Assembly: GCF_000827125.1 (NCBI RefSeq)
Contig: NZ_CP010311.1
Location: forward strand, 310,001 to 374,000
Reading direction: 5' to 3'
Source: Geoalkalibacter subterraneus
GTDB taxonomy: Bacteria > Desulfobacterota > Desulfuromonadia > Desulfuromonadales > Geoalkalibacteraceae
DNA: 64,000 nt
The stretch's first letter is position 1. Every line of letters starts with the position of its first letter. Positions 1-64,000 of this stretch are shown here, in pieces. Below the pieces are notes generated by a model. It was not told where the DNA came from. It ran no database searches and saw only the letters and a list, made by a program, of their open reading frames with translations. Made by a program: the position numbers and the translations under genes.

Positions 1-1119
1 CCGCATTGCGCCGCCTTTGCTGTAGCTGTGCACCGGGCATTTCGGCCGGTTGACCGGAATCTGCCTGTAGTTGACGCCCAGGCGTGCGCGGTGGGCATCG
101 GCATAGGAAATCAGGCGGGCAAGCAGCATGCGGTCGGGGCTTGGGCCGATGCCGGGAACGAAGTTGTTCGGCTCGAAAGCGGCCTGTTCGATCTCGGTGT
201 GGAAGTCGCTCGGGTTGCGATTCAACGTCAATCGGCCGACCTCGTGCAGGGGATAATCCTCGTGCGGCCAGACCTTGGTCAGGTCGAAGGGATTGAAGCG
301 ATAGTTGGCTGCCTCCTCGAAGGGCATGATCTGCACCTTCAGCGTCCAGCTAGGGCAATCGCCTTTCTTGATCGCGTTGAACAGGTCGCGGCGATGGCAG
401 TCGGCGTCTTCGCCGGCGATGCGGTCGGCCTCCTCCTGGGGGAGGGTCTCGATCCCCTGGTCGGTCTTGAAGTGGTATTTGACCCAGAAGCGCTCACCCT
501 TGGCATTGACCCACATATAGGTATGACTGGTATAGCCGTTCATGTGGCGATAGCTCCTGGGAACGCCGCGGTCACTCATCAGGATGGTGACCTGGTGGGC
601 GGTCTCGGGCGACAGGGTCCAGAAATCCCACTGCATGTCGTTGTCGCGCAGGCCGCTGTCGGCGCGGCGTTTCTGCGAGTGGATGAAATGCTGGAATTTC
701 ATCGGATCGCGCACGAAGAACACCGGCGTGTTGTTGCCGACCATGTCGTAGTTGCCCTCGGAAGTGTAGAACTTGAGGGCAAAACCGCGCACATCCCGCC
801 AGGTGTCGGGGCTGCCGCCCTCGCCGGCGACTGTCGAAAAACGGGCCAGCACATCGGTCTTGGTCCCGGGCTGGAACAGCGCGGCCTTGGTGTAGGCGCT
901 GACATCCTGGGTGACTTCAAAGTGCCCAAAGGCCCCCGAGCCCTTCGCGTGGGGCTGGCGGTCGGGAATCATCTCCCGGTTGAAGCTGGCCATCTGTTCC
1001 ATGAGATAGTGATCATGCAGCAGGATAGGACCGTCGGGGCCGACGGTCAGGGAAAATTCATCGCTGGAGACCGGGGCTCCCGCGTCGGTGGTGGTGAATT
1101 TTGGATCGTCTTTTTTCAT
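1..1119 (-). CDS. katA: catalase, clade 3-like, C-terminus outside window
   Basis: Haem catalase that dismutates hydrogen peroxide, probably cytoplasmic since no signal peptide is seen. The 373 codons present start at ATG 1119 behind a GAAAAGGAGA ribosome site; the gene runs off the left edge, so about 100 residues of a usual 480-residue small-subunit enzyme are missing. Visible catalase landmarks are the distal His57 in HAKGSGAFG, the Asn129-Asn130 pair in GNNTPVFF and the proximal haem ligand Tyr339 in [14 protein letters not shown]. The order and spacing of all three match the family. No gene lies in the 273 bp upstream, so it is probably monocistronic; no regulator site was recognised. 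Confidence 0.95.
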
Positions 1120-1392
1120 GTGGTCTGTCTCCTTTTCGGCAGAAAATCATTTTGTCGAGACGTGATGCTGTGACAACAAAGAGTAGCAAAAAAAAATTAA
1201 ATTGCAGGACTGCAGGATAAATATTTCTGCCATTTTTCGTCAGTTAGGCAGATGCCGAATAGCTCGTGTTCTGCCGAACAATAGATCGCGCTTGATTGCG
1301 GTGTGTCCCGGCGCTAGGATTGCCCTTCGTGCTTTGGTCACGATGTAGGCGATATTCCAGGGCTGTACGTCGGCTCTTTAAGGAGGCTTTTT

Positions 1393-1872
1393 ATGGAAAA
1401 ACAGGAAAAGAATACTGAAGTCTGTCCCCCGGTTGATCTGAGCGGCGAGGCGGGTTGGACGCCTTTTGATGCGCCTTCTCTGGTGGGGGCCTCGCTGCGT
1501 TTTGTGTCCGGAGAGCCGGATGGCAACCGCTACCGGGTGCGCTATTACAAGGATGACGCCGAGCAGCTGCGGGCACGCATCTGGTTCGGACCTGAAACGG
1601 AAGGCCCCCCGGGGCACGCCCATGGCGGCGCCATGGCGGCGGTGCTGGACGAAGTGCTGGGGTTGGCGGCCTGGGCGGCAGGCCACTCCATCGTGGTCGG
1701 CAATCTCAATGTCAGCTTCCGCAATCTTCTGCCGCTTGAACAGGTGGTGACGGTGGAGAGCGAGGTCGTTTCCGCCCAGGGACGCAAGGTGATGGTACAT
1801 GGGCGGATCTGCTTGGGAGAAACTGTTTTCGCCGAAGCCGAGTGCCTCTGCATCACCATTCGCGATAAATAA
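1393..1872 (+). CDS. PaaI/THEM4-like hot-dog thioesterase
   Basis: A 159-residue protein with the HGGAMAAVLDEVLG segment (about residues 77-90) typical of PaaI/YdiI/THEM4 hot-dog thioesterases, followed by the NLNVSFRNLLPLE strand region. The family hydrolyses acyl-CoA thioesters; the substrate here cannot be told. The ATG follows a strong TAAGGAGG site 7 bases upstream. Length agrees with a single hot-dog domain plus a 50-residue N-terminal extension. It stands alone between the divergent catalase and the next gene, so context gives no pathway. The fold assignment is firm; the specific activity is inference. Confidence 0.8.
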   Translation: MEKQEKNTEVCPPVDLSGEAGWTPFDAPSLVGASLRFVSGEPDGNRYRVRYYKDDAEQLRARIWFGPETEGPPGHAHGGAMAAVLDEVLGLAAWAAGHSIVVGNLNVSFRNLLPLEQVVTVESEVVSAQGRKVMVHGRICLGETVFAEAECLCITIRDK

Positions 1873-2002
1873 AATTACAAAATCCCTTTCGTTCTAATGC
1901 TCCCGGCTGTCACCGCCGACAAGAAAAGCAGAAATCTATCTTTGTAGATCTTTTCTTGATGCCGGACACTGTTTCAACACCTGTCCGCGGTGGAGGTTTC
2001 CC

Positions 2003-2581
2003 ATGGTCAAAGGAATCGATGGCTCGTCGTTTAACCCGGCGCACAATGCTGCCGCAAAAGCCGGCGGGCAGGAGCCCAGGAAGATGGAGGCGATGCGTGG
2101 TGAGGGCCGCGACCAGGCTCGGAAATCCCAGGGAGAGGACCGTGTTTCGCTGAGCCGGCAGAAAGCGGCAGATGAGACCTACAAGGCGGAAGCCGCGCGT
2201 GCCGAGCTGTCGCCGCAGTTCACGCTGCTGCGCGACCTGGTGGCCAAGACGCTCCGTGAGCAGGAAGCTCATTTCTCCATCGCGGTCAATGGCGAGCAGA
2301 AAGGGATCGAGGATCTGACGCCCGAGGAGGCGCAGGAGCTGGTTGCCGAGGATGGCTATTTCGGTGTTGAGCAGACTTCACAGCGTATCGTCGATTTTGC
2401 CATCGGCCTGGCAGGCAATGACCCGGATAAAATCGATGCCATCCTGGAAGGGGTCGAGCGCGGCTTCCAGGAGGTCGAAAAAGCCTTTGGCGGAACTTTG
2501 CCGGAAATTTCCCATCAGACCTACGATGCCATTCGTGAAAAACTCGATGACTGGGTCGCGAGTTTTGAAGAGCAGCAGTAG
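2003..2581 (+). CDS. DUF5610-like hypothetical protein
   Basis: A 192-residue, very acidic and helical protein with no signal peptide or membrane segment. The first 60 residues are low-complexity (VKGIDGSSFNPAHNAAA, then Lys/Arg/Glu-rich) and look disordered. Residues 70-190 form a helical region containing IEDLTPEEAQELVAEDGYFGV and DPDKIDAILEGVERGFQEVEKAFGG. That pattern resembles the DUF5610 family, which is often mislabelled 'hydrogenase-4 component G'. The ATG follows GGAGG by 7 bases. A strong terminator closes the gene at 2672. Function is not known; the family call is from memory and is moderate. Confidence 0.6.
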   Translation: MVKGIDGSSFNPAHNAAAKAGGQEPRKMEAMRGEGRDQARKSQGEDRVSLSRQKAADETYKAEAARAELSPQFTLLRDLVAKTLREQEAHFSIAVNGEQKGIEDLTPEEAQELVAEDGYFGVEQTSQRIVDFAIGLAGNDPDKIDAILEGVERGFQEVEKAFGGTLPEISHQTYDAIREKLDDWVASFEEQQ

Positions 2582-2671
2582 CCAGGCTGCAGGAAGGTCT
2601 GTCACCGCAGAAGATGACGTTGCACCCCGCGGCCCTCGCTGAACAGCAACAGATCCTCTGAAATTAAAAAA

Positions 2672-2700
2672 GCCCCCGGAATTCTCCGGGGGCTTTTTTT
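2672..2700. terminator. bidirectional intrinsic terminator
   Basis: Perfect 9-bp stem (GCCCCCGGA 2672-2680 with TCCGGGGGC 2685-2693), 4-base loop, seven Ts after it and six As before it. It can stop transcription from the left-hand plus-strand gene and from groEL, whose 3' end faces it 40 bp away. Confidence 0.9.
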
Positions 2701-2741
2701 ACGGCCTGTTAGCTAATGGGCCGAATCGTGCGGGGAAGGGC

Positions 2742-4412
<1,671 letters not shown>

Positions 4413-4453
4413 TTAGTGTAGATTGACTGACGACCAGTTGTGAAAGGCGTGAA

Positions 4454-4741
4454 TTACTCAATGATGCCGAGGATGTCGTCCTCGCGCATCATCATGTATT
4501 CCTTGCCTTTGATTTTGATTTCGGTGCCGGCATATTTGCCGAACAGCACTTTGTCGCCGACCTTGACGTCGAGAGGGATGACCTTGCCGTCTTCGGTCTT
4601 CTTGCCGTTGCCAACGGCGATGACCTTGCCCTCCTGGGGCTTTTCCTTGGCGGTGTCGGGGATGATGATTCCGGAAGCCGTTGTGGTTTCTTCCTCGACC
4701 CGTTCAACAATGATACGGTCCTGCAGAGGCCTGATGTTCAT
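4454..4741 (-). CDS. groES: co-chaperonin GroES
   Basis: A 95-residue co-chaperonin that caps GroEL. It begins [18 protein letters not shown] and ends DDILGIIE; the mobile loop region [18 protein letters not shown] is complete. The frame stays open further upstream to 4822, but that extension would run through the CIRCE operator, and the ATG at 4741 has an AAAGGAGA site 8 bases before it, so 4741 is chosen. First gene of the groES-groEL operon. Confidence 0.98.
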
Positions 4742-4811
4742 GATGCGTGTTTCTCCTTTCTGCGAGTAAGGATATGCGGGCTGTGCCCGTGAGGATGTCG
4801 ACCTTGCTTTG

Positions 4812-4838
4812 TTAGCACTCATCTGGAGTGAGTGCTAA
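4812..4838 (-). promoter_or_regulatory. CIRCE operator (HrcA binding site)
   Basis: Perfect inverted repeat TTAGCACTC-N9-GAGTGCTAA. This is the canonical CIRCE sequence bound by the HrcA repressor. It sits just downstream of the predicted groES transcription start and about 70 bp before the groES ATG, the standard arrangement for repression that is relieved by heat. Confidence 0.97.
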
Positions 4839-4849
4839 CGATAGGCCTA

Positions 4850-4877
4850 AATATAATCAGCGTGAAAACAATGTCAA
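4850..4877 (-). promoter_or_regulatory. sigma-70 promoter of groES-groEL
   Basis: On the minus strand TTGACA (4872-4877) is separated by 16 bp from TATATT (4850-4855). Transcription would start near 4843, directly before the CIRCE element. Confidence 0.8.
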
Positions 4878-4936
4878 GGGGGGAATTGGCAAAAATGTGA
4901 CGAGGGTCGTGAGATGACGGCGGGTTCAGACTCTTT

Positions 4937-5476
4937 TTATCGATCCATCAGCGCCTGCCACAGGCTGTCTGCCAGCCTGTGGGCGACACGCTGAGCGATC
5001 TCCTGGCGTTTTTCAGGCAGTGCGGCCTGGTCGTGGTCGAAGTACAACAAGTCGCTGTCATGGATCGTCAAGGTGGAATCCTCGTTCCCGGGCTGAAACA
5101 GCTGCAGACGCGCCTGTATCTGGATGGTCGTGGAGCCGCCGCCGCTGTCCTCCAGAAATCCGTAGAGTTCGCCGGTGAGGTAATGGTGCCGTGCGAGCTG
5201 TCCGCCGTCGATTTCGGCTGGGATTTTTTTCAGGATTACGAAAGAGTAGCTGTTTTCAGGTGACTGCTCGCCGCGCAGATTGAGTTCGTCGACAAACGTA
5301 TCGAACAGTGGATCGGCGACCGGGGCGGGGACCATGACGGTGCGAAAAGGCGCAATATAGATGACTTGAGTGTCGGGGCGCAAAACAAACCCCGCTTTTT
5401 TCTCCACCGTGGTTGACTCGGCGGCACATGCGGCAAGGCAAAGCGTTGAGAGCAGTGCAAGCAGCCGGACGATCAT
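4937..5476 (-). CDS. predicted outer-membrane lipoprotein, unknown function
   Basis: A 179-residue lipoprotein. From ATG 5476 it reads MIVRLLALLSTLCLAACAAES, a signal peptide with lipobox LAAC and acylated Cys17. The mature part contains TQVIYIAPFRTVMVPAPVADPLFDTFVDEL and several short beta-rich stretches. That resembles small proteins of the LptE/DUF4136-like envelope group, but no family is recognised with certainty. The frame is open to 5629; the internal start is preferred because of the signal peptide and a GAAAGGAG site 9 bases before it. No clear operon partner. Function unknown. Confidence 0.75.
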   Translation of the reverse strand: MIVRLLALLSTLCLAACAAESTTVEKKAGFVLRPDTQVIYIAPFRTVMVPAPVADPLFDTFVDELNLRGEQSPENSYSFVILKKIPAEIDGGQLARHHYLTGELYGFLEDSGGGSTTIQIQARLQLFQPGNEDSTLTIHDSDLLYFDHDQAALPEKRQEIAQRVAHRLADSLWQALMDR

Positions 5477-5655
5477 TGACTGAAACTCCTTTCGGCTGAA
5501 AATTCGAACAAATGGCCCGAGCGTGGGCCATGCTAGCCGGGTGAGGCCTGCAATGTCAATTGCTCCAGAATCGGCTCCTGAGGTTCTCTTTTCCACAGCA
5601 ATGCGATTTTGATTTGGTCCGGTCGACAAAAGAACCGATAATGATTATTCTTTGC

Positions 5656-5690
5656 CTGACAACTGACAACTGACAACTGACAACTGACAA
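5656..5690. repeat. five tandem copies of heptamer CTGACAA
   Basis: Exact head-to-tail array of five CTGACAA units ending 11 bp before the ATG at 5702. It occupies the place where a ribosome site is expected. Period 7 excludes a CRISPR array. Confidence 0.95.
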
Positions 5691-5701
5691 CGGAGCACCA
5701 G

Positions 5702-6778
5702 ATGCATAAAAAACTTTTTATTCCCGGTCCAGTGGAAGTCTCCCCCGATGTCATGGAAGCCATGTGCGCCCCTATGGTCGGACACCGGATGGCGGAGTAT
5801 GCCCAGCTGCATGAAAAAGTGACGCGGGGATTGAAGACCCTGCTCAATACCGAGGATCCCGTGTTTCTCTCGACCTCGAGCGCTTTCGGGGTGATGGAGG
5901 GCGCGGTGCGCAACCTGGTGCAGAAACGTTGTGCCTGCTTCGGCAACGGCGCCTTCAGTACCAAATGGCATGACGTCACCCGCCGCTGCGGCATCGAGGC
6001 GGATCTGTTCAGCGCCGAATGGGGGCAGCCGATCTCCGCAGAGATGGTTGACCAGGCCCTGGCCGGTGGGAAATACGATGCCATGACCCTGGTGCACAAT
6101 GAAACGTCCACCGGCGTCATGTCGCCGCTGGCGGAAATCGCCGAAGTGATGAAGAAGTACCCGGATGTTTCTTTTATCGTCGATACGGTCTCCTCCATGA
6201 CGGCGGTCCCGCTTGATCTGGCCGCGCTGGGCACCGATGTCTGCCTGGCCGGCGTTCAGAAGGCGTTTGGCCTGCCGCCGGGGCTGGCCGTCTTCGCGGT
6301 TTCGCCCCGGGCTCTCGAAAAGGCCCGCAGCACGCCCAATCGCGGGTATTATTTTGACTTCGAGGAGTTTGAAAAGAACGACCTGAAGCACAACACTCCC
6401 AGCACCCCCTGCATCAGCCTCATCTACGCTATGGCGCACCAGCTCGACAAGATGTTTGCCGAAGGGCTGGCCGCGCGCTACGCCCGCCATGCGCAGATGG
6501 CCGACACCACCCGGCAGTGGGTGCAGCAGCAGGGATTCTCCCTGTTCGCCGCCGAAGGGGCGCGCTCGCAGACCCTGACCTGCGCCTGCAATGATGAGCG
6601 CACCGACCTGGAGCGGCTCAAGAAGCTCGCCGGGGAGCAGGGTTATGCCATCGATAACGGCTACGGCAAGATCAAGAACAAAACTTTTCGCATCCCACAC
6701 ATGGCCGACATGACCATGGCTGACCTGCAGGAACTTTTTACCCTGCTGGAGTCGCTGCTCCCTAAAGTGCGCCCCTGA
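5702..6778 (+). CDS. class V (SerC/AGXT-like) aminotransferase
   Basis: A PLP-dependent fold-type I aminotransferase of 358 residues. Starts MHKKLFIPGPVEVSPDV (the typical PGP motif), has SSAFGVMEGAVRNLV for phosphate binding and the Schiff-base Lys187 in AGVQKAFGLPPG. The family includes archaeal and Thermotoga-type phosphoserine, alanine-glyoxylate and serine-glyoxylate aminotransferases. The NTPSTPCISLIYAM segment fits the broad-specificity alanine/phosphoserine group. Serine synthesis is the likeliest role, but substrate is inference. The ATG lies just after a CTGACAA heptamer array, and only a weak GGAG is seen before it. Confidence 0.85.
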   Translation: MHKKLFIPGPVEVSPDVMEAMCAPMVGHRMAEYAQLHEKVTRGLKTLLNTEDPVFLSTSSAFGVMEGAVRNLVQKRCACFGNGAFSTKWHDVTRRCGIEADLFSAEWGQPISAEMVDQALAGGKYDAMTLVHNETSTGVMSPLAEIAEVMKKYPDVSFIVDTVSSMTAVPLDLAALGTDVCLAGVQKAFGLPPGLAVFAVSPRALEKARSTPNRGYYFDFEEFEKNDLKHNTPSTPCISLIYAMAHQLDKMFAEGLAARYARHAQMADTTRQWVQQQGFSLFAAEGARSQTLTCACNDERTDLERLKKLAGEQGYAIDNGYGKIKNKTFRIPHMADMTMADLQELFTLLESLLPKVRP

Positions 6779-6959
6779 TGCAATGTCGGTAGAACTTCTT
6801 GATCGACGTTGAATCGCGCAGGTGGACAAGTCTCGTCCTCGGACCTCGGCGGCGATGCGGGTTGACTTGGCTTTTGCGCTGAACGTATCATTGAGGATTG
6901 AACCCTTGCCGCAATTCGTCTTTTTTGCACGAGTTGCCGAAATGGGAGTCCCTTAAATT

Positions 6960-7478
6960 ATGGCTATTCGAAAAATACTGCATTATCCCGATCCTGTGCT
7001 GCGGCAGAAGTCTGAAACCGTTGACGAGGTCGACGACGAGATTCGCACGCTGGCCGATGACATGGCGGAAACCATGTATGCGGCGCCCGGAGTCGGCCTG
7101 GCCGCGCCCCAGGTGGGCGTGCTCAAACGGGTCATTGTCCTTGACTGCGCCGGCGACGACGATCAACGGCGCCTTATCTGTGCCGTCAACCCTGAAATCC
7201 TTTCTCTTGAAGGCGAAATCTGCGAGGAGGAAGGCTGTCTGTCGGTGCCGAGCTATTACGCCAAGGTCACACGCAGCCCGCGAGCGCGAGTCCGCTACCT
7301 CGACCTTGATGGACAGCAGGTTGAACTGGACGCTGAAGGACTCCTGGCGGTGGCCTTCCAGCACGAGATCGAACATCTCGACGGGGTGTTGTTCATCGAT
7401 CACCTCTCCCCACTGAAAAAGAGCCTGTTTAAAAAGAAGTATAAAAAGATTCTGGAGCAGAAGCAGGAGGAGTTGTGA
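6960..7478 (+). CDS. def: peptide deformylase
   Basis: Removes the formyl group from the N-terminal methionine of new proteins. The 172-residue protein carries all three family motifs: GVGLAAPQVG (residues about 44-53), EEGCLSVP with the metal Cys, and QHEIEHLDGVLF with the two metal His and the catalytic Glu. Length is normal. Its stop codon overlaps the start of fmt, so formylation and deformylation genes are translationally coupled. The ribosome site (GGGAG) is weak and about 10 bases before the ATG. Confidence 0.97.
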   Translation: MAIRKILHYPDPVLRQKSETVDEVDDEIRTLADDMAETMYAAPGVGLAAPQVGVLKRVIVLDCAGDDDQRRLICAVNPEILSLEGEICEEEGCLSVPSYYAKVTRSPRARVRYLDLDGQQVELDAEGLLAVAFQHEIEHLDGVLFIDHLSPLKKSLFKKKYKKILEQKQEEL

Positions 7479-8419
7479 TCGACGCCAAGGATATCCGCAC
7501 CGTTTTCATGGGCACGCCTGCGTTTGCCCTGGCCACCCTTGAGGGACTGATCGATGCCGGCCTCGATTTGGTCGGGGTCTATACCCAGCCTGATCGGCCT
7601 AAAGGGCGAGGCAAAAAAACAGCCCCGCCGCCGGTCAAAGAGCTGGCGGAGCAGCATGGCATCAAAGTGTTTCAGCCCGACAAGTTGAGACGGCCTGAGG
7701 TTGTCGACGAATTGCGCGCCCTGGCGCCCGACCTGATCGTGGTGGTGGCCTACGGGCAGATTCTTCCCAAGAGCGTCCTGGAAATTCCGCGCTTCGGCTG
7801 CATCAACGTGCATGCCAGCCTGCTGCCGCGTCATCGCGGAGCGGCCCCCATCAACAAGGCGATCATGGATGGCGACACCGAAACAGGGATCACCACCATG
7901 CTGATGGACGAGGGGCTCGATACCGGTGATATGCTGGTCAAGAAGGCGATTCCGATCGGGCCTGACGAAACAGCCGGAGAGCTTCACGACCGCCTGGCCC
8001 TGCTGGGGCGCGAGACCATCGAGGAGACCCTGACCCAGCTTCGGGCGGGAACGCTCCAGCCGCAGAAGCAGGACGATGCGTTGAGCACCTACGCGCCGAT
8101 GCTGAAAAAAGGCGATGGGCTTATCGATTGGACGCAGGATGCGCGAATGCTGCACAACCAGGTGCGTGGCCTCGACCCCTGGCCCGGGGCTTATACCTAT
8201 TTCAACGGCGAGGTGCTGCGCATCGCCCGCACCCAGGTCGTGGCGGGCTGCGGCGAGCCGGGCCGGGTGATGGCTGCGGACCAGTCAGGCATCAGGGTGG
8301 CCTGCGGCGAAGATTTTCTGAGTATAGGCGAACTCCAGCTTCCCGGTAAGAAACGTCTCAGCGCCGCTGATTTTCTGCGCGGCCGGGCGGATCTGAAACC
8401 GGGCACGCAACTCGGCTAA
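7475..8419 (+). CDS. fmt: methionyl-tRNA formyltransferase
   Basis: Uses 10-formyl-THF to formylate initiator Met-tRNA. The 314-residue protein has VFMGTPAFALATLEGL at the N-terminus, the catalytic NVHASLLPRHRGAAPINKAI segment (Asn, His and the SLLPRHRG loop) and the DTGDMLVKK motif, followed by the C-terminal OB-like domain. It starts at GTG 7475, overlapping the def stop codon by four bases (GTGA), behind GGAGGAG. It belongs to a run def-fmt-DUF116. Confidence 0.97.
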   Translation: MIDAKDIRTVFMGTPAFALATLEGLIDAGLDLVGVYTQPDRPKGRGKKTAPPPVKELAEQHGIKVFQPDKLRRPEVVDELRALAPDLIVVVAYGQILPKSVLEIPRFGCINVHASLLPRHRGAAPINKAIMDGDTETGITTMLMDEGLDTGDMLVKKAIPIGPDETAGELHDRLALLGRETIEETLTQLRAGTLQPQKQDDALSTYAPMLKKGDGLIDWTQDARMLHNQVRGLDPWPGAYTYFNGEVLRIARTQVVAGCGEPGRVMAADQSGIRVACGEDFLSIGELQLPGKKRLSAADFLRGRADLKPGTQLG

Positions 8420-8428
8420 GGTTTTTTA

Positions 8429-9208
8429 GTGGTGGATTTTTCCCGGGCGCAAGCGCCTTTTCGGCCTCGCAAGCGGCTGTTCATCGGCCTGCTGGCCGGC
8501 GCGTGCGTCCTGATGTTTATTCTTGGCGTCCTGATGTGGTGGGTTCCCAGTGTCGGGTTGAGCAGCATTCATCCGATTCTGCCGCTGATTCTCGGACTGG
8601 TGCTGGCCTCTGTCGGGGCCGTGGTGTTCGGCGGCCTCGCCCTGCTGGTCATGACGGTATTGACGGGGCGTGATCTGCTGCTCTCCGAGCGCCTGCGCGG
8701 ACTGGTGATCAAATACCTGTTTCCGGCCATTATCGGGCTTGGACGTCTGCTGCGGCTGGATCGCGATACCCTGCAGCAGTCGTTCATCGCTTTGAATAAC
8801 CAGCTGGTGCGTGCCAAAAAAATACGGGTCGACACCACGCAGGTGCTGATTCTGCTGCCGCACTGCATTCAACTGTTCGACTGCGGTATCAAAATTACCG
8901 GCGATGTGAGTAAATGCAAACAGTGCGGACAGTGTGACATCAGCGGCCTGCTTGAGCTCTCTCGCGAGCGGGGGATCGATATCGCGGTGGCTACCGGCGG
9001 CACGCTGGCACGCAAGATTATCGTCGAAAAGAGGCCGCAGTTGATCGTTGCCGTTGCTTGTGAGCGCGACCTGACTGCCGGCATTCGCGACGCCTACCCC
9101 CTGCCGGTGATCGGCATCCTCAATCACCGGCCCAACGGCCCCTGCATCAATACACACGTAGTTTTCCAGCAGGTGCGCGAAGCCATCGATGAGTGCGTCG
9201 TCTCTTGA
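8429..9208 (+). CDS. DUF116 membrane protein
   Basis: A 259-residue protein with two N-terminal membrane helices (about residues 18-38 and 50-75) and a cytoplasmic cysteine-rich domain. That domain contains LPHCIQLFDC, CKQCGQCDISGL (four close Cys that could bind a metal or cluster), VAVACERDL and GPCINTHV. This is the pattern of the DUF116 family, often found beside fmt in Deltaproteobacteria. Biochemical role unknown; a metal- or cluster-binding role is inference from the Cys spacing. It begins at GTG 8429, 9 bp after fmt, so it is co-transcribed. A second in-frame GTG follows immediately. Confidence 0.8.
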   Translation: MVDFSRAQAPFRPRKRLFIGLLAGACVLMFILGVLMWWVPSVGLSSIHPILPLILGLVLASVGAVVFGGLALLVMTVLTGRDLLLSERLRGLVIKYLFPAIIGLGRLLRLDRDTLQQSFIALNNQLVRAKKIRVDTTQVLILLPHCIQLFDCGIKITGDVSKCKQCGQCDISGLLELSRERGIDIAVATGGTLARKIIVEKRPQLIVAVACERDLTAGIRDAYPLPVIGILNHRPNGPCINTHVVFQQVREAIDECVVS

Positions 9209-9318
9209 ATTTCCCAAAATGATGATTAAGTTGCTCTGGCTGCATCTGGACGAGCCATCGCAAAAAGAAATTTTTGAAATCAAAAACTCAAAGGCAAACA
9301 AAAACTAAGGTGATCCGA

Positions 9319-10152
9319 ATGAATACACTGCGTACCGTATTTTTCATGACTCTTCTGACCCTGGTACTGGTTGGCATCGGTGGCGCTGTCGGCGGTTCCG
9401 GCGGCGCGTTCTTTGCGCTGGTGATTGCTGCCGCCATGAACCTGGGCAGCTACTGGTTCTCCGACAAGATCGTCATCAAGATGTATAAGGGCAAAGAGGT
9501 CAACAGCGGCCTGTTGTACGAGGTCGTGCAGGAACTCTGCCAACGCAACAACCTGGTGATGCCCAAGGTTTACATCCTGCCGCAGTCCACTCCCAACGCT
9601 TTCGCCACCGGTCGCAATCCCTCTCATGCGGTGGTCGCGGCGACCGAGGGGCTTATGCAGATCCTCTCCCGCGAAGAACTGATGGGTGTGATGGCGCATG
9701 AAATGAGCCATGTCAAGCATCGCGATATCCTGATCGGATCGATTGCGGCCACCATTGCCGGCGCCGTTTCCTGGATGGCGCATATGGCCCAGTGGGCCGC
9801 TATCTTTGGAGGCGGCGACGAGGAGGGGAGCAACCCCATTGCCCTGTTCGCCATGGCGATCTTTGCACCGATGGCGGCAATGCTGGTGCAGATGGCGATT
9901 TCTCGCTCCCGCGAGTACGAAGCCGACCGCGGCGGTGCCCGCCTGTGCGGCAACAACCCCCATTATCTGGCCAGCGCCCTGCGCAAGCTTGAAGCGGCCA
10001 ATCAAAGCGCCCCTATGCCGAAAGTCAATGAGGCGACTGCCCACATGTTCATCGTCAATCCTCTGCGCGGCGGCGGGTTCAAAAACCTGTTCTCGACCCA
10101 TCCTCCGGTAGAGGAGCGGGTACGCCGGCTGGAGAGCATGACCTCTTTTTGA
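9319..10152 (+). CDS. htpX: membrane zinc metalloprotease HtpX
   Basis: An M48 family protease that degrades misfolded membrane proteins. The 277 residues show two N-terminal membrane helices ([17 protein letters not shown] and [17 protein letters not shown]), the zinc site HEMSH at 127-131 and the third ligand in [11 protein letters not shown]. The frame opens earlier at 9274, but ATG 9319 has an AAGGTGA site 7 bases before it and gives the conserved start MNTLRT. The 110 bp before it hold no recognisable gene. Confidence 0.95.
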
Positions 10153-10209
10153 CGCTGTTTTCCTCAGCCCGGCTTATATTCTTAGCCCTTTTCTTTTTTT
10201 GGACTTTTC

Positions 10210-11559
10210 TTGACGACTTTCGACCCGCGCCGTGCGGCCTTTGACATCCTGTGCCAGGTCGAGGATGGAGCTTTCTCCGACCTGGCGCTCGACCGTTTTC
10301 TGGTTTCGCAGCCGCAAACCGATCCCCGTGACCGTGGTCTTTTGACCGAGCTGGTTTATGGGGTTTTGCGCCGCCGCGGGCGCATCGATTTTGCCCTGTC
10401 CCGTTTCTGCCGTCAGCCGTTGCACAAGCTCGAGCCCGGCATCCTGTGTCTGCTGCGGCTCGGCGCCCACCAGTTGCTGCACCTCGACAAGGTGCCCGCC
10501 CGCGCCGCCGTCTATGAAACGGTGGAACTGGCGCGCAAGGTGAAGTTGCAGCGCGCCTGTGGCCTGCTCAACGGCGTGCTGCGCGCCCTTGACCGTGAAA
10601 AGGCACGCATCCCCTGGCCGGCAGCGGCGGACCCTCAAGCGCACCTCGAACATACCCTGTCGATCCCCGGCTGGCTGGCCAAACGCTGGCTTGCCGAATG
10701 GGGGGCCGAAGAAGCCGTTGCGCTGGCAGCGGCTTTCCTCGAGCCGGCTCCCACGACGCTGCGGGTCAATACCCTGAAGACTTCTCGTGACGCGTACCTC
10801 TCGGAGTTGCGTCGGCAGGGTGGAGAAGGGCGCCCCGGACATTATGTGCCGGAGGCTCTTCACGTTCTCGCCCGGGGGGACAGTGGCCTGCCCGGCAACC
10901 AGGAGGGATGGTATCAGGTGCAGGATCAGGCCAGTCAGATGATGGCTCACTTGCTGGATCCGCACCCTGGAGAGCATATTCTCGACGCCTGCGCTGCCCC
11001 CGGCGGCAAGACTACCCATATTGCAGCTCTTGCCGCCAACGACGCTCTTATCACTGCACTTGACCTGCATCCGCAGCGCGTAACCCTGATCCGCGACGGC
11101 GCCGTGCGCCTGGGGTGCCGGGGGGTCGAAGCCGAAGCCTGCGATCTGAGCCGTACGCCGACGAAATGGCCTCCGGAATCATTTGACAGGATTCTGGTCG
11201 ATGCGCCATGCAGCGGCCTCGGCGTCCTTCGCCGCAACCCCGAGACCCGCTGGCGGCGCAAAGCCGCCGATATCAGGCAGATGGCGCAGCTGCAGAAGAC
11301 GATTCTGCACCATGTCGCGCCGCTGCTGCGTTCGGGCGGTACCCTGGTTTATTCCGTGTGCACCTTCACTCCGGAGGAAACTGAGGCGGTCATCTCCGAC
11401 TTTCTGGCCCGCCACCCGGAATTTGTGCGGCAGGACCCGCGTGACAGTCTGCCGGAGCACTGGCATAACCTGTTCGATTCCCAGGGTGCGCTGCGGACCT
11501 TCCCTCACCGTCATGATGGAATGGATGCCTTCTGGGCGGTGCGGATGATAAAAAAATAG
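10210..11559 (+). CDS. rsmB: 16S rRNA m5C967 methyltransferase RsmB
   Basis: SAM-dependent cytosine-5 methyltransferase acting on 16S rRNA C967. The 449-residue protein has an N-terminal NusB-like RNA-binding domain (about 1-140), the SAM motif CAAPGGKTTHIA, the DAPCSGLGVLRRNPETRW motif and the VYSVCTFTPEETE motif, so both catalytic cysteines are present. The start is a TTG at 10210 with only a weak ribosome site, chosen because no ATG precedes the conserved DPRRAAFDILCQVEDGAFSD region. Confidence 0.93.
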   Translation: MTTFDPRRAAFDILCQVEDGAFSDLALDRFLVSQPQTDPRDRGLLTELVYGVLRRRGRIDFALSRFCRQPLHKLEPGILCLLRLGAHQLLHLDKVPARAAVYETVELARKVKLQRACGLLNGVLRALDREKARIPWPAAADPQAHLEHTLSIPGWLAKRWLAEWGAEEAVALAAAFLEPAPTTLRVNTLKTSRDAYLSELRRQGGEGRPGHYVPEALHVLARGDSGLPGNQEGWYQVQDQASQMMAHLLDPHPGEHILDACAAPGGKTTHIAALAANDALITALDLHPQRVTLIRDGAVRLGCRGVEAEACDLSRTPTKWPPESFDRILVDAPCSGLGVLRRNPETRWRRKAADIRQMAQLQKTILHHVAPLLRSGGTLVYSVCTFTPEETEAVISDFLARHPEFVRQDPRDSLPEHWHNLFDSQGALRTFPHRHDGMDAFWAVRMIKK

Positions 11560-11662
11560 AAGATGTCCGTTGTCCGCTGTCTGTTGCAAGATTGCCGGCA
11601 ATCGAGGAAATAGCTGACGATTTCATGGACCACGGACCCCGGACTAACAAACAGGAGCCCCA

Positions 11663-12328
11663 ATGATTAAAATAGCCCCCTCCATCCTTTCCGCGGATTT
11701 CGCACGCCTGGGCCAAGAGATAAAAGCGATTGAAGACGCGGGTGCCGACTATGTGCATGTCGATGTCATGGACGGCCATTTCGTGCCCAACATCACCCTC
11801 GGCGCCCCGGTGGTCAAATCCTTGCGCGCCTGCACCCGGCTGCCGTTCGACGTTCACCTGATGATCGACAACCCCGACCAGTACATCCCCGATTTCGCCG
11901 AGGCCGGTGCCGATCTGATCACGGTCCACCAGGAAGCTGGGGCGCACCTTCATCGCACCATTCAGTTGATCAGGAGCCTGGGGTGCAAAGCCGGTGTTTC
12001 CATCAACCCGGCCACTCCGGTATCGACCCTTGACGTCATTCTTGAGGATCTCGACCTGGTGCTGGTCATGAGCGTCAATCCCGGATTCGGCGGGCAGGGG
12101 TTCATCCCTTCAAGTCTTGCCAAGATTGCGGCTTTGCGCCATGAGATCGACCGGCGCGGGCTGCAGGTGGAGCTTGAAGTCGACGGTGGCGTCAAGCCTG
12201 ACAATATCGCCGAGATTGCCGCCGCCGGCGCCGATGTCTTCGTGGCCGGCAGCGCGGTATTCAATTCAGAGGACTATCATGCCACCGTACAGGCCCTCAG
12301 AACACGGGCGGAGGCGGCACGCTCATGA
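11663..12328 (+). CDS. rpe: ribulose-phosphate 3-epimerase
   Basis: Interconverts ribulose-5-phosphate and xylulose-5-phosphate. The 221-residue TIM barrel has SILSADFARLG, the metal and catalytic segments HVDVMDGHFVPN and FDVHLMI, MSVNPGFGGQGF, and VDGGVKPDN with the phosphate-binding GSAVF near the end. Length normal. The ATG follows ACAGGAGCCC. Its last four bases overlap the Nudix gene. The 103-bp spacer before it contains GT-rich and GGACC-rich short repeats. Confidence 0.97.
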   Translation: MIKIAPSILSADFARLGQEIKAIEDAGADYVHVDVMDGHFVPNITLGAPVVKSLRACTRLPFDVHLMIDNPDQYIPDFAEAGADLITVHQEAGAHLHRTIQLIRSLGCKAGVSINPATPVSTLDVILEDLDLVLVMSVNPGFGGQGFIPSSLAKIAALRHEIDRRGLQVELEVDGGVKPDNIAEIAAAGADVFVAGSAVFNSEDYHATVQALRTRAEAARS

Positions 12329-12894
12329 ATCTTGATCCGGGGCGGGTGCGTCAGGCGCTGGCCCGACAGGAACCGCGCCGCTTGCCCCCTGAGGATCTGC
12401 GCCCCGCGGCGGTGCTGGTCCCTTTGTATAATCGCGAGGGCGAGGATTACGTTCTTTTCACGCGGCGTACCGATCGCCTGCGGCATCACCGGGGGGAGAT
12501 CTCTTTCCCAGGGGGACGTCGTGAGCCGGATGATTGCGACCTGGTAACCACCGCCCTGCGTGAAACCCGTGAAGAGTTGGGAATTGCGCCCGACGATGTC
12601 AGAGTTCTCGGGCGGCTGGATGATTTTTTTTCGGTTTACGGTTACCATGTGACGCCCTATGTCGGGTTTTTCCCCTGGCCCTATTCTTTTCAGGCCGATC
12701 CGGGTGAGATTGCCGAGATTATAGAAGTTCCCCTGGCGCGATTTCGAGATCCCGCCATTCATCGCCAGGAAGACTGGCGGCACCGCGGCCGGGTGCATCC
12801 GGTTGATTTCTATTCCGTGGATCAGCACGAGATCTGGGGGTTGACCGCCGCGATTCTCCGCCAGCTTCTTCAGCGTCTCGGGCTTGCGCACTGA
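12325..12894 (+). CDS. nudL: Nudix hydrolase, CoA pyrophosphatase type
   Basis: A 189-residue protein with a complete Nudix box starting GGRREPDDCDLVTTALRET and ending REELGI (residues about 66-88). The preceding segment FTRRTDRLRHHRGEISFPGG is characteristic of the YeaB/NudL subgroup that cleaves coenzyme A to phosphopantetheine and 3',5'-ADP. All Nudix catalytic glutamates are present. It starts ATGA, overlapping the rpe stop by four bases, so the two are translationally coupled. The CoA substrate is inferred from the subgroup motif. Confidence 0.85.
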   Translation: MNLDPGRVRQALARQEPRRLPPEDLRPAAVLVPLYNREGEDYVLFTRRTDRLRHHRGEISFPGGRREPDDCDLVTTALRETREELGIAPDDVRVLGRLDDFFSVYGYHVTPYVGFFPWPYSFQADPGEIAEIIEVPLARFRDPAIHRQEDWRHRGRVHPVDFYSVDQHEIWGLTAAILRQLLQRLGLAH

Positions 12895-12968
12895 GGATAG
12901 CCGGGTAAACTGGTAACGGATTTTTCGTCGCTGCGTTTTCGCTGTGTTTCCCTGTTCTGGAAAATCTT

Positions 12969-14222
12969 ATGTCGCCATTCCGAAATCTGAGCCTGCTGAC
13001 CAAAATTACCGTGATCGTTGCCGGAATCCTGGTGGTTTTCTTCGGGTTGACCTCCCTTCTGCATTACCGCCAGGTCAAGAGCGTCATCCTCGATGAGGCC
13101 CTGCAAAAGGCGCGCGAAGCGGCTTATCATGCTGTGCACACTCGCGAATACCTCTCCGAGCAGTACCAATCCTGGGGGGTTGAGCTCTCCGCAGATCGCT
13201 GCGGGTTGATCCCCGTGGTGGCCTCCAACCGCATTGGCCAGCGGGTCGCCGAAGATCTCGGCTACAGCCTGCGCCAGACCTCGGACCGCTACCGCAATCC
13301 CGACAATGCTCCGGATCTCTTTGAACTTGAAGTGCTTAAACGCTTCCGTGGCGAGCCGGATCTGGATGAATATTACACGGAGGTTTCCGCTGAGGAGGGG
13401 CCGTTTTTCCGTTACATGATGCCCTTTGAGGCCGATTCGAGCTGTATGCCTTGCCATGGCGATCCTCAGCAGGCGCCCGACTTCATCAAGGAAATGTTTC
13501 CGCCGGAACGGGACCAGGCATATCACTACCAGCTTGGAGAGGTCATCGGCGCGGTATCGGTTTCGATCCCCATGAGCGAGATTCTTCAGCGCCTGCATGC
13601 CAACCTGAACCGTGACCTGCTGGCGAACGGCGTGAATTTCCTGGCGCTGATCACCTGCCTGGGCATATTGATCCGATTTGCAGTGACTCGTCCGCTTGGA
13701 CGTCTGGGGGAGGTGACCTCCGAAATCCTGCGGACCGGACGTTTCGACCGTGTGCTGCCGAGAAGGGGGCGCGATGAGATCGGACGGCTGATTGACAGTT
13801 TCAACGAGATGGTGGCGGGACTTGGGGAAAAGACACGGGAGCTGGAGGAGTCGGAGCAGCGCTTCCGTCTGCTCACGGACAATGCCGGCGACGGGATCAT
13901 CAGCTTTCTTGAAAACGGTAAAATTATCCTGTTCAACCGCCGGGCGGAGAAACTTTTCGGCTACAGCAAGCGCGAAGTCTTGGGCATGGATGTCGCCAAG
14001 CTTGTTCACCCCGATGCCACCAAAAGCCTGCATGAGATTGGAACCGCCGAATATCTGCGTCTCCACGAAGACGACCTGATGAACAACATTCATCGGATTA
14101 TCGGCCGACGGCGCGACGGCAGCCCGATCGAAATGGAGGTCTCCCTGTCGCTGGCGGTCTCCGACGGGCATAAATTTCATACAGCAATTATTCGATTCAA
14201 AGAACCCGGCACATCAGCATAG
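12969..14222 (+). CDS. haem-c (DUF3365-like) / HAMP / PAS sensor with no output domain
   Basis: A 417-residue membrane sensor. It has one N-terminal membrane helix (about 10-31) and a periplasmic domain of about 185 residues with one c-type haem motif, CMPCH at 159-163, as in DUF3365/Tll0287-like sensor domains. A second helix (about 217-239) is followed by a HAMP linker (RPLGRLGEVTSEIL onward, 241-290) and one PAS domain (295-410). The protein ends right after the PAS domain: no kinase, cyclase or methyl-accepting region is present. Redox or ligand sensing is likely; how the signal is passed on is not visible. It lies alone, 74 bp after the Nudix gene. Confidence 0.85.
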   Translation: MSPFRNLSLLTKITVIVAGILVVFFGLTSLLHYRQVKSVILDEALQKAREAAYHAVHTREYLSEQYQSWGVELSADRCGLIPVVASNRIGQRVAEDLGYSLRQTSDRYRNPDNAPDLFELEVLKRFRGEPDLDEYYTEVSAEEGPFFRYMMPFEADSSCMPCHGDPQQAPDFIKEMFPPERDQAYHYQLGEVIGAVSVSIPMSEILQRLHANLNRDLLANGVNFLALITCLGILIRFAVTRPLGRLGEVTSEILRTGRFDRVLPRRGRDEIGRLIDSFNEMVAGLGEKTRELEESEQRFRLLTDNAGDGIISFLENGKIILFNRRAEKLFGYSKREVLGMDVAKLVHPDATKSLHEIGTAEYLRLHEDDLMNNIHRIIGRRRDGSPIEMEVSLSLAVSDGHKFHTAIIRFKEPGTSA

Positions 14223-14255
14223 CCGCGGTTTTTATGAGACTTCCGGAAACCACCC

Positions 14256-16103
14256 ATGTCTAATTACCCCTCACGCAGCAGACGTTTTCTAGAGTTGTGC
14301 GCCGAACGTGTCGTTATCGGTGACGGCGCTATGGGGACGCTCCTTTATGAACGCGGCGTTTCGCTCGATGCCAACTTCGAACACCTCAACCTGGTGCGCC
14401 CAACGCTGGTTGCCTCTGTGCATGAGGCCTACGCCGCCGTTGGTGCCGATCTGCTCGAAACCAACACATTCGGGGCCAACCGTGCGCGCCTCGGTGCAAT
14501 CGGCCTGCAGAGCAAGGTGGCCGAAATCAATCGCGCCGGTGCCCGCCTGGCAAGGCAGGCGGCCGGCAGCACCCGCTATGTGGCCGGCTCGGTGGGGCCG
14601 CTTATCGGGCCTCGCGGGGGCGATGCGCCGCTGGAGGAATCGGAGAAAAGGCAGATTCTGCGTGAGCAGATGAATGCTCTGGCCGAGGGCGGGGTGGATC
14701 TGTTTCTTCTCGAAACGTTCTCCTCCCTCGCAGACCTGCGTCTCGCACTGGCTGTTGCCGCAGAAATCGGGCTGCCCGCCGTCGCTCAGCTTGCCTTTCT
14801 CGAAGGCGGCCGAACCCGCGATGGGATTGATGCCGAGACGGCGGTTCCGGTTCTGGAATCCGCCGGGGCGGATCTGATCGGCGCCAATTGCGGCTCCGGG
14901 CCGCGTGATCTGCTGGCTGCCGTCAAGGCGATGGCGGCGTTGACCGATCGTCCCCTGTCGGCCTTTGCCAATTCCGGCTTTCCCCAGTATCACGATGGGC
15001 GCTACATCTATCTGGCCACCCCGGAATATTTTGCTTCCATGGGGCGCGAAATGGTGGCGGCGGGTGCGACCCTGGTGGGAGGATGCTGCGGCACGACGCC
15101 GGAGCATATCCGCGCTCTGTCTGAAGCCGTGCGGGGCAGCGTGCCTGCACCCCGCATGTTGCCGAGGCGGACGCAGGCGGCTTCCCCCGTCGAGTCGACT
15201 CATCCCCTCTGCCGGCCAACAGGGTTTCTCGATGGCTGGGGGAAGCGTCCGGTCGTGACGGTGGAGATCGACCCGCCGCGCGGTCTCGATTGCGACAAGG
15301 TGCTGGCTGCGGCCAGGTCACTGCATGAGGCAGGCGTGGATGCCATCAGCCTCGCGGAAAATCCCCTGGCACGCATCCGCCTCGGCAATCTCGCCCTGGC
15401 CAGTCGGCTGCAGCAGGAGGTTGGGGTGCCGGTCATAGCCCACGTGACCTGCCGCGACCGCAATCTCATCGGGCTGCACTCGGACCTGATGGGGGCTCAC
15501 CTGCTGGGGTTGCGCAACATCCTGGCGGTCACCGGTGACCCGGTCTCCCTAGGGGGGGAATCTGGCGCCACCAGTGTCTTTGATCTCAATTCCATCGGGC
15601 TGCTCGAACTTCTGTCCGCCCTGAACCGTGGGACCAACCTGATGGGTGCCGACCTCGGCGGTCATACTGAATTTCTGCTGGGGGCCGCTTTCAATCCGAA
15701 CGTGCGGAACATGGAGGGGCAGATCCTGCGCCTGGAGAAGAAGATCGCCGCAGGGGCCTGCTTTGTGCAGACCCAGCCGGTGTATGACGCTGCTCTGCTT
15801 GACGAAATGCTGCGGCTGACCGAACCGCTTGAAATCCCGGTCCTGGTAGGGATCCTTCCCCTGGTGAGCGAGCGCAATGCCGAGTTTCTGCATAACGAGG
15901 TGCCCGGCATCCGCCTGCCGGATACAGTGCGGCAGAGAATGCGCGGCAAGAGCGGTCCGGAAGGCGTGGCGGAAGGGCTGGCGGTGGCCAGGGAGCTGAT
16001 CGATGCCGGTCGCGGGCGAGTCGGGGGGTGGTATCTGATGCCGCCTTTTGGTAAGGTCGACATCGCGCTGGAGTTGATCCGGTTTATCCGCCGCTGGAGT
16101 TGA
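14256..16103 (+). CDS. bifunctional homocysteine S-methyltransferase / methylene-THF reductase
   Basis: A fused methionine-synthesis enzyme of 615 residues. The N-terminal half (about 10-300) is a zinc-dependent homocysteine methyltransferase with the zinc ligands Cys212 (ANCGSG) and Cys277-Cys278 (GGCCGTTPEH). The C-terminal half (about 325-612) is a MetF-like flavin reductase with VTVEIDPPRG, ITCRDRN-like VTCRDRNLIGL, NILAVTGDP and the QTQPVYD segment. The same architecture occurs in YitJ-type proteins. Start ATG 14256; the ribosome site is weak. The 3' end overlaps the convergent glutaredoxin gene by 20 bp. Confidence 0.95.
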   Translation: MSNYPSRSRRFLELCAERVVIGDGAMGTLLYERGVSLDANFEHLNLVRPTLVASVHEAYAAVGADLLETNTFGANRARLGAIGLQSKVAEINRAGARLARQAAGSTRYVAGSVGPLIGPRGGDAPLEESEKRQILREQMNALAEGGVDLFLLETFSSLADLRLALAVAAEIGLPAVAQLAFLEGGRTRDGIDAETAVPVLESAGADLIGANCGSGPRDLLAAVKAMAALTDRPLSAFANSGFPQYHDGRYIYLATPEYFASMGREMVAAGATLVGGCCGTTPEHIRALSEAVRGSVPAPRMLPRRTQAASPVESTHPLCRPTGFLDGWGKRPVVTVEIDPPRGLDCDKVLAAARSLHEAGVDAISLAENPLARIRLGNLALASRLQQEVGVPVIAHVTCRDRNLIGLHSDLMGAHLLGLRNILAVTGDPVSLGGESGATSVFDLNSIGLLELLSALNRGTNLMGADLGGHTEFLLGAAFNPNVRNMEGQILRLEKKIAAGACFVQTQPVYDAALLDEMLRLTEPLEIPVLVGILPLVSERNAEFLHNEVPGIRLPDTVRQRMRGKSGPEGVAEGLAVARELIDAGRGRVGGWYLMPPFGKVDIALELIRFIRRWS

Positions 16104-16353
16104 TCCCGAGTTTGCCGTCCAGTTCACCGGTCTCATCCAGGTCGAACAGGTCGCTGCAGCCGCCGATCGGCTCATCGTCGATAAAAATCTGCGGCACCGT
16201 GTGGCGACCGGACCTGTGGCGCATCTCCTGCTCCTTAACGGGGTCGGAGGTGACGTCAAACTCGGTGAAAGAGACGTTTTTGATATGCAGCAGTTCTTTG
16301 GCGCGCTTGCAGTAAGGGCAGTAGCTTTTGGTGTAGATTTCAACATTTTTCAT
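16084..16353 (-). CDS. grxC: glutaredoxin 3 type
   Basis: An 89-residue thiol-disulfide oxidoreductase starting MKNVEIYTKSYCPYCKRAKELL, with the dithiol active site CPYC at residues 12-15, the cis-proline loop TVPQIF and the GSH-binding GGCSDLFDL. This is the classic GrxC pattern. The frame is open further upstream, but ATG 16353 gives the standard N-terminus; an AAGGAGG lies 14 bases before it, rather far. It is convergent with, and overlaps by 20 bp, the methionine-synthesis gene. Confidence 0.93.
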   Translation of the reverse strand: MKNVEIYTKSYCPYCKRAKELLHIKNVSFTEFDVTSDPVKEQEMRHRSGRHTVPQIFIDDEPIGGCSDLFDLDETGELDGKLGINSSGG

Positions 16354-16505
16354 GGTGCGCCCGCGTGCCTCCTTGGTTTGCAACGTCAACTCAAGTTTTC
16401 GACGATCGTCGGCGAAACAGAGCATAATCGTTTGCTCGGCTTTCCAAAATCAAAAGATCCATTCTATCCCAGGATTTTTCCCATGCAAGGGTCCAGTGTG
16501 AAAAA

Positions 16506-16949
16506 ATGAAAACTCTGTGCTTGAGATCTCCTAAAGTGTTCGGGTTTCTATTGCTGGCGACGTTGATTTTGTCTGCCTGCCAGTCTACCCTCACACCCCA
16601 GAAAGACCTGCATTCCACACTCGGCCGCTTCGCTCAGGCGTTGCGATGGGGAGATCATGGGGCAGTCGCCAGTTATTTTGTCGATGCGGAAGAGGGACGG
16701 GCCTTCATCGAACGGCAGCGTGATCGCGGCCAGATTAATGTCACCGAGGTCCGTATTGTCGATATTGTCCCCTCCGATGAGGGGCTGAGGGCTGAAGTGA
16801 CCCTGGAAATCGAATATTATGAACTGCCGTCGGCATCACTGCGCCGGTTTGACACGGTGCAGCATTGGAAGGCCGCCGGGATCGACAATACCGGGCAGGG
16901 AAGATGGCTTCTCGAAACGCCGTTTCCACCCTTTCCAGGCGCGGACTGA
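16506..16949 (+). CDS. small predicted lipoprotein, unknown function
   Basis: A 147-residue lipoprotein beginning MKTLCLRSPKVFGFLLLATLI and followed by a lipobox LSAC (Cys at 25). The mature part is one compact alpha/beta domain (LHSTLGRFAQALRWGDHGAVASYFVD, VTEVRIVDIVPSDEGLRAEVTLEIEYYELPS). It resembles small NTF2-like envelope lipoproteins; the family is not certain. Function unknown. It is a single gene, with a 247-bp spacer before sfrB in which nothing coding is seen. Confidence 0.75.
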   Translation: MKTLCLRSPKVFGFLLLATLILSACQSTLTPQKDLHSTLGRFAQALRWGDHGAVASYFVDAEEGRAFIERQRDRGQINVTEVRIVDIVPSDEGLRAEVTLEIEYYELPSASLRRFDTVQHWKAAGIDNTGQGRWLLETPFPPFPGAD

Positions 16950-17196
16950 ACCGGTGAGACGGGCTTCGAATTTGAATTCTAAAATAGTGATTTCCTTTAT
17001 TTTTCGCCCTTTCGAAGGGAGCGCGAGGAATGGGAAATTTTCCCTTGATTTGGCGTTTACGTTTGTGCTATTAGATTGCATACTGTATACATAAAGCTCG
17101 GTATTAACCCTTTGCATTGACCCGGCTTTTGTTCTTTTTTCCGCGGGCAAGCTTCATTTCACAAGCTCCGGCAGACGAGGCCGACAGGAGGTCGAT

Positions 17197-19218
17197 TTGA
17201 CCCAGATCGTTTTTTCAAGTTGGGGCTCGCAGGTCGTCGACAACCGCAAGTCCACCGCCGACACGGAACCCCCCAAGGTCAAGCTCCCCACAACGTTTGA
17301 CGGTGAAAAACCCCTGGCCGCCTTCATGGGCTGGAACGGGATCCTGGTGTTTGATGCCAGTGTTGACGTTCCCTCGATGGCGGCCGAATATATTCACCGG
17401 GTGCAGACGCTTTACTGCTGCGGCAAGTGCACGCCGGGGAAAAAGGGGACCAAGGTTCTGACCGATCTGTTTGCAGGTTTTAACAACGGCAGCGCCAAGG
17501 CTGAGGATCTGGACAAGGTTCCTGTTCTTGCACAACTGCTGCGCAACTGCAAGTGCACTCTGTGCCAGAGTTCGGCCAAACCGCTGGTCGACGCCGTGAC
17601 CCATTACCGTGAAGATTTTCTGGCGCGGATCAATGGTGAAAGCGCTCCCCAGAGCGGACATCGCCTGGTCCACAAGTATACCGCGCCCTGCCAGGACAAG
17701 TGCCCGGCTCACATTGATATCCCCCAGTATATCGAGGAGATCAAAGAGTATCGGTTTGATCATTCTCTCGAGGTCATTCGCGACAGCATGCCGCTTCCCG
17801 CGGTCTGCGGCCGTGTCTGCCCCCATCCCTGCGAGACAGCCTGCCGCCGCAAGAATGTAGACGACCCGATCAGCATCATGCTGCTCAAGCGCACCGCCTC
17901 CGACTGGGAGTGGAAGCACAAGAAGAATCCGCCCATGGTGCCCAAGCCGCGCAAGGACAAGACGGTGGCGATTGTCGGCGCCGGACCTGCCGGGTTGACC
18001 GCGGCCTATTACCTTGCTCTTGAAGGTTATCCGGTGACGATTTACGAGGCCCTGCCGGAAGGATTCGGCGGCGGGATGATTGCGGTCGGCATTCCGGCCT
18101 ACCGTATGCCGCGCCATATCCTGCAGCGTGACATCGATATCATCCAGTCCCTCGGGGTGGAGATCGTCTACAACACCCGTGTCGGCAAGGATATTACCTT
18201 GCCTGAATTGAAGGAGAAATTCGACGCGGTGCTGCTCGCACCCGGTGCGCACAAGTCAAAGCCCATGGGGGTTGAAGGCGAGGACAAGGGGTACAAAGGC
18301 TTTCTCCGCGGCGGCATCGAGTTTCTGCGCGATGCCTACATGGGCAAGCCGACCGGCATGGGTAAAAAAGTCGTGGTGGTCGGCGGCGGCAATACCGCCA
18401 TTGACTGCGTCCGCGTCGCCCTGCGTGAAGGCGCCGAGGAATCCTACCTGGTTTATCGCCGTACCCGCAAGGAGATGCCCGCTGACGTGTGGGAGGTCGA
18501 CGGCGCTGAAGAAGAAGGGGTTAAGTTTGAATTCCTGGTGCTTCCCAAGAAGATCATTGTGGACGACAAAAACCAGGTGATCGGAGTCGAATGTGTGCGT
18601 ATGCAGCTCGGCGAGCCGGATGATTCAGGGCGCCGGCGTCCCGAACCGATCGAGGGCAGCGAATTCATTCTCGAATGCGATACGGTCATCCCCGCCATCG
18701 GACAGGATCCCGACCTTTCTTTTATCCCCGAGGACATGGGGATCGACATCACCAAGTGGAATACGGTGGTGACCCGCTATCTGCCTCTTAAGGGGCTCGA
18801 TGGTCGTTCCCTCAAGGATGATATGGGCAACTACCTCGTGCGCACTTTGGTGACTGACCTTGATGGAGTTTTTGCCAGCGGCGATGCGGAAATCGGTCCT
18901 CTGACCGTGGTGGCCTGCGTCGGTAACGCGCATCGTGCCGCCCGTGTCATCCAGCGCTGGCTGGAAGAGAAGAAAGTTTATCTCTCCGATGACGAAATCA
19001 TGGAAGACATCCTGACCAATCTGGGTGTTTACGAAAAGGATGAAGAGGTGGCCTGGCTTGATTCGGCAGAGCGCGAGAAACAGGCCGAAATACATGGCCC
19101 CGAGCGGGCGAGTTACAAGAATTACTGTGAGGTCGAACTCGGCCTGAGCGACAGTCAGGCGGTGCGCGAGGCCGAAAGGTGCCTGCGCTGCTACCGCATG
19201 GCGATGGCTGCGATCTAA
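17197..19218 (+). CDS. sfrB: SfrB-like NADPH:acceptor oxidoreductase, flavin subunit
   Basis: A 673-residue cytoplasmic flavoprotein. The N-terminal region resembles the iron-sulfur end of NuoF but with altered cysteines (Cys74, 75, 78 and Cys118, 120, 123). Next come the Fer4_20 cysteine region (CQDKCPAHIDIP and CGRVCPHPCETACRRK) and a GltD-like FAD/NAD(P)H module with GAGPAGLTAAYYLALEG near 260 and GGGNTAIDC near 395. This is the architecture of SfrB, the NADPH-oxidising subunit of the Geobacter SfrAB enzyme. Start is TTG 17197, 5 bases after AGGAGG. It is followed 92 bp later by sfrA. The physiological acceptor (ferric iron versus ferredoxin or quinone-linked) cannot be told from sequence. 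Confidence 0.85.
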   Translation: MTQIVFSSWGSQVVDNRKSTADTEPPKVKLPTTFDGEKPLAAFMGWNGILVFDASVDVPSMAAEYIHRVQTLYCCGKCTPGKKGTKVLTDLFAGFNNGSAKAEDLDKVPVLAQLLRNCKCTLCQSSAKPLVDAVTHYREDFLARINGESAPQSGHRLVHKYTAPCQDKCPAHIDIPQYIEEIKEYRFDHSLEVIRDSMPLPAVCGRVCPHPCETACRRKNVDDPISIMLLKRTASDWEWKHKKNPPMVPKPRKDKTVAIVGAGPAGLTAAYYLALEGYPVTIYEALPEGFGGGMIAVGIPAYRMPRHILQRDIDIIQSLGVEIVYNTRVGKDITLPELKEKFDAVLLAPGAHKSKPMGVEGEDKGYKGFLRGGIEFLRDAYMGKPTGMGKKVVVVGGGNTAIDCVRVALREGAEESYLVYRRTRKEMPADVWEVDGAEEEGVKFEFLVLPKKIIVDDKNQVIGVECVRMQLGEPDDSGRRRPEPIEGSEFILECDTVIPAIGQDPDLSFIPEDMGIDITKWNTVVTRYLPLKGLDGRSLKDDMGNYLVRTLVTDLDGVFASGDAEIGPLTVVACVGNAHRAARVIQRWLEEKKVYLSDDEIMEDILTNLGVYEKDEEVAWLDSAEREKQAEIHGPERASYKNYCEVELGLSDSQAVREAERCLRCYRMAMAAI

Positions 19219-19310
19219 ACCATCTGGAAGAGAGCCTCATCGCGAGCGCGTCCAGTTGACGCGCTCCGGCTGCAGCGTACCTCGTTCCAGGTTTCAGGGG
19301 TGATATTCTT

Positions 19311-21887
19311 ATGGTCAGTTTGACAATTGACGGCAAAACGGTCAGCGTGCCGAAAGGAAGCACCATTCTCGAGGCGGCCCGCACGGTTGGAATCACCATT
19401 CCCACTTTGTGCTGGCTGGAGAAGGTCTCTCCCACTGGCGCCTGTCGTGTCTGCGCGGTGGAAGTCGAGGGCGTTGCCCGGCCGATGACCGCCTGCAACA
19501 CACCGGTTAAGGAGGGCATCGTGGTGACGACGCAATCGGAGCAGCTCTCCGACATCCGTCGCCAGGTCATGCAGTTGATGCTGGTCAATCACCCCTTGGA
19601 TTGCCCGGTATGCGACGCCGCCGGCGAATGCGATCTGCAGGATGCCTGCTATGCGCTCGATGTGACGCAGCAGGACTTTGCCGCCGAAGATGTGCAGCCG
19701 GAGCCGATCGACAAGTGGCCTTTGATCCAGCAGGTTCCGTCACGCTGCATTTTGTGTGAAAAATGCGTCAAAGTCTGCAACGAGGTCGTCGGTTCTCAGG
19801 CTCTTTTCATCAATGAAAAGGGCGAAAAGGCTTATATCGACAAGGATCTCGACAAGTGCGAATTCTGCGGCAACTGCGTGGCGGTGTGTCCCACGGGGAC
19901 CATGATTTCCAAGCCGTTCAAGTTCAAGGCCCGCCCCTGGGAGTTGAAGGTGACGCCTTCCATCTGCACCCAGTGCGGCAGCCAGTGCGAAGTCGATATT
20001 CATGTCAAGCACGATAAAATCCAGCGTGTGACCTCCGAGGACAGCGCGACCATCAACAACGGCAACCTGTGTATTGGTGGATTTTTCAATTACGGGTTTG
20101 TCAATTCCGACCAGCGCCTCAAGGCGCCCATGGTGGCCCAGAACGGGCAGCCGATGCCGGCGGAATGGGGCGACGCGCTGGCGAAGGTCGTCAAAAAGGC
20201 CCGTGAAATCAAGGAAGCACATGGCGCCGATGCCCTGGCCGGTCTGGCTTCCGGCCGCTTGAGCAACGAAGAGAACTATCTTTTTCAGAAATTGTTCCGT
20301 GCCGGGCTGGGCAGCAATAATATCGACTCCGAGGCTCGCTTCGGGACCATGCGTGCAATGGGCGTGCTGCATGATTCGCTGGGGCTCAGCGGCGCCAGCA
20401 ATCGCATGGATCGTATCGGAACCTCTCAAGCGGTGCTCGTTTTCGGCTGTGACCCGACTGCCGAAGCACCGGCCATTGATTGGCAGATCGAACTTTCCTC
20501 CCGCAAGCGTGACGGCAAGCTGCTGCTCGCCAATATGCGAGGTGTCAAGCTCTCTCGCTATGCCAACAGCGACCTTCGCTACCGCCCCGGCAGCGAGATT
20601 CAACTGGCCAACGGCCTCACCCGCCTGATCGTGGACAAGGGGCTGGCGGACGAAGATTTCCTCAAAAACTTTGTGGTCGATGCAGCAAAGATTAAGGATG
20701 CTGTGAAAAAAATCGACCTTAAGCAGGTTGTGAAAGAAACCGGGATTTCCCAGGAACTGTTGGAGGAAGCGGCAGAGATGCTGGGGCAGGCCAAGTCGGT
20801 CGCGCTGGTGTTCGGGGGCGACCTGACACGCTCGGAAGGTGCCTCTGACAAGGTTCAGGCGCTTGCCAATCTCGCCCTGGTTTGCGGCGCGCTGCAGGGT
20901 GATGACGGCGGAGTTTTCCCGGTCGATGAACGCGGCAATACCCAGGGGATGCTCGATATGGGCGTCTGCCCCGAGTTTCTGCCCGGCTTCGCCGAGTACC
21001 AGAAAGAGAAATCCCAGTTTGAAAAAAGCTGGGCATGCGAGTTGCCCGCCTCGGGACGAGATGCAGAAAAGATCCTGGAGGGCATTGAAAAAGGGGAAGT
21101 CAAATTTCTCTACCTCGCCGCATGCAACCCGCTGGTGAACTTCCCTGAAAGCATGCGCTGGCGCAAAGCTCTCGAAAAAGTCGAATTCCTGGTTGTGCAG
21201 GATATCCTGCCTTCAGAGGTGACCCGCCTGGCGGATGTGGTGCTGGCCGGCGCCTCTTTCGCAGAAAAACAAGGGAGCTTCACCTCGCTCGATCATCGAG
21301 TCAACTGTGTACGTCCGGCTCTCAAGCCGGTGGGCAATGCCCGCGCCGACTGGGACATCTTTGCCGATCTCTATCAGCGTCTGGTCCCCCGCGCCGCCGG
21401 GGAAGTCGGCCTGCAGCAGGTCATGGAAGAGATCAAAATTGTTGCTCCGCTGTATCGCGAGGTCCCTCTTGACGGAAAGGCAGGCTGCGCGCCCTGCTTC
21501 AAGCCGCTGTCTGCGCCGAAGAAACAGTCGCTCAAGTTTGTTAGGGTGGACGGTAGTAAGGCAGGGGCCGCTAAGGGAATGCAGCTTCTCAGCGGCAAAA
21601 TCCTCTTCCACTTCGGGACGACCTCCACGTTCTCCGAGTCGCCCCTTGAAGTCGCGCCGGAAGGATATATCGAGGTCAATCCTAAGGACGCTCAGAAGCT
21701 CGGAGTGTCCGACGGCGGCGCCTTGCGGGTCAAGTCCACGGTTGGGGCGGCTCAGGGCAAGGTCCGCATCTCGGATAACGTGCCTGAAGGCCTGCTGTTT
21801 GCGCCCTATCATTTCAGCGATCTCAACATCAATCAGGTTCTGCCTTCGGCGACCAACTCCACCGCGGTGGAGGTCTCCAAGGCCTGA
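19311..21887 (+). CDS. sfrA: SfrA-like NuoG/molybdopterin iron-sulfur subunit
   Basis: An 858-residue NuoG-like protein. In order: a [2Fe-2S] domain (LCWLEKVSPTGACRVCAVEVEG and TACNTPV), the HPLDCPVCDAAGECDLQD cluster motif with a His ligand, a double [4Fe-4S] ferredoxin (CILCEKCVKVCNEV, CEFCGNCVAVCPTG), the molybdopterin-family N-terminal [4Fe-4S] region (CTQCGSQCEVDIHV) and a bis-MGD type oxidoreductase fold with a C-terminal dinucleotide-binding domain (about 750-858). It matches SfrA and related formate-dehydrogenase/NuoG proteins. It pairs with SfrB upstream. Whether molybdenum is bound is not visible. A strong terminator follows. Confidence 0.85.
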   Translation: MVSLTIDGKTVSVPKGSTILEAARTVGITIPTLCWLEKVSPTGACRVCAVEVEGVARPMTACNTPVKEGIVVTTQSEQLSDIRRQVMQLMLVNHPLDCPVCDAAGECDLQDACYALDVTQQDFAAEDVQPEPIDKWPLIQQVPSRCILCEKCVKVCNEVVGSQALFINEKGEKAYIDKDLDKCEFCGNCVAVCPTGTMISKPFKFKARPWELKVTPSICTQCGSQCEVDIHVKHDKIQRVTSEDSATINNGNLCIGGFFNYGFVNSDQRLKAPMVAQNGQPMPAEWGDALAKVVKKAREIKEAHGADALAGLASGRLSNEENYLFQKLFRAGLGSNNIDSEARFGTMRAMGVLHDSLGLSGASNRMDRIGTSQAVLVFGCDPTAEAPAIDWQIELSSRKRDGKLLLANMRGVKLSRYANSDLRYRPGSEIQLANGLTRLIVDKGLADEDFLKNFVVDAAKIKDAVKKIDLKQVVKETGISQELLEEAAEMLGQAKSVALVFGGDLTRSEGASDKVQALANLALVCGALQGDDGGVFPVDERGNTQGMLDMGVCPEFLPGFAEYQKEKSQFEKSWACELPASGRDAEKILEGIEKGEVKFLYLAACNPLVNFPESMRWRKALEKVEFLVVQDILPSEVTRLADVVLAGASFAEKQGSFTSLDHRVNCVRPALKPVGNARADWDIFADLYQRLVPRAAGEVGLQQVMEEIKIVAPLYREVPLDGKAGCAPCFKPLSAPKKQSLKFVRVDGSKAGAAKGMQLLSGKILFHFGTTSTFSESPLEVAPEGYIEVNPKDAQKLGVSDGGALRVKSTVGAAQGKVRISDNVPEGLLFAPYHFSDLNINQVLPSATNSTAVEVSKA

Positions 21888-21931
21888 TCGGCAGGTTCAA
21901 GCTCTGCTCATTTGTTCCACTCTCGAAATCG

Positions 21932-21961
21932 GCCCGAAGGCAAGTCCTTCGGGCTTTTTTT
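21932..21961. terminator. intrinsic terminator after sfrA
   Basis: Stem GCCCGAAGG (21932-21940) with CCTTCGGGC (21946-21954), 5-base loop, then seven Ts. It ends the sfrBA transcript and touches the last bases of the convergent mltG gene. Confidence 0.9.
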
Positions 21962-22970
21962 ATGGACGATTGAGCTGGTAGCGGCGTACGGCCTGGTTGT
22001 GTTCCTTGAGAGTGCGGGAAAAGACGTGGGAGCCGTCGCCCCGGGAAACGAAGTAAAGATATTTTGTAGAGGCCGGGTATGCGGCGGCATGCAGGGCGTC
22101 AGCCCCCGGGTTACAGATAGGTCCGGGCGGAAGCCCAGAGTTGGTATAGGTGTTATAGGGGGTCGGCGTGCGCAGGTGGGTCCGGGTCAGATTCCCATCG
22201 AAATTTTCAATGCCGTAGATAACGGTCGGGTCGGTCTGCAGCCGCATCCCGCGCTCAAGCCTGTTGTAGAACACGCCGGAAATAAGAGGCATCTCCTCAG
22301 TCAGTGCGGTTTCCTTCTCAATGATGGACGCCAGGGTGACCCATTGATGCAGAGACAGGCCACGCTCGGCGGCCGCTGCCCGCCATTCGGGTTGCGCTCT
22401 CTTGTTGAACTCCGTGATCATGGCCCTAAGCAGGCGCTGCTCACCGATATTTTTGTCGAGAAGGTAGGTTTCGGGGAACAGGTACCCCTCGAGAGAAGAG
22501 ATCTCAGCATCGATCATCTTCAAAAAACGCGATTCCCGCGCCAGATCCATAAAACGATCCGCCGACCCGAATCCCTGCTCTTCAACCCGGTCAGCAATCT
22601 GTTTAAGGGTCAGTCCTTCGGGAATGGTCAGGGTGTGGCGAATCACGTCGCCAGCCACCAGGCGGGTGAGAACTTCCGCAGGGCGGGCCGTCTGCTCGAA
22701 AAGATAGCGACCAGCCTGGATTGCACCATGAACCTGTTGGTGGCGGGCCAGGAGCTTGAAATAAAGGGGGCGTGAGATGATTTTTTTCGTCGCCAGCAGG
22801 TGCGCGACGGAATTGAAGGAACTGCCGGAAGCAATCTCAATTTCGGTCGGTTGCGGCGGCGCGATGGGGCGGCGCAGGAACAGGGCGAAATCGATCGCGA
22901 GGATTGTTGAAAGGAAAACAATACCGATCAGTATTGCAGATAGAAGTTTGAGACCCTGATTTATTTTCAT
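21960..22970 (-). CDS. mltG: endolytic murein transglycosylase MltG
   Basis: Inner-membrane lytic transglycosylase of 336 residues that cuts nascent peptidoglycan strands and limits chain length. One N-terminal membrane helix (LLSAILIGIVFLSTILAI), a LysM-like region (EIEIASGSSFNSVAHLLATKKI), then the YceG catalytic domain with TIPEGLTLKQIADR, the catalytic Glu in LASIIEKETA, and SPYNTYxxxGLPPGPICNPG-like TPYNTYTNSGLPPGPICNPG. Complete and of normal length. It lies 41 bp after plsY on the same strand. Confidence 0.96.
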   Translation of the reverse strand: MKINQGLKLLSAILIGIVFLSTILAIDFALFLRRPIAPPQPTEIEIASGSSFNSVAHLLATKKIISRPLYFKLLARHQQVHGAIQAGRYLFEQTARPAEVLTRLVAGDVIRHTLTIPEGLTLKQIADRVEEQGFGSADRFMDLARESRFLKMIDAEISSLEGYLFPETYLLDKNIGEQRLLRAMITEFNKRAQPEWRAAAAERGLSLHQWVTLASIIEKETALTEEMPLISGVFYNRLERGMRLQTDPTVIYGIENFDGNLTRTHLRTPTPYNTYTNSGLPPGPICNPGADALHAAAYPASTKYLYFVSRGDGSHVFSRTLKEHNQAVRRYQLNRP

Positions 22971-23011
22971 CGCTTAAGAATAGCACGCCGCGCCGGAGGA
23001 GAAAAAGATCC

Positions 23012-23605
23012 TTAAGCCTGGAAGCGGTTTTCGCTGCCGTCGAGAAGCCGCTCGATGTTGCCCCGGTGGCGAAAGATCACCATCGCGGCAATAAATAATG
23101 TGGCGAAAAACAGGGGGAAAGAGCCTTCAAGTCCCAGAATCAGGAAGGGGATAACGGCTGCGGCCGAAATAGACGCCAGCGAAACGTAGCGCCAACGCCA
23201 CAGCACAGCGCCAAAAACAAGCAGGGCAATCAGGACGGCCAGAGGCGAAAGGACAAGGTAGATGCCAAGACCGGTCGCTACACCTTTGCCGCCCTTGAAG
23301 CCCAGATAAACGGGGTAACAGTGGCCGAGAAAGGTTGCTGAGGCGATCAGGGCGACTTCAATGGGAGAGAGCCCGATCTGCAGGGCAATAAAGACGGGAA
23401 ATACGCCCTTAAGAGCATCGAGAATCAGGGTGAGAACACCCAGACGCCGCCCCCCGACGCGATAAACGTTGGTGGCTCCGATATTGCCGCTGCCGGCGCT
23501 CCGTATATCGCCCAGCCCCGCCAGCTTGGTCAATACCAGGCCGCAGGGAATGGCGCCGACGAGATAGGAAAGGATCAACAGCACAATCAAGCTGCCCACA
23601 ACCAA
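23012..23605 (-). CDS. plsY: glycerol-3-phosphate acyltransferase PlsY
   Basis: Integral membrane enzyme that transfers acyl groups from acyl-phosphate to glycerol-3-phosphate, the first step of phospholipid synthesis. The 197 residues have five or six hydrophobic helices and the conserved loops SGNIGATNVYRVGG, GHCYPVYLGFKGGKGVATG and FRHRGNIERLL. The start MVVGSLIVLLIL follows GGGAGG. tRNA-Pro and its terminator lie directly upstream, so plsY has its own transcript, probably with mltG. Confidence 0.96.
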   Translation of the reverse strand: MVVGSLIVLLILSYLVGAIPCGLVLTKLAGLGDIRSAGSGNIGATNVYRVGGRRLGVLTLILDALKGVFPVFIALQIGLSPIEVALIASATFLGHCYPVYLGFKGGKGVATGLGIYLVLSPLAVLIALLVFGAVLWRWRYVSLASISAAAVIPFLILGLEGSFPLFFATLFIAAMVIFRHRGNIERLLDGSENRFQA

Positions 23606-23630
23606 CGTCCTCCCGGTAAAGGCTCAAAGT

Positions 23631-23654
23631 AAAAAAGCGGCCGAAGCCGCTTTT
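23631..23654 (-). terminator. intrinsic terminator of tRNA-Pro
   Basis: Minus-strand hairpin GCGGC-TTCG-GCCGC (23637-23650) with six Ts on its 3' side (23631-23636 as As on plus). It lies 14 bp past the tRNA 3' end. Confidence 0.85.
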
Positions 23655-23667
23655 GTGTAAAGAAAAA

Positions 23668-23744
<77 letters not shown>

Positions 23745-23872
23745 ACATTGATCTATCAGCTTAACGCGGCTGGTAGAAATAGCATGATTGATCTGGAAAA
23801 GCAAGCGTTTTCCCGGTGCCAGAGGTGCCAGAAGACAGAGAATTGTGCCTCTGATTGCTGGGGTGCCATCTC

Positions 23873-25084
23873 CTACAGGCTCTGTCCGGGGGGCTGTCTC
23901 AGCAGCAGCACCTCCACTGAAGTTCCGGCGGCAATGCCGGGGCTATCTGCGGGAACGGGCAGCAGGGCCTGGGCTCCCTGCAGGCTGCGATTCTGCCCTG
24001 AACTCTGCCGTGAAGAGGGGTCGAAATAATAGCTGCCTTGGTCCTCGCGCAGGGTTCCCCATAAAAAGCGCTGGCGTTTCTCTCCGCCGTCGACCGCTGT
24101 GCTGAGGGTGACTTTGAGGCGTGGGGGAAGGGTGTCGATAAACCCCGCCATGCGCCTGAGGGCGGGACGCACGAAGAGTTCGAAGGTGGATGCGGATGCG
24201 GCCGGGTTGCCGGGCAGGCCGAAGACCGCCGTGTCGCCCGCGGTGCCGAACAGGACCGGCTTGCCGGGTTTGATTTTGACCCTCCAGAAGATCGGGGAGA
24301 AACCGTTCTGCCCCAGGACATCCTGCACCAGGTCGCGGTCCCCGATGGAGACGCCGCCGGTGGTGATCAGCACGTCGAGCCGCAGACCGGCGGCAATTTT
24401 ATCGCCGAGATCGTGCTGGTCGTCACGGGCGATGCCCAGCGGCAGAACATGGCAGCCTTCTTCGCGCAGCCGTGCCGTCAACAGGTAAGTGTTGGAATTG
24501 ATGATCTGGCCGGGTCCCGGCGGCGCCCCGAGTTCAACCAGCTCGTCGCCGGTGGCCAACAGGGCAACGCGTGGCCGGGGATAAACCTGGACGGTCGCGA
24601 CGCCGGCAGTCGCGAGAAGAGCGATCTCTCCTGCATATAAGGGGGTCCCGGGTGAAAGAAGGGTTTCTCCCTCCTCGAATTCCTCACCCTTGGGGCGGAT
24701 ATGCTGTCCCGGCCGGGGAGTTCTGCACAATTGAATACGGTCGCCGTCGACCTCGGCCTCTTCCATCGGCACCACCGTATCGCAGCCTGCGGGAATGGGG
24801 GCGCCGGTCATGATGCGCACCGCCTCCCCGTCGGAAACCTCCTGGGTCAGCGGGCGACCGGCGGGAACAAACCCCACCACCTGCAGCTCACTCCCCGCCT
24901 TCAGACCTCTGCCCTTCATGGCGAAACCGTCCATGGCTGAATTGTCGGCCGGAGGCATGGTCCAGCGGGCGCAAACCGGTGCCGCCAGAACCCGGCCCAA
25001 GGCGTTTTCTATCGTTTCCTCTACTGGAGGAAGGACTTTAACCGTTTCGAGGACTCTTTTAATGGCCTCATCGTAGGTGATCAT
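23873..25084 (-). CDS. moeA: molybdopterin molybdenumtransferase MoeA
   Basis: Inserts molybdate into adenylylated molybdopterin to finish the Moco needed by NapA and possibly SfrA in this window. The 403 residues show PPADNSAMDGFAM, MTGAPIPAGCDTVVPMEEAE, the TTGGVSIGDRDLV MPT-binding motif and VFGLPGNPAASASTFELFVRP. C-terminal domain IV is present, so the protein is complete. It is divergent from the nosL-like gene across a 217-bp spacer where no clear operator was recognised. Confidence 0.96.
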   Translation of the reverse strand: MITYDEAIKRVLETVKVLPPVEETIENALGRVLAAPVCARWTMPPADNSAMDGFAMKGRGLKAGSELQVVGFVPAGRPLTQEVSDGEAVRIMTGAPIPAGCDTVVPMEEAEVDGDRIQLCRTPRPGQHIRPKGEEFEEGETLLSPGTPLYAGEIALLATAGVATVQVYPRPRVALLATGDELVELGAPPGPGQIINSNTYLLTARLREEGCHVLPLGIARDDQHDLGDKIAAGLRLDVLITTGGVSIGDRDLVQDVLGQNGFSPIFWRVKIKPGKPVLFGTAGDTAVFGLPGNPAASASTFELFVRPALRRMAGFIDTLPPRLKVTLSTAVDGGEKRQRFLWGTLREDQGSYYFDPSSRQSSGQNRSLQGAQALLPVPADSPGIAAGTSVEVLLLRQPPGQSL

Positions 25085-25301
25085 GGCATGGGCTCCAGCT
25101 GTTCTTCCAAATATTGCTGCGAAATAGCATGTCCAAGTCTAAAATCATGGCCTGCTTCCGTGTTCTGGAGAATGAGTCTGGCACAGATGCGGCAATTCGA
25201 GTATAGCCGGGTGGGAAACGGTCCGCAATAAATCCCTGTGGGTTTGTGTGTTTTCCTGCGCCTCGCCTGAAGTGCGGTCGCATCCTGAAAAAAGGTCTCT
25301 T

Positions 25302-25784
25302 ATGCTTAAACAATTTATATTGGTGCTGCTGGCACTGCTGGTGACGACGACCTGCCTGGGGCATGAAAGGGACAGATTGACACCTTCCCCCGACGACCGC
25401 TGTGCCGTTTGCGGTATGTATGTCGCCACCTATCCCAACTGGGTTGCCGTTGCCGAATTCTCTGACGGAGCCCTTGTTTTTTTTGACGGCCCCAAGGACA
25501 TGTTCGCTTATTATTTCAATCTGCCCAGGTATCAGCCGGAAGACAACCGAAAAGACCTGGTGGCCCTCTATGTGACCGAATCTTTTTCGATGGAGCGCCT
25601 CCCGGCACAGGACGTTTATTTTGTCGCTGGCAGTGAGGTTCTGGGGCCCATGGGGCATGAACTTGTGCCGGTTAAGGGGGATGATGCCCTGACTCAATTC
25701 CTGAGCAAACACGGCGGCAAGAAAGTTCTGCGCTTCAGCGCAGGGAGCTTGCAGGAAGTGGAATCCGGCCCGGGAGGGCCATGA
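25302..25784 (+). CDS. NosL-family periplasmic protein
   Basis: A 160-residue exported protein. ATG 25302 gives the signal peptide MLKQFILVLLALLVTTTCLG; the frame is open from 25248 but AAAAGG lies before 25302. The mature part has CAVCGMYVATYPNWVA, the Cys-x-x-Cys-x-Met motif by which NosL-type proteins bind Cu(I), and DGALVFFDGPKDMFAYYF. NosL delivers copper to nitrous-oxide reductase, but no nos genes are visible here, so a general copper or metal chaperone role is more likely. Whether Cys18 is a lipobox is doubtful, because the residues before it are Thr-Thr-Thr. Confidence 0.8.
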   Translation: MLKQFILVLLALLVTTTCLGHERDRLTPSPDDRCAVCGMYVATYPNWVAVAEFSDGALVFFDGPKDMFAYYFNLPRYQPEDNRKDLVALYVTESFSMERLPAQDVYFVAGSEVLGPMGHELVPVKGDDALTQFLSKHGGKKVLRFSAGSLQEVESGPGGP

Positions 25785-25841
25785 TCGCCGACTCCCGGGT
25801 GGGATTTCCTTGCATCTGTGGTAAAATGTTGGCTTTATTGA

Positions 25842-27527
<1,686 letters not shown>

Positions 27528-28766
27528 TTGGACGGGCGGCACGAGGGGTTGATCGACCGTGCCCGGGCGCAGGCCCTGTACGAGGCGCAGCGGTCGAAGT
27601 GGGAGGAAGCGCTGCTGGAATTGCATCACAGCCTGCGCGCCCTGCTGGAGAAGCAGGGTTATGCCCCGACCGTCAAGTACCGCGTCAAGCGTTTTGCCAA
27701 CTATTTCGAAAAGCTCTCCCGCCTCAGCAAAAAGAGCCGTGACAAGACCCCTCCGCTGATCAGCGACCTGTTGGGGATGCGCATTATCTGCCCGTTTCTG
27801 GAAGATAACGAGGCGATCGAAAAAATACTGCTCGAAAATTTCGATGTCATCGAGGTTGAGCACAAGGGTCAGCAGCACTCTTTTCGGGAGTTCGGCTATG
27901 ATTCGGTGCACCTGCTGATCCGTCTCGACTCCGCGCAGGTGCGACTCGATCTGCCCGGCGCCGCCAACGTCGTAGAGCTGCAGTTGCGGACCATTCTGCA
28001 GGACGCCTGGGCCGAGGTGGAGCACGAACTGGTCTATAAATCGAACATCCCCCTGCCGAAGGAATCGGTCAAGCGCAAGCTCGCCGCCCTCAATGCCATT
28101 CTGACCATGTCCGACCTGATGTTTCAGGAGATTCGGGATTTCCAGAAAGAGATCCGTAAGCGCGATCAGCAACGGCGCACCACTCTGAGCGGCAACCCGC
28201 ATCTCATGGATGAAATGGAGCCGCAGGACGCGGAAGCGGACTGGCAGGAGCCCCATGACGAGCTGCCGCTGGCGGTCGTTGTGGGCGCGGCCGGTGGGGC
28301 TGTGGAAAAGGCGATGCTGGCTGCCCTTGACGCCCACAGCCGCGGTGACCTGAACAAGGCGGATGAACTCTATTGCGCGGTGCTGGGCATGGAGCTGGAA
28401 CCCAGAATCCGGGCGCTGGTGCATAACCATCGGGGGATGGCGCGCTTCGTTCTCGGTCAATATCAGCAGGCGCTGCAGGATTTTGACCAGGCTCTCATCC
28501 ATGAACGTGACAACGCGCGGGTTTATTTGAACCGGGGTCTGACCCGCCGGGTGCTGCGCTCCTTTGATCAGGCTCTTGAAGATTATGATGCCGCGGTACG
28601 GTTGGAGCCCGCCCGCCCGGACGGCTATTGGGCCCGCGCCCGGACCTTCCATGAAATGGGAATGCCGATGCGTGCCCTGGGGGACTGCGACAAGGTGCTG
28701 CAGCTGGACCCCGACTTTGCGCCTGCGCGGGAGTTGGCCCACAAGCTGAGGCTAAGCCTGCTTTAG
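27528..28766 (+). CDS. RelA/SpoT-domain alarmone synthetase-like protein with TPR tail
   Basis: A 412-residue cytoplasmic protein. Residues 40-200 form a (p)ppGpp synthetase domain: KYRVKRFANYFEKLSR for ATP, Asp80 in DLLGMRI, GYDSVHLLI, and Glu150 in VELQLRTILQDAWAEVEHELVYK, all expected for activity. No HD hydrolase and no TGS/ACT domain is present, as in small alarmone synthetases. Residues about 205-265 are an acidic linker, and 268-412 hold three to four TPR repeats. Start TTG 27528 follows GAGGAGG and abuts the pgi stop, so it is translated from the pgi transcript. What the TPRs bind is unknown. Confidence 0.85.
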   Translation: MDGRHEGLIDRARAQALYEAQRSKWEEALLELHHSLRALLEKQGYAPTVKYRVKRFANYFEKLSRLSKKSRDKTPPLISDLLGMRIICPFLEDNEAIEKILLENFDVIEVEHKGQQHSFREFGYDSVHLLIRLDSAQVRLDLPGAANVVELQLRTILQDAWAEVEHELVYKSNIPLPKESVKRKLAALNAILTMSDLMFQEIRDFQKEIRKRDQQRRTTLSGNPHLMDEMEPQDAEADWQEPHDELPLAVVVGAAGGAVEKAMLAALDAHSRGDLNKADELYCAVLGMELEPRIRALVHNHRGMARFVLGQYQQALQDFDQALIHERDNARVYLNRGLTRRVLRSFDQALEDYDAAVRLEPARPDGYWARARTFHEMGMPMRALGDCDKVLQLDPDFAPARELAHKLRLSLL

Positions 28767-28879
28767 CAGATGGATGCTTGGGCCTTTAATCCGGTTTTGT
28801 GCTACAATCCCAAATGGTTTTGACGCGAAGACAGGCAAGCAATCATCAAAGAAATTATCAGGAATAAATGGAGAGTGGA

Positions 28880-29935
28880 ATGAGTGATCTGACCACCACT
28901 TATATGGGGCTGTCGCTGCCCAACCCGCTGGTCGTTGCCAGCAGCAGCCTCACCGGATCGGTCGATGGGGTCAAGCGCTGCGCTGCTGCCGGTGCCGGTG
29001 CGGTCGTTTTGAAATCCTTGTTTGAAGAGCAGATTTCCCACGAAACGGGGCAGCTCAGCCAGTATGCCGAGTACGCCTCCCACTATGAGGCCTCGCAGTA
29101 TCTGCAGGGCTACGGGATGGAGCTGGGTCCGCGCGAATACCTGAAACTGGTCGAAGACAGCCGCAAGGCGGTGGATATCCCGGTGATCGCCAGTCTCAAC
29201 TGCTTTACCACCGGACGTTGGGCCGATTATGCGCGAAAGCTGGAGGCCGCCGGGGCCTCGGCCATCGAGCTTAATGTCGGCCTGATGCCCAACGAGACCG
29301 ACCAGGAAGGTACCGCCATCGAGCAGCGCTATTTCCGTATCCTGCACGATGTCAAATCCCGGGTGGAGATCCCGGTGGCGATGAAGGTCGGTCCCTACTT
29401 CTCCTCGTTTGCCAACTTTGCCGAAAAGCTCTGTCGGGATAGGGCCGAGGGTCCCGATTATACTGTCGGTTGGTGCGGACCCGGCAAGAACAGCGGTAAA
29501 ATCGTGTGGCGCGGCGCCGACGCCCTGGTGCTGTTCAACCGTTTCTATCAGCTTGATATCGATATCGAGAAGATGAAGCTGGTGGCCGGCAATCCCTACA
29601 GCACCTCTGCCGAGATTCATACCTCCCTGCGTTGGATCTCGATGCTCGCCGGAAGACTCGGATGCGATCTTGCCGCCACCACCGGCGTGCACAGCGGCGA
29701 CGACGTCATCAAGCAATTGCTGGCCGGCGCGCAGGTGGTGCAGCTCTGCTCGACCCTGTACCAGAACGGCAACGAGCAGGTCGGCAAAATTCTTGAAGAG
29801 ATCAGGGGCTGGATGGATCGCCACGAATTTGAGTCTCTCGATGATTTCCGCGGCCGGCTCAGCCAGGCGCGCAGCTCCAATCCGCGCGGTCATGAGAGGC
29901 TGCAGTACATCAAGCTTTTTGTCGGGATCGAGTAG
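28880..29935 (+). CDS. dihydroorotate dehydrogenase-like flavoprotein
   Basis: A 351-residue TIM-barrel FMN protein of the DHOD family. It opens MSDLTTTYMGLSLPNPLVVASSSLTGS, then GAGAVVLKSLFEEQ (FMN Lys), IASLNCFTTGRWADYARKLEAAGASAIELNVG, a core Lys in VAMKVGPYFSSF and ATTGVHSGDDVIKQLLAGAQVVQLCSTLY near the end. It lacks the usual catalytic Cys/Ser pyrimidine loop order, so it belongs to the 'DHOD-like' group often seen in anaerobes rather than to PyrD proper. ATG 28868 is also possible (four residues longer); the second ATG matches the family start. It is the last gene before the accessory island. Confidence 0.8.
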   Translation: MSDLTTTYMGLSLPNPLVVASSSLTGSVDGVKRCAAAGAGAVVLKSLFEEQISHETGQLSQYAEYASHYEASQYLQGYGMELGPREYLKLVEDSRKAVDIPVIASLNCFTTGRWADYARKLEAAGASAIELNVGLMPNETDQEGTAIEQRYFRILHDVKSRVEIPVAMKVGPYFSSFANFAEKLCRDRAEGPDYTVGWCGPGKNSGKIVWRGADALVLFNRFYQLDIDIEKMKLVAGNPYSTSAEIHTSLRWISMLAGRLGCDLAATTGVHSGDDVIKQLLAGAQVVQLCSTLYQNGNEQVGKILEEIRGWMDRHEFESLDDFRGRLSQARSSNPRGHERLQYIKLFVGIE

Positions 29936-29986
29936 CCCGGCATCACTCTGAATGAAAATCCCACGTACGCCCATGATCCCATGGGA

Positions 29987-30962
29987 TCCCATGGGGTCGG
30001 ACCAAGATAACTCTCTGGAATAATGTCGAAAAATCAAATTAACACCTCCAAAAATCCCACTATGGCTCGATTTTTGAGGTCAAAATGGAACTCTTTAGCT
30101 GTAATGACATGAAATCCTTCGGGGAGGGGAACCCATGGCAAGAGCCAATCGGCATTACATCCCAGGCTGCATCTGGCATATCACCCATCGTTGTCACAAA
30201 AAGGAATTCCTTCTTAAATTCGCCCGCGACCGCAGCCGCTTTGTTTTCTGGCTCGGCGAAGCCCGCAAACGCTTCGGAATGAAACTTCTCAACTTCACGG
30301 TGACCAGCAATCATGTGCACCTTCTGGTCAAAGACCATGGCTCCGCCGGCAGCATCCCTTCTGCCATGCAACTGATCGCCGGCCGCACAGGACAGGAATA
30401 TAACCAGCGCAAGCAACGCAAAGGCGCTTTCTGGGAAGATCGCTATCATGCCACCGCCATAGAATCCGGTGAGCATTTACTGCGCTGCCTGGTGTACATC
30501 GATCTGAACATGGTCCGCGCTGGTGCCGTCAGTCATCCGCAAGAGTGGGTTCATGGCGGCTACCGTGAAATTCAGGGTCAGCGGCGGCGTAATCGGCTCC
30601 TTGATCTTGATGCGCTGGTTGACGCTGCCGGCCTGAGCACTCTGCAAGCGCTGGCCGATTATCATGGATCTTGGGTGGGTGAAGCGTTGCGCACTAATGC
30701 CCTGCAGCGCGATGAGGCTTGGACCAGAAGCCTTGCGGTCGGAAGTGAAGAGTTTGTCCTGAAAACCCAACGTCTGCTTGGTGTACGAGCAAAAAGCCGC
30801 GCCATCATCGCGAGCGGAGATTGTTGTGTTTTGCGTGAGTCCGAAGAGGGCTATGGCGAGAATTTTCCAGCCCAAAATCAGCCCATAGTAGAGAAAAACA
30901 CATATTTTTGAGCACAAAGGTTAAGGATGTCAGGCAGTTGGGTTGGTCCGACCCTCTTTTCC
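29987..30962 (+). mobile_element. REP-associated transposase element, copy 1
   Basis: A 976-bp unit repeated at 36089-37064 with about nine substitutions. Near its ends are inverted 11-mers GGTCGGACCAA (29996-30006) and TTGGTCCGACC (30943-30953). A pyrimidine-rich tail (CTCTTTTCC) follows. It holds one transposase gene. No target duplication is evident, as expected for Y1-type single-strand transposition. Confidence 0.9.
30135..30911 (+). CDS. Y1_Tnp (REP-associated tyrosine) transposase, copy 1
   Basis: A 258-residue transposase of the IS200-like Y1 superfamily in the REP-associated (RAYT) branch. It starts MARANRHYIPGCIWHITHRCH, with the HUH-type metal motif HVHLLV in TSNHVHLLVKDH and a candidate nucleophile Tyr in GQEYNQRKQRKGAFWEDRYHAT. 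The typical RCLVYIDLNMVRAGAVSHPQEW segment follows. The ATG has GGGGAGGGG 6-14 bases before it. The protein is identical in sequence to the copy at 36237. RAYTs act on palindromic REP DNA; a palindrome at 32950 is a possible substrate, by inference only. Confidence 0.92.
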   Translation: MARANRHYIPGCIWHITHRCHKKEFLLKFARDRSRFVFWLGEARKRFGMKLLNFTVTSNHVHLLVKDHGSAGSIPSAMQLIAGRTGQEYNQRKQRKGAFWEDRYHATAIESGEHLLRCLVYIDLNMVRAGAVSHPQEWVHGGYREIQGQRRRNRLLDLDALVDAAGLSTLQALADYHGSWVGEALRTNALQRDEAWTRSLAVGSEEFVLKTQRLLGVRAKSRAIIASGDCCVLRESEEGYGENFPAQNQPIVEKNTYF

Positions 30963-31043
30963 TCTTGCTCTTTTCTTCCCTCTTTTCTTCCGCTGCTGAG
31001 AAACGAAAGAGCGAAGATGAGGACAAGGATCTGGAAGAGGGGA

Positions 31044-31847
31044 TTACCGAAAGCGAAATTTAAGGGTCGGGCGCCTGCGGTTGTCGGGACAGTTATCCAC
31101 GCACAGCCCGCAGTTGTGGCACATGGGGTTGTCGCCCTCGGTCATGGGGTCGATCCGCATGGGGCAGCTCTCAATGCAGGTCCGGCACTGGCTGCAATCC
31201 GATTCGACCCTGGTGACCTTGATCCCACGCCTGCCCTGCAGCAGAGAGAGGAAGCTGCCGGTGGGGCAGATCAGGCGGCACCAGTATTTGAAAAAGAAGA
31301 ATTCCAGCACCAGAATGGCGAGGATGAAGGCGATCTCGAAGGTCAATTCATGGAATTTGACCAGCACCAGGGCCTGGGATGAAATGACGCCGGGGGCCGA
31401 GATCAGGTTGAGGATGGGGATGCCGGCGATGCCGACCAGCAGGAGGCCGACGCCCAGCACCGTGAAGCGGGTCATGTTCTGGCGGGAGGAACTGCTCTCG
31501 TGCCAGGCAGGGGCGTTTGATTTGAGCCCCAGTCGGCCTCGGACCTTTTCCACCATCTCGGTCAGCAGGTAATAGGGGCAGAACCAGCTGCACCAGATGC
31601 GGCCGAAGAGGACGGCGATGAACAGCGGGATGACCACCGAGGTCAGCATGAACAGGTTGAAGCTGCGTGAGGTCAGAAAGGCCTGAAAGATCGCCAGCGG
31701 GTCGGCCAGCGCCACATCGCCGATATCCATCGAGTAGAAGGTTCCCTTGATGAACGTGATCTCGAAGACGTTGAGCAGGGGAATGATGAAGATCGCCGCA
31801 AGAGTCAGCAGTTGGGCGGTGCGGCGTAGGGGCTGAATGCGTTTCAC
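31044..31847 (-). CDS. napH: NapH-type membrane ferredoxin
   Basis: A 267-residue polytopic membrane iron-sulfur protein. It has four hydrophobic helices, two CP-motifs at the membrane (WCSWFCPYYLLTEM and YWCRLICPTGSFLSLL) and two C-terminal [4Fe-4S] ferredoxin motifs (CSQCRTCIESCP and CHNCGLCVDNCP). NapH with NapG oxidises menaquinol and passes electrons toward NapA. It ends the nap gene set, three bases after napG on the minus strand. The 3' end lies 82 bp from the first transposase element. Confidence 0.93.
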   Translation of the reverse strand: MKRIQPLRRTAQLLTLAAIFIIPLLNVFEITFIKGTFYSMDIGDVALADPLAIFQAFLTSRSFNLFMLTSVVIPLFIAVLFGRIWCSWFCPYYLLTEMVEKVRGRLGLKSNAPAWHESSSSRQNMTRFTVLGVGLLLVGIAGIPILNLISAPGVISSQALVLVKFHELTFEIAFILAILVLEFFFFKYWCRLICPTGSFLSLLQGRRGIKVTRVESDCSQCRTCIESCPMRIDPMTEGDNPMCHNCGLCVDNCPDNRRRPTLKFRFR

Positions 31848-31850
31848 GGG

Positions 31851-32606
31851 CTACTCCCATCCCTCGATATCGTCCTGAGGGGTGAAATCGCTTTCGAATT
31901 CAGGCTTTTTGCCGAACGTGGAAATGGATCCTTTCTTCTCGATCAGCTTCTCTCCCGTTAGTTGGTCGCCGTTTCCCACCAAACGGGAGTGGATGACCTT
32001 TGAGCGTTGGTAGTAGAAGCCGGCGCTCTTCTCGTCGCTCATGCCGGTCGGGACGATATTCACCGCCCGTTTCGGATGGGTCGGACACTTCTCCACGCAG
32101 ATGCCGCACCCCACGCACTTCTCGGTAATCACCGGCAGCAGAAACTTCTCCATCACGATCGCTTCATCGGTATAGGGGCAGACATTGTAGCAGGTGCTGC
32201 AGATGGTAGCGGTGCCGCTGACCTTTCCCGTTTCCTCCTCCTTGACATAGATATAATTGAGACAGATCTGCTGGTCGATAACCGCCTTGCCGATGGCGAC
32301 CTGTTTCGGGTCTTTCAGCGTCGGGTCAAGCGCGCCGGTGGGGCAGACTCCCGGGCATTTCATGCACAGGTAGCAGGCGCGCTCGTCGGCGAAGATGTAG
32401 GGCGTGCCGATCTGCAGCTTTTCGTAAAGATCCGCACGCTTGATGCAATTGTAGGGACAGACCTCGATACAGCGCCCACAGCGGATGCACAGCTCCATGA
32501 ACCTCTCTTCCGCCACCGCGCCCGGCGGACGCAGGCGGTTGAGTTTAAAGAAACCCTTGAAGGGGTTCTGACTGAGGCGGATGCGCAGGTCCTCCCAGAA
32601 GCTCAT
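31851..32606 (-). CDS. napG: NapG-type ferredoxin
   Basis: A 251-residue protein with four [4Fe-4S] motifs: CIRCGRCIEVCP, CYLCMKCPGVCP, a CSTCYNVCP variant and CVGCGICVEKCP. NapG is the extracytoplasmic ferredoxin partner of NapH. The N-terminus SFWEDLRIRLSQNPFKGFFKLNRLRPPGA has no twin-arginine signal, unlike NapG of enterobacteria, so its side of the membrane is unclear. Its start overlaps the napD stop by four bases and it abuts napH, so all three are co-translated. Confidence 0.9.
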   Translation of the reverse strand: MSFWEDLRIRLSQNPFKGFFKLNRLRPPGAVAEERFMELCIRCGRCIEVCPYNCIKRADLYEKLQIGTPYIFADERACYLCMKCPGVCPTGALDPTLKDPKQVAIGKAVIDQQICLNYIYVKEEETGKVSGTATICSTCYNVCPYTDEAIVMEKFLLPVITEKCVGCGICVEKCPTHPKRAVNIVPTGMSDEKSAGFYYQRSKVIHSRLVGNGDQLTGEKLIEKKGSISTFGKKPEFESDFTPQDDIEGWE

Positions 32607-32920
32607 GCATCGGCGCTCCCGACCCTGCGCCGTTTGCCGAATCCGCTCAGGTCCGGTTTCTTGCCGGTGGCGCGGATCTCCTCCACCTCTTCCTCGAAGT
32701 GAAAATAGTGGTGCGAGACATCGAGTACCTGAGGATGGGTTTTGATCTGCTGACAGAGATCGTCGAGGGTATGGTCGTTTTCGGTGGTGATGACCACCAC
32801 CAGGCTGCGCCCGTCCTCGGAGGCGGTATAGAATTCCACCTCAGGATAGGCCTGCAAGGCTTCGAGGACCTCGTCGTAGCTGTTCTCTTCAATGGTAATC
32901 AGACTGCCGGCGATAATCAT
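32603..32920 (-). CDS. napD: NapD-type nitrate reductase chaperone
   Basis: A 105-residue cytoplasmic chaperone that binds the Tat signal of NapA. The core MIIAGSLITI, ALQAYPEVEFYTASEDGRSL and VVVITTENDHTLDDLCQQI is the NapD ferredoxin-like fold. The charged C-terminal tail EEEVEEIRATGKKPDLSGFGKR is longer than usual. ATG 32920 follows GAGGAG. It is the first gene of napDGH and is separated from napA by a terminator and a palindromic element. Confidence 0.88.
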   Translation of the reverse strand: MIIAGSLITIEENSYDEVLEALQAYPEVEFYTASEDGRSLVVVITTENDHTLDDLCQQIKTHPQVLDVSHHYFHFEEEVEEIRATGKKPDLSGFGKRRRVGSADA

Positions 32921-32949
32921 TATTTCACTCCTCGCCCACTTTTCAGATT

Positions 32950-33040
32950 GGGGTCGCAACTCCCATGACAAGGGACACTTTTCGCCATCCCTGGCCGTTT
33001 GATTGGTGCCAAACACCCTTGTCATGGGAGCTGCGACCCC
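32950..33040. repeat. imperfect palindromic element between napA and napD
   Basis: Arms of 25 bp (32950-32974 and 33016-33040) are inverted copies with one mismatch; each starts GGGGTCGCA on its own outer side. The 41-bp centre contains TTGGTGCCAA-like complementarity. It is the size and form of a REP/MITE-like mobile palindrome. Confidence 0.85.
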
Positions 33041-33057
33041 GGGCGCGAACAGGTTTT

Positions 33058-33091
33058 AAAAAGCCCCGTCCACCGGATGCGAACGGGGCTT
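33058..33091 (-). terminator. intrinsic terminator after napA
   Basis: Minus-strand stem AAGCCCCGT/ACGGGGCTT (33083-33091 with 33061-33069), 13-base loop and a run of Ts (As at 33058-33062 on plus). It lies 8 bp past the napA stop and would separate napMA from napDGH, unless there is readthrough. Confidence 0.8.
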
Positions 33092-33098
33092 TCCGCTC

Positions 33099-35495
33099 TC
33101 AGGCGCTCTCGAACATCGCGTTGACGTCGGATATCACGAATTTATCCGCCACATCCTTCGGCCCCGACAGCCGCTTGATGCGCACCGCCGCCACCTTGTA
33201 CTCCGGCTCAAAGGAGCCCGGGTCCACCGCATCGTTGCAAATGAAGTTGACCAGCCGCTCGTACTTCTGGTCGTGCATCGGCACGAACAGGATGCCCGGC
33301 AGAGAGGCGCTGGTGATCACCGCGGGGAACTCGCAACGCCCGCGGCGGCTCTCCACCTCCACTATGTCGCCGCTGGAGATCTTGTACTTTTGCGCATCCT
33401 CCGGATGAATCTCCACGTAGCCGTTGGGATGCGCGCGGGCAATCTCCGGCACACGCATGGTCATAGTGCCGGTATGCCACTGCTCGATGACGCGGCCGGT
33501 GGTGAAGAAGAAGGGATAATCGGCATCCGGCTGCTCCTCCGCTCCCTTGTACGGGCGCAGAAAGATGTTGGCTTTCCCCTCGTTGCGGCCATCCATGTAG
33601 AAGACGATCTTGCGATCCTTCGGAATCTTCTTGCCGAACATTTCTAGGAAGCCCTGGTGTTCGAACATGGGGTCCATGCCGCGCACATAGCGCTTGTAGG
33701 TGCCGGGGTGATCCTCCGTGGGGCAGGGCCACTGCAGGCCGGCTTTGCTCTTCTTTAGCCGCTCGTAGGTTACCCCCCACATGGTGTGGTCGGTGTCTTT
33801 GGTCACCGAAATGTAGTCGTGCCAGGCCATCTCGTTGGCCTTCATGGAATCGTCCATGTTCCAGGGGATGACTTTCTCCAGGCCCATACGTTTAGCGATC
33901 TGGGCGGCGATCCAGATATCGGCCTTTGCCTCGCCGGGAGGTTCGACGCACTTTTCGGTCAACTGGCTTCTGCGCTCCGAGCAGCCGTACACGCCGCCTT
34001 TTTCATAGATGAATGCGGCCGGTAGAATAACATCCGCCAGTTGGGTCGTGCGGCTGGGGAAGATATCAAGCACCACCAGGAACGAATCGCGCATCCCCGG
34101 AATATATTTATTCAGGTTGGGCAGCGAGTGGGCCGGGTTGGTGGTACAGATCAGCGCCGCCTTGATTGGTTTGTCGGCGTCGTTTTCTCCGCCCAGGCTC
34201 TCGAACATCTTCACCGTGTGGAAGCCGGGCTTGGGATCGATGGTGCCTTCCGGCAGGCCCCACTGCTTTTCGCAATGGGCGCGCCACTTGGGGTCGGCCA
34301 CCGGCTTAGTGCCCGGCAGCAGGTGCGACAGGGCGCCGGTTTCACGTACGCCGCCGCAGGCGTTGGGCTGCCCTGTCAGCGAGAAGGAGTCGGCGCCGGC
34401 AAAGCCGATCTGGCCGGTGATCAGGTGCAGGTTGTGGATCAGGTTATTAGCCCATACCCCGCGGGTGCGCTGATTGAGCCCCATGCACCACAGCGACAGC
34501 GTCGCGCCACTGTTGGCAAACCACTCCGCCGCCTTGCGGATGTTGGCCGCAGGGCAGCGGGCGACCTTCTCCACCGTCTCCGGGTCGAACTGCTCCACAT
34601 GGGCCGCGTACTTGTCGAAGTCGTAGACCTCCTTGCCGTCTGTGACGCGGGTGTTCTCCTCGATGAACTGGCGATCCACCCAGTTGTTCCTGATGATTTC
34701 GCGCGCCATGCTGTGGAACACCGCCAGGTCGGTGCCGGGGTCGACCGGCAGCCACAGGTCGGCGATCTTGGCGGTGTTGGTCTTGCGCGGCTCACAGATG
34801 ATGATCTTTACCTCAGGGTGGTTCAATTTGTGACGCATGATGCGGCGGAACAGGATCGGATGCGCTTCCGAGGTGTTGGAGCCGACGATAAAGAGGCATT
34901 TGGCGTTCTCGATGTCGGCGTAGCTGCCCGCCGGTTCATCCGAACCCATGGTGGTCATGTAGCCGCCCACCGCGCTGGCCATGCACAGGCGCGGGTTGCC
35001 CTCCACCATGTTGCTGCGTAATCCACCTTTCCATAACTTGTTGAAGGTGTAGGTCTCCTCGGTCAGCGCCTGGCCGGAGCCGTAATAAGCCACCGAGTCC
35101 TTGCCGTATTTGTTCCGTAGAGTGGTGAATTTCGAGGTCACCAGGTCAAGCGCCTCATCCCAGGAGACGCGCTTGAAGTTGCCGTCCGCCTGGCGCACCA
35201 GCGGATGCTTGAGGCGATCGGGGTGCTCCATGACCTTGTAGGCCAGCATCCCCTTGACGCACAGAAAGCCGAAATTGGTCTTGGCATCCGGATTGCCCTT
35301 GATGGCGACCGCGCGCCCGCCTTTCACGCCCACATAAACGCCGCAGCCGGTTCCGCAGAAACGGCACACCCCCTTCACCCAGCGCTCCACGTCAGCGTCC
35401 TGCGCCATCGCCCATTTGGGCATGGTGATACCGATGGAAGCCGCCGTCGCGGCCGCCGCCGAATATTTGATGAAATCCCTGCGTGTCAGTCCCAT
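33099..35495 (-). CDS. napA: periplasmic nitrate reductase catalytic subunit NapA
   Basis: The 798-residue Mo-bisMGD nitrate reductase. It has a Tat signal (LTRRDFIKYSAAAATAASIG), the [4Fe-4S] site CRFCGTGCGVYVGVKGG, the Mo-ligand Cys in NPRLCMASAVGGYMT and the C-terminal dinucleotide domain (GRVIEQWHTGTMTMR, HPEDAQKYKI). The size and Cys ligand match the monomeric NapA of sulfate and metal reducers. An ATG at 35501 sits one base after AGGAGG; ATG 35495 has 7-base spacing and is chosen. It follows the tetraheme cytochrome by 21 bp. No napB or napC is present. Confidence 0.96.
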   Translation of the reverse strand: MGLTRRDFIKYSAAAATAASIGITMPKWAMAQDADVERWVKGVCRFCGTGCGVYVGVKGGRAVAIKGNPDAKTNFGFLCVKGMLAYKVMEHPDRLKHPLVRQADGNFKRVSWDEALDLVTSKFTTLRNKYGKDSVAYYGSGQALTEETYTFNKLWKGGLRSNMVEGNPRLCMASAVGGYMTTMGSDEPAGSYADIENAKCLFIVGSNTSEAHPILFRRIMRHKLNHPEVKIIICEPRKTNTAKIADLWLPVDPGTDLAVFHSMAREIIRNNWVDRQFIEENTRVTDGKEVYDFDKYAAHVEQFDPETVEKVARCPAANIRKAAEWFANSGATLSLWCMGLNQRTRGVWANNLIHNLHLITGQIGFAGADSFSLTGQPNACGGVRETGALSHLLPGTKPVADPKWRAHCEKQWGLPEGTIDPKPGFHTVKMFESLGGENDADKPIKAALICTTNPAHSLPNLNKYIPGMRDSFLVVLDIFPSRTTQLADVILPAAFIYEKGGVYGCSERRSQLTEKCVEPPGEAKADIWIAAQIAKRMGLEKVIPWNMDDSMKANEMAWHDYISVTKDTDHTMWGVTYERLKKSKAGLQWPCPTEDHPGTYKRYVRGMDPMFEHQGFLEMFGKKIPKDRKIVFYMDGRNEGKANIFLRPYKGAEEQPDADYPFFFTTGRVIEQWHTGTMTMRVPEIARAHPNGYVEIHPEDAQKYKISSGDIVEVESRRGRCEFPAVITSASLPGILFVPMHDQKYERLVNFICNDAVDPGSFEPEYKVAAVRIKRLSGPKDVADKFVISDVNAMFESA

Positions 35496-35516
35496 GATCA
35501 TGCCTCCTGAAGATGG

Positions 35517-35906
35517 TTACTGGTACTGGTGTCCTTTATGTACGGTAAAAGAATGAGCGGGGTGGCAGGTCGCGCAGGCGATGCCGCTCTCGGCGGTGTT
35601 GTTGGTGTACTGCGCCGGGTGGCAGGAGCGGCAGTTCTCGTTGGTGGGGATGCCGGCGAAGTTGTCGGCGTCGCCGTGGCAGATCTGGCATTTGATCATG
35701 GAATAACCATGGGCGCTCTGCTGCCACTGCTGGGAGATGTCAGGGGTGGCGTCAAGGTGGCATTCAAGGCAGTCCTGGCTGCCCATGGGGACGGGGTGAG
35801 CCGCGCCCTCCTTTTCATGCTCCGCTGCGTTCGCCGTGACCGCGACGGTCACCACCAGGCACAATAAAACCGCCAGCAACCCTATGAATCGCTTTCTCAG
35901 GCCCAT
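35517..35906 (-). CDS. napM: tetraheme c-type cytochrome, NapM-like
   Basis: A 129-residue periplasmic cytochrome. It has a signal peptide (MGLRKRFIGLLAVLLCLVVT, with cleavage after ANA) and four CxxCH motifs at 46-50, 73-77, 92-96 and 111-115. By position, first in the nap operon and 21 bp before napA, it corresponds to NapM of the Desulfovibrio napC-M-A-D-G-H cluster and probably feeds electrons to NapA. The haem count is seen; the partner is inferred. The start follows AAGGAGG. No membrane anchor, so it cannot replace NapC as a quinol dehydrogenase by itself. Confidence 0.85.
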   Translation of the reverse strand: MGLRKRFIGLLAVLLCLVVTVAVTANAAEHEKEGAAHPVPMGSQDCLECHLDATPDISQQWQQSAHGYSMIKCQICHGDADNFAGIPTNENCRSCHPAQYTNNTAESGIACATCHPAHSFTVHKGHQYQ

Positions 35907-35978
35907 GTTTGCCTCCTTTATTCAGTTGTTTCCTGGTCGAAAGGTACTCCCTCTTCAAGCCGATGGTTTCATCCATGT

Positions 35979-36006
35979 ATTTTAACCGGGTGTTGGAGAG
36001 CTGCAA
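35979..36006 (-). promoter_or_regulatory. possible sigma-70 promoter of the nap operon
   Basis: Minus strand TTGCAG (36001-36006), 16 bp, TAAAAT (35979-35984), about 75 bp before the napM start. Only a fair match. No obvious FNR-type palindrome was seen nearby. Confidence 0.35.
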
Positions 36007-36088
36007 CCGGGGTGGGGCAAAAAGAAATCTGTCCGTCTTTTGAGTGTTTAACCCCGAAAAGCGTTGACGGGATTAACGGGATTAACTT

Positions 36089-37064
36089 TCCCATGGGGTC
36101 GGACCAAGATAACTCTCTGGAATAATGTCGAAAAATCAAATTAACACCTCCAAAAATCCCACTATGGCTCGATTTTTGAGGTCAAAATGGAACTCTTTAG
36201 CTGTAATGACATGAAATCCTTCGGGGAGGGGAACCCATGGCAAGAGCCAATCGGCATTACATCCCAGGCTGCATCTGGCATATCACCCATCGTTGTCACA
36301 AAAAGGAATTCCTTCTTAAATTCGCCCGCGACCGCAGCCGCTTTGTTTTCTGGCTCGGCGAAGCCCGCAAACGCTTCGGAATGAAACTTCTCAACTTCAC
36401 GGTGACCAGCAATCATGTGCACCTTCTGGTCAAAGACCATGGCTCCGCCGGCAGCATCCCTTCTGCCATGCAACTGATCGCCGGCCGTACAGGACAGGAA
36501 TATAACCAGCGCAAGCAACGCAAAGGCGCTTTCTGGGAAGATCGGTATCATGCCACCGCCATAGAATCCGGTGAGCATTTACTGCGCTGCCTGGTGTACA
36601 TCGATCTGAACATGGTCCGCGCTGGTGCCGTCAGTCATCCGCAAGAGTGGGTTCATGGCGGTTACCGTGAAATTCAGGGTCAGCGGCGGCGTAATCGGCT
36701 CCTTGATCTTGATGCGCTGGTTGACGCTGCCGGCCTGAGCACTCTGCAAGCGCTGGCCGATTATCATGGATCTTGGGTGGGTGAAGCGTTGCGCACTAAT
36801 GCCCTGCAGCGCGATGAGGCTTGGACCAGAAGCCTTGCGGTCGGAAGTGAAGAGTTTGTCCTGAAAACCCAACGTCTGCTTGGTGTACGAGCAAAAAGCC
36901 GAGCCATCATCGCGAGCGGAGATTGTTGTGTTTTGCGTGAGTCCGAAGAGGGTTATGGCGAGAATTTTCCTGCCCAAAATCAGCCCATAGTAGAGAAAAA
37001 CACATATTTTTGAGCACAAAGGTTAAGGATGTCAGGTATTTGGGTTGGTCCGACCTTCTTTTCC
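36089..37064 (+). mobile_element. REP-associated transposase element, copy 2
   Basis: Same 976-bp unit and orientation as at 29987, shifted by 6102 bp, with the same inverted 11-mers at its ends. About nine base changes separate the copies; six lie in the coding region and all six are silent. Its tail is expanded into three copies of a 12-mer (TCTCTTTTCCCC) at 37055-37090. Confidence 0.9.
36237..37013 (+). CDS. Y1_Tnp (REP-associated tyrosine) transposase, copy 2
   Basis: A 258-residue transposase with the same protein sequence as the copy at 30135, including HVHLLV and the EYNQRKQRKGAFWEDRYHAT segment. Nucleotide changes such as CGC to CGA (Arg), CCA to CCT (Pro) and GGC to GGT (Gly) are all synonymous. 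That points to constraint on the protein or to gene conversion between the copies. It is complete, with the same GGGGAGGGG ribosome site. Together with copy 1 it brackets the nap module in direct orientation. Confidence 0.92.
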   Translation: MARANRHYIPGCIWHITHRCHKKEFLLKFARDRSRFVFWLGEARKRFGMKLLNFTVTSNHVHLLVKDHGSAGSIPSAMQLIAGRTGQEYNQRKQRKGAFWEDRYHATAIESGEHLLRCLVYIDLNMVRAGAVSHPQEWVHGGYREIQGQRRRNRLLDLDALVDAAGLSTLQALADYHGSWVGEALRTNALQRDEAWTRSLAVGSEEFVLKTQRLLGVRAKSRAIIASGDCCVLRESEEGYGENFPAQNQPIVEKNTYF

Positions 37065-37443
37065 CCTCTCTTTTCCCCTCTCTTTTCCCCTCCTACTTGG
37101 TGTACGAGCAAAAAGCCGCGCCATCATCGCGAGCGGAGATTGTTGTGTTTTGCGTGAGTCCGAAGAGGGCTATGGCGAGAATTTTCCAGCCCAAAATCAG
37201 CCCATAGTAGAGAAAAACACATATTTTTGAGCACAAAGGTTAAGGATGTCAGGCAGTTGGGTTGGTCCGACCCTCTTTTCCCCAACCCTCTTTTCCCCTC
37301 TTCAAATGACCAGAACTTTATGCTGGGGCAAGGCTTAGAGCGTGTTCCCGGGAGGGAACAAATTCGCCCTGGGAGGTGGGCCCTGCAAGCAGTCTGTTCC
37401 CGTGCGGTTTATTCTGGTAAAATTAGGCGAGATTTGCTTTCCG
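37014..37443. other. gene-free stretch with repeat debris upstream of the histidine kinase
   Basis: 430 bp holding the end of transposase element copy 2, its pyrimidine 12-mer array, a 3'-terminal fragment of a third copy, and about 160 bp of unique sequence before the kinase start. No separate gene or clear promoter is recognised. Confidence 0.7.
37096..37281 (+). repeat. 3'-terminal fragment of a third transposase element
   Basis: 186 bp matching the end of copy 1 (30777-30962), including the codons for the last 44 residues (LGVRAKSRAIIASGDCCVLR onward), the TTGGTCCGACC end and the CTCTTTTCC tail. At every position where copies 1 and 2 differ, it agrees with copy 1. It has no start region, so it is a relic. 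Confidence 0.9.
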
Positions 37444-38739
37444 ATGGATTTGATCATGGAACAGGTACAATTTAAACCGATTTCACGGATCAAGACATTT
37501 CTGTTGATCGTTCTGCTGACGGTGCTGTTTCTCTTCAACAGCGGTGCGGATCTGGTTTATGAGTCCTGCGCCTTCAGCCTGCTGGTGGGGTACCATTTTT
37601 TCACCGATCTGCGCTTTTCCGGGGATCAGATCCGCTCAGCCGGCCTCATGCTGCCGCACCTGGCCGTTTACCTGTCGCTGTGCACCCTGGTCGTCTGGGT
37701 CACTACCGAAGATGCGGAAAGCGCCTACTGGGTCATTTATCTGCTGCCGATTGCCGTGGCCGCGGCCAACCTGTCGCTGAAAGCGACGTTGGCAACCTGC
37801 AGCGTCGCGACCCTGCTTTTCGCCAGCCTTGTCCCTCACCGGCTTTATTCCGACCCCACTGCACGCCGTGAGGAGTTGCCGGAACTTATGGTCTTCGCTC
37901 TCACCTTCTTTCTGGTCGGGGTGCTGATTCAATCCTTTTCCGAGCAGCACCGGCGACAGCTTGAGGTCGAAGTTCAGCTGAATGAAAAGCTGCATCGGCA
38001 GAAGACCGAACAGGAAGAATCCCTCGCCCGGCTTGAGAAGGCGGAAGAAACTCTGCGAAGGCGAGAGCGATTAGCGGCACTTGGGGAGATGGCGGCGGGA
38101 ATCGCCCATGAGATTCGCAATCCCCTGGGGGTGGTGACCTCCTCAGTTCAGCTGCTTGAATCACGGCTGCCCGATCTGAAAGATAACCAGCGTCGCCTGC
38201 TCCAGATCATCCTCGAAGAAATCGGCCGCATGAACAGGTTGATTGGCGATTTTCTCAGGTTCAGCCGTCCGGCACAGCCTCACCTTGTTGAAACGGATCT
38301 GGCGGCCTTTCTGCGGGACAGGCTCGACCAAATTGCTCCCATGGCGGCGGAGGCCGGCGTCGAGATCAGGCAGGAGCTGCCCGGTCAACCGGTTCCGGTG
38401 TGGATCGATGGCGAACTGATGCAGCAGGCCTTTCTAAATCTGCTTCTCAATGCCCTGGAGGCGTCGGAGAAGGGGGACAGTCTTCTGGTCGGTCTTGATC
38501 TGCGCAACGATCAGGCCGTCACAGCCATCCGCGATAGCGGCGGCGGGATTGCAGCCGAGGACCTGCCCCTCATCTTCAACCCCTTTTTCACAACCAAGGA
38601 GGGGGGCACGGGGCTGGGACTCGCCAATGCCCATCGGATTATTGAAAGTCACAATGGTCAGTTGACTGTCGCCGCAAACCCTGACCGGGGGACAACTTTC
38701 ACTGTCAAGCTTCCCCTGCAGCCGCCAGACCAGGAGTGA
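37444..38739 (+). CDS. membrane sensor histidine kinase (NtrB-like)
   Basis: A 431-residue kinase. It has five or six hydrophobic helices in the first 170 residues (FLLIVLLTVLFLFNSGADL, HLAVYLSLCTLVVWVTTE, YWVIYLLPIAVAAANLSL, MVFALTFFLVGVLIQSF) and a coiled coil (LEVEVQLNEKLHRQKTEQEE). These are followed by a HisKA domain with IAHEIRNPLGVVTSS and a HATPase domain with LLNALEAS, DSGGGI, NPFFTTKEGGTGLGL. No PAS or periplasmic sensor domain is seen, so the signal is probably read in the membrane. ATG 37444 or ATG 37456 are both possible; neither has a strong ribosome site. It lies 6 bp before its response regulator. Confidence 0.88.
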   Translation: MDLIMEQVQFKPISRIKTFLLIVLLTVLFLFNSGADLVYESCAFSLLVGYHFFTDLRFSGDQIRSAGLMLPHLAVYLSLCTLVVWVTTEDAESAYWVIYLLPIAVAAANLSLKATLATCSVATLLFASLVPHRLYSDPTARREELPELMVFALTFFLVGVLIQSFSEQHRRQLEVEVQLNEKLHRQKTEQEESLARLEKAEETLRRRERLAALGEMAAGIAHEIRNPLGVVTSSVQLLESRLPDLKDNQRRLLQIILEEIGRMNRLIGDFLRFSRPAQPHLVETDLAAFLRDRLDQIAPMAAEAGVEIRQELPGQPVPVWIDGELMQQAFLNLLLNALEASEKGDSLLVGLDLRNDQAVTAIRDSGGGIAAEDLPLIFNPFFTTKEGGTGLGLANAHRIIESHNGQLTVAANPDRGTTFTVKLPLQPPDQE

Positions 38740-38745
38740 AACAAG

Positions 38746-40110
38746 ATGGCCCATATCCTCGTGGTGGATGATGAAAAAAACTACTGCACCGTTCTGTCCG
38801 AATTGCTCGGCGACGAGGGGTTTCGGGTCTCCACCGCCGCAAATCCATATGCCGCGCTTGAGGTGATGAACCGGGAAAATATCGACCTGGTCCTCTCCGA
38901 TCTGAAGATGCCGGGGATGAGCGGTCTTGAATTCCTGAAGCAGGTTCAGTCCGAAATCGGTGAAATCCCTTTTATCCTCTTTACCGCCTATGCCACGGTG
39001 GAGACTGCGCTGGATGCCATGAAAAGCGGCGCGGTCGACTACCTGGTCAAACCCTGCAAAAATGAGGAAATTCTGCTGGCAGTCAAAAAGGCGCTGGGTT
39101 ACCGTCGCCTGCAGGCCCAGAATGCCGCTCTGCGTCGGGAGCTTGATGTGGAGCGTTCCGGCGGCATCATCGGCAACAGCCCGGCAGTGCGCAAATTGCT
39201 TGACGACGTTGAGCGGGCGGCTTCGGTGCGCAGTTCCGTGTTGATTTTTGGAGAAACAGGCACCGGCAAGGAACTGGTTGCCCGCGCCCTTCACCACGCC
39301 GGGGCCCGGGCCAAGGAGGCGCTGGTGACGGTCAACTGCGCCGCCTTTGCCGAGAACCTGCTCGAAAGCGAGCTGTTCGGTCATGAACGCGGTGCTTTTA
39401 CCGGGGCGACTCAGCGCAAGAGGGGGTTGCTCGAAGTGGCGGACGGGGGGACCCTGTTCCTGGATGAGATCGGCGAATTTCCCCTCTCCCTGCAGCCCAA
39501 GCTGCTGCGCGCCCTCCAGGAGCAGCGCTTTCGCCGCGTCGGCGGGACGGCGGAAATCGAGAGCGACGTGCGCATCGTGGCCGCCACCCACCGCGACCTT
39601 CAACAGATGACTGAGACCGGCGCCTTTCGCGAGGACCTTTTTTATCGCCTCAACGTGGTGGTGCTTGAAATTCCGCCTCTGCGCCGCAGACGCGAGGACA
39701 TCCCACTGCTGGCGTTGCATTTCCTGCGGCGCAGCGCCCGCGAAATGGATCGGCCGGTGCGCGATCTTGCCCCGGAAACCATCCAGCGGCTGCAGCAGTA
39801 TTCCTGGCCGGGCAACGTGCGCGAACTGCAGAACGTCATGGAGCGTAGTGTTCTGTTCAGCACGACAGCGGTTCTGAACCCTGCCGATCTGCCGGCGCCG
39901 GTGGGGGACGTCGCACAGAATGTCTCACCGGGCGCGTCGAACATTCCGGAATTCGATGCACCATTGCCGGAACTGATGGATCGCATGGAAAAGGAGTTGA
40001 TCCGCAAAGCCCTGCGCCAGACCGGCGGCGTGCAGGCCCAGGCCGCCGAGCTTCTCGGCATCAGCCGCAGCAACCTGCAGTACAAGCTCAAAAAGCATCA
40101 CCTGATCTGA
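38746..40110 (+). CDS. NtrC-family sigma-54 response regulator
   Basis: A 454-residue activator. Its receiver domain carries the phospho-acceptor Asp52 (LVLSDLKMPGMSG). The AAA+ domain has Walker A GETGTGKE near 170, the sigma-54 contact loop GAFTGA, Walker B GGTLFLDEIGE and arginine-finger region FRRVGGTAEIESDVR. A C-terminal Fis-type helix-turn-helix follows (VQAQAAELLGISRSNLQYKLKKH). It is paired with the upstream kinase (6-bp gap, GGAGTG site). Targets are unknown; no -24/-12 promoter was found nearby by eye. Confidence 0.95.
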   Translation: MAHILVVDDEKNYCTVLSELLGDEGFRVSTAANPYAALEVMNRENIDLVLSDLKMPGMSGLEFLKQVQSEIGEIPFILFTAYATVETALDAMKSGAVDYLVKPCKNEEILLAVKKALGYRRLQAQNAALRRELDVERSGGIIGNSPAVRKLLDDVERAASVRSSVLIFGETGTGKELVARALHHAGARAKEALVTVNCAAFAENLLESELFGHERGAFTGATQRKRGLLEVADGGTLFLDEIGEFPLSLQPKLLRALQEQRFRRVGGTAEIESDVRIVAATHRDLQQMTETGAFREDLFYRLNVVVLEIPPLRRRREDIPLLALHFLRRSAREMDRPVRDLAPETIQRLQQYSWPGNVRELQNVMERSVLFSTTAVLNPADLPAPVGDVAQNVSPGASNIPEFDAPLPELMDRMEKELIRKALRQTGGVQAQAAELLGISRSNLQYKLKKHHLI

Positions 40111-40212
40111 CTCTTTTTGCCTCTTCTTGTCTTCCCTCCTTTCAATCTGTCTGACCTGTCCTTATCTGCCTGTTCAAGATTTTGTATTTCAAGCCGCAAA
40201 CCGCCTGCCGAA

Positions 40213-40230
40213 TGTATAAAAATTTATACA
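40213..40230. promoter_or_regulatory. perfect dyad upstream of LTA-synthase-like gene
   Basis: TGTATAAA-AA-TTTATACA, 8-bp perfect arms, in an AT-rich spot 124 bp before the predicted ATG. Possible operator or promoter region; no regulator is assigned. Confidence 0.4.
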
Positions 40231-40353
40231 AAAAGAAGGCTAAGGCTGAGATAAGTAGTTGTTTTGCCGATTTTATTGCTTGGCAAAGAGTTTGCTTTTG
40301 GAAACTGGCTGCTCGGCTCCCGGCGTGCAGCCCAATCCCCAATCGAGGAGTTG

Positions 40354-42459
40354 ATGCAGCGCATGGTTTCCTTTTCCCGTAAAATAAAAGAGTTCTTTCC
40401 CCCCGAGGCCCGCTTTGCTGCCGGGCTCTACCTTCTGCTGGCCATTCTGTTTGCACTGCTGCGTACGGTTCTTCTGCTGCGCAACAGCGTGCAGGCGGAA
40501 CAAATTCCAATATCGATCCTGATGGAAAGCTACCTGGTGGGGCTACGTTTCGATATGGCGATAGCATCCTACCTGCTGATCCCCTTGTTCCTGGCCCTGC
40601 TGGTGCTGCGCGGGCGCGGAAAACGCTGGGCGGTGTTTGCCTTCGGTGTGCTGGTGGCGCTTCTGGCGTTGGCCGGGGTGGCGGAGGCGGAGTTTTATCG
40701 TGAATTCGAAAGCCGCTTCAACGCCCTGGTGTTTGAATACCTCAGCCATCCTACGATTGTGGGCGGCATGATCTGGGAAGGGTATCCGGTGCTGTCCTAT
40801 CTGACCGTGTGGATTCTGTTCTGTGCCCTGTGGGGCGGGGCGCTGCGGTGGCTCTACCGTCGGGTTCTGGCGACAGAGAACCGGGACCCAGCTCCGGACA
40901 GGGGCATCCGCAGCGTCCTGCTGCGTACCATGGGGGCGACGGTTTTGCTGACCCTGATGGTTTTTGTCTCCCGCGGCGGGTTTCAGAGCCAGCCGCTGCG
41001 GTGGGGGGACGCGTTTTTTTCCGAAGTTCCCTTTGCCAATCACCTGGCTCTCAATGGTGTTTTCACCCTGGGGCGCTCGGGGTGGGACAAGATTTACAGC
41101 AAGCAGGAAAACTGGGTGAAGGCCCTGCCGGAGGATGAGGCGCTGCAGCTGACCCGCTCCATGGTCCTGCAAAAGGATGAAAAGCTGCTTGACCCCAAGA
41201 ATTATCCCCTTCTGCGCCAATCTGCGGCAGTCGCCGATGCGCCGCTGGTTGCGGGCGATCGGCCGGTGAACGTGGTCGTCATCCTGATGGAGAGCTTCTC
41301 CGCGCGTTTTTCCGGCGTACTGGGTGCGCCGGAGAGCCTCACTCCCGAATTCGATGCCCTGGCCCGTGACGGGATTTTGTTCACCCGGGCTTTCTCCAGC
41401 GGAACCCATACTCATCAGGGTGTTTATGCCTCTCTGACCTCGTTTCCCAATGTGCCCGGCTATGAATACCTGATGAAGATGATGGAGGCCAACCAGGAAT
41501 TCTCTTCGCTGCCGCTGCTTTTCACCCGCCGGGACTATGAAAGCATTTTCCTCTACAACGGGCTGCTCTCCTGGGACAATAAAGAGGGGTTCTTCCGTCA
41601 GCACGGCATGGAGCATTTCGTCGGCACCAGCGATTACCGTGACCCGACTTTCGTCGACCCGGTGTGGGGGGTGTCTGACCACGACGTCTATACCCGGGCC
41701 AACGAGGAATTCCGCCGACTGAGCCAAAAAGGGCCGTTTTTTGGAACTATCCTCACATTGTCCAATCATTCTCCCTTCAATCTTCCCGAGTCGCTGCCCT
41801 TTGAGCGGATCGAAAAAGATGACGGCATGGACGGGCGCTGGAATACCATGCGCTATGCCGACTGGGCGCTGGGGGAGTTTTTCCGCCAGGCCCGCCAGGA
41901 GGACTATTTCGACAACACCCTGTTCGTGGTGACCGGCGATCACGGCTTCGCCCATCCGCCCATGATCACCGGCATGCAGCTTGAGCGCTTCCATGTCCCG
42001 CTGCTGTTCTACGGGCCGGGACTGCTCGGTACCGAAGGCGAGCGGCGCGACATCGTCGCCAGCCAGGTGGATATCGGCCCCAGCATCCTCGGCCTGCTCG
42101 GCATCAGCGACCCGCAGCAGGGGTGGGGGCGCAACCTGTTTGCCGCCGCGCCGGACGATCGCGGATTTGCAGTGGTCAAGCCCTCCGGGGGCGAGGACCG
42201 CGTCGCCCTGATCGAAGGCGATTATCTCCTCGAAGTCGCCCCCAGGGAGAAGCCCCGCCTGTACCGCTACGACCTGGGTCATCCGCCAACAGGGAGCGAA
42301 AATATCCTTCGCGAACACGAGGCGCTGGCGGATGAAATGGAAAACCGCCTTCATGCCTATGTGGAAACCGCGATCCTTTCGCTGCGCAAGCGCGCCCTGG
42401 GAGTGCCGGAAAGTGTCGCCCTTGAACAATCTGCTGATGGGAAAGTTGCGCAGAAGTGA
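40354..42459 (+). CDS. LTA synthase/sulfatase-family membrane phosphotransferase
   Basis: A 701-residue protein of the alkaline-phosphatase-like LtaS/OpgB group. It has five N-terminal membrane helices (from FAAGLYLLLAILFALLRTVLLL to TVLLTLMVFVSRGG). A large extracytoplasmic catalytic domain carries VVVILMESFSARF (metal Glu), the SSGTHTHQGVYASLTSFPNVPGYE region with the likely catalytic Thr, and VVTGDHGFAHP. In Gram-negatives such enzymes move phosphoglycerol or phosphoethanolamine onto envelope glycans; the substrate is not known here. ATG 40354 follows GAGGAG by 3 bases; ATG 40363 is the alternative. The gene stands alone. Confidence 0.83.
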   Translation: MQRMVSFSRKIKEFFPPEARFAAGLYLLLAILFALLRTVLLLRNSVQAEQIPISILMESYLVGLRFDMAIASYLLIPLFLALLVLRGRGKRWAVFAFGVLVALLALAGVAEAEFYREFESRFNALVFEYLSHPTIVGGMIWEGYPVLSYLTVWILFCALWGGALRWLYRRVLATENRDPAPDRGIRSVLLRTMGATVLLTLMVFVSRGGFQSQPLRWGDAFFSEVPFANHLALNGVFTLGRSGWDKIYSKQENWVKALPEDEALQLTRSMVLQKDEKLLDPKNYPLLRQSAAVADAPLVAGDRPVNVVVILMESFSARFSGVLGAPESLTPEFDALARDGILFTRAFSSGTHTHQGVYASLTSFPNVPGYEYLMKMMEANQEFSSLPLLFTRRDYESIFLYNGLLSWDNKEGFFRQHGMEHFVGTSDYRDPTFVDPVWGVSDHDVYTRANEEFRRLSQKGPFFGTILTLSNHSPFNLPESLPFERIEKDDGMDGRWNTMRYADWALGEFFRQARQEDYFDNTLFVVTGDHGFAHPPMITGMQLERFHVPLLFYGPGLLGTEGERRDIVASQVDIGPSILGLLGISDPQQGWGRNLFAAAPDDRGFAVVKPSGGEDRVALIEGDYLLEVAPREKPRLYRYDLGHPPTGSENILREHEALADEMENRLHAYVETAILSLRKRALGVPESVALEQSADGKVAQK

Positions 42460-42575
42460 TGCCGCTTTCTCTGGACAGAAAAGCATTGACGGGATTGGCA
42501 GTAAAAACATAAAACACGAAGGAGCGAAGGTTTAAGATCAAGGCACGCTGAACATTGAAGCGAGGCGGGAAAAAT

Positions 42576-43748
42576 ATGAAACCGCTCCACATTATTGTCG
42601 CCCCGGATTCCTTTAAGGACAGCCTCTCTGCGGTTGCTGCGGCAGAGGCGATGGAGCGCGGCATTCATGCGGTTTTTCCCACCGCTGAGGTTGTCCATGC
42701 CCCCATGGCCGATGGCGGCGAAGGGACCGTTCAGGCCCTGGTTGATGCAACGGGGGGGCAAATTCTTCGCCAGCAGGTGGCCGGGCCGCTGGGCGATCCG
42801 GTCGAGGCGCATTGGGGGATTCTCGGCGACGGGGAAACCGCCTTGATCGAAATGGCCGCCGCTTCCGGGTTGGCGCTGGTGCCGCCTGCCGATCGCGATC
42901 CGCGGATTACAACTACCTATGGAACCGGGCAGTTGATCAAAGCTGCTTTGGACAAAGGGCTGCGCAGGATCATCGTCGGGCTTGGCGGCAGTGCCACCAA
43001 CGACGGCGGAACCGGAATGGCGCAGGCTCTGGGAGCTCACTTCCTGGATGCCGAGGGGCGGTCGCTGCCGCCCGGCGGCGCAGCTCTTGCCGACCTCGAT
43101 CGCATCGATCTGTCCGGCGCCGATCCCCGTCTTCAGGATACCGAAATCCTTGTCGCCTGCGATGTGGACAATCCTCTTTGCGGTCCCTCGGGGGCGTCAG
43201 CCGTTTATGGCCCGCAGAAAGGCGCTTCTGCGCAGGTTGTCGCCGAACTCGATCGTGCCCTTGCCTGCTTCGCCGAAGTTGCCCGTCAGACCACCGGCCG
43301 TGATATCGCCAACCAACCGGGTGCAGGAGCTGCCGGCGGCTTGGGGGCGGGACTTCTTTTTCTGACCCGCTGTGAATTCCGGCCAGGCATCGACCTCGTG
43401 CTGGAAATCGTTGATTTCCCCCACCTCCTGCAGAACGCCGACCTGGTTGTGACCGGGGAGGGGTGTACCGACGCGCAGACCGCCTGCGGTAAGGCGCCTG
43501 TCGGCATCGCCGCCCTGGCGGGAAAGCACCAAGTTCCAGTTGTCTGCCTCTCGGGAGCCCTGGGAGATGACAGTGAAGAGGTGTTGAAAAAAGGGGTCGA
43601 CGCACTGATGAGCATTCCGGCCCGCCCCATGACTCTGGAAGAATGCCTCGATTCCGCAGCGACGTTGGTCGAAGAGGCCACGGCAAGGCTGTTTCGCTGC
43701 CTCAAGGTCGGCATGGGGATGCAGCAGAAATCGGGTGCTCAGGAGTAA
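42576..43748 (+). CDS. glxK: glycerate kinase (GarK/GlxK type)
   Basis: A 390-residue kinase that phosphorylates glycerate, here probably to 2-phosphoglycerate. It starts MKPLHIIVAPDSFKDSLSA and has MADGGEGTVQALVDATGG, VGLGGSATNDGGTGMAQALGA, FGPQKGA-like YGPQKGASAQVV, GAAGGLGAGLLFL and VTGEGCTDAQTACGKAP, all hallmarks of the type II glycerate kinase family. Length normal. The ATG is 6 bases after GAGGCGGG; a TTG at 42555 in the same frame is unlikely. A terminator follows, shared with the convergent tRNA-Ala. Confidence 0.95.
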   Translation: MKPLHIIVAPDSFKDSLSAVAAAEAMERGIHAVFPTAEVVHAPMADGGEGTVQALVDATGGQILRQQVAGPLGDPVEAHWGILGDGETALIEMAAASGLALVPPADRDPRITTTYGTGQLIKAALDKGLRRIIVGLGGSATNDGGTGMAQALGAHFLDAEGRSLPPGGAALADLDRIDLSGADPRLQDTEILVACDVDNPLCGPSGASAVYGPQKGASAQVVAELDRALACFAEVARQTTGRDIANQPGAGAAGGLGAGLLFLTRCEFRPGIDLVLEIVDFPHLLQNADLVVTGEGCTDAQTACGKAPVGIAALAGKHQVPVVCLSGALGDDSEEVLKKGVDALMSIPARPMTLEECLDSAATLVEEATARLFRCLKVGMGMQQKSGAQE

Positions 43749-43797
43749 TCCCACCTGTTCGAAATTCGTTAGCAGAACGAGAAATATCAATAAAAAA

Positions 43798-43822
43798 GGG
43801 GTTAGGCAAATTGCCTAACCCC
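43798..43822. terminator. terminator between glycerate kinase and tRNA-Ala
   Basis: Self-complementary GGGGTTAGGCAA/TTGCCTAACCCC with an A/T-rich centre. On the minus strand six Ts follow (for tRNA-Ala); on plus TTGATTTT follows, so it is probably bidirectional. Confidence 0.85.
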
Positions 43823-43833
43823 TTGATTTTATT

Positions 43834-43909
43834 TGGTGGAGCTGATCGGGATCGAACCGACGACCTATGCGTTGCGAACGCATCGCTCTCCCAGCTGAGC
43901 TACAGCCCC
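43834..43909 (-). tRNA. tRNA-Ala (anticodon CGC)
   Basis: 76-nt cloverleaf: acceptor GGGGCTG/CAGCTCC with the G3-U70 alanine identity pair, D arm GCTCAGCTGGGAGAGC, anticodon arm ATGCG-TTCGCAA-CGCAT (anticodon CGC), T arm GTCGGTTCGATCCCGAT and encoded CCA. Confidence 0.97.
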
Positions 43910-43921
43910 GTAAGGATGGTC

Positions 43922-43951
43922 AATTTACTCGAGCGCCTGTTGATTTGTCAA
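43922..43951 (-). promoter_or_regulatory. sigma-70 promoter of tRNA-Ala
   Basis: Minus strand TTGACA (43946-43951), 18 bp, TAAATT (43922-43927), ending 12 bp before the tRNA. Its TTGACA contains the TGA that was the stop codon of the kinase gene before the IS inserted. The IS end is 17 bp upstream, so the promoter core is intact. Confidence 0.65.
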
Positions 43952-43959
43952 GCTCCCTG

Positions 43960-43968
43960 ATGGCGCAC
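43960..43968. repeat. left target-site duplication of the IS
   Basis: ATGGCGCAC, repeated exactly at 46744-46752 on the other side of the element. Confidence 0.95.
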
Positions 43969-44159
43969 CAGTGCTGACGCATGAAGCGATGACCCGCGCC
44001 TGTGCTCAACGCCTCGGCGGGAAATTTGAGGCGTAATGCTGTCCGAATGACCCCAGAGACATCTGCCCCAGGGTGGGCGGAGCTTCTCACGTGCTGTTTC
44101 CCCTGATTCAGGGCGTACCTACCCCTTCGCCTGCGGCGATAGGTGTGGTTGACCCTCTT

Positions 44160-45689
44160 TTATGTCAGCCGTAACTGGAAAGGGGCAGCAATCTGCTCGC
44201 GGATCCACGCCTGATTGAGCCACGGACTCGCTATCGTTTCGCGTACCAAGCGGATCAATCCCCGCACCCCGGTCTCCCGAATGATTCTGGCGATCTTTTC
44301 CGAATACCTCGCCATGATGTTGAACATGTGCCCCAATTGCATCAGATAATGGAAACCCTTCATCGCGTTCCAATCATGGCTAAAACAGTGCTCGTATTGG
44401 TAGCCGTGGTGCTTCTCTACCAGGAAGCCTGTTTCGACCCCCCAGCGCGAGCGTGCGCCCAGATTGCACCGCTCGTGGAGGTTCCATCGGTCGAGGGGCT
44501 CACTCGATAGCCAGAGGTGCCGGCTGGTCTTTTCCACCACGTCGCACCCCTGGTTGCCAATCTCTTGCCAGCTCTCCAGACATTCGACGACGTTTACGAT
44601 CTCCCGCTTCCTGCCGTTCGCCCCGAAGCTGTACTCTATCCTGTTTGCCCATCTGAAACGCTGCTGCCTGCCGCCCCAGGTTTGAAAATGCCGGTTCTTC
44701 GGCTCAAGCCGTGCCAGGGCCTGAAATTCCTTCACCGTGCTCGGCAAGGCGTCGTCCTTCAGCACGATCATGTACTGCCATTTGTTCCGGCGGCACAGCT
44801 CCATGACTGGCCCGTTCGCATAGAGCCCGTCCAGCAACAACATGATCCGCAGCGCCGGAAACGCCTCTTTGAGCCTCGCAGCCAATCGATAAAAAGCTTT
44901 CAGCTCGCAGTCCTGCTTGCTCCTGTGCGAATCTCCTTGCGTATGGCACAGGAACTCGCTCATCAAGGGAATGCTCATCCCGCCGGAAAAGGCGAGATTC
45001 GCCTGCAGGACATAGACGTAGTACTGCGTCTGCTCCGCGCTCTGCCCTCTATTGAACGTGCGTTGCAGGCATTCTTCGTCCCAAAGCCAGCCGCGCGCCA
45101 TCTTCTGCGTACCGTCTACCGCAACGGGATAGCAATTATTGACCAAGTATCGGGAAAACTTCTTGTTTCGTATCCACTTCCGGATCAATTCCAGCTGTAC
45201 CGACGCGATCTGGTCCACCTCGATTTGTGACAATACCCTCTTGAGGGTGTCATGGTGGGGGGTCTCTTCGAGTTCGGGAAACAGGGCCTTCAGGTTCTCC
45301 CAGAGCATCGGACGGCTCATTTCCCTGGTCACCTCCCGCGAGGATGCCATCTGCAGCACGAACGACAGAATTCCCAACATCAGCAGCACGGATAGCTTGT
45401 GCTTGGTCTTCTTCGCGGTTCTCGGATCCGGTATCGCCGACAATCGCCTCAAAAGCACCGGCAACTGGCCGCGAAACACCTTGAGCTGCTCCCAGGCCGC
45501 CTCGTTGCGGGCAAGACCCTCCTCCTCCACGCTTTTATAGCCGCTCTTGCGGTTGGCGATCGTGGCGTGGGAGGCCCTCTTCAACCCCTCTTCTTCCTGC
45601 TTGCGTCCGAGTTCCTTCTGCGCGCGTTTTCTCTGCCTTGCCTTCGCCTTGATCTCTTCGCGGTTCGCACGGCGGCTCGCTTTGCCCAT
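44160..45689 (-). CDS. DDE transposase, ISAs1-like
   Basis: A 509-residue transposase. The first 50 residues are strongly basic (GKASRRANREEIKAKARQRK), then comes an IPDPRTAKKTKHKLSVLLML region like the ISAs1/H-repeat N-terminal domain. The catalytic acids fit D in PVAVDGTQK, D in LLLDGLYANGPVMEL and E in RWGVETGFLVEKHHGYQYEH. Complete, no frameshift. It starts at ATG 45689, 18 bp behind the DruA-like gene, after GGGGGTGG. The family placement is from motif memory. Confidence 0.88.
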   Translation of the reverse strand: MGKASRRANREEIKAKARQRKRAQKELGRKQEEEGLKRASHATIANRKSGYKSVEEEGLARNEAAWEQLKVFRGQLPVLLRRLSAIPDPRTAKKTKHKLSVLLMLGILSFVLQMASSREVTREMSRPMLWENLKALFPELEETPHHDTLKRVLSQIEVDQIASVQLELIRKWIRNKKFSRYLVNNCYPVAVDGTQKMARGWLWDEECLQRTFNRGQSAEQTQYYVYVLQANLAFSGGMSIPLMSEFLCHTQGDSHRSKQDCELKAFYRLAARLKEAFPALRIMLLLDGLYANGPVMELCRRNKWQYMIVLKDDALPSTVKEFQALARLEPKNRHFQTWGGRQQRFRWANRIEYSFGANGRKREIVNVVECLESWQEIGNQGCDVVEKTSRHLWLSSEPLDRWNLHERCNLGARSRWGVETGFLVEKHHGYQYEHCFSHDWNAMKGFHYLMQLGHMFNIMARYSEKIARIIRETGVRGLIRLVRETIASPWLNQAWIREQIAAPFQLRLT

Positions 45690-45707
45690 GGCGCCACCCC
45701 CTGCCTG

Positions 45708-46592
45708 CTACGAGCAAAGCGCGCCGCGGAAATCTCCCGCAAGCGGCTTCACGAAGATCTTCTTGGGGGTCGTGCTGTAGCTCTTTCCCCTGCGCGCCAG
45801 ACCTTGGCCGGTCGTCATCCCCAGGTACTGCCAGTTCGCTGCCAGATAACAGGTCCCTGCATAAAGCTCAGGGTCCACGAACGTTTCCAACAGCAGCGGC
45901 CGATATCCCCAACGTTTGTGCCAATCGTCCCCGATGCGCCTTGCCGCCTTCCCTAAGGTGTGGCTTGCCAGGTTTTTCACCTGTACCCAGGGAAACACCA
46001 GAAAACGGCTGTTGTTGATGACGAACCCCAGGTTCCTCAGTCGCTCATCCTTGCTCCAGCCGATAAAGCGATCCCGCTCCTGCAACGACTTCGCCGCGCC
46101 GCAAAACAGCAGACACCCCAAAAGCCCCCTCTCGCTCTCGATGAAGTAGCGTTGGAAACAGCCGATGGGAGGCGTGTACCCCAGGTAGTGATAGCGGCTC
46201 ACATACTCGTTCCATAGATCGGCCGCATCCTTGCTGTCCGCCCCTGCCAGCCGAACCGGTCCGATCTCTGCGACGCTGCCTTTTACCGCCGTGGTCGCCT
46301 CCGTTCTGCGCGTCGGCTTCGGCTGCTTCTTCAGCCCCGCTCCCGGGGCGATGGTCCGCTTCCGCGGAAGCTTCAGCAATCCCTGCTGTTCGAGCTTCTC
46401 CAGTAGCTTCAGGCAGGCATCCCTCTTCAAACTCCCCGAAGCGGTGCGCCAATCCAGGTGCTCACAAATGGTAAATGCCAGTTCGAATCGGCTCAATCCT
46501 GAACATGTCGAAACCGTTTCCTGAATCGCCTCCACTTCTTCAGGACCGATGGTTCTCCCGCAGTGAACCAGTTGCTTCCTCTCGTCTCTCAT
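45708..46592 (-). CDS. DUF4338 / DruA-like protein carried by the IS
   Basis: A 294-residue protein. An N-terminal helical region (IGPEEVEAIQETV, SRFELAFTICEHLDW, ACLKLLEKLEQQGLLKLP) looks like a winged-helix DNA-binding part. It is followed by the DUF4338 domain: WNEYVSRYHYLGYTPPIGC, QRYFIESERGLLGCLLFCGAA, LGFVINNSRFLVFPWVQVKNLASHTLG, WGYRPLLLETFVDPELYAGTCYLAANW. That domain defines DruA of the Druantia anti-phage system and also occurs with transposases. It is inside a complete IS and has no DruB-E partners, so a role in transposition is more likely than phage defence. Activity unknown. Confidence 0.85.
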   Translation of the reverse strand: MRDERKQLVHCGRTIGPEEVEAIQETVSTCSGLSRFELAFTICEHLDWRTASGSLKRDACLKLLEKLEQQGLLKLPRKRTIAPGAGLKKQPKPTRRTEATTAVKGSVAEIGPVRLAGADSKDAADLWNEYVSRYHYLGYTPPIGCFQRYFIESERGLLGCLLFCGAAKSLQERDRFIGWSKDERLRNLGFVINNSRFLVFPWVQVKNLASHTLGKAARRIGDDWHKRWGYRPLLLETFVDPELYAGTCYLAANWQYLGMTTGQGLARRGKSYSTTPKKIFVKPLAGDFRGALCS

Positions 46593-46734
46593 GGCGCAGC
46601 CTCCTGGGTGAAATCACAGTCATGCCACGCTACCTTAGCGAAAAGCCGAAGCGTTGTCTAGGGTTGTTTTGCGACAAAATATTTTAGAGTCCCCCCGGAG
46701 TAGCGCTGTTTATCGGCGTAGGGAATTTCATGCG

Positions 46735-49020
46735 TCAGCACTGATGGCGCACGTGGCCTAACGGGAGCTGGATGACGAAGGTGGCGCCCTGTTCGCTGTT
46801 GAATACCTCGATGGTTCCCTGGTGGTGTTCGATGATGCGGTGCGAGATGGAGAGGCCGAGGCCGGTGCCGCTTTGCTTGGTGGTGAAGAAGGGGTTGAAG
46901 ATGTTGCGCAGGCTTTCGGGTGCAATCCCGCCGCCGGTGTCGGCGACCTCGATAGTGACGGCCGGGTCCCCGCGCAGGGTGGAGCAACGCGCGGCGAGGG
47001 TAAGCGTGCCGCCGTCGGCCATGGCTTCGCGGGCGTTGCCGATGAGGTTGATCAGCACCTGGCGCAGCTGTTTTTCGTCGCCGATCACAGGGGGTAGATC
47101 CGGATCGAGGTTCTGCACGATTTCGATGTTGGATTCAGCCAGTTCGCGGCTGAGCAGATTGAGGGCGGAGCCGATGATCTCGATGAGGTTGCAGGGGGCG
47201 AAGCACATCATCTGTCGCTTGGAAAAGGACAGAATGTTGGTGAGCATTTCTTCCACCCGCCGAACTTCACGAGCGATGATGGTGGCATATTCACCGGCGC
47301 GCGACCCCTCCGGTACATTTTTGAGCAGACGCTGGGCGAAGCCGCCGACGCAGACCAGTGGATTTTTCAGCTCATGAGCGACAGACGCGGCAATCTCGCC
47401 GATCGTGGCCAGTTTCTCGGTTTGAAGAAGGTCCTCCTGAGTGGCGCGCAGCTCCGTATGGGTGGTCCGCAACTGCTGCAGCAGAGCGGCGTTCTCCATG
47501 GCGGCGCCGGCCTGGTTTGCAAACAGCTCCAGAAACCGCATCTCCTCCGGGTTGAACAGGTGTTTGCTGCGACTGTTGTCCACCACCAGTACGGCGACCG
47601 TTTTTTTTCGTCCCTGGAGGGGAACGCAGATAAATGGCCCCAAGCGCAGAATGCCTGCGACGCTGTCGCGAGGCGAGGGCGCTTCAATCGAAAGAGTGCG
47701 GCTGTTGCGAGCGGCCAGAGCGATAGGATTGAAGGGGTCGTCAAGTGCGACACGCTGCTGCTGGACCAGGCGGTTGAAGGCGGAGGTCTTCTGTTTTTGT
47801 TGAATCTCTTCAGGGATCAGATGCTCGGTGACGGGCTGCTGGTACAGTGATGGCGCCCATTGCTCAAGCTCCTGCTCGCGCACCACTCCGAGCATTCCCT
47901 GCAGAAAGCGGCTGCGTTCATTGATCATAAACAGCAGGGCGCGATCACAGCCGACGCCGTCGGGAACAACCGCGGCAGAAAGAATGAAGTGAACCAGATC
48001 ATCCATTCCGTGCGCGCCGTGCATGGCTTCGGAGACGTGGTAAAGAAAAGAGATTTCAAGAAGCTTTCGCTGGTTTTCCTTGGAAACGGTGGCCAGTCGG
48101 TCGAGAGCTGAAATTCTTCCCCAGGCTTCTGCAACCTGAATCGAGAGATCCTGGAAGAGGCGGCGGTTCATCTCCGGAGAGGCAAAGGGGTTGCTGGTCG
48201 GGCTGTTGTCGCTGTAGAGAGTGAGGGTGCCGAGCATCTGGTTGTTGAATACGAGCGGCAGGCACAGGGCGGCAAAAGGCGGCGCGTTTTCCGGGTGTTC
48301 CCCTTGAGCGATTTTCTCATCCAGAACAGGGCGTTTCTGCAGGACGACGTCTTTATGCAGGTTGGCCGCTTTTGCAAGAAGAGTCTCGCGCAGGGCGCGG
48401 AAATTGGGATCGATTTCAAAAAGAGGTTGCGCACAGGGGGGGGGCGGCTTGTTGTGCTGCACGATAGCGAAGAGCGCCTTGTTCTCTCGGACCAGCGATC
48501 CGAGCAGTTCGCGCAGCATTTCATCGACCGTCTGGGCCTGGTTGAGCTGCCGACTGATCTGGGCGACGAAATGCAGATGCTCGGCCTGCTGGATTTTGTG
48601 CTGCATCCGTTCGTTGCACAGGGTCATCCAGCCGATCTGGCGACAGATCAGGTCGAGGTCCTCCTTGGCTCCGGCGGGAAGCCGATCCGGTTCGATTTCA
48701 TGCAGGCAGAGATAGCCGATGGAGCGTTCGAGGCAGTCGACTTCCAGGGTCAGGGTGCCGCCCTGATCAAGGGGGTGCCAGCCTGCCCCGCGGGGCATGC
48801 AGCTACGTTGCTCGGGCGAGAAAAAACCCGGGGTGCCGGCACGCAGAATCTGCGGCGGCACTCCGGGCGCAAGCGGCTTGAGATAGAGCGTGGCTTCGCT
48901 GATGGGGAGGTGGGCAGTGAGAACCCGTAGCAGTGCCTTGGCCCGTTGCGGATATTCCAGCTCGGGGGTGGCGAGAACTTCGATGATGCGGCGCGGCAGA
49001 TGCACTTCATCACCGCCCAT
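46735..49020 (-). CDS. GAF-domain sensor histidine kinase, C-terminal codons altered by the IS
   Basis: A 761-residue soluble kinase: N-terminal sensor region, GAF-like domains (about 165-320 and 345-530), HisKA with ASVAHELKNPLVCVGGF, and HATPase with NLIGNAREAM, VADTGGGI and NPFFTTKQSGTGLGLS. ATG 49020 follows AAGGAGG by 5 bases. The gene now ends in RHQC-stop inside the IS terminal repeat. Joining the two flanks without the IS and one duplication restores RHQGA-stop, so only the last one or two residues changed and activity should be kept. It follows dksA on the same strand. Confidence 0.9.
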   Translation of the reverse strand: MGGDEVHLPRRIIEVLATPELEYPQRAKALLRVLTAHLPISEATLYLKPLAPGVPPQILRAGTPGFFSPEQRSCMPRGAGWHPLDQGGTLTLEVDCLERSIGYLCLHEIEPDRLPAGAKEDLDLICRQIGWMTLCNERMQHKIQQAEHLHFVAQISRQLNQAQTVDEMLRELLGSLVRENKALFAIVQHNKPPPPCAQPLFEIDPNFRALRETLLAKAANLHKDVVLQKRPVLDEKIAQGEHPENAPPFAALCLPLVFNNQMLGTLTLYSDNSPTSNPFASPEMNRRLFQDLSIQVAEAWGRISALDRLATVSKENQRKLLEISFLYHVSEAMHGAHGMDDLVHFILSAAVVPDGVGCDRALLFMINERSRFLQGMLGVVREQELEQWAPSLYQQPVTEHLIPEEIQQKQKTSAFNRLVQQQRVALDDPFNPIALAARNSRTLSIEAPSPRDSVAGILRLGPFICVPLQGRKKTVAVLVVDNSRSKHLFNPEEMRFLELFANQAGAAMENAALLQQLRTTHTELRATQEDLLQTEKLATIGEIAASVAHELKNPLVCVGGFAQRLLKNVPEGSRAGEYATIIAREVRRVEEMLTNILSFSKRQMMCFAPCNLIEIIGSALNLLSRELAESNIEIVQNLDPDLPPVIGDEKQLRQVLINLIGNAREAMADGGTLTLAARCSTLRGDPAVTIEVADTGGGIAPESLRNIFNPFFTTKQSGTGLGLSISHRIIEHHQGTIEVFNSEQGATFVIQLPLGHVRHQC
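46744..46752. repeat. right target-site duplication of the IS
   Basis: ATGGCGCAC, matching 43960-43968. Confidence 0.95.
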
Positions 49021-49055
49021 GACGCCTCCTTGCAGACACCCGATTGCTCTGGCTG

Positions 49056-49412
49056 TCAGCCGATTTTTTCCTGACGTTCCTGCTCGGTTTTGCAGTCGAT
49101 GCAATAGGTGGTCACGGGGCGCGCGCGCAGGCGTGCCTCTCCGATCTCTTCCTCGCAGACTTCACAGATGCCGAAGCTGCCGTCGTCGATGCGCTCGAGA
49201 GCTTCCTGGATCTTTTTGATCAGTTTGCGCTCGCGATCGCGAATACGCAACTCAAAATTGCGATCCGATTCAGCGGTGGCCAGGTCGGTAATGTCCGGCA
49301 GATTGGACTTTTCGCTGGTCATTTCCGACATGGTCTTGCCTGCCTCGCGCAGCAACTCGTTGAGTTGGTTCTGCAGAATCTGGCGAAATTCCTCCAACTT
49401 TTCCTTTTCCAT
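49056..49412 (-). CDS. dksA: DksA/TraR-type RNA polymerase-binding protein
   Basis: A 118-residue regulator that binds the RNA polymerase secondary channel and works with ppGpp. Two coiled-coil helices (from MEKEKLEEFRQILQNQLNEL to NFELRIRDRERKLIKKIQEAL) with acidic tip region NLPDITDLATAESD, then a C4 zinc finger CEVCEEEIGEARLRARPVTT followed by YCIDC. Somewhat shorter than E. coli DksA (151), as usual in this group. It has its own promoter (49444-49472) and lies 35 bp before the GAF kinase. The RelA/SpoT-TPR gene in this window is a potential functional partner. Confidence 0.93.
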   Translation of the reverse strand: MEKEKLEEFRQILQNQLNELLREAGKTMSEMTSEKSNLPDITDLATAESDRNFELRIRDRERKLIKKIQEALERIDDGSFGICEVCEEEIGEARLRARPVTTYCIDCKTEQERQEKIG

Positions 49413-49443
49413 GCTCCCCCCGTTGCGGTTGAGTGATTAACGT

Positions 49444-49472
49444 ATCTTAAATATCGGAGTCTGTTCTGTCAA
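49444..49472 (-). promoter_or_regulatory. sigma-70 promoter of dksA
   Basis: Minus strand TTGACA (49467-49472), 17 bp, TAAGAT (49444-49449), about 32 bp before the dksA ATG. Confidence 0.75.
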
Positions 49473-49487
49473 GTTTGATGGCGCCGC

Positions 49488-49505
49488 AAAAAGCCGCCCT
49501 GCGGC
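49488..49505 (-). terminator. short intrinsic terminator after lspA
   Basis: Minus strand GCCGC-AGG-GCGGC (49493-49505) followed by TTTTT (As 49488-49492), 15 bp past the lspA stop. It separates ileS-lspA from dksA. Confidence 0.6.
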
Positions 49506-49519
49506 GTTACGGCGTTTTT

Positions 49520-50017
49520 TCAGGATCTCGACATCCCTGATCTTTTTTGCTGCCGCTCTTCACGCCACATGTCGATGAGCAGCAGGGCCACGCCCACGGT
49601 GATAGCCGAATCAGCCACGTTGAAGGCGGGCCAGTGGTACTGGTGCCAATGGACATCGAGAAAATCGATGACTTCTCCCAGGCGGATCCGGTCGATCAGA
49701 TTGCCGACTGCCCCCGCAAAGATCAGGGACAGAGCGAAAGCCGCCAATTTCTTCTCAGCGCCCAGGCGCGACAGGTACCAGAGAATCCCTACGGCAGCGA
49801 CCAGGCTCACCGTAATGAAGAAAGGGATGCGGTAGGCGCTTTCGGACAGGATGCCGAAGGCGGCGCCCTGGTTGCGCACATAGGTGATGTTGAACAGGTT
49901 CTCGATGACCGTCACTGATTCGTAGAGACGAAAGCTCTGATCGATATAGAGTTTGGTCGCCTGGTCGAGTGCCACGATAATCGCGGCGGTAATCGATAAA
50001 AGACGCAGATTTGAACT
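49520..50017 (-). CDS. lspA: lipoprotein signal peptidase (signal peptidase II)
   Basis: A 165-residue aspartyl protease with four membrane helices that cleaves prolipoproteins, including the lipoproteins encoded at 4937 and 16506. Motifs: ALDQATKLYI, VRNQGAAFGI, AGAVGNLIDRIRLGEVIDFLDVHW (catalytic Asp) and FNVADSAITVGVALLLID (second catalytic Asp). The start is a TTG at 50017 behind AGGGG, 26 bp after ileS; a longer frame up to 50095 would overlap ileS. Cotranscribed with ileS, a common pairing. Confidence 0.94.
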   Translation of the reverse strand, partial: SSNLRLLSITAAIIVALDQATKLYIDQSFRLYESVTVIENLFNITYVRNQGAAFGILSESAYRIPFFITVSLVAAVGILWYLSRLGAEKKLAAFALSLIFAGAVGNLIDRIRLGEVIDFLDVHWHQYHWPAFNVADSAITVGVALLLIDMWREERQQKRSGMSRS

Positions 50018-50043
50018 CAAGATTCGTCCCCTGGAGAATGCAG

Positions 50044-52824
50044 TCAGCTCAGTGCTTCCCGGCAGCGGTGGCAGATGGTCGGATGGGCGTCCCACTCACC
50101 GACGCTGGTGGCAAAGGTCCAGCAGCGTTCGCATTTTTCGCCCTCCGCCGGGACGATGGCCACCTGCAGCCCCTCGATGTTTTCGCCGGCGATGCCGTCA
50201 GTGATCTCATCGGTCAACTCAACCTGGGATACGATGAACAGGGTGGCCAGCTCATCGCGGTAGCGTCGCAGAAGATCTCCAATCTTCTCACTGTTTCCGG
50301 GGGCCAGCAGCACTTTAGCCGCCAGGGAGTGCCCGATGCGTTTTTCATTGCGGGCCAGTTCAAGAGCTTTGGAAACATCGCTGCGCACTTTACGCAGCGC
50401 TTCGTAGCGGTTCTCCAGTTCCGGGTCGACATATTGTGACTCAAAGCGGGGGAATTCGACCATGTGGACGCTTTGCTCTTTGGTGCCGGGCAGGTGCTGC
50501 CAGATCTCATCGGCGGTAAAGGAAAGCACCGGCGCGATCAGGCGGGTCAGCGCATCGAGGATGCGATAAATGGCCGTTTGGGCGCTGCGGCGCGCCGTGC
50601 TGGTAGCGGGCGTGATATAGAGGCGATCCTTGAGGACGTCAAGATAGAAGGCGCTCATGTCCACGGCACAGAAGTTGTGCACCGCGTGGTAGAGCACATG
50701 GAACTCGTAGTCCTCGTAGCTTTTTTCGACCCGGTTGACCAGCCCCTCAAGACGCGAAAGGGCCCAGCGGTCGATCTCCAGCAGCTGGTCGTCGGCGACC
50801 TGGTCCGTCTCGGGGTTGAAATCGTGAAGATTGCCGAGAATGTAGCGCGCCGTGTTGCGGATGCGGCGGTAGGCATCCGAGAGACGCTGCAGAATCTCCG
50901 GGCTGATGCGGATGTCGTCGCGATAGTCCTGGGCGGCGACCCACAGGCGCAGGATCTCCGCGCCGTATTTTTTGATGACCTCTTCCGGCGCGATGACATT
51001 TCCCGTGGACTTGGACATCTTCTTGCCCGCGCCGTCCACCACGAAACCGTGGGTAAGGACCGCTTTGTAGGGAGCCAGATCGCGGGTGCCGACAGCGCAC
51101 AGCAGTGAGGAGTGGAACCAGCCGCGATGCTGGTCGCTGCCTTCCAGGTAGAGGTCGGCCGGCGACTGCAGTCCGTCGCGCGCCTCGAGCACGGCGGCAA
51201 AGGAAACCCCGGAGTCGAACCAGACATCGAGGATGTCCTGCTCGCGGGTGAAGCTGTCGTGTCCGCAGGCGGCACAGCTTGTGCCTTCAGGCAGCAGTTG
51301 CGCGCTGTCCCATTCGAACCAGATATCGCTGCCGTGCTGATCGAACAGGTCAGCCACATGATGCATGGTGGGACCGTCGGCCAGCGCTTCGCCGCACTTT
51401 TCGCAGTAGAAGACGGTGATCGGCACACCCCAGCTGCGCTGGCGGCTGATGCACCAGTCGGGGCGATTTTCGATCATGCCGTAGATGCGCTCCCGGCCCC
51501 AGCGCGGAATCCACTGCACCTCGTTAATGTGGTCGAGGCTTTTGCGCCGCAGATCGCCATGGGCCATGGAGATGAACCACTGCTCGGTGGCGCGGAACAG
51601 AATCGGCTTCTTGCAGCGCCAGCAGTGTGGATAGCTGTGAGTGACCTGCCCCGCATACAGCAGCGCTCCGACTTCTTTGAGTTTGTCGATGACGGCCGGG
51701 TTGGCGTCCTTGACCTTCATTCCGCCGAACAGTTCCAGGTCTTCCCGGTAGCGGCCGTAATCATCGACCGGATTGTAGACGTCGAGTCCGTAGCGCAGGC
51801 CGACGATGTAGTCATCCTGGCCGTGGCCCGGGGCGGTGTGGACGCAGCCGGTCCCTGCCTCGAGGGTGACATGGTCGCCCAGGATAACCAGCGAGTTGCG
51901 GTCGTAGAAAGGGTGGCGGCACTGCTTGCCCTCGAACGCCGCGGCGTCGAATGTGGCGAAAATTTCATAGTCCGCAATGCCGATTTCCTTCATGACGGCT
52001 TCAACCAGTCCTTCGGCCATCACCAATCGCTCTTCACCCGTGTCGACGGCGACATAGTCCAGGCGCGGATTGAGACAGATCCCCAGGTTGGCGGGAATGG
52101 TCCACGGCGTGGTGGTCCAGATCACGAAAGACAGCGGCTTGTCGCCCAACTGAGCCAGCTCCGCGGGGAGCGAATCGTTGAACGGGAATTTGACGTAGAT
52201 GGTGGGGGAGGTGTGGTCGGCGTATTCCACTTCGGCTTCTGCCAGGGCTGTGACACAGGAGGCACACCAGTGAATCGGCTTCTTCCCCTTGTAGAGGCCG
52301 CCTTTTTCGGCAAAGTGGGCCAACTCCCGGGCGATGGTGGCCTCGTAGCCGGTATGCATGGTCAGGTAAGGGTTGTCCCAGTCGCCCAGCACGCCGAGGC
52401 GTTCGAATTCCTGACTTTGGATATCCACCCACTTCTGTGCGTATGTGCGGCACTCGCGGCGGATTTCAGCCTTGCTCATCTCCTTTTTGGCAGAGCCGAG
52501 CTGTCCGTCGACCTTGAGTTCGATCGGCAGGCCGTGGCAATCCCATCCCGGAACATACGGCGTGTGAAAGCCCTGCATGCGTCGGCTTTTGATGACGATG
52601 TCCTTGAGTATCTTGTTCAGCGCGTGGCCGATATGCGTGTGGCCGTTGGCGTAGGGGGGGCCGTCATGCAGGATGAACAGGGGGCGATCCGCAGTTGCTT
52701 TCTCGATCTGTGCGTAAAGATCGGTCTGCTGCCAGCGACTGAGAATTTCCGGTTCACGCTTCGGCAGATTGCCGCGCATGGGAAACTCGGTTTCAGGCAG
52801 ATTGAGGGTGTCTTTATAGTCCAT
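50044..52824 (-). CDS. ileS: isoleucyl-tRNA synthetase
   Basis: Class I synthetase of 926 residues that charges tRNA-Ile and edits valine. It has the HIGH motif in PPYANGHTHIGHALNKIL, CP1 editing domain segments (WTTTPWTIPAN, GTGCVHTAPGHGQDDY), the KMSKS motif in GKKMSKSTGNVIAPE, and a C-terminal zinc site (CERCWTFATSVGEW and CHRCREAL). ATG 52824 follows GGGAGGAA and gives MDYKDTLNLPETEFPMRGNL; the open frame up to 52863 crosses the -10 region. First gene of ileS-lspA. No T-box is seen. Confidence 0.98.
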   Translation of the reverse strand: MDYKDTLNLPETEFPMRGNLPKREPEILSRWQQTDLYAQIEKATADRPLFILHDGPPYANGHTHIGHALNKILKDIVIKSRRMQGFHTPYVPGWDCHGLPIELKVDGQLGSAKKEMSKAEIRRECRTYAQKWVDIQSQEFERLGVLGDWDNPYLTMHTGYEATIARELAHFAEKGGLYKGKKPIHWCASCVTALAEAEVEYADHTSPTIYVKFPFNDSLPAELAQLGDKPLSFVIWTTTPWTIPANLGICLNPRLDYVAVDTGEERLVMAEGLVEAVMKEIGIADYEIFATFDAAAFEGKQCRHPFYDRNSLVILGDHVTLEAGTGCVHTAPGHGQDDYIVGLRYGLDVYNPVDDYGRYREDLELFGGMKVKDANPAVIDKLKEVGALLYAGQVTHSYPHCWRCKKPILFRATEQWFISMAHGDLRRKSLDHINEVQWIPRWGRERIYGMIENRPDWCISRQRSWGVPITVFYCEKCGEALADGPTMHHVADLFDQHGSDIWFEWDSAQLLPEGTSCAACGHDSFTREQDILDVWFDSGVSFAAVLEARDGLQSPADLYLEGSDQHRGWFHSSLLCAVGTRDLAPYKAVLTHGFVVDGAGKKMSKSTGNVIAPEEVIKKYGAEILRLWVAAQDYRDDIRISPEILQRLSDAYRRIRNTARYILGNLHDFNPETDQVADDQLLEIDRWALSRLEGLVNRVEKSYEDYEFHVLYHAVHNFCAVDMSAFYLDVLKDRLYITPATSTARRSAQTAIYRILDALTRLIAPVLSFTADEIWQHLPGTKEQSVHMVEFPRFESQYVDPELENRYEALRKVRSDVSKALELARNEKRIGHSLAAKVLLAPGNSEKIGDLLRRYRDELATLFIVSQVELTDEITDGIAGENIEGLQVAIVPAEGEKCERCWTFATSVGEWDAHPTICHRCREALS

Positions 52825-52863
52825 GCCGTTCCTCCCGGGGTTGGGCGAAAAATCGAAGCCCAC

Positions 52864-52891
52864 AAAGTAGCAAAAACAGGGGATATGTCAA
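52864..52891 (-). promoter_or_regulatory. sigma-70 promoter of ileS
   Basis: Minus strand TTGACA (52886-52891), 16 bp, TACTTT (52864-52869), 40 bp before the ileS ATG. Confidence 0.65.
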
Positions 52892-52984
52892 GGTAAAAGG
52901 CTGTTTCGCGGGAGGTTTGGCGACGGGAGAGGTAGGGCGGGCGGCGGGCCGGGTTTTTCTGCGGCCGCCGCCCGATCGAAGGTT

Positions 52985-53152
52985 TTATGCCTGGGGTTGT
53001 GCCTGTTCTTCCAGCATGTTGAGGCTGCGGCGCAGCAGGGTTGAGATGCTGGTGCCGTGCATTTTGGCGATTTCCTGGAGGGTTTCCATCTCCTGGTCGT
53101 TGATGCGGCAGGAAATAATGTAACGCTTGGGGTTTTCAACTGTCTTTCCCAT
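52985..53152 (-). CDS. 55-aa ribbon-helix-helix (CopG/Arc-like) protein
   Basis: A short gene encoding MGKTVENPKRYIISCRINDQ followed by EMETLQEIAKMHGTSISTLL and RRSLNMLEEQAQPQA. A basic beta strand (KRYIISCRI) is followed by two helices separated by GTS, the ribbon-helix-helix layout of small DNA-binding repressors. ATG 53152 lies 8 bases after GGGAGA. It sits alone, divergent from the Mrp operon across 541 bp and 94 bp before the ileS promoter. No toxin gene is adjacent, so it is more likely a stand-alone regulator than an antitoxin. Target unknown. Confidence 0.75.
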   Translation of the reverse strand: MGKTVENPKRYIISCRINDQEMETLQEIAKMHGTSISTLLRRSLNMLEEQAQPQA

Positions 53153-53693
53153 AATTTTCGTCTCCCTTCTTACGAGCTATTGTTGAGTTTAAAACTCTAG
53201 TGTGTCGTTTTGTTCCGTATACATAATGCAAAACAATTGCCAATATTGCCAAGGTTAGAGGAATATATTTATAAAACATGTAATAACAGTGACTTGTGAG
53301 GTTGTTCGGTTTTGCGGACATAGGTTCTCTGAAATATCTGCTGAGGCAAAATGACACAATTGTTGGTGCGGGACGTCAATTGGCTACAGGTACTGAGTCA
53401 CAGGTGACACATTTGCGGCATGATTGGGTTTAATTGGCTCGAAAATCGTTTATTTCTGGTGTGCCTTTTAATGGTAGCCGTGATTTTGCGATGTTTTTCA
53501 GTGAAATAGCCGAGCAAAACTGTGCCACATGTTTTTTATGGCACAGTTTTGGGTCGAATTGGCCCCTTCAGGGCATTTGCTTGATTTGCCCGTCGAATGT
53601 TTTAAACTTTGCGTGGCCGGTTTATTTAAGACGCGGGACAAAGCACCCTTGACGGGGCATTGCCGACAAGGGCACGGGGGAGAGGATTCGGAG
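53153..53693. other. AT-rich 541-bp intergenic region before the Mrp operon
   Basis: Clearly less GC-rich than its surroundings between about 53180 and 53630. No convincing coding frame with a ribosome site is seen. It contains one perfect 10-bp dyad (53518-53548) and several A/T runs. Probably the regulatory region for the RHH gene and the Mrp operon, or an old insertion remnant. Confidence 0.6.
53518..53548. promoter_or_regulatory. perfect inverted repeat AACTGTGCCA/TGGCACAGTT
   Basis: Arms 53518-53527 and 53539-53548, 11-bp spacer with six Ts, then TT after the right arm. It could be an operator or a weak terminator 146 bp before mrpE. Confidence 0.5.
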
Positions 53694-54185
53694 ATGGCAC
53701 AGTCCCACATTGTCATGGTTGGCTTGCGGTATCTGGCGGCGTTTGTCCTGTTATGGGAAATCATTGCCGGGTGGTCATCCGGATCATGGGGCATGGGCAG
53801 TGTCGCTGTGCTGATTGCCACCGCAGTCGCCCTGTGTTTGCGTTCTAGAGAGGCTGGGCCGCTTCGGTGGAGTGGAGCCATTCGGTTCCTTCCCTATTTT
53901 TTTCTCCAGTCCGTTCGGGGTGGGGTAGACGTTGCTCGGCGCGCCTTCTCCCCCGGCATGCAGCTCGAGCCGCTGCTGGTGGAGCATCCCCTTTCTTTGC
54001 CCCCGGGTGCGGCACGACTTTTCCTGGTGAACGTGGTGAGCCTGCTGCCGGGAACGCTGGGGGCGGATGTGCGCAAAGACTGCCTGGTCGTGCATGCGCT
54101 GGATCGCTCTCTGGCCGGGGAGCTGGTGAACCTCGAGCAGAAGGTGGCGAGGCTTTTTGACGCTGACGGAGTGAATGCTCTCTGA
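53694..54185 (+). CDS. mrpE: Mrp antiporter subunit E
   Basis: A 163-residue MrpE/MnhE family membrane protein. Two or three N-terminal helices (VGLRYLAAFVLLWEIIAGWSS, VAVLIATAVALCL, FLPYFFLQSVRGGVDVARRA) are followed by the conserved GAARLFLVNVVSLLPGTLGADV and VVHALD segments. The frame is open from 53529, but ATG 53694 with GGAG before it gives the family-length protein. First gene of an eight-gene operon; 26 bp precede mrpF. Confidence 0.9.
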   Translation: MAQSHIVMVGLRYLAAFVLLWEIIAGWSSGSWGMGSVAVLIATAVALCLRSREAGPLRWSGAIRFLPYFFLQSVRGGVDVARRAFSPGMQLEPLLVEHPLSLPPGAARLFLVNVVSLLPGTLGADVRKDCLVVHALDRSLAGELVNLEQKVARLFDADGVNAL

Positions 54186-54211
54186 GTAACATCTGTGGAG
54201 GATTATCGTAG

Positions 54212-54499
54212 ATGGAGCCTTTGTGCCTGGCAATGGCGCTGATTCTGCTGCTGATCATTGTAGCGGGGTTGTGGCGGGTGTTTCAGGGGCCGACTGCCGC
54301 GGACCGCATGCTGGCGGCCCAGCTGTTCGGAACCACGGCCGTCGCGATCCTGCTGCTTCTGGGGCAGGCAGGCGGAGTGACGGCGCTGTGGGACGCGGCG
54401 CTGGTATTCGCCCTTCTCGGGGCTGTGGCGGCGGTGACCTTTGTCCGGCGCAGCTGGGCGCGGGAAGCGGATGCGGAAAAGGACAACGACGATGTTTGA
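54212..54499 (+). CDS. mrpF: Mrp antiporter subunit F
   Basis: A 95-residue protein with three membrane helices (ALILLLIIVAGLWRVF, LAAQLFGTTAVAILLLL, ALWDAALVFALLGAVAAVTFV) and the RVFQGPTAADRMLA loop typical of MrpF/MnhF. A charged tail (READAEKDNDDV) follows. The ATG follows GTGGAGGATT. Its end overlaps mrpG by 8 bases. Part of the Mrp cation/proton antiporter membrane complex. Confidence 0.9.
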   Translation: MEPLCLAMALILLLIIVAGLWRVFQGPTAADRMLAAQLFGTTAVAILLLLGQAGGVTALWDAALVFALLGAVAAVTFVRRSWAREADAEKDNDDV

Positions 54500-54791
54500 A
54501 TCTGCCCTGGCGACCCTGTTTTTTGCAGCCGCACTCTATTTTTTCCTGGCCGGAACCCTGGGGATGCTGCGTTTCCCTGATGTCTTCTGCCGCCTGCATG
54601 CCCTGACCAAGGCCGACAACCTCGGCCTGGGATTCACCGTTCTGGGGCTTATGATCCTCAGCGACAGCTGGCAGTCTGCGGCGCGGCTGCTGCTGACCTG
54701 GCTGCTGGTGATGCTCTCCGGCGCAACGGTTGCGCACCTGGTGTCGCGCAAGGCCCTTCGCGACGGCATCACCCCCTGGAGGAAGCCGTGA
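54492..54791 (+). CDS. mrpG: Mrp antiporter subunit G
   Basis: A 99-residue MrpG/MnhG protein with three helices and the signature GTLGMLRFPDVFCRLHALTKAD, then LGLGFTVLGLMIL. ATG 54492 follows AAGGA and overlaps the mrpF end; the frame is open earlier (54441) but that would lie within mrpF. The GTG start of the next gene overlaps its stop by four bases. Confidence 0.93.
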   Translation: MFESALATLFFAAALYFFLAGTLGMLRFPDVFCRLHALTKADNLGLGFTVLGLMILSDSWQSAARLLLTWLLVMLSGATVAHLVSRKALRDGITPWRKP

Positions 54792-55744
54792 CGCTGGTGG
54801 GTGCGCTCTTTGATCTGGTCCTGCTGCTGACCCTTTTATGGCTTGCCTGGCAGGTGCTGGCTTCGCCCGACCTGTTCAAAGCGGTGGTTCTGTTTATTTC
54901 ATTCGGTTTGCTGCTGGCGCTGGCCTGGGTGCGGCTCGATGCGCCCGATGTGGCCCTGGCCGAGGCGGCAATCGGTGCCGGAATCACCGGCGCCCTGTTC
55001 CTCGCTGCGTTAGGGCGTTTCGGGCATGATGAGCCCGGCGGCCGGCGGGGTCGGAAGAGCCTCGGGCGACATCTTGCGGCCCCGGTCCTGGTGGCGACCT
55101 TTCTGCTGATGCTTGGAACCATCATGCTGCGCTTTTTGCCCCGCCTGCCGAACGCCGGCGGTTTAAAGTCGGAGGTCATGGCCCATCTGCCCATGAGCGG
55201 GGTGACTCACCCGGTGACCGCGGTCCTGCTCGGTTTTCGAGCCTATGACACTCTGCTCGAACTCGGTGTTCTGCTGCTGGCGGTGGTGGCGATCCGGTCG
55301 ATTGACCTGGGCCCCCCGCCGGAAGATAACATCCCGGTCTCTCCCGCACAGAAGGGATTGAGCCGGATTCTGCTTCCGCTGATGGTATTGGTTTCAATCT
55401 ACCTGTTATGGCGTGGCGGGCATGCCCCGGGCGGTGCTTTCCAGGCGGGCGCTCTGTTGGGAGCGGGGCTGGTTCTGTATGTATTGAGCGGTGGCGCCCT
55501 GATCGCCGGGCCGGGCGGCCTCTACCTGCGCATCCTCATGGCCTGCGGGTTCGCTTTTTTTCTCACGGTGGCTGTCGCAGCCCTCCTGGTTGCGGGGATT
55601 CCATTTGTCTATCCGCCTGCAGGAGGCAAGAACCTGATCCTGCTGATCGAAGCGCTGGCCGGCGTTTCCATTGCGCTCACTCTGGCGCTGGCGGTGTTCG
55701 GCGGGCGCCTGGAAGAGGATGAGGGTGCGGGAGGCGGCTCATGA
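54788..55744 (+). CDS. fused MbhD/E-like and MrpB subunit
   Basis: A 318-residue polytopic protein. Residues 1-80 (LVLLLTLLWLAWQVLASPDLFKAV, LDAPDVALAEAAIGAGITGALF) match the DUF4040/MbhD part that normally forms the C-terminus of MrpA. A middle segment (VTHPVTAVLLGFRAYDTLLELGVLLLAVVAI) is MbhE-like. Residues about 185-310 (LMVLVSIYLLWRGGHAPGGAFQAGALLGAGLVLYVLSGG) are MrpB. So the C-terminal piece of MrpA is joined to MrpB instead of to MrpA. Starts GTG 54788 with GTGA overlap. Confidence 0.85.
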   Translation: MTLVGALFDLVLLLTLLWLAWQVLASPDLFKAVVLFISFGLLLALAWVRLDAPDVALAEAAIGAGITGALFLAALGRFGHDEPGGRRGRKSLGRHLAAPVLVATFLLMLGTIMLRFLPRLPNAGGLKSEVMAHLPMSGVTHPVTAVLLGFRAYDTLLELGVLLLAVVAIRSIDLGPPPEDNIPVSPAQKGLSRILLPLMVLVSIYLLWRGGHAPGGAFQAGALLGAGLVLYVLSGGALIAGPGGLYLRILMACGFAFFLTVAVAALLVAGIPFVYPPAGGKNLILLIEALAGVSIALTLALAVFGGRLEEDEGAGGGS

Positions 55745-56055
55745 ATACGGGACCCGGTTTCGTCATTGCCGGATTTCTGCTTTTTCTTCTGGGGGTTCAC
55801 GGGGTTTTCGTGCGTGAGCATCTGCTGCGCAAGATTCTTGCCGCCAATATCATGGGAAGCGGCGTTTTCATGGTCTTTCTCGCCCTGGGGCACGGCGGCA
55901 CGTCCTCTGCACCCGATCCCGTGCCGCAGGCGATGGTCCTGACCGGGATCGTGGTGGCAGTGGCGTTCTCCGCGGTGGCGGTGGTGCTGGCCGTTAGAAT
56001 CCAGCAGACTCATGGGCGGCCCTATCTCCCGCGCGGCGGGGAGGAAGAAAAGTGA
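55741..56055 (+). CDS. mrpC: Mrp antiporter subunit C (NuoK-like)
   Basis: A 104-residue NuoK/MrpC type protein with three helices (VIAGFLLFLLGVHGVFV, ILAANIMGSGVFMVFLAL, AMVLTGIVVAVAFSAVAVVLAVRI), the MGSGVF motif and the DPVPQAMVLTGIVV motif expected for the family. It starts ATGA over the previous stop and ends overlapped by the GTG of the next gene. Confidence 0.92.
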   Translation: MNTGPGFVIAGFLLFLLGVHGVFVREHLLRKILAANIMGSGVFMVFLALGHGGTSSAPDPVPQAMVLTGIVVAVAFSAVAVVLAVRIQQTHGRPYLPRGGEEEK

Positions 56056-57536
56056 GCGGCGTGCTGCATCACCCCTGGGCATTGTGGATGATTTTCCTGC
56101 CGCTGGCCGCTGCGGTTGCTGCGTTTCTGCTGCCGCGCCGCGCCGGCATGATCGGGATGGGCACGGCCCTGGCGATGCCGCTGCTGGCGGCGCTGGCTGC
56201 CTTCCATCTGTATGCGGTCGGCCCCCTGCAATTGACGGCCGGTGACTGGCCGCTGCCCCTGGGCATTGCATTGCGTCTCGACGGACTGGCGGCCATGATG
56301 CTGGTGACCTGTGCCGTGGTCGGCCTGGTGGTGAGCGTTTATGCTCAGGGGTATTTCCCTTCCCGGAGCCCCGGGCGGAACCGGACCGCGCATTTCTGGC
56401 CGCTGTGGCTTTTTTTGTGGGGCGCGGCGAGCGCCCTGTTCCTTTCTGCGGACCTGTTCAATCTCTATGTGACGCTGGAGATGGTGACGCTGGCCTCTGT
56501 CGCCCTGGCCGCACTGGAGGGGCGGCCAGCGGCACTGAGCGCTGCCATGCGTTACCTGCTGGTCGGCATGGCGGGGTCACTGTTTTATCTGCTCGGGGTG
56601 GCGCTGCTCTATGCGGCCTATGGGACGGTGGACCTGAGTCTGCTTGGCGAAGCCATGACCGCTAACGCTCAAAGCCGCGCCGCGATGGCCCTGATGGTGG
56701 GCGGCCTGTTGTTCAAGTCGGCGCTTTTCCCGATGCACTTCTGGCTGCCGCCGGCTCACTCCCAGGCGCCTGCCCCGGTGAGCGCGCTGCTATCGGCGCT
56801 GGTGGTCAAAACCTCCTATGTCATCATCCTGCGGTTATGGTTCGAGGTCTTTCCGGGAGTGGCATCACCTTTGGCGGGACATCTGCTCGGTGTCCTGGGG
56901 GCAACGGCGATTTTGTGGGGATCGCTGATGGCGCTGCGACAGGAGCGCTTGAAACTGCTGGTAGCCTATTCCACCGTAGCCCAGATCGGCTATCTCTTTC
57001 TGGTCTTCCCTCTGGCGAGCAGCGGCACGGCGGCCAGCGTCTGGGCCGGCGCCATCTTTTTCATACTGGCTCATGCCTGCGGCAAGGCCGCCATGTTCCT
57101 GGTGGCCGGGGCGATTCATCATACGGTGGGGCATGACCGAATCAACCACCTGGCCGGTGCCGGCGGTCCGCTGGGCGTGCTGGTGGTGATCTTTGCGCTG
57201 GCCTCGGTCACCATTATAGGACTGCCGCCCAGCGGCGGTTTTTTTGCCAAGTGGCTGCTGCTTGATGCGGCTATCGTGACCGGGCAGTGGGGATATGTCG
57301 TGGTCATGGCTTTTGGGACTCTGCTGGCGGCGGCCTATGTAGTGCGCGTTCTGGCCTGGGCTTTTCTTGATGTCGAGCGCACGCACCACGCAACCCTCCC
57401 CTGGGTGATGAAGTGGCCGCCGTTGGCGCTTTCGGTGGTTTCTCTGCTGCTGGGACTTGGTGCTTATGTGCCCGTGCTGCTCTCGTTGCTGCAGGCTCCC
57501 GTCGCCGGTGCCGTCCTCATAGGAGCGGGGCCATGA
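56052..57536 (+). CDS. mrpD: Mrp subunit D-like proton-conducting antiporter protein (first)
   Basis: A 494-residue member of the NuoL/M/N/MrpA/D family with about 14 helices. It has the proton-channel Glu in LYVTLEMVTLASVAL, the Lys/His helix ALFPMHFWLPPAHSQAPAPVSALLSALVVKTSYVI, LLVAYSTVAQIGYLF and a further KWLLLDAAI. GTG start with GTGA overlap to mrpC. This is the first of three such subunits in the operon. Confidence 0.9.
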   Translation: MSGVLHHPWALWMIFLPLAAAVAAFLLPRRAGMIGMGTALAMPLLAALAAFHLYAVGPLQLTAGDWPLPLGIALRLDGLAAMMLVTCAVVGLVVSVYAQGYFPSRSPGRNRTAHFWPLWLFLWGAASALFLSADLFNLYVTLEMVTLASVALAALEGRPAALSAAMRYLLVGMAGSLFYLLGVALLYAAYGTVDLSLLGEAMTANAQSRAAMALMVGGLLFKSALFPMHFWLPPAHSQAPAPVSALLSALVVKTSYVIILRLWFEVFPGVASPLAGHLLGVLGATAILWGSLMALRQERLKLLVAYSTVAQIGYLFLVFPLASSGTAASVWAGAIFFILAHACGKAAMFLVAGAIHHTVGHDRINHLAGAGGPLGVLVVIFALASVTIIGLPPSGGFFAKWLLLDAAIVTGQWGYVVVMAFGTLLAAAYVVRVLAWAFLDVERTHHATLPWVMKWPPLALSVVSLLLGLGAYVPVLLSLLQAPVAGAVLIGAGP

Positions 57537-59029
57537 ACGATTCACTGCTGTTGTTGGCCATTCTGTGCAGCTCTCTGGTGCCGGGACTGATCATTTTCGC
57601 CCTGCCGGAGCGAAGTCATCGCCTGCGCACCACCCTCAACATGGCGGGGGCGCTGCTGAAGCTGAGCCTGGTGGCGCTGCTGTTCATTCTGGTTTACCGG
57701 GGCCGCTTCCCCGAGCTGCGCATTGCTCTGCTGCCGGGAATGGAGCTGGCGCTGCATGCCGACTCGCTGTCGCTGCTTTTTCTCGGCCTGTCGGCCTTTC
57801 TGTGGTTTCTGACCACCGTGTATGCCATCGGCTACCTGGAAGGCTCTCCCCATCGAAGCCGCTTTTTCGGGTTCTTCAGCCTGTGTGTCAGCGCCACCAC
57901 CGGCATCGCCCTTGCCGGGGACCTGGTCACTTTTCTCATTTTTTACGAGATGCTGACCCTGTCTACCTTTCCGCTGGTGGTGCATCGCGGCACTCCCGAA
58001 GCCCTGAGCGCCGGACGCATTTACCTGGCCTATACCCTGAGCGGAGGCGTGGTGCTGCTGGTGGCCACGGTCTGGCTACGAACCCTTGTGGGCCCCCTGG
58101 ACTTCACCGTGTCTGGAATCCTGCCTGCTGCAGATCCTGCGCTCTATGGGGAGTTCAAAATCATCTTTTTTCTGCTGATCGCCGGGTTGGGCGTCAAGGC
58201 GGCGCTGGTCCCTTTCCATTCCTGGCTGCCCACCGCCATGGTCGCGCCCGCCCCGGTCAGCGCGCTGCTGCACGCGGTCGCGGTGGTCAAGGCGGGGGCT
58301 TTCGGCATCATGCGCGTGGTTTACGGCGTGTACGGCATCGAGTTTTGCGCCTCCCTCGAGGTGTTGGGACCGCTGGCATTCGTGGCGGCCTTTACCATCC
58401 TCTACGGTTCGCTCCGCGCCCTGGCGCAGGAGGACCTCAAGCGGCGGCTCGCCTTTTCCACGGTCAGCCAGGTTGCCTATATCACTCTCGGTCTGGCACT
58501 GCATGGCCCGCTGGCCACCATCGGCGGCCTGGTTCACCTGGTGCACCAGGGATTGATGAAGATCACCCTGTTTTTTGGAGCCGGAAATCTGGCTGAAACC
58601 CTCGGCATCCACAAGATCAGGGATATGGCGGGGGTGGGCCGTCGCATGCCCTGGACCATGGGCGCGTTTACCGTTTGCGCCCTGGGCATGATCGGCCTGC
58701 CGCCCACGGTGGGTTTTGTCACCAAATGGTACCTCTCGCTGGGGGCTCTGACCATCAATCAACCCTGGGTGGTGGTGTTGCTGATCACCAGCACTCTTCT
58801 CAATGCCGCTTATTTCCTGCCGATTCTGCGCACGGTCTGGTTCGATAAACCGCAGCGCCCGTGGCCGGAGAGCCCGCCTGATCACGGCGGGAAGGAAACG
58901 CGCTGGGCGCTTCTGCTGCCGCCCCTGGTGACGGCCGCGCTGGTGCTGCTGTTCGGCCTGCTGGCCGCTGCGCCTTTCAGCCCGCTGCAATGGGTCCGGT
59001 TGATTGCGGCACGGGAGTATGCGCCATGA
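57533..59029 (+). CDS. NuoM/MrpD-like proton-conducting antiporter protein (second)
   Basis: A 498-residue polytopic protein of the NuoM/N/MrpD family. ATG 57533 overlaps the previous stop. Landmarks: VTFLIFYEMLTLSTFPLVVH (channel Glu), GLGVKAALVPFHSWLPTAMVAPAPVSALLHAVAVVKAGAFG, LAFSTVSQVAYITLGLAL and TKWYLSLGAL. The PVSALLHAVAVVKAG signature is of the NuoM/L kind. It is probably the functional counterpart of the antiporter half of MrpA. Confidence 0.9.
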   Translation: MNDSLLLLAILCSSLVPGLIIFALPERSHRLRTTLNMAGALLKLSLVALLFILVYRGRFPELRIALLPGMELALHADSLSLLFLGLSAFLWFLTTVYAIGYLEGSPHRSRFFGFFSLCVSATTGIALAGDLVTFLIFYEMLTLSTFPLVVHRGTPEALSAGRIYLAYTLSGGVVLLVATVWLRTLVGPLDFTVSGILPAADPALYGEFKIIFFLLIAGLGVKAALVPFHSWLPTAMVAPAPVSALLHAVAVVKAGAFGIMRVVYGVYGIEFCASLEVLGPLAFVAAFTILYGSLRALAQEDLKRRLAFSTVSQVAYITLGLALHGPLATIGGLVHLVHQGLMKITLFFGAGNLAETLGIHKIRDMAGVGRRMPWTMGAFTVCALGMIGLPPTVGFVTKWYLSLGALTINQPWVVVLLITSTLLNAAYFLPILRTVWFDKPQRPWPESPPDHGGKETRWALLLPPLVTAALVLLFGLLAAAPFSPLQWVRLIAAREYAP

Positions 59030-60774
59030 CGACAGAGACTGCTTTGTATCAGGTACTGTTGGTGCTGACCCCTCTGGCTCCCCTTGTATTGTGTACTCTG
59101 CTCTGGTGGGAAGGAGCCAGGGACCGGCTGATTTCTCTTGTGCCCTGGGCAGCGCTGCCCGGCCTGTTGCTGGCCCTGCTGCCGGATGGGGGAAGCCGCA
59201 TCGGCCTGGATTGGCTGCTGCTTGGCGGACAGCTCGGCCTTGACGGGATGGGGCGCGTTTTTCTGCTGCTGACCGCCCTGCTGTGGATGTCCGCCGGCCT
59301 GCACCTGCGCCAGCTGCTCTCCGACGACTCCCATGCGCGGCGTTTCGCCATCTTCTTTCTGCTCGCCATGGGCGGCAACCTGGGGGTGGCGCTTTCCCTG
59401 GATATGCTGGGCTTTTATCTTTTTTTCGCCCTGATGAGTTTTTCCTCCTACGCCCTGGTGGTGCATGACGGGCGCGATTTCTCCCGCCGCGCCGGGCGGG
59501 TTTACCTGATTCTCGTGCTGGTGGGGGAGGTTCTGCTGTTCACCGCCCTGGTAATGCTGGCCCGTCACACCCCTTTTCTGCTGTTGAGCGAGGCCTCCAG
59601 TGCGCTCGCCGGCAGCGAGCAGCGAAACCTGATTCTGGCTATTCTGATTCCGGCTTTGGGGATCAAGATCGGCATGGTGCCGCTGCATTTCTGGCTGCCG
59701 CTGGCGCACCCGGCCGCCCCGGTGCCGGCCAGTGCGGTTCTGAGCGGCGCCATGATCAAGGCGGGCCTGCTGGGACTGGCGCGCCTGCTGCCGCTGGGGC
59801 AGGTGTCTTTGCCGGGATGGTCGGGAGGACTCATTATTGTCGGGCTGGTGATGGCCTATTACGGTGTCATTGTCGGCCTGCCGCAGCGTGAAGCCAAGAC
59901 GGTACTGGCCTATTCCAGCATCAGCCAGATGGGCTATGGCGTCATTGCCCTCGGGCTGGGCTTGGCGCAGCCCGCCGTCTGGCCGCAGCTGGCCCCGGTG
60001 CTGGCTTTTTATGCACTTCACCATGGCCTGGCCAAGGGGGCGCTTTTTCTCGGTGTCTCCATGGCGCCCGTTTCAGGCATGTCCGTCTGGCTGCGCAGGG
60101 TGGCGGTGGTGGGGCTGCTGTGGCCGGCGCTGACGCTGAGCGGGGCGCCCTTTACCAGCGGCGCCCAGGCCAAGGCCGCACTCAAGCCTTTTTTGAAGGA
60201 GATGCCTGCCTATGGGCCATTTTCCCTTTCGGCCCTTTTATCCTTTGCGGCTGTGGGCACTGCCCTGATCATGGTGCGTTTTCTGTTTCTGATGTATCGC
60301 AAACCCTCTGATCGTCCTTCGCCCGGTGCGGCCATGTGGGGCGGCTGGTTGCTGCTGCTGGCGGCGAGCATGGTCTGCGCCGTCGGCTGGTTTCCCGATC
60401 CCTGGCTGCACGCCGCGCTGCAGTCCGTTTCCATCGCGCCGGTCTCCGCCCTGTGGCCGCTGCTGCTTGCCGTGCTCGTTGCTGTTGCAGCCATGCGCCG
60501 GCTGCCGCCGTCTGTGAAAGAGGTTTTTTCTCCACCGCCAGGGGATGTGGGCGCTCTTGTCGAAAAGTTTATTTTGCGGGCGTATGACTCCTGTCGCAAG
60601 CTCTGCGGTCGGATTGGCGCTGGAAAATGCTGGGAATCGCTCCGCCTGCCGCGCGGCAGGTGGTGGTACCGGCTGGCGGTATACGAGGTGCTGCACGAGA
60701 CCGAACTGTCTCTGCGCCGATTTTCCATGGCGGGCGCAGTCTTTTTGTTTATACTTCTCCTCTTTCTTCTTTGA
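59026..60774 (+). CDS. NuoL/M/N-like proton-conducting antiporter protein (third)
   Basis: A 582-residue polytopic protein of the same superfamily. ATG 59026 overlaps the stop of the second subunit. Landmarks: LGFYLFFALMSFSSYALVVHDG (the channel Glu position appears to be Phe/Ala-rich, a possible loss), GIKIGMVPLHFWLPLAHPAAPVPASAVLSGAMIKAGLLG, VLAYSSISQMGYGVIAL. After the usual core it has a long C-terminal part (about 490-582) with soluble segment and a final helix (AGAVFLFILLLFLL). Last Mrp gene in the operon. Confidence 0.85.
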   Translation: MTTETALYQVLLVLTPLAPLVLCTLLWWEGARDRLISLVPWAALPGLLLALLPDGGSRIGLDWLLLGGQLGLDGMGRVFLLLTALLWMSAGLHLRQLLSDDSHARRFAIFFLLAMGGNLGVALSLDMLGFYLFFALMSFSSYALVVHDGRDFSRRAGRVYLILVLVGEVLLFTALVMLARHTPFLLLSEASSALAGSEQRNLILAILIPALGIKIGMVPLHFWLPLAHPAAPVPASAVLSGAMIKAGLLGLARLLPLGQVSLPGWSGGLIIVGLVMAYYGVIVGLPQREAKTVLAYSSISQMGYGVIALGLGLAQPAVWPQLAPVLAFYALHHGLAKGALFLGVSMAPVSGMSVWLRRVAVVGLLWPALTLSGAPFTSGAQAKAALKPFLKEMPAYGPFSLSALLSFAAVGTALIMVRFLFLMYRKPSDRPSPGAAMWGGWLLLLAASMVCAVGWFPDPWLHAALQSVSIAPVSALWPLLLAVLVAVAAMRRLPPSVKEVFSPPPGDVGALVEKFILRAYDSCRKLCGRIGAGKCWESLRLPRGRWWYRLAVYEVLHETELSLRRFSMAGAVFLFILLLFLL

Positions 60775-60795
60775 ATGGGAGAGGCTTTACTGCAA

Positions 60796-61398
60796 ATGAA
60801 TCACCGCAAAACGTTCCGCTTTATCTTCGTGCTCCTGGTGGGATTGGGTCTCGGTCTTTTTTCTTCGAACACTGCCTTAGCATCGCAGCCGAACACTCCA
60901 TGGAGTCTGATCGGATTCACTTCCATCTACACTCCCGATCGATTGAAAGACATATTCACCAATCGCCATTCCTACCAGGACTCCTACCTGGTGGCGCTGG
61001 CCCTGAATCACCGGTTTGCGCGTCCAAACAGATCGCTCGGCTGGGAGTGGGAGGTGCAGGGTGTTCGCCATTTCGGCCGCCAGAACCACTTTGAAACCAA
61101 CGCGCTGATTCTGGCCCGCTGGTACCGCTTCCCCTGGAATGATTGGGTCGCAACCACCTTCGCGGTGGGAGAAGGGCTCTCCTACGCATTCCGCAAGCCG
61201 CGTCTCGAGCGAAAAGATCACGATGACCCTTCGCAGCTTCTCAACTATCTGCTGTTTGAGCTGACCCTGAGCCCCGAGGAGCAGAGCCGTTGGTATTTCA
61301 GTACCCGCATCCACCACCGTTCCGGGGTGTTTGGTCTGTTCAACGGTGTGCGCGGCGGCTCCAATTTTATCGGGATGGGGGTCGGCTACCGCTTTTGA
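60796..61398 (+). CDS. outer-membrane beta-barrel, lipid A deacylase/PagL-like
   Basis: A 200-residue exported protein with a signal peptide (MNHRKTFRFIFVLLVGLGLG, then SNTALA cleavage). The mature part alternates as a beta barrel and ends in GMGVGYRF with C-terminal Phe, typical of outer-membrane insertion. The late HHRSGVFGLFNGVRGG segment carries a His-x-Ser pattern like the active site of PagL/acyloxyacyl hydrolase proteins. That would mean removal of an acyl chain from lipid A; this is a moderate inference. ATG 60796 follows GGGAGAGG; ATG 60775 directly after the Mrp stop is less likely. Confidence 0.65.
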   Translation: MNHRKTFRFIFVLLVGLGLGLFSSNTALASQPNTPWSLIGFTSIYTPDRLKDIFTNRHSYQDSYLVALALNHRFARPNRSLGWEWEVQGVRHFGRQNHFETNALILARWYRFPWNDWVATTFAVGEGLSYAFRKPRLERKDHDDPSQLLNYLLFELTLSPEEQSRWYFSTRIHHRSGVFGLFNGVRGGSNFIGMGVGYRF

Positions 61399-61562
61399 TT
61401 CAAGATCAATCCGATTCAAGTTGAAGCCTTCTTTTCTTTGTTTATACTTTCATGGGAGAGTTGCCTCATGGAGAATGCGGTTTTGCTTATGAAAGTAACT
61501 TGCAGGCTCGGTCTTTCCTTGCAGAGGAGAAGCCGGGCCGTTTTGATTGGAAGGAGGATGCA

Positions 61563-64000
61563 ATGGCCGATAAAAAGAAACTTTCTCAGGACACGCAAAA
61601 TACGCTCTGGCATGCTCGCACAGTTGAGGATGTCCGACAGACGCTGAATGTCCCGGAGGAGGGGCTCTCCGACCAGGAGGCCGCAGAGCGCCTTGAGCGC
61701 TACGGCCCCAACCAGTTGCCGGCCCCGCAGAGGCGTGGGCCTCTCAAGCGGTTTTTCGTCCAGTTCCACAATCTCTTGATCTATGTCCTGCTGGGCGCGG
61801 CGATGGTGACCGCTCTGATGGGGCACTGGCTCGATTTCGGCGTGATTCTCGGCGTGGTGGTGGTCAATGCTCTGATCGGTTTTATCCAGGAGGGCAAGGC
61901 GGAGAAGGCCCTGGATTCCATTCGCGACATGCTGTCGCTGCACGCATATGTGGAACGTGACGGACATCGCCGCGAGGTTGCCGCCGAAGAGCTGGTCCCC
62001 GGAGACCTGGTTTTGCTGCAGGCCGGCGACAAGGTGCCCGCCGACATGCGGTTGATCAGGGTCAAGGATCTGCGGGTGGATGAAGCCCTTCTTACCGGCG
62101 AGTCCCAGGCGGTGGCCAAACAGGTCGACCCGGTGGAGGAGGATGCCGTGCTGGGCGACCGCCTGAGTATGGCTTACTCCGGCACGGTGGTGACCTACGG
62201 CCGGGCCTCCGGGGTGGTGGTGGCCACCGGCAAGCAGACGGAAATCGGCCGTATCAGTGAGATGCTGACAACGGTCGAAACAATCAGCACGCCCCTGTTG
62301 CGCAAGATGGATGTGTTCGCACGCCGGCTCACGGGAGCCATCATTTTGCTGGGCGTCGGCGCCTTTGCGTTCGGGATGCTGGCACGCGACTACACGATGG
62401 TGGAAATGTTCCTGGCGACGGTGGGGTTGATCGTTGCCGCTATCCCGGAGGGGCTGCCCGCCATCATCACGATCACCCTGGCTATCGGCGTACAGCGTAT
62501 GGCGCGGCGCAAGGCCATTATCCGCCGCCTACCGGCGGTGGAAACCCTGGGCGCGGTAACGGTGATCTGCTCCGATAAAACAGGGACGTTGACCCGTAAC
62601 GAAATGATGGTGCGCGATGTCGTATGCGCCGACGCCTCGTTTGAGGTCGAGGGCGACGGCTATGATCCTCATGGTGAGGTTCTGCGTGACGGCCAATCGG
62701 TCGAAGTGAGCGATTACCCGCTGCTTGGCGACCTGGCTCGTGTCGGCTTGTTGTGCAACGACTCGACGCTGGATACCGACGACAATGAGCAGTGGAGGAT
62801 TCATGGCGATCCTACCGAGGGAGCGTTGCTCACCCTGGGGCTTAAGCTCGGGCTTGACGCTGAGCGCGAAGCGGATGATCTGCCGCGCACCGACGCGATT
62901 CCCTTCGAGTCCGAGCACCGTTTTATGGCAACGCTGCATCACGATCATGAGGGCAATGCCTTTATCTTCCTCAAAGGGGCGCCGGAGCGCGTGCTGGAGC
63001 TGTGCCGCCGGCAGCGACAGGGTGATGAAGAGGTGGAGCTTGATGAGGATCTCTGGCGCGATGCTGCCGAGAAGCTTGCCGGTAACGGCCGGCGAGTTCT
63101 GGCTCTGGCCTGGCGGCAGACCGATTCCGATCGGCACGATCTCGCCTTTGATGACATCAGCGAGTTTACCCTGCTGGGGCTGGTGGGAATTACCGATCCA
63201 CCGCGCCCGGAGGCAATTGAGGCAGTCAAACGCTGTCGCACGGCAGGCATCGGCGTGAAGATGATTACCGGCGACCACGCCCGCACCGCCTTGGCCATCG
63301 GCCGGGATATGGGGATCGGCGATGGCGAGCGGGTCGTGACGGGCGCCGAAATCGAGGATGCCGCCGACGAGCGTTTATCCGAATGGGTGCGCGAGGTTGA
63401 TGTATTTGCCCGCACCAGTCCTGAGCACAAACTGCGTCTGGTGCGCGCCCTGCAGGCGAACGGCGAGATCTCCGCCATGACCGGAGACGGCGTCAACGAC
63501 GCCCCCGCCCTCAAGCGCGCCGACGTGGGGGTGGCCATGGGGATCAAGGGCACCGAGGTTTCCAAGGAGGCCTCTGAGATGGTTCTTGCCGATGACAACT
63601 TCGCCTCCATTGTCGACGCCGTGGAGGAGGGGCGCACGGTTTACGACAATATTCGCAAGTCCATCACCTTCATTCTGCCCACCAACGGCGGCGAGGCTTT
63701 TGTGCTGCTGGCGGCGATCGCCCTTGGACGGGTGATGCCGATTACGCCGGTGCAGATCCTGTGGATCAACATGATCACGGCGGTCACCCTGGCTTTGTCG
63801 CTGGCCTTCGAGCCGCCGGAGAAGGATATCATGACGCGTCCTCCCCGTCCGCCGAAGGAGCCGATCCTTTCCCTGTTTCTGGGGTGGCGTATCCTGTACG
63901 TCTCCCTGATCCTGCTGGCGGGCACTTTCGGGCTGTACATCTACGAGCGCGAAACCGGGGCCGATATCGAAGTGGCGCGCACCGTGGCGGTCAACACCCT
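61563..64000 (+). CDS. P2-type cation-transporting ATPase, C-terminus outside window
   Basis: P-type ATPase of the SERCA/PMCA-like group, 812 codons present and cut by the right edge; about 90 residues are probably missing. Features in order: N-terminal cation-ATPase domain, TGES near 178 (actuator), membrane motif PEGLP near 295, phosphorylation site DKTGTLT with Asp338, KGAPE nucleotide-binding segment, and the hinge TGDGVNDAPALKRADVGVAMG near 640. PEGLP and overall similarity fit Ca2+ or Na+/K+-type pumps rather than heavy-metal pumps, since no CPC motif is seen. ATG 61563 follows AAGGAGG. The ion is inferred. Confidence 0.95.
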   Translation, partial: MADKKKLSQDTQNTLWHARTVEDVRQTLNVPEEGLSDQEAAERLERYGPNQLPAPQRRGPLKRFFVQFHNLLIYVLLGAAMVTALMGHWLDFGVILGVVVVNALIGFIQEGKAEKALDSIRDMLSLHAYVERDGHRREVAAEELVPGDLVLLQAGDKVPADMRLIRVKDLRVDEALLTGESQAVAKQVDPVEEDAVLGDRLSMAYSGTVVTYGRASGVVVATGKQTEIGRISEMLTTVETISTPLLRKMDVFARRLTGAIILLGVGAFAFGMLARDYTMVEMFLATVGLIVAAIPEGLPAIITITLAIGVQRMARRKAIIRRLPAVETLGAVTVICSDKTGTLTRNEMMVRDVVCADASFEVEGDGYDPHGEVLRDGQSVEVSDYPLLGDLARVGLLCNDSTLDTDDNEQWRIHGDPTEGALLTLGLKLGLDAEREADDLPRTDAIPFESEHRFMATLHHDHEGNAFIFLKGAPERVLELCRRQRQGDEEVELDEDLWRDAAEKLAGNGRRVLALAWRQTDSDRHDLAFDDISEFTLLGLVGITDPPRPEAIEAVKRCRTAGIGVKMITGDHARTALAIGRDMGIGDGERVVTGAEIEDAADERLSEWVREVDVFARTSPEHKLRLVRALQANGEISAMTGDGVNDAPALKRADVGVAMGIKGTEVSKEASEMVLADDNFASIVDAVEEGRTVYDNIRKSITFILPTNGGEAFVLLAAIALGRVMPITPVQILWINMITAVTLALSLAFEPPEKDIMTRPPRPPKEPILSLFLGWRILYVSLILLAGTFGLYIYERETGADIEVARTVAVNT

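Follow-up and report, generated by a model that had tools for sequence, protein, structure and literature searches.

The locus and its genes

What kind of machine is encoded where three NuoL/M/N-like antiporter genes follow the small subunits of an Mrp-type antiporter, and does it work with a redox partner? The question is raised by Geoalkalibacter subterraneus, in which ORF coordinates and Pfam domains delimit an eight-gene Mrp-type operon at positions 53694-60774, + strand, of the 64,000-nucleotide stretch of DNA analysed here (hereafter the window). All Pfam matches of the operon's domains lie above the gathering score (E-values 2.9e-10 to 1.1e-56):

53694..54185, + strand: mrpE (Pfam MNHE 1.5e-21)
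54212..54499, + strand: mrpF (Pfam MrpF_PhaF 2.9e-10)
54492..54791, + strand: mrpG (Pfam PhaG_MnhG_YufB 2.1e-23; NCBIfam TIGR01300 65.3 bits, above the cut-off of 63.1)
54788..55744, + strand: MbhD-MbhE-MrpB fusion, 318 aa (Pfam MbhD 6.2e-19, MnhB 1.4e-13; matches to solved MbhD and MbsE)
55741..56055, + strand: mrpC, NuoK/MbhG-like (Pfam Oxidored_q2 1e-19)
56052..57536, + strand: D1, MrpD/MbhH-like antiporter subunit, 494 aa (Proton_antipo_M 1.5e-52; tree)
57533..59029, + strand: D2, second antiporter subunit, 498 aa (Proton_antipo_M 1.1e-56; tree)
59026..60774, + strand: D3, third antiporter subunit, 582 aa (Proton_antipo_M 6.9e-37; model; residue counts)

An initial annotation had proposed the order E-F-G, an MbhD/E-MrpB fusion, C and three NuoL/M/N-like proteins, and coordinates and Pfam bear this out: an MbhD-type domain is indeed fused to MrpB (Pfam, solved-structure matches), and the last three genes are NuoL/M/N-like by their Proton_antipo_M domains and by phylogeny. 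Its 4-base overlaps after mrpF are correct for the five junctions 3' of mrpG, each of exactly 4 bases, and wrong for mrpF/mrpG, where the overlap is 8 bases (ATGTTTGA); mrpE and mrpF are separated by 26 bases. As it also stated, ORFs and Pfam matches in the window place no hydrogenase or dehydrogenase gene directly after D3, where a 207-aa ORF lacking a Pfam match is followed by a P-type cation ATPase. A promoter scan found no + strand site ahead of mrpE. An MrpA gene, with its antiporter domain and MbhD/E tail, is absent, none of D1-D3 groups with MrpA in the tree, and the genome holds only two MbhD domains, one in the operon's fusion and one in a second Mrp-like cluster. The idea that D2 or D3 is a disguised MrpA was rejected; the tree joins MrpA to NuoL, at a weak fork (93/57).

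Distribution among relatives

The operon's full gene order is found again in 72 of 90 loci, which span several phyla, and is therefore beyond chance; the three-large-subunit layout is common in bacteria and no oddity. Among the 18 loci without the full order, 13 begin at a contig end (L038, L046, L047, L056, L058, L061, L064, L081, L082, L091, L103, L111 and L129; L046 and L056 represent a single contig, counted twice wherever both pass). The order is F-G-DB-C-D1-D2-D3-E, with mrpE last, in two Aeromicrobium loci (L118, L122), and L064 seems alike; D3 precedes D1 in L133, the mrpC candidate of L132 falls below the score floor, and L104 has no MbhD or B above the floors and only weak matches to E, F, G and C.

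The layout is already known as a subtype and fits 'group 3' Mrp, defined by irregular gene order in the excerpted text of PMC5703873 and by the lack of mrpA with one or more mrpD copies in PMC8415708. By order, Pfam, tree and MbhD count the operon falls under both definitions, and it unites the Mrp/CPA3 gene set of MrpE, F, G, B and C with MrpD-type subunits; clusters with three large genes are mentioned in excerpts of PMC5703873 and PMC7784846. The initial annotation had held that relatives annotated and tested as ordinary Mrp would speak against it: as to annotation, a plasmid with the identical order carries an antiporter annotation on some of its genes, and as to function, no transport assay of the eight-gene layout was found in the literature.

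Flanking ORFs of 110-700 aa, picked by length only (121 of 134 on the side of higher coordinates, 108 of 129 on the other), showed no recurrent neighbour family, and the commonest neighbour, Usp, accounts for 4 of the 121 ORFs and 4 of the 108, both statements covering the 25 commonest of 148 and the 25 commonest of 108 families; the sides are swapped for some loci because their operon lies on the minus strand. NhaA adjoins the operon in L048 and, by a neighbour-family count of two together with likeness, in L049.

The three large subunits

The phylogeny that the initial annotation had suggested as a check, its loci being 13 of 80 named and chosen by hand, clusters D1 with MrpD/MbhH and gives D2 and D3 a clade each, with D3 on a long stem and the deep forks weak. 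The best solved sequence match of all three is MbhH (D1 against 6cfw_H, 1.4e-53). The proton-path Glu and Lys residues of D1 and D2 are conserved nearly without exception, the TM5 Glu in 72/72 and 74/74 rows respectively, once rows under 300 (D1), 500 (D2) and 350 (D3) bits are dropped. In D3 the TM5 Glu is missing from 97/97 rows (A135 in the window protein), an equivalent of NuoL Arg175 is lacking, and the NuoL exit Asp D400 is matched by one Asp and three Glu among 97 rows; K214 and E168 (the latter in TM6), which correspond to the NuoL Lys229/Asp178 pair, are kept. In a complex I structure K229 and D178 form an ion pair at 3.3 A (PMC13324432, in excerpt). To judge from these alignments, D3 carries family-wide changes at key charged sites, and it may not conduct protons, since both the TM5 Glu and the D400 equivalent are lost.

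The predicted D3 model (pLDDT 90.1; 50-67 for residues 531-582) has a short C-terminal arm, its last TM helix is modelled with low confidence, and the fold made use of 69 of 74 available relatives. The solved proteins nearest to the model are terminal subunits, NuoL/ND5 and MrpA, with Z of 39.0-41.0 against E. coli NuoL and 37.5-39.1 against MrpA, and the start of the lateral arm aligns. D3 is predicted to share the fold of terminal NuoL and of the MrpA N-domain, a reading that leans partly on the longer alignment, since Foldseek puts MrpD chains in positions 3 and 8 of its own ranking.

The small subunits and the cation site

Residue counts were taken with score floors of 50 (E), 40 (F), 50 (G), 40 (MbhD), 60 (EB), 60 (C) and 300 (D3) bits, leaving out rows below them and L014, which repeats the window. 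P119 and H134 of mrpE (MrpE P114 and H131) are kept in 77/77 rows, and E59, D154, E158 and E288 of the fusion keep the cation-site acids in 78/78 and 79/79 rows, the MrpB acid being Glu in place of Asp. MrpF keeps D31 (the D29 equivalent) and has Q37 at the position of the essential D35 of solved MrpF proteins, of which 5/5 have Asp; across the family this site is acidic in 0/76 rows and Q/L/I/V/M in 76/76. D35 lies on the proposed Na+ path, and D35L inactivated a tested Mrp, so the cation route would have to differ here. In a comparison across Mrp types that took in 13 of 80 named loci, picked by hand, the site is Asn in the genome's second Mrp-like cluster and Glu in the group 1 MrpF of L104; it is therefore not fixed across Mrp, and Asp35 is a residue of the solved members and no defining criterion of the Mrp/CPA3 family. 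In mrpG, A78 stands at the P86 position, which is Pro in 1/78 rows and A/S/T in 77/78, a loss that weighs little because Dietzia MrpG likewise lacks the proline. Aligned residues suggest that the cation gate carries family-wide changes at key charged sites.

Weighing the explanations

The operon is probably a stand-alone antiporter of group 3 type, a PMF-driven membrane cation/proton exchanger that would operate with no redox module. Every Mrp subunit type except MrpA is present, and the same reading is supported by the recurrent order, the conserved cation-site acids and MrpE P/H residues, the intact proton paths of D1 and D2, a D3 whose model is nearest to NuoL/ND5 and MrpA and which keeps K214/E168, the lack of linked redox genes among those queried in 97 loci (below), the NhaA neighbours, and two group 3 Mrps: that of Aphanothece halophytica (two mrpD genes), a Na+/H+ antiporter in E. 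coli (PMC5703873, in excerpt), and that of Ca. Nitrospira alkalitolerans (two NuoM/NuoL-like genes after mrpD), called a Na+/H+ antiporter from genome reading (PMC7784846, in excerpt). Counting against it are the lost MrpF Asp, MrpG proline, and D3 TM5 Glu and D400. A clade-wide redesign of Mrp is also conceivable, with D3 a NuoL-type terminal channel working on the TM7 Lys/TM6 acid half-pair only and the essential MrpF Asp gone from the cation entrance; we regard this as unlikely, though if true it would be a redox-free machine with complex I's three-channel length that either couples more protons to each cation than an ordinary Mrp does or moves another ion.

That the operon might be the membrane arm of a redox complex, to which a hydrogenase or dehydrogenase from another locus docks as a soluble partner, was part of the initial annotation, whose likeness to the Mbh membrane arm holds good in the MbhD-type domain and the MbhH-like D1; MbhH as best solved match of all three large proteins, and their number, as in complex I, point the same way. 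Against it, phmmer searches confined to 15 Nuo/Hyf-type queries (E. coli Nuo/Hyf and the Hyf-like proteins of the genome itself, with E up to 1e-6) detected no catalytic subunit of complex I or of a hydrogenase among the ORFs of 97 loci, each covered from ~4 kb ahead of mrpE to at most 10 kb beyond D3 as far as the contigs extend. The sole matches were three 107-aa ferredoxin-like ORFs (L067, L106, L115), 3-5 kb off on the opposite strand. With no recurrent neighbour family either, and with dedicated antiporter subunits in both complex I and the Hyf-like cluster of this genome, docking is unsupported and was rejected as very improbable. Exchange of a cation other than Na+ (K+, Ca2+ or another), or a rewired cation entry with a changed MrpF gate, is a tentative possibility of more substance. 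The replaced MrpF Asp and MrpG proline speak for it, as does the group 1 Mrp of T. roseum, which according to an excerpt of its description exchanges Ca2+ and no monovalent cations, so that Mrp substrates vary; all remaining cation-site acids are kept, however, the D35 site varies across Mrp as noted, and T. roseum MrpF retains the Asp, so this residue alone is no predictor of Ca2+. The MrpF D35 change tells nothing direct about the ion. The idea that the T. roseum antiporter shares the eight-gene layout proved wrong, its cluster being ordinary A-to-G. A system for taking up inorganic carbon, like DabAB/MpsAB, would be in keeping with the membership of DabB in the Proton_antipo_M family. An excerpt of PMC7784846 places bicA in the Nitrospira group 3 Mrp locus; against such uptake, the operon contains MrpE/F/G, and DabA (PF10070) is absent genome-wide by a search positive in 2/14 control genomes, so it was rejected for Geoalkalibacter subterraneus as extremely improbable.

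For the stand-alone antiporter, the observed genes, order and conserved residues and the predicted D3 fold can be set against solved Mrp, MBH and complex I, from which arrangement, ion, direction and stoichiometry are inferred. Along the membrane, D3 would lie at the far end, followed by D2, D1, MrpC, MbhD/MbhE, MrpB and, at the cation end, MrpF/G/E. Protons would enter via up to three antiporter subunits with channels in series, and Lys/acid pairs would relay them to the acidic residues of MbhD/MbhE/MrpB, at which a cation may be expelled, an exchange that would serve the cell's pH and ion homeostasis. The operon is a natural counterpart to complex I that lacks redox subunits and has three antiporter subunits in a row; D3, keeping half of the NuoL charge pairs, bears on the question of which ion pair acts as gate of the terminal channel, and the whole on whether proton:cation stoichiometry tracks antiporter-subunit number. 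For annotation, three NuoL/M/N-like genes 3' of mrpC need not mean complex I.

Comparison with known systems

By description in excerpted text, Microbacterium sp. TS-1 mrpFGBCDDAE (PMC5703873) and the Nitrospira cluster (PMC7784846) share the irregular order, E/F/G, B, C and three large genes. The TS-1 order is that of Aeromicrobium L118/L122, its gene labelled A sitting at the D3 position; mrpE comes first in the window operon, unlike in TS-1, and the operon lacks MrpA, whereas the TS-1 paper names one large gene mrpA and the Nitrospira paper lists mrpA-G plus two extra genes. Aphanothece halophytica mrpCD1D2EFGAB (PMC5703873, likewise excerpted and likened by description) is similar in its irregular order and more than one mrpD, and differs in the order itself and a named mrpA. 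The stand-alone Mrp of Pyrococcus furiosus, EFGBB'CD, called group 3 (PMC8415708), is by description alike in order, in having no MrpA and in having no energy-input module, but has one large subunit rather than three, and B and B' separate. The MBH/MBS arms of P. furiosus (6cfw, 6u8y) share the MbhD-type domain and MbsE-like MbhE-MrpB part, whereas the window operon lacks a redox module, has three large subunits and replaces the MrpF Asp. Group 1/2 Mrp (A. flavithermus 6z16, B. pseudofirmus 7qru, Dietzia 7d3u) have similar small E, F, G, B and C and most cation-site residues; compared with them, the operon has one antiporter subunit more, no MrpA, and neither MrpF D35 nor the D3 TM5 Glu, and D3 is like the MrpA N-domain in predicted fold only. 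From NuoL, D3 differs in its missing E144, R175 and D400 equivalents, shorter arm and separate phylogeny; it keeps the TM6 acid and the TM7 Lys, and its predicted fold, to the start of the lateral arm, would be that of a terminal subunit.

Operon content and distribution

ORF layout and Pfam assignments confirm the eight-gene reading of the initial annotation, in which mrpE (MNHE), mrpF (MrpF_PhaF) and mrpG (PhaG_MnhG_YufB) are followed by an MbhD-MbhE-MrpB fusion, mrpC (Oxidored_q2) and three large antiporter subunits, here D1, D2 and D3.

The Mrp-type operon and its larger products (Pfam matches in brackets)
53694-60774, plus strand: mrpE-mrpF-mrpG-fusion-mrpC-D1-D2-D3, eight genes
Fusion, plus strand: 318 aa (MbhD and MnhB)
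D1, plus strand: 494 aa (Proton_antipo_M)
D2, plus strand: 498 aa (Proton_antipo_M)
D3, plus strand: 582 aa (Proton_antipo_M)

Against solved structures, the N-terminal start of the fusion matches MbhD and its second half MbsE. Among the matches shown, mrpG (TIGR01300) is the only protein above an NCBIfam cut-off, with those of the fusion (PRK12507) and D2 (PRK08375/PRK07234) falling below. The 4-base overlaps described for all junctions after mrpF hold at the five later ones, the mrpF/mrpG overlap being 8 bases.

Directly 3' of D3 is a 207-aa ORF (60775-61398) without a Pfam match, a candidate outer-membrane lipid A deacylase, relatives of which adjoin D3 in three retrieved loci (L039, L040 and L041). 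A P-type cation ATPase (61452-64000) follows and extends past the window end; ATPase-matching ORFs lie near the operon in 6 of the 14 retrieved relatives from the order (L038, L041 and L048-L051), the matches in L050 and L051 being weak and partial.

The operon has a group 3 Mrp layout that is widespread. Of 136 genomes of the order, 19 have a match to D3 (E up to 1e-30), and 15 of these, including this one, score above 330 bits; the 14 others above that score comprise 11 with all eight gene types and three cut by contig ends. One locus of the order (L046) lies on the same contig as L056, whose deposit is labelled a Desulfuromonadales MAG. Named genomes were scanned over at least 590 stretches, at least 585 of which encode a wide-sense relative of the query, and the best 80 loci kept include some from Pseudomonadota, Desulfobacterota, Campylobacterota, Myxococcota, Verrucomicrobia, Kiritimatiellota, Gemmatimonadetes, Anaerolineales, Thermomicrobiaceae and Aeromicrobium. 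Gene order was assessed in 97 loci, the window's own included, of which 90 have D2 above 500 bits; the full order E-F-G-MbhD-MbhE/B-C-D1-D2-D3 is present in 72 of these 90, with MbhD and B in one frame in 24 and separate in 48. A Rhodobacteraceae plasmid carries eight genes ordered as in the window, annotated in turn as antiporter subunit E, pH regulation protein F, subunit G, DUF4040, a hypothetical protein (in the mrpC place), 'oxidoreductase', subunit D family and 'complex I'.

Variants were also seen. In one retrieved locus (L104:341-11638) an ordinary A-to-G Mrp cluster lies immediately upstream of a C-D1-D2-D3 set that showed neither an MbhD nor a B of its own. In L039 and L054 partial Mrp genes likewise stand ahead of the group 3 operon, and in L087 and L123 the operon ends in two consecutive D3 copies.

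Search for redox partners, and other clusters of the genome

The proposal that the operon encodes a module docking with a redox partner is not supported: a catalytic subunit of complex I or of a hydrogenase was found in none of the 97 loci, which extend from about 4 kb before mrpE to as much as 10 kb after D3, contig ends permitting. Nor was a recurrent neighbour family seen in the 229 ORFs scanned, those listed being Usp (4+4), CBS (4), BCCT (3), TrkA_N (3), NhaA (2) and Na_H_Exchanger (2), a set that fits weakly with ion and stress homeostasis. NhaA adjoins mrpE in L048 and, by likeness, in L049.

The 3.7-Mb genome, 99.99% complete in two contigs, has 11 Proton_antipo_M genes in four groups, namely complex I, the operon and two further clusters; no DabA was found in it.

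Further Proton_antipo_M clusters of the genome (G000)
L013:6707-14442 (G000:C1:74706-82441): second Mrp-like cluster, with E, F, G, MbhD, MbhE, B, C, two large subunits, an 86-aa ORF and a third large subunit
L012:6170-13497 (G000:C1:51169-58496): Hyf-like cluster

As the only two MbhD domains of the genome lie in the fusion and the second Mrp-like cluster, no MrpA with an MbhD tail is encoded. In the latter cluster, the 86-aa ORF has no Pfam match and the third large subunit carries Asn at the TM7 Lys position. The HyfG-like subunit of the Hyf-like cluster matches only Complex1_49kDa/30kDa and is without the CxxC motif, of which E. coli HyfG has two; the cluster probably encodes a complex related to hydrogenases that lacks a Ni site.

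Phylogeny and fold of the large subunits

A maximum-likelihood tree of 70 rows places D1 in one clade (100/100) that groups with MbhH, MrpD, NuoN, MbsH and one second-cluster protein (92/91), and on these sequence groupings D1 is taken as the MrpD equivalent. D2 forms a clade joined by another second-cluster protein (100/99), and D3 forms a long-stemmed clade (100/100). Either might have been a candidate MrpA; in this tree neither groups with MrpA, whose rows join NuoL (93/57). D2 and D3 appear as sisters at 92/88, below the starred support level, and the deeper branching remains unsure from these sequences. Plain sequence search returns MbhH as the best solved match for all three.

The D3 model, built from 70 sequences, has a mean pLDDT of 90.1 (50-67 at residues 531-582) and a pTM of 0.89. 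VIA-align gives Z of 39.0-41.0 to E. coli NuoL chains, up to 41.5 to another complex I chain, and 39.1, 39.1, 38.3 and 37.5 to MrpA chains 7d3u_A, 7qru_A, 9a6h_A and 6z16_A; Foldseek ranks MrpA 7qru_A first and MrpD chains third and eighth. The alignment reaches NuoL residues 561-583. The lateral helix of NuoL begins near residue 530, and D3 helix 507-529 would therefore form the beginning of a short arm, the last modelled helix being 569-581. From the model we infer that D3 would lie at the distal end of the complex.

Charged residues of D3 and the cation side

The TM5 Glu is present in D1 (72/72 rows) and D2 (74/74), their three Lys being nearly always kept. Of the 54 rows in the 70-row alignment that are not D3, 53 carry Glu at TM5 and one carries Asp. 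Across 97 D3 rows the position is A (76), T (11), S (5), G (3) or V (2), never Glu. PMC13324432 describes a double ion pair in NuoL, K229-D178 and R175-E144, the first reported too in PMC9271201. D3 keeps this first pair, with E168 (TM6, aligned with E. coli NuoL Asp178) in 97/97 rows and K214 in 96/97, the remaining row having Arg; both partners of the second are absent, the R175 position being L/I/V/M in 97/97. The TM6 position is Gly in all three of the MrpA rows, so that D3 is NuoL-like rather than MrpA-like there. Counting against full NuoL likeness are the loss of the exit residue Asp400 (1 Asp and 3 Glu in 97 rows) and the absence of the TM8 Lys from 6 of the 97.

Much of the cation side is kept: MbhD Glu (78/78 rows), MbhE Asp and MbhE Glu (79/79 each), the MrpB acid as Glu (79/79), the MrpE Pro114 and His131 equivalents (77/77) and that of MrpF Asp29 (73/76, with two further rows Glu). 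At the position of MrpF Asp35 the 76 rows carry Q (66), L (5), I (2), V (2) or M (1), with none acidic; Asp is found there in each of the five solved MrpF relatives, the genome's second cluster has Asn and the group 1 MrpF of L104 has Glu. According to PMC7419157, D35L inactivated the A. flavithermus Mrp. The MrpG Pro86 equivalent is Pro in 1/78 rows, and Dietzia MrpG also is without it. The predicted cation entrance is therefore unlike that of tested Mrp. Of specialist interest is the combination, seen across the family, of a terminal-type subunit retaining only half the charge pairs of NuoL and an MrpF without the essential Asp.

Comparison with known group 3 systems

In the literature within reach of the search, which left out most subscription papers, neither an assay of a three-large-subunit cluster nor a mention of the D3 and MrpF residue changes was met. 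Layouts with at least three large subunits are already in print. Haloalkalitolerant Nitrospira have a group 3 Mrp with two NuoM/NuoL-like genes after mrpD (PMC7784846); PMC8415708 defines group 3 by the absence of mrpA and describes a stand-alone P. furiosus Mrp, EFGBB'CD, the deletion of which was examined for pH response. The review PMC5703873 divides Mrp into three groups, the third having irregular order, and reports the group 3 system of Aphanothece halophytica, with two mrpD genes, as a Na+/H+ antiporter in E. coli. The order given there for Microbacterium sp. TS-1 to illustrate group 3, mrpFGBCDDAE, is that of the Aeromicrobium loci L118 and L122, if D3 corresponds to the gene labelled A.
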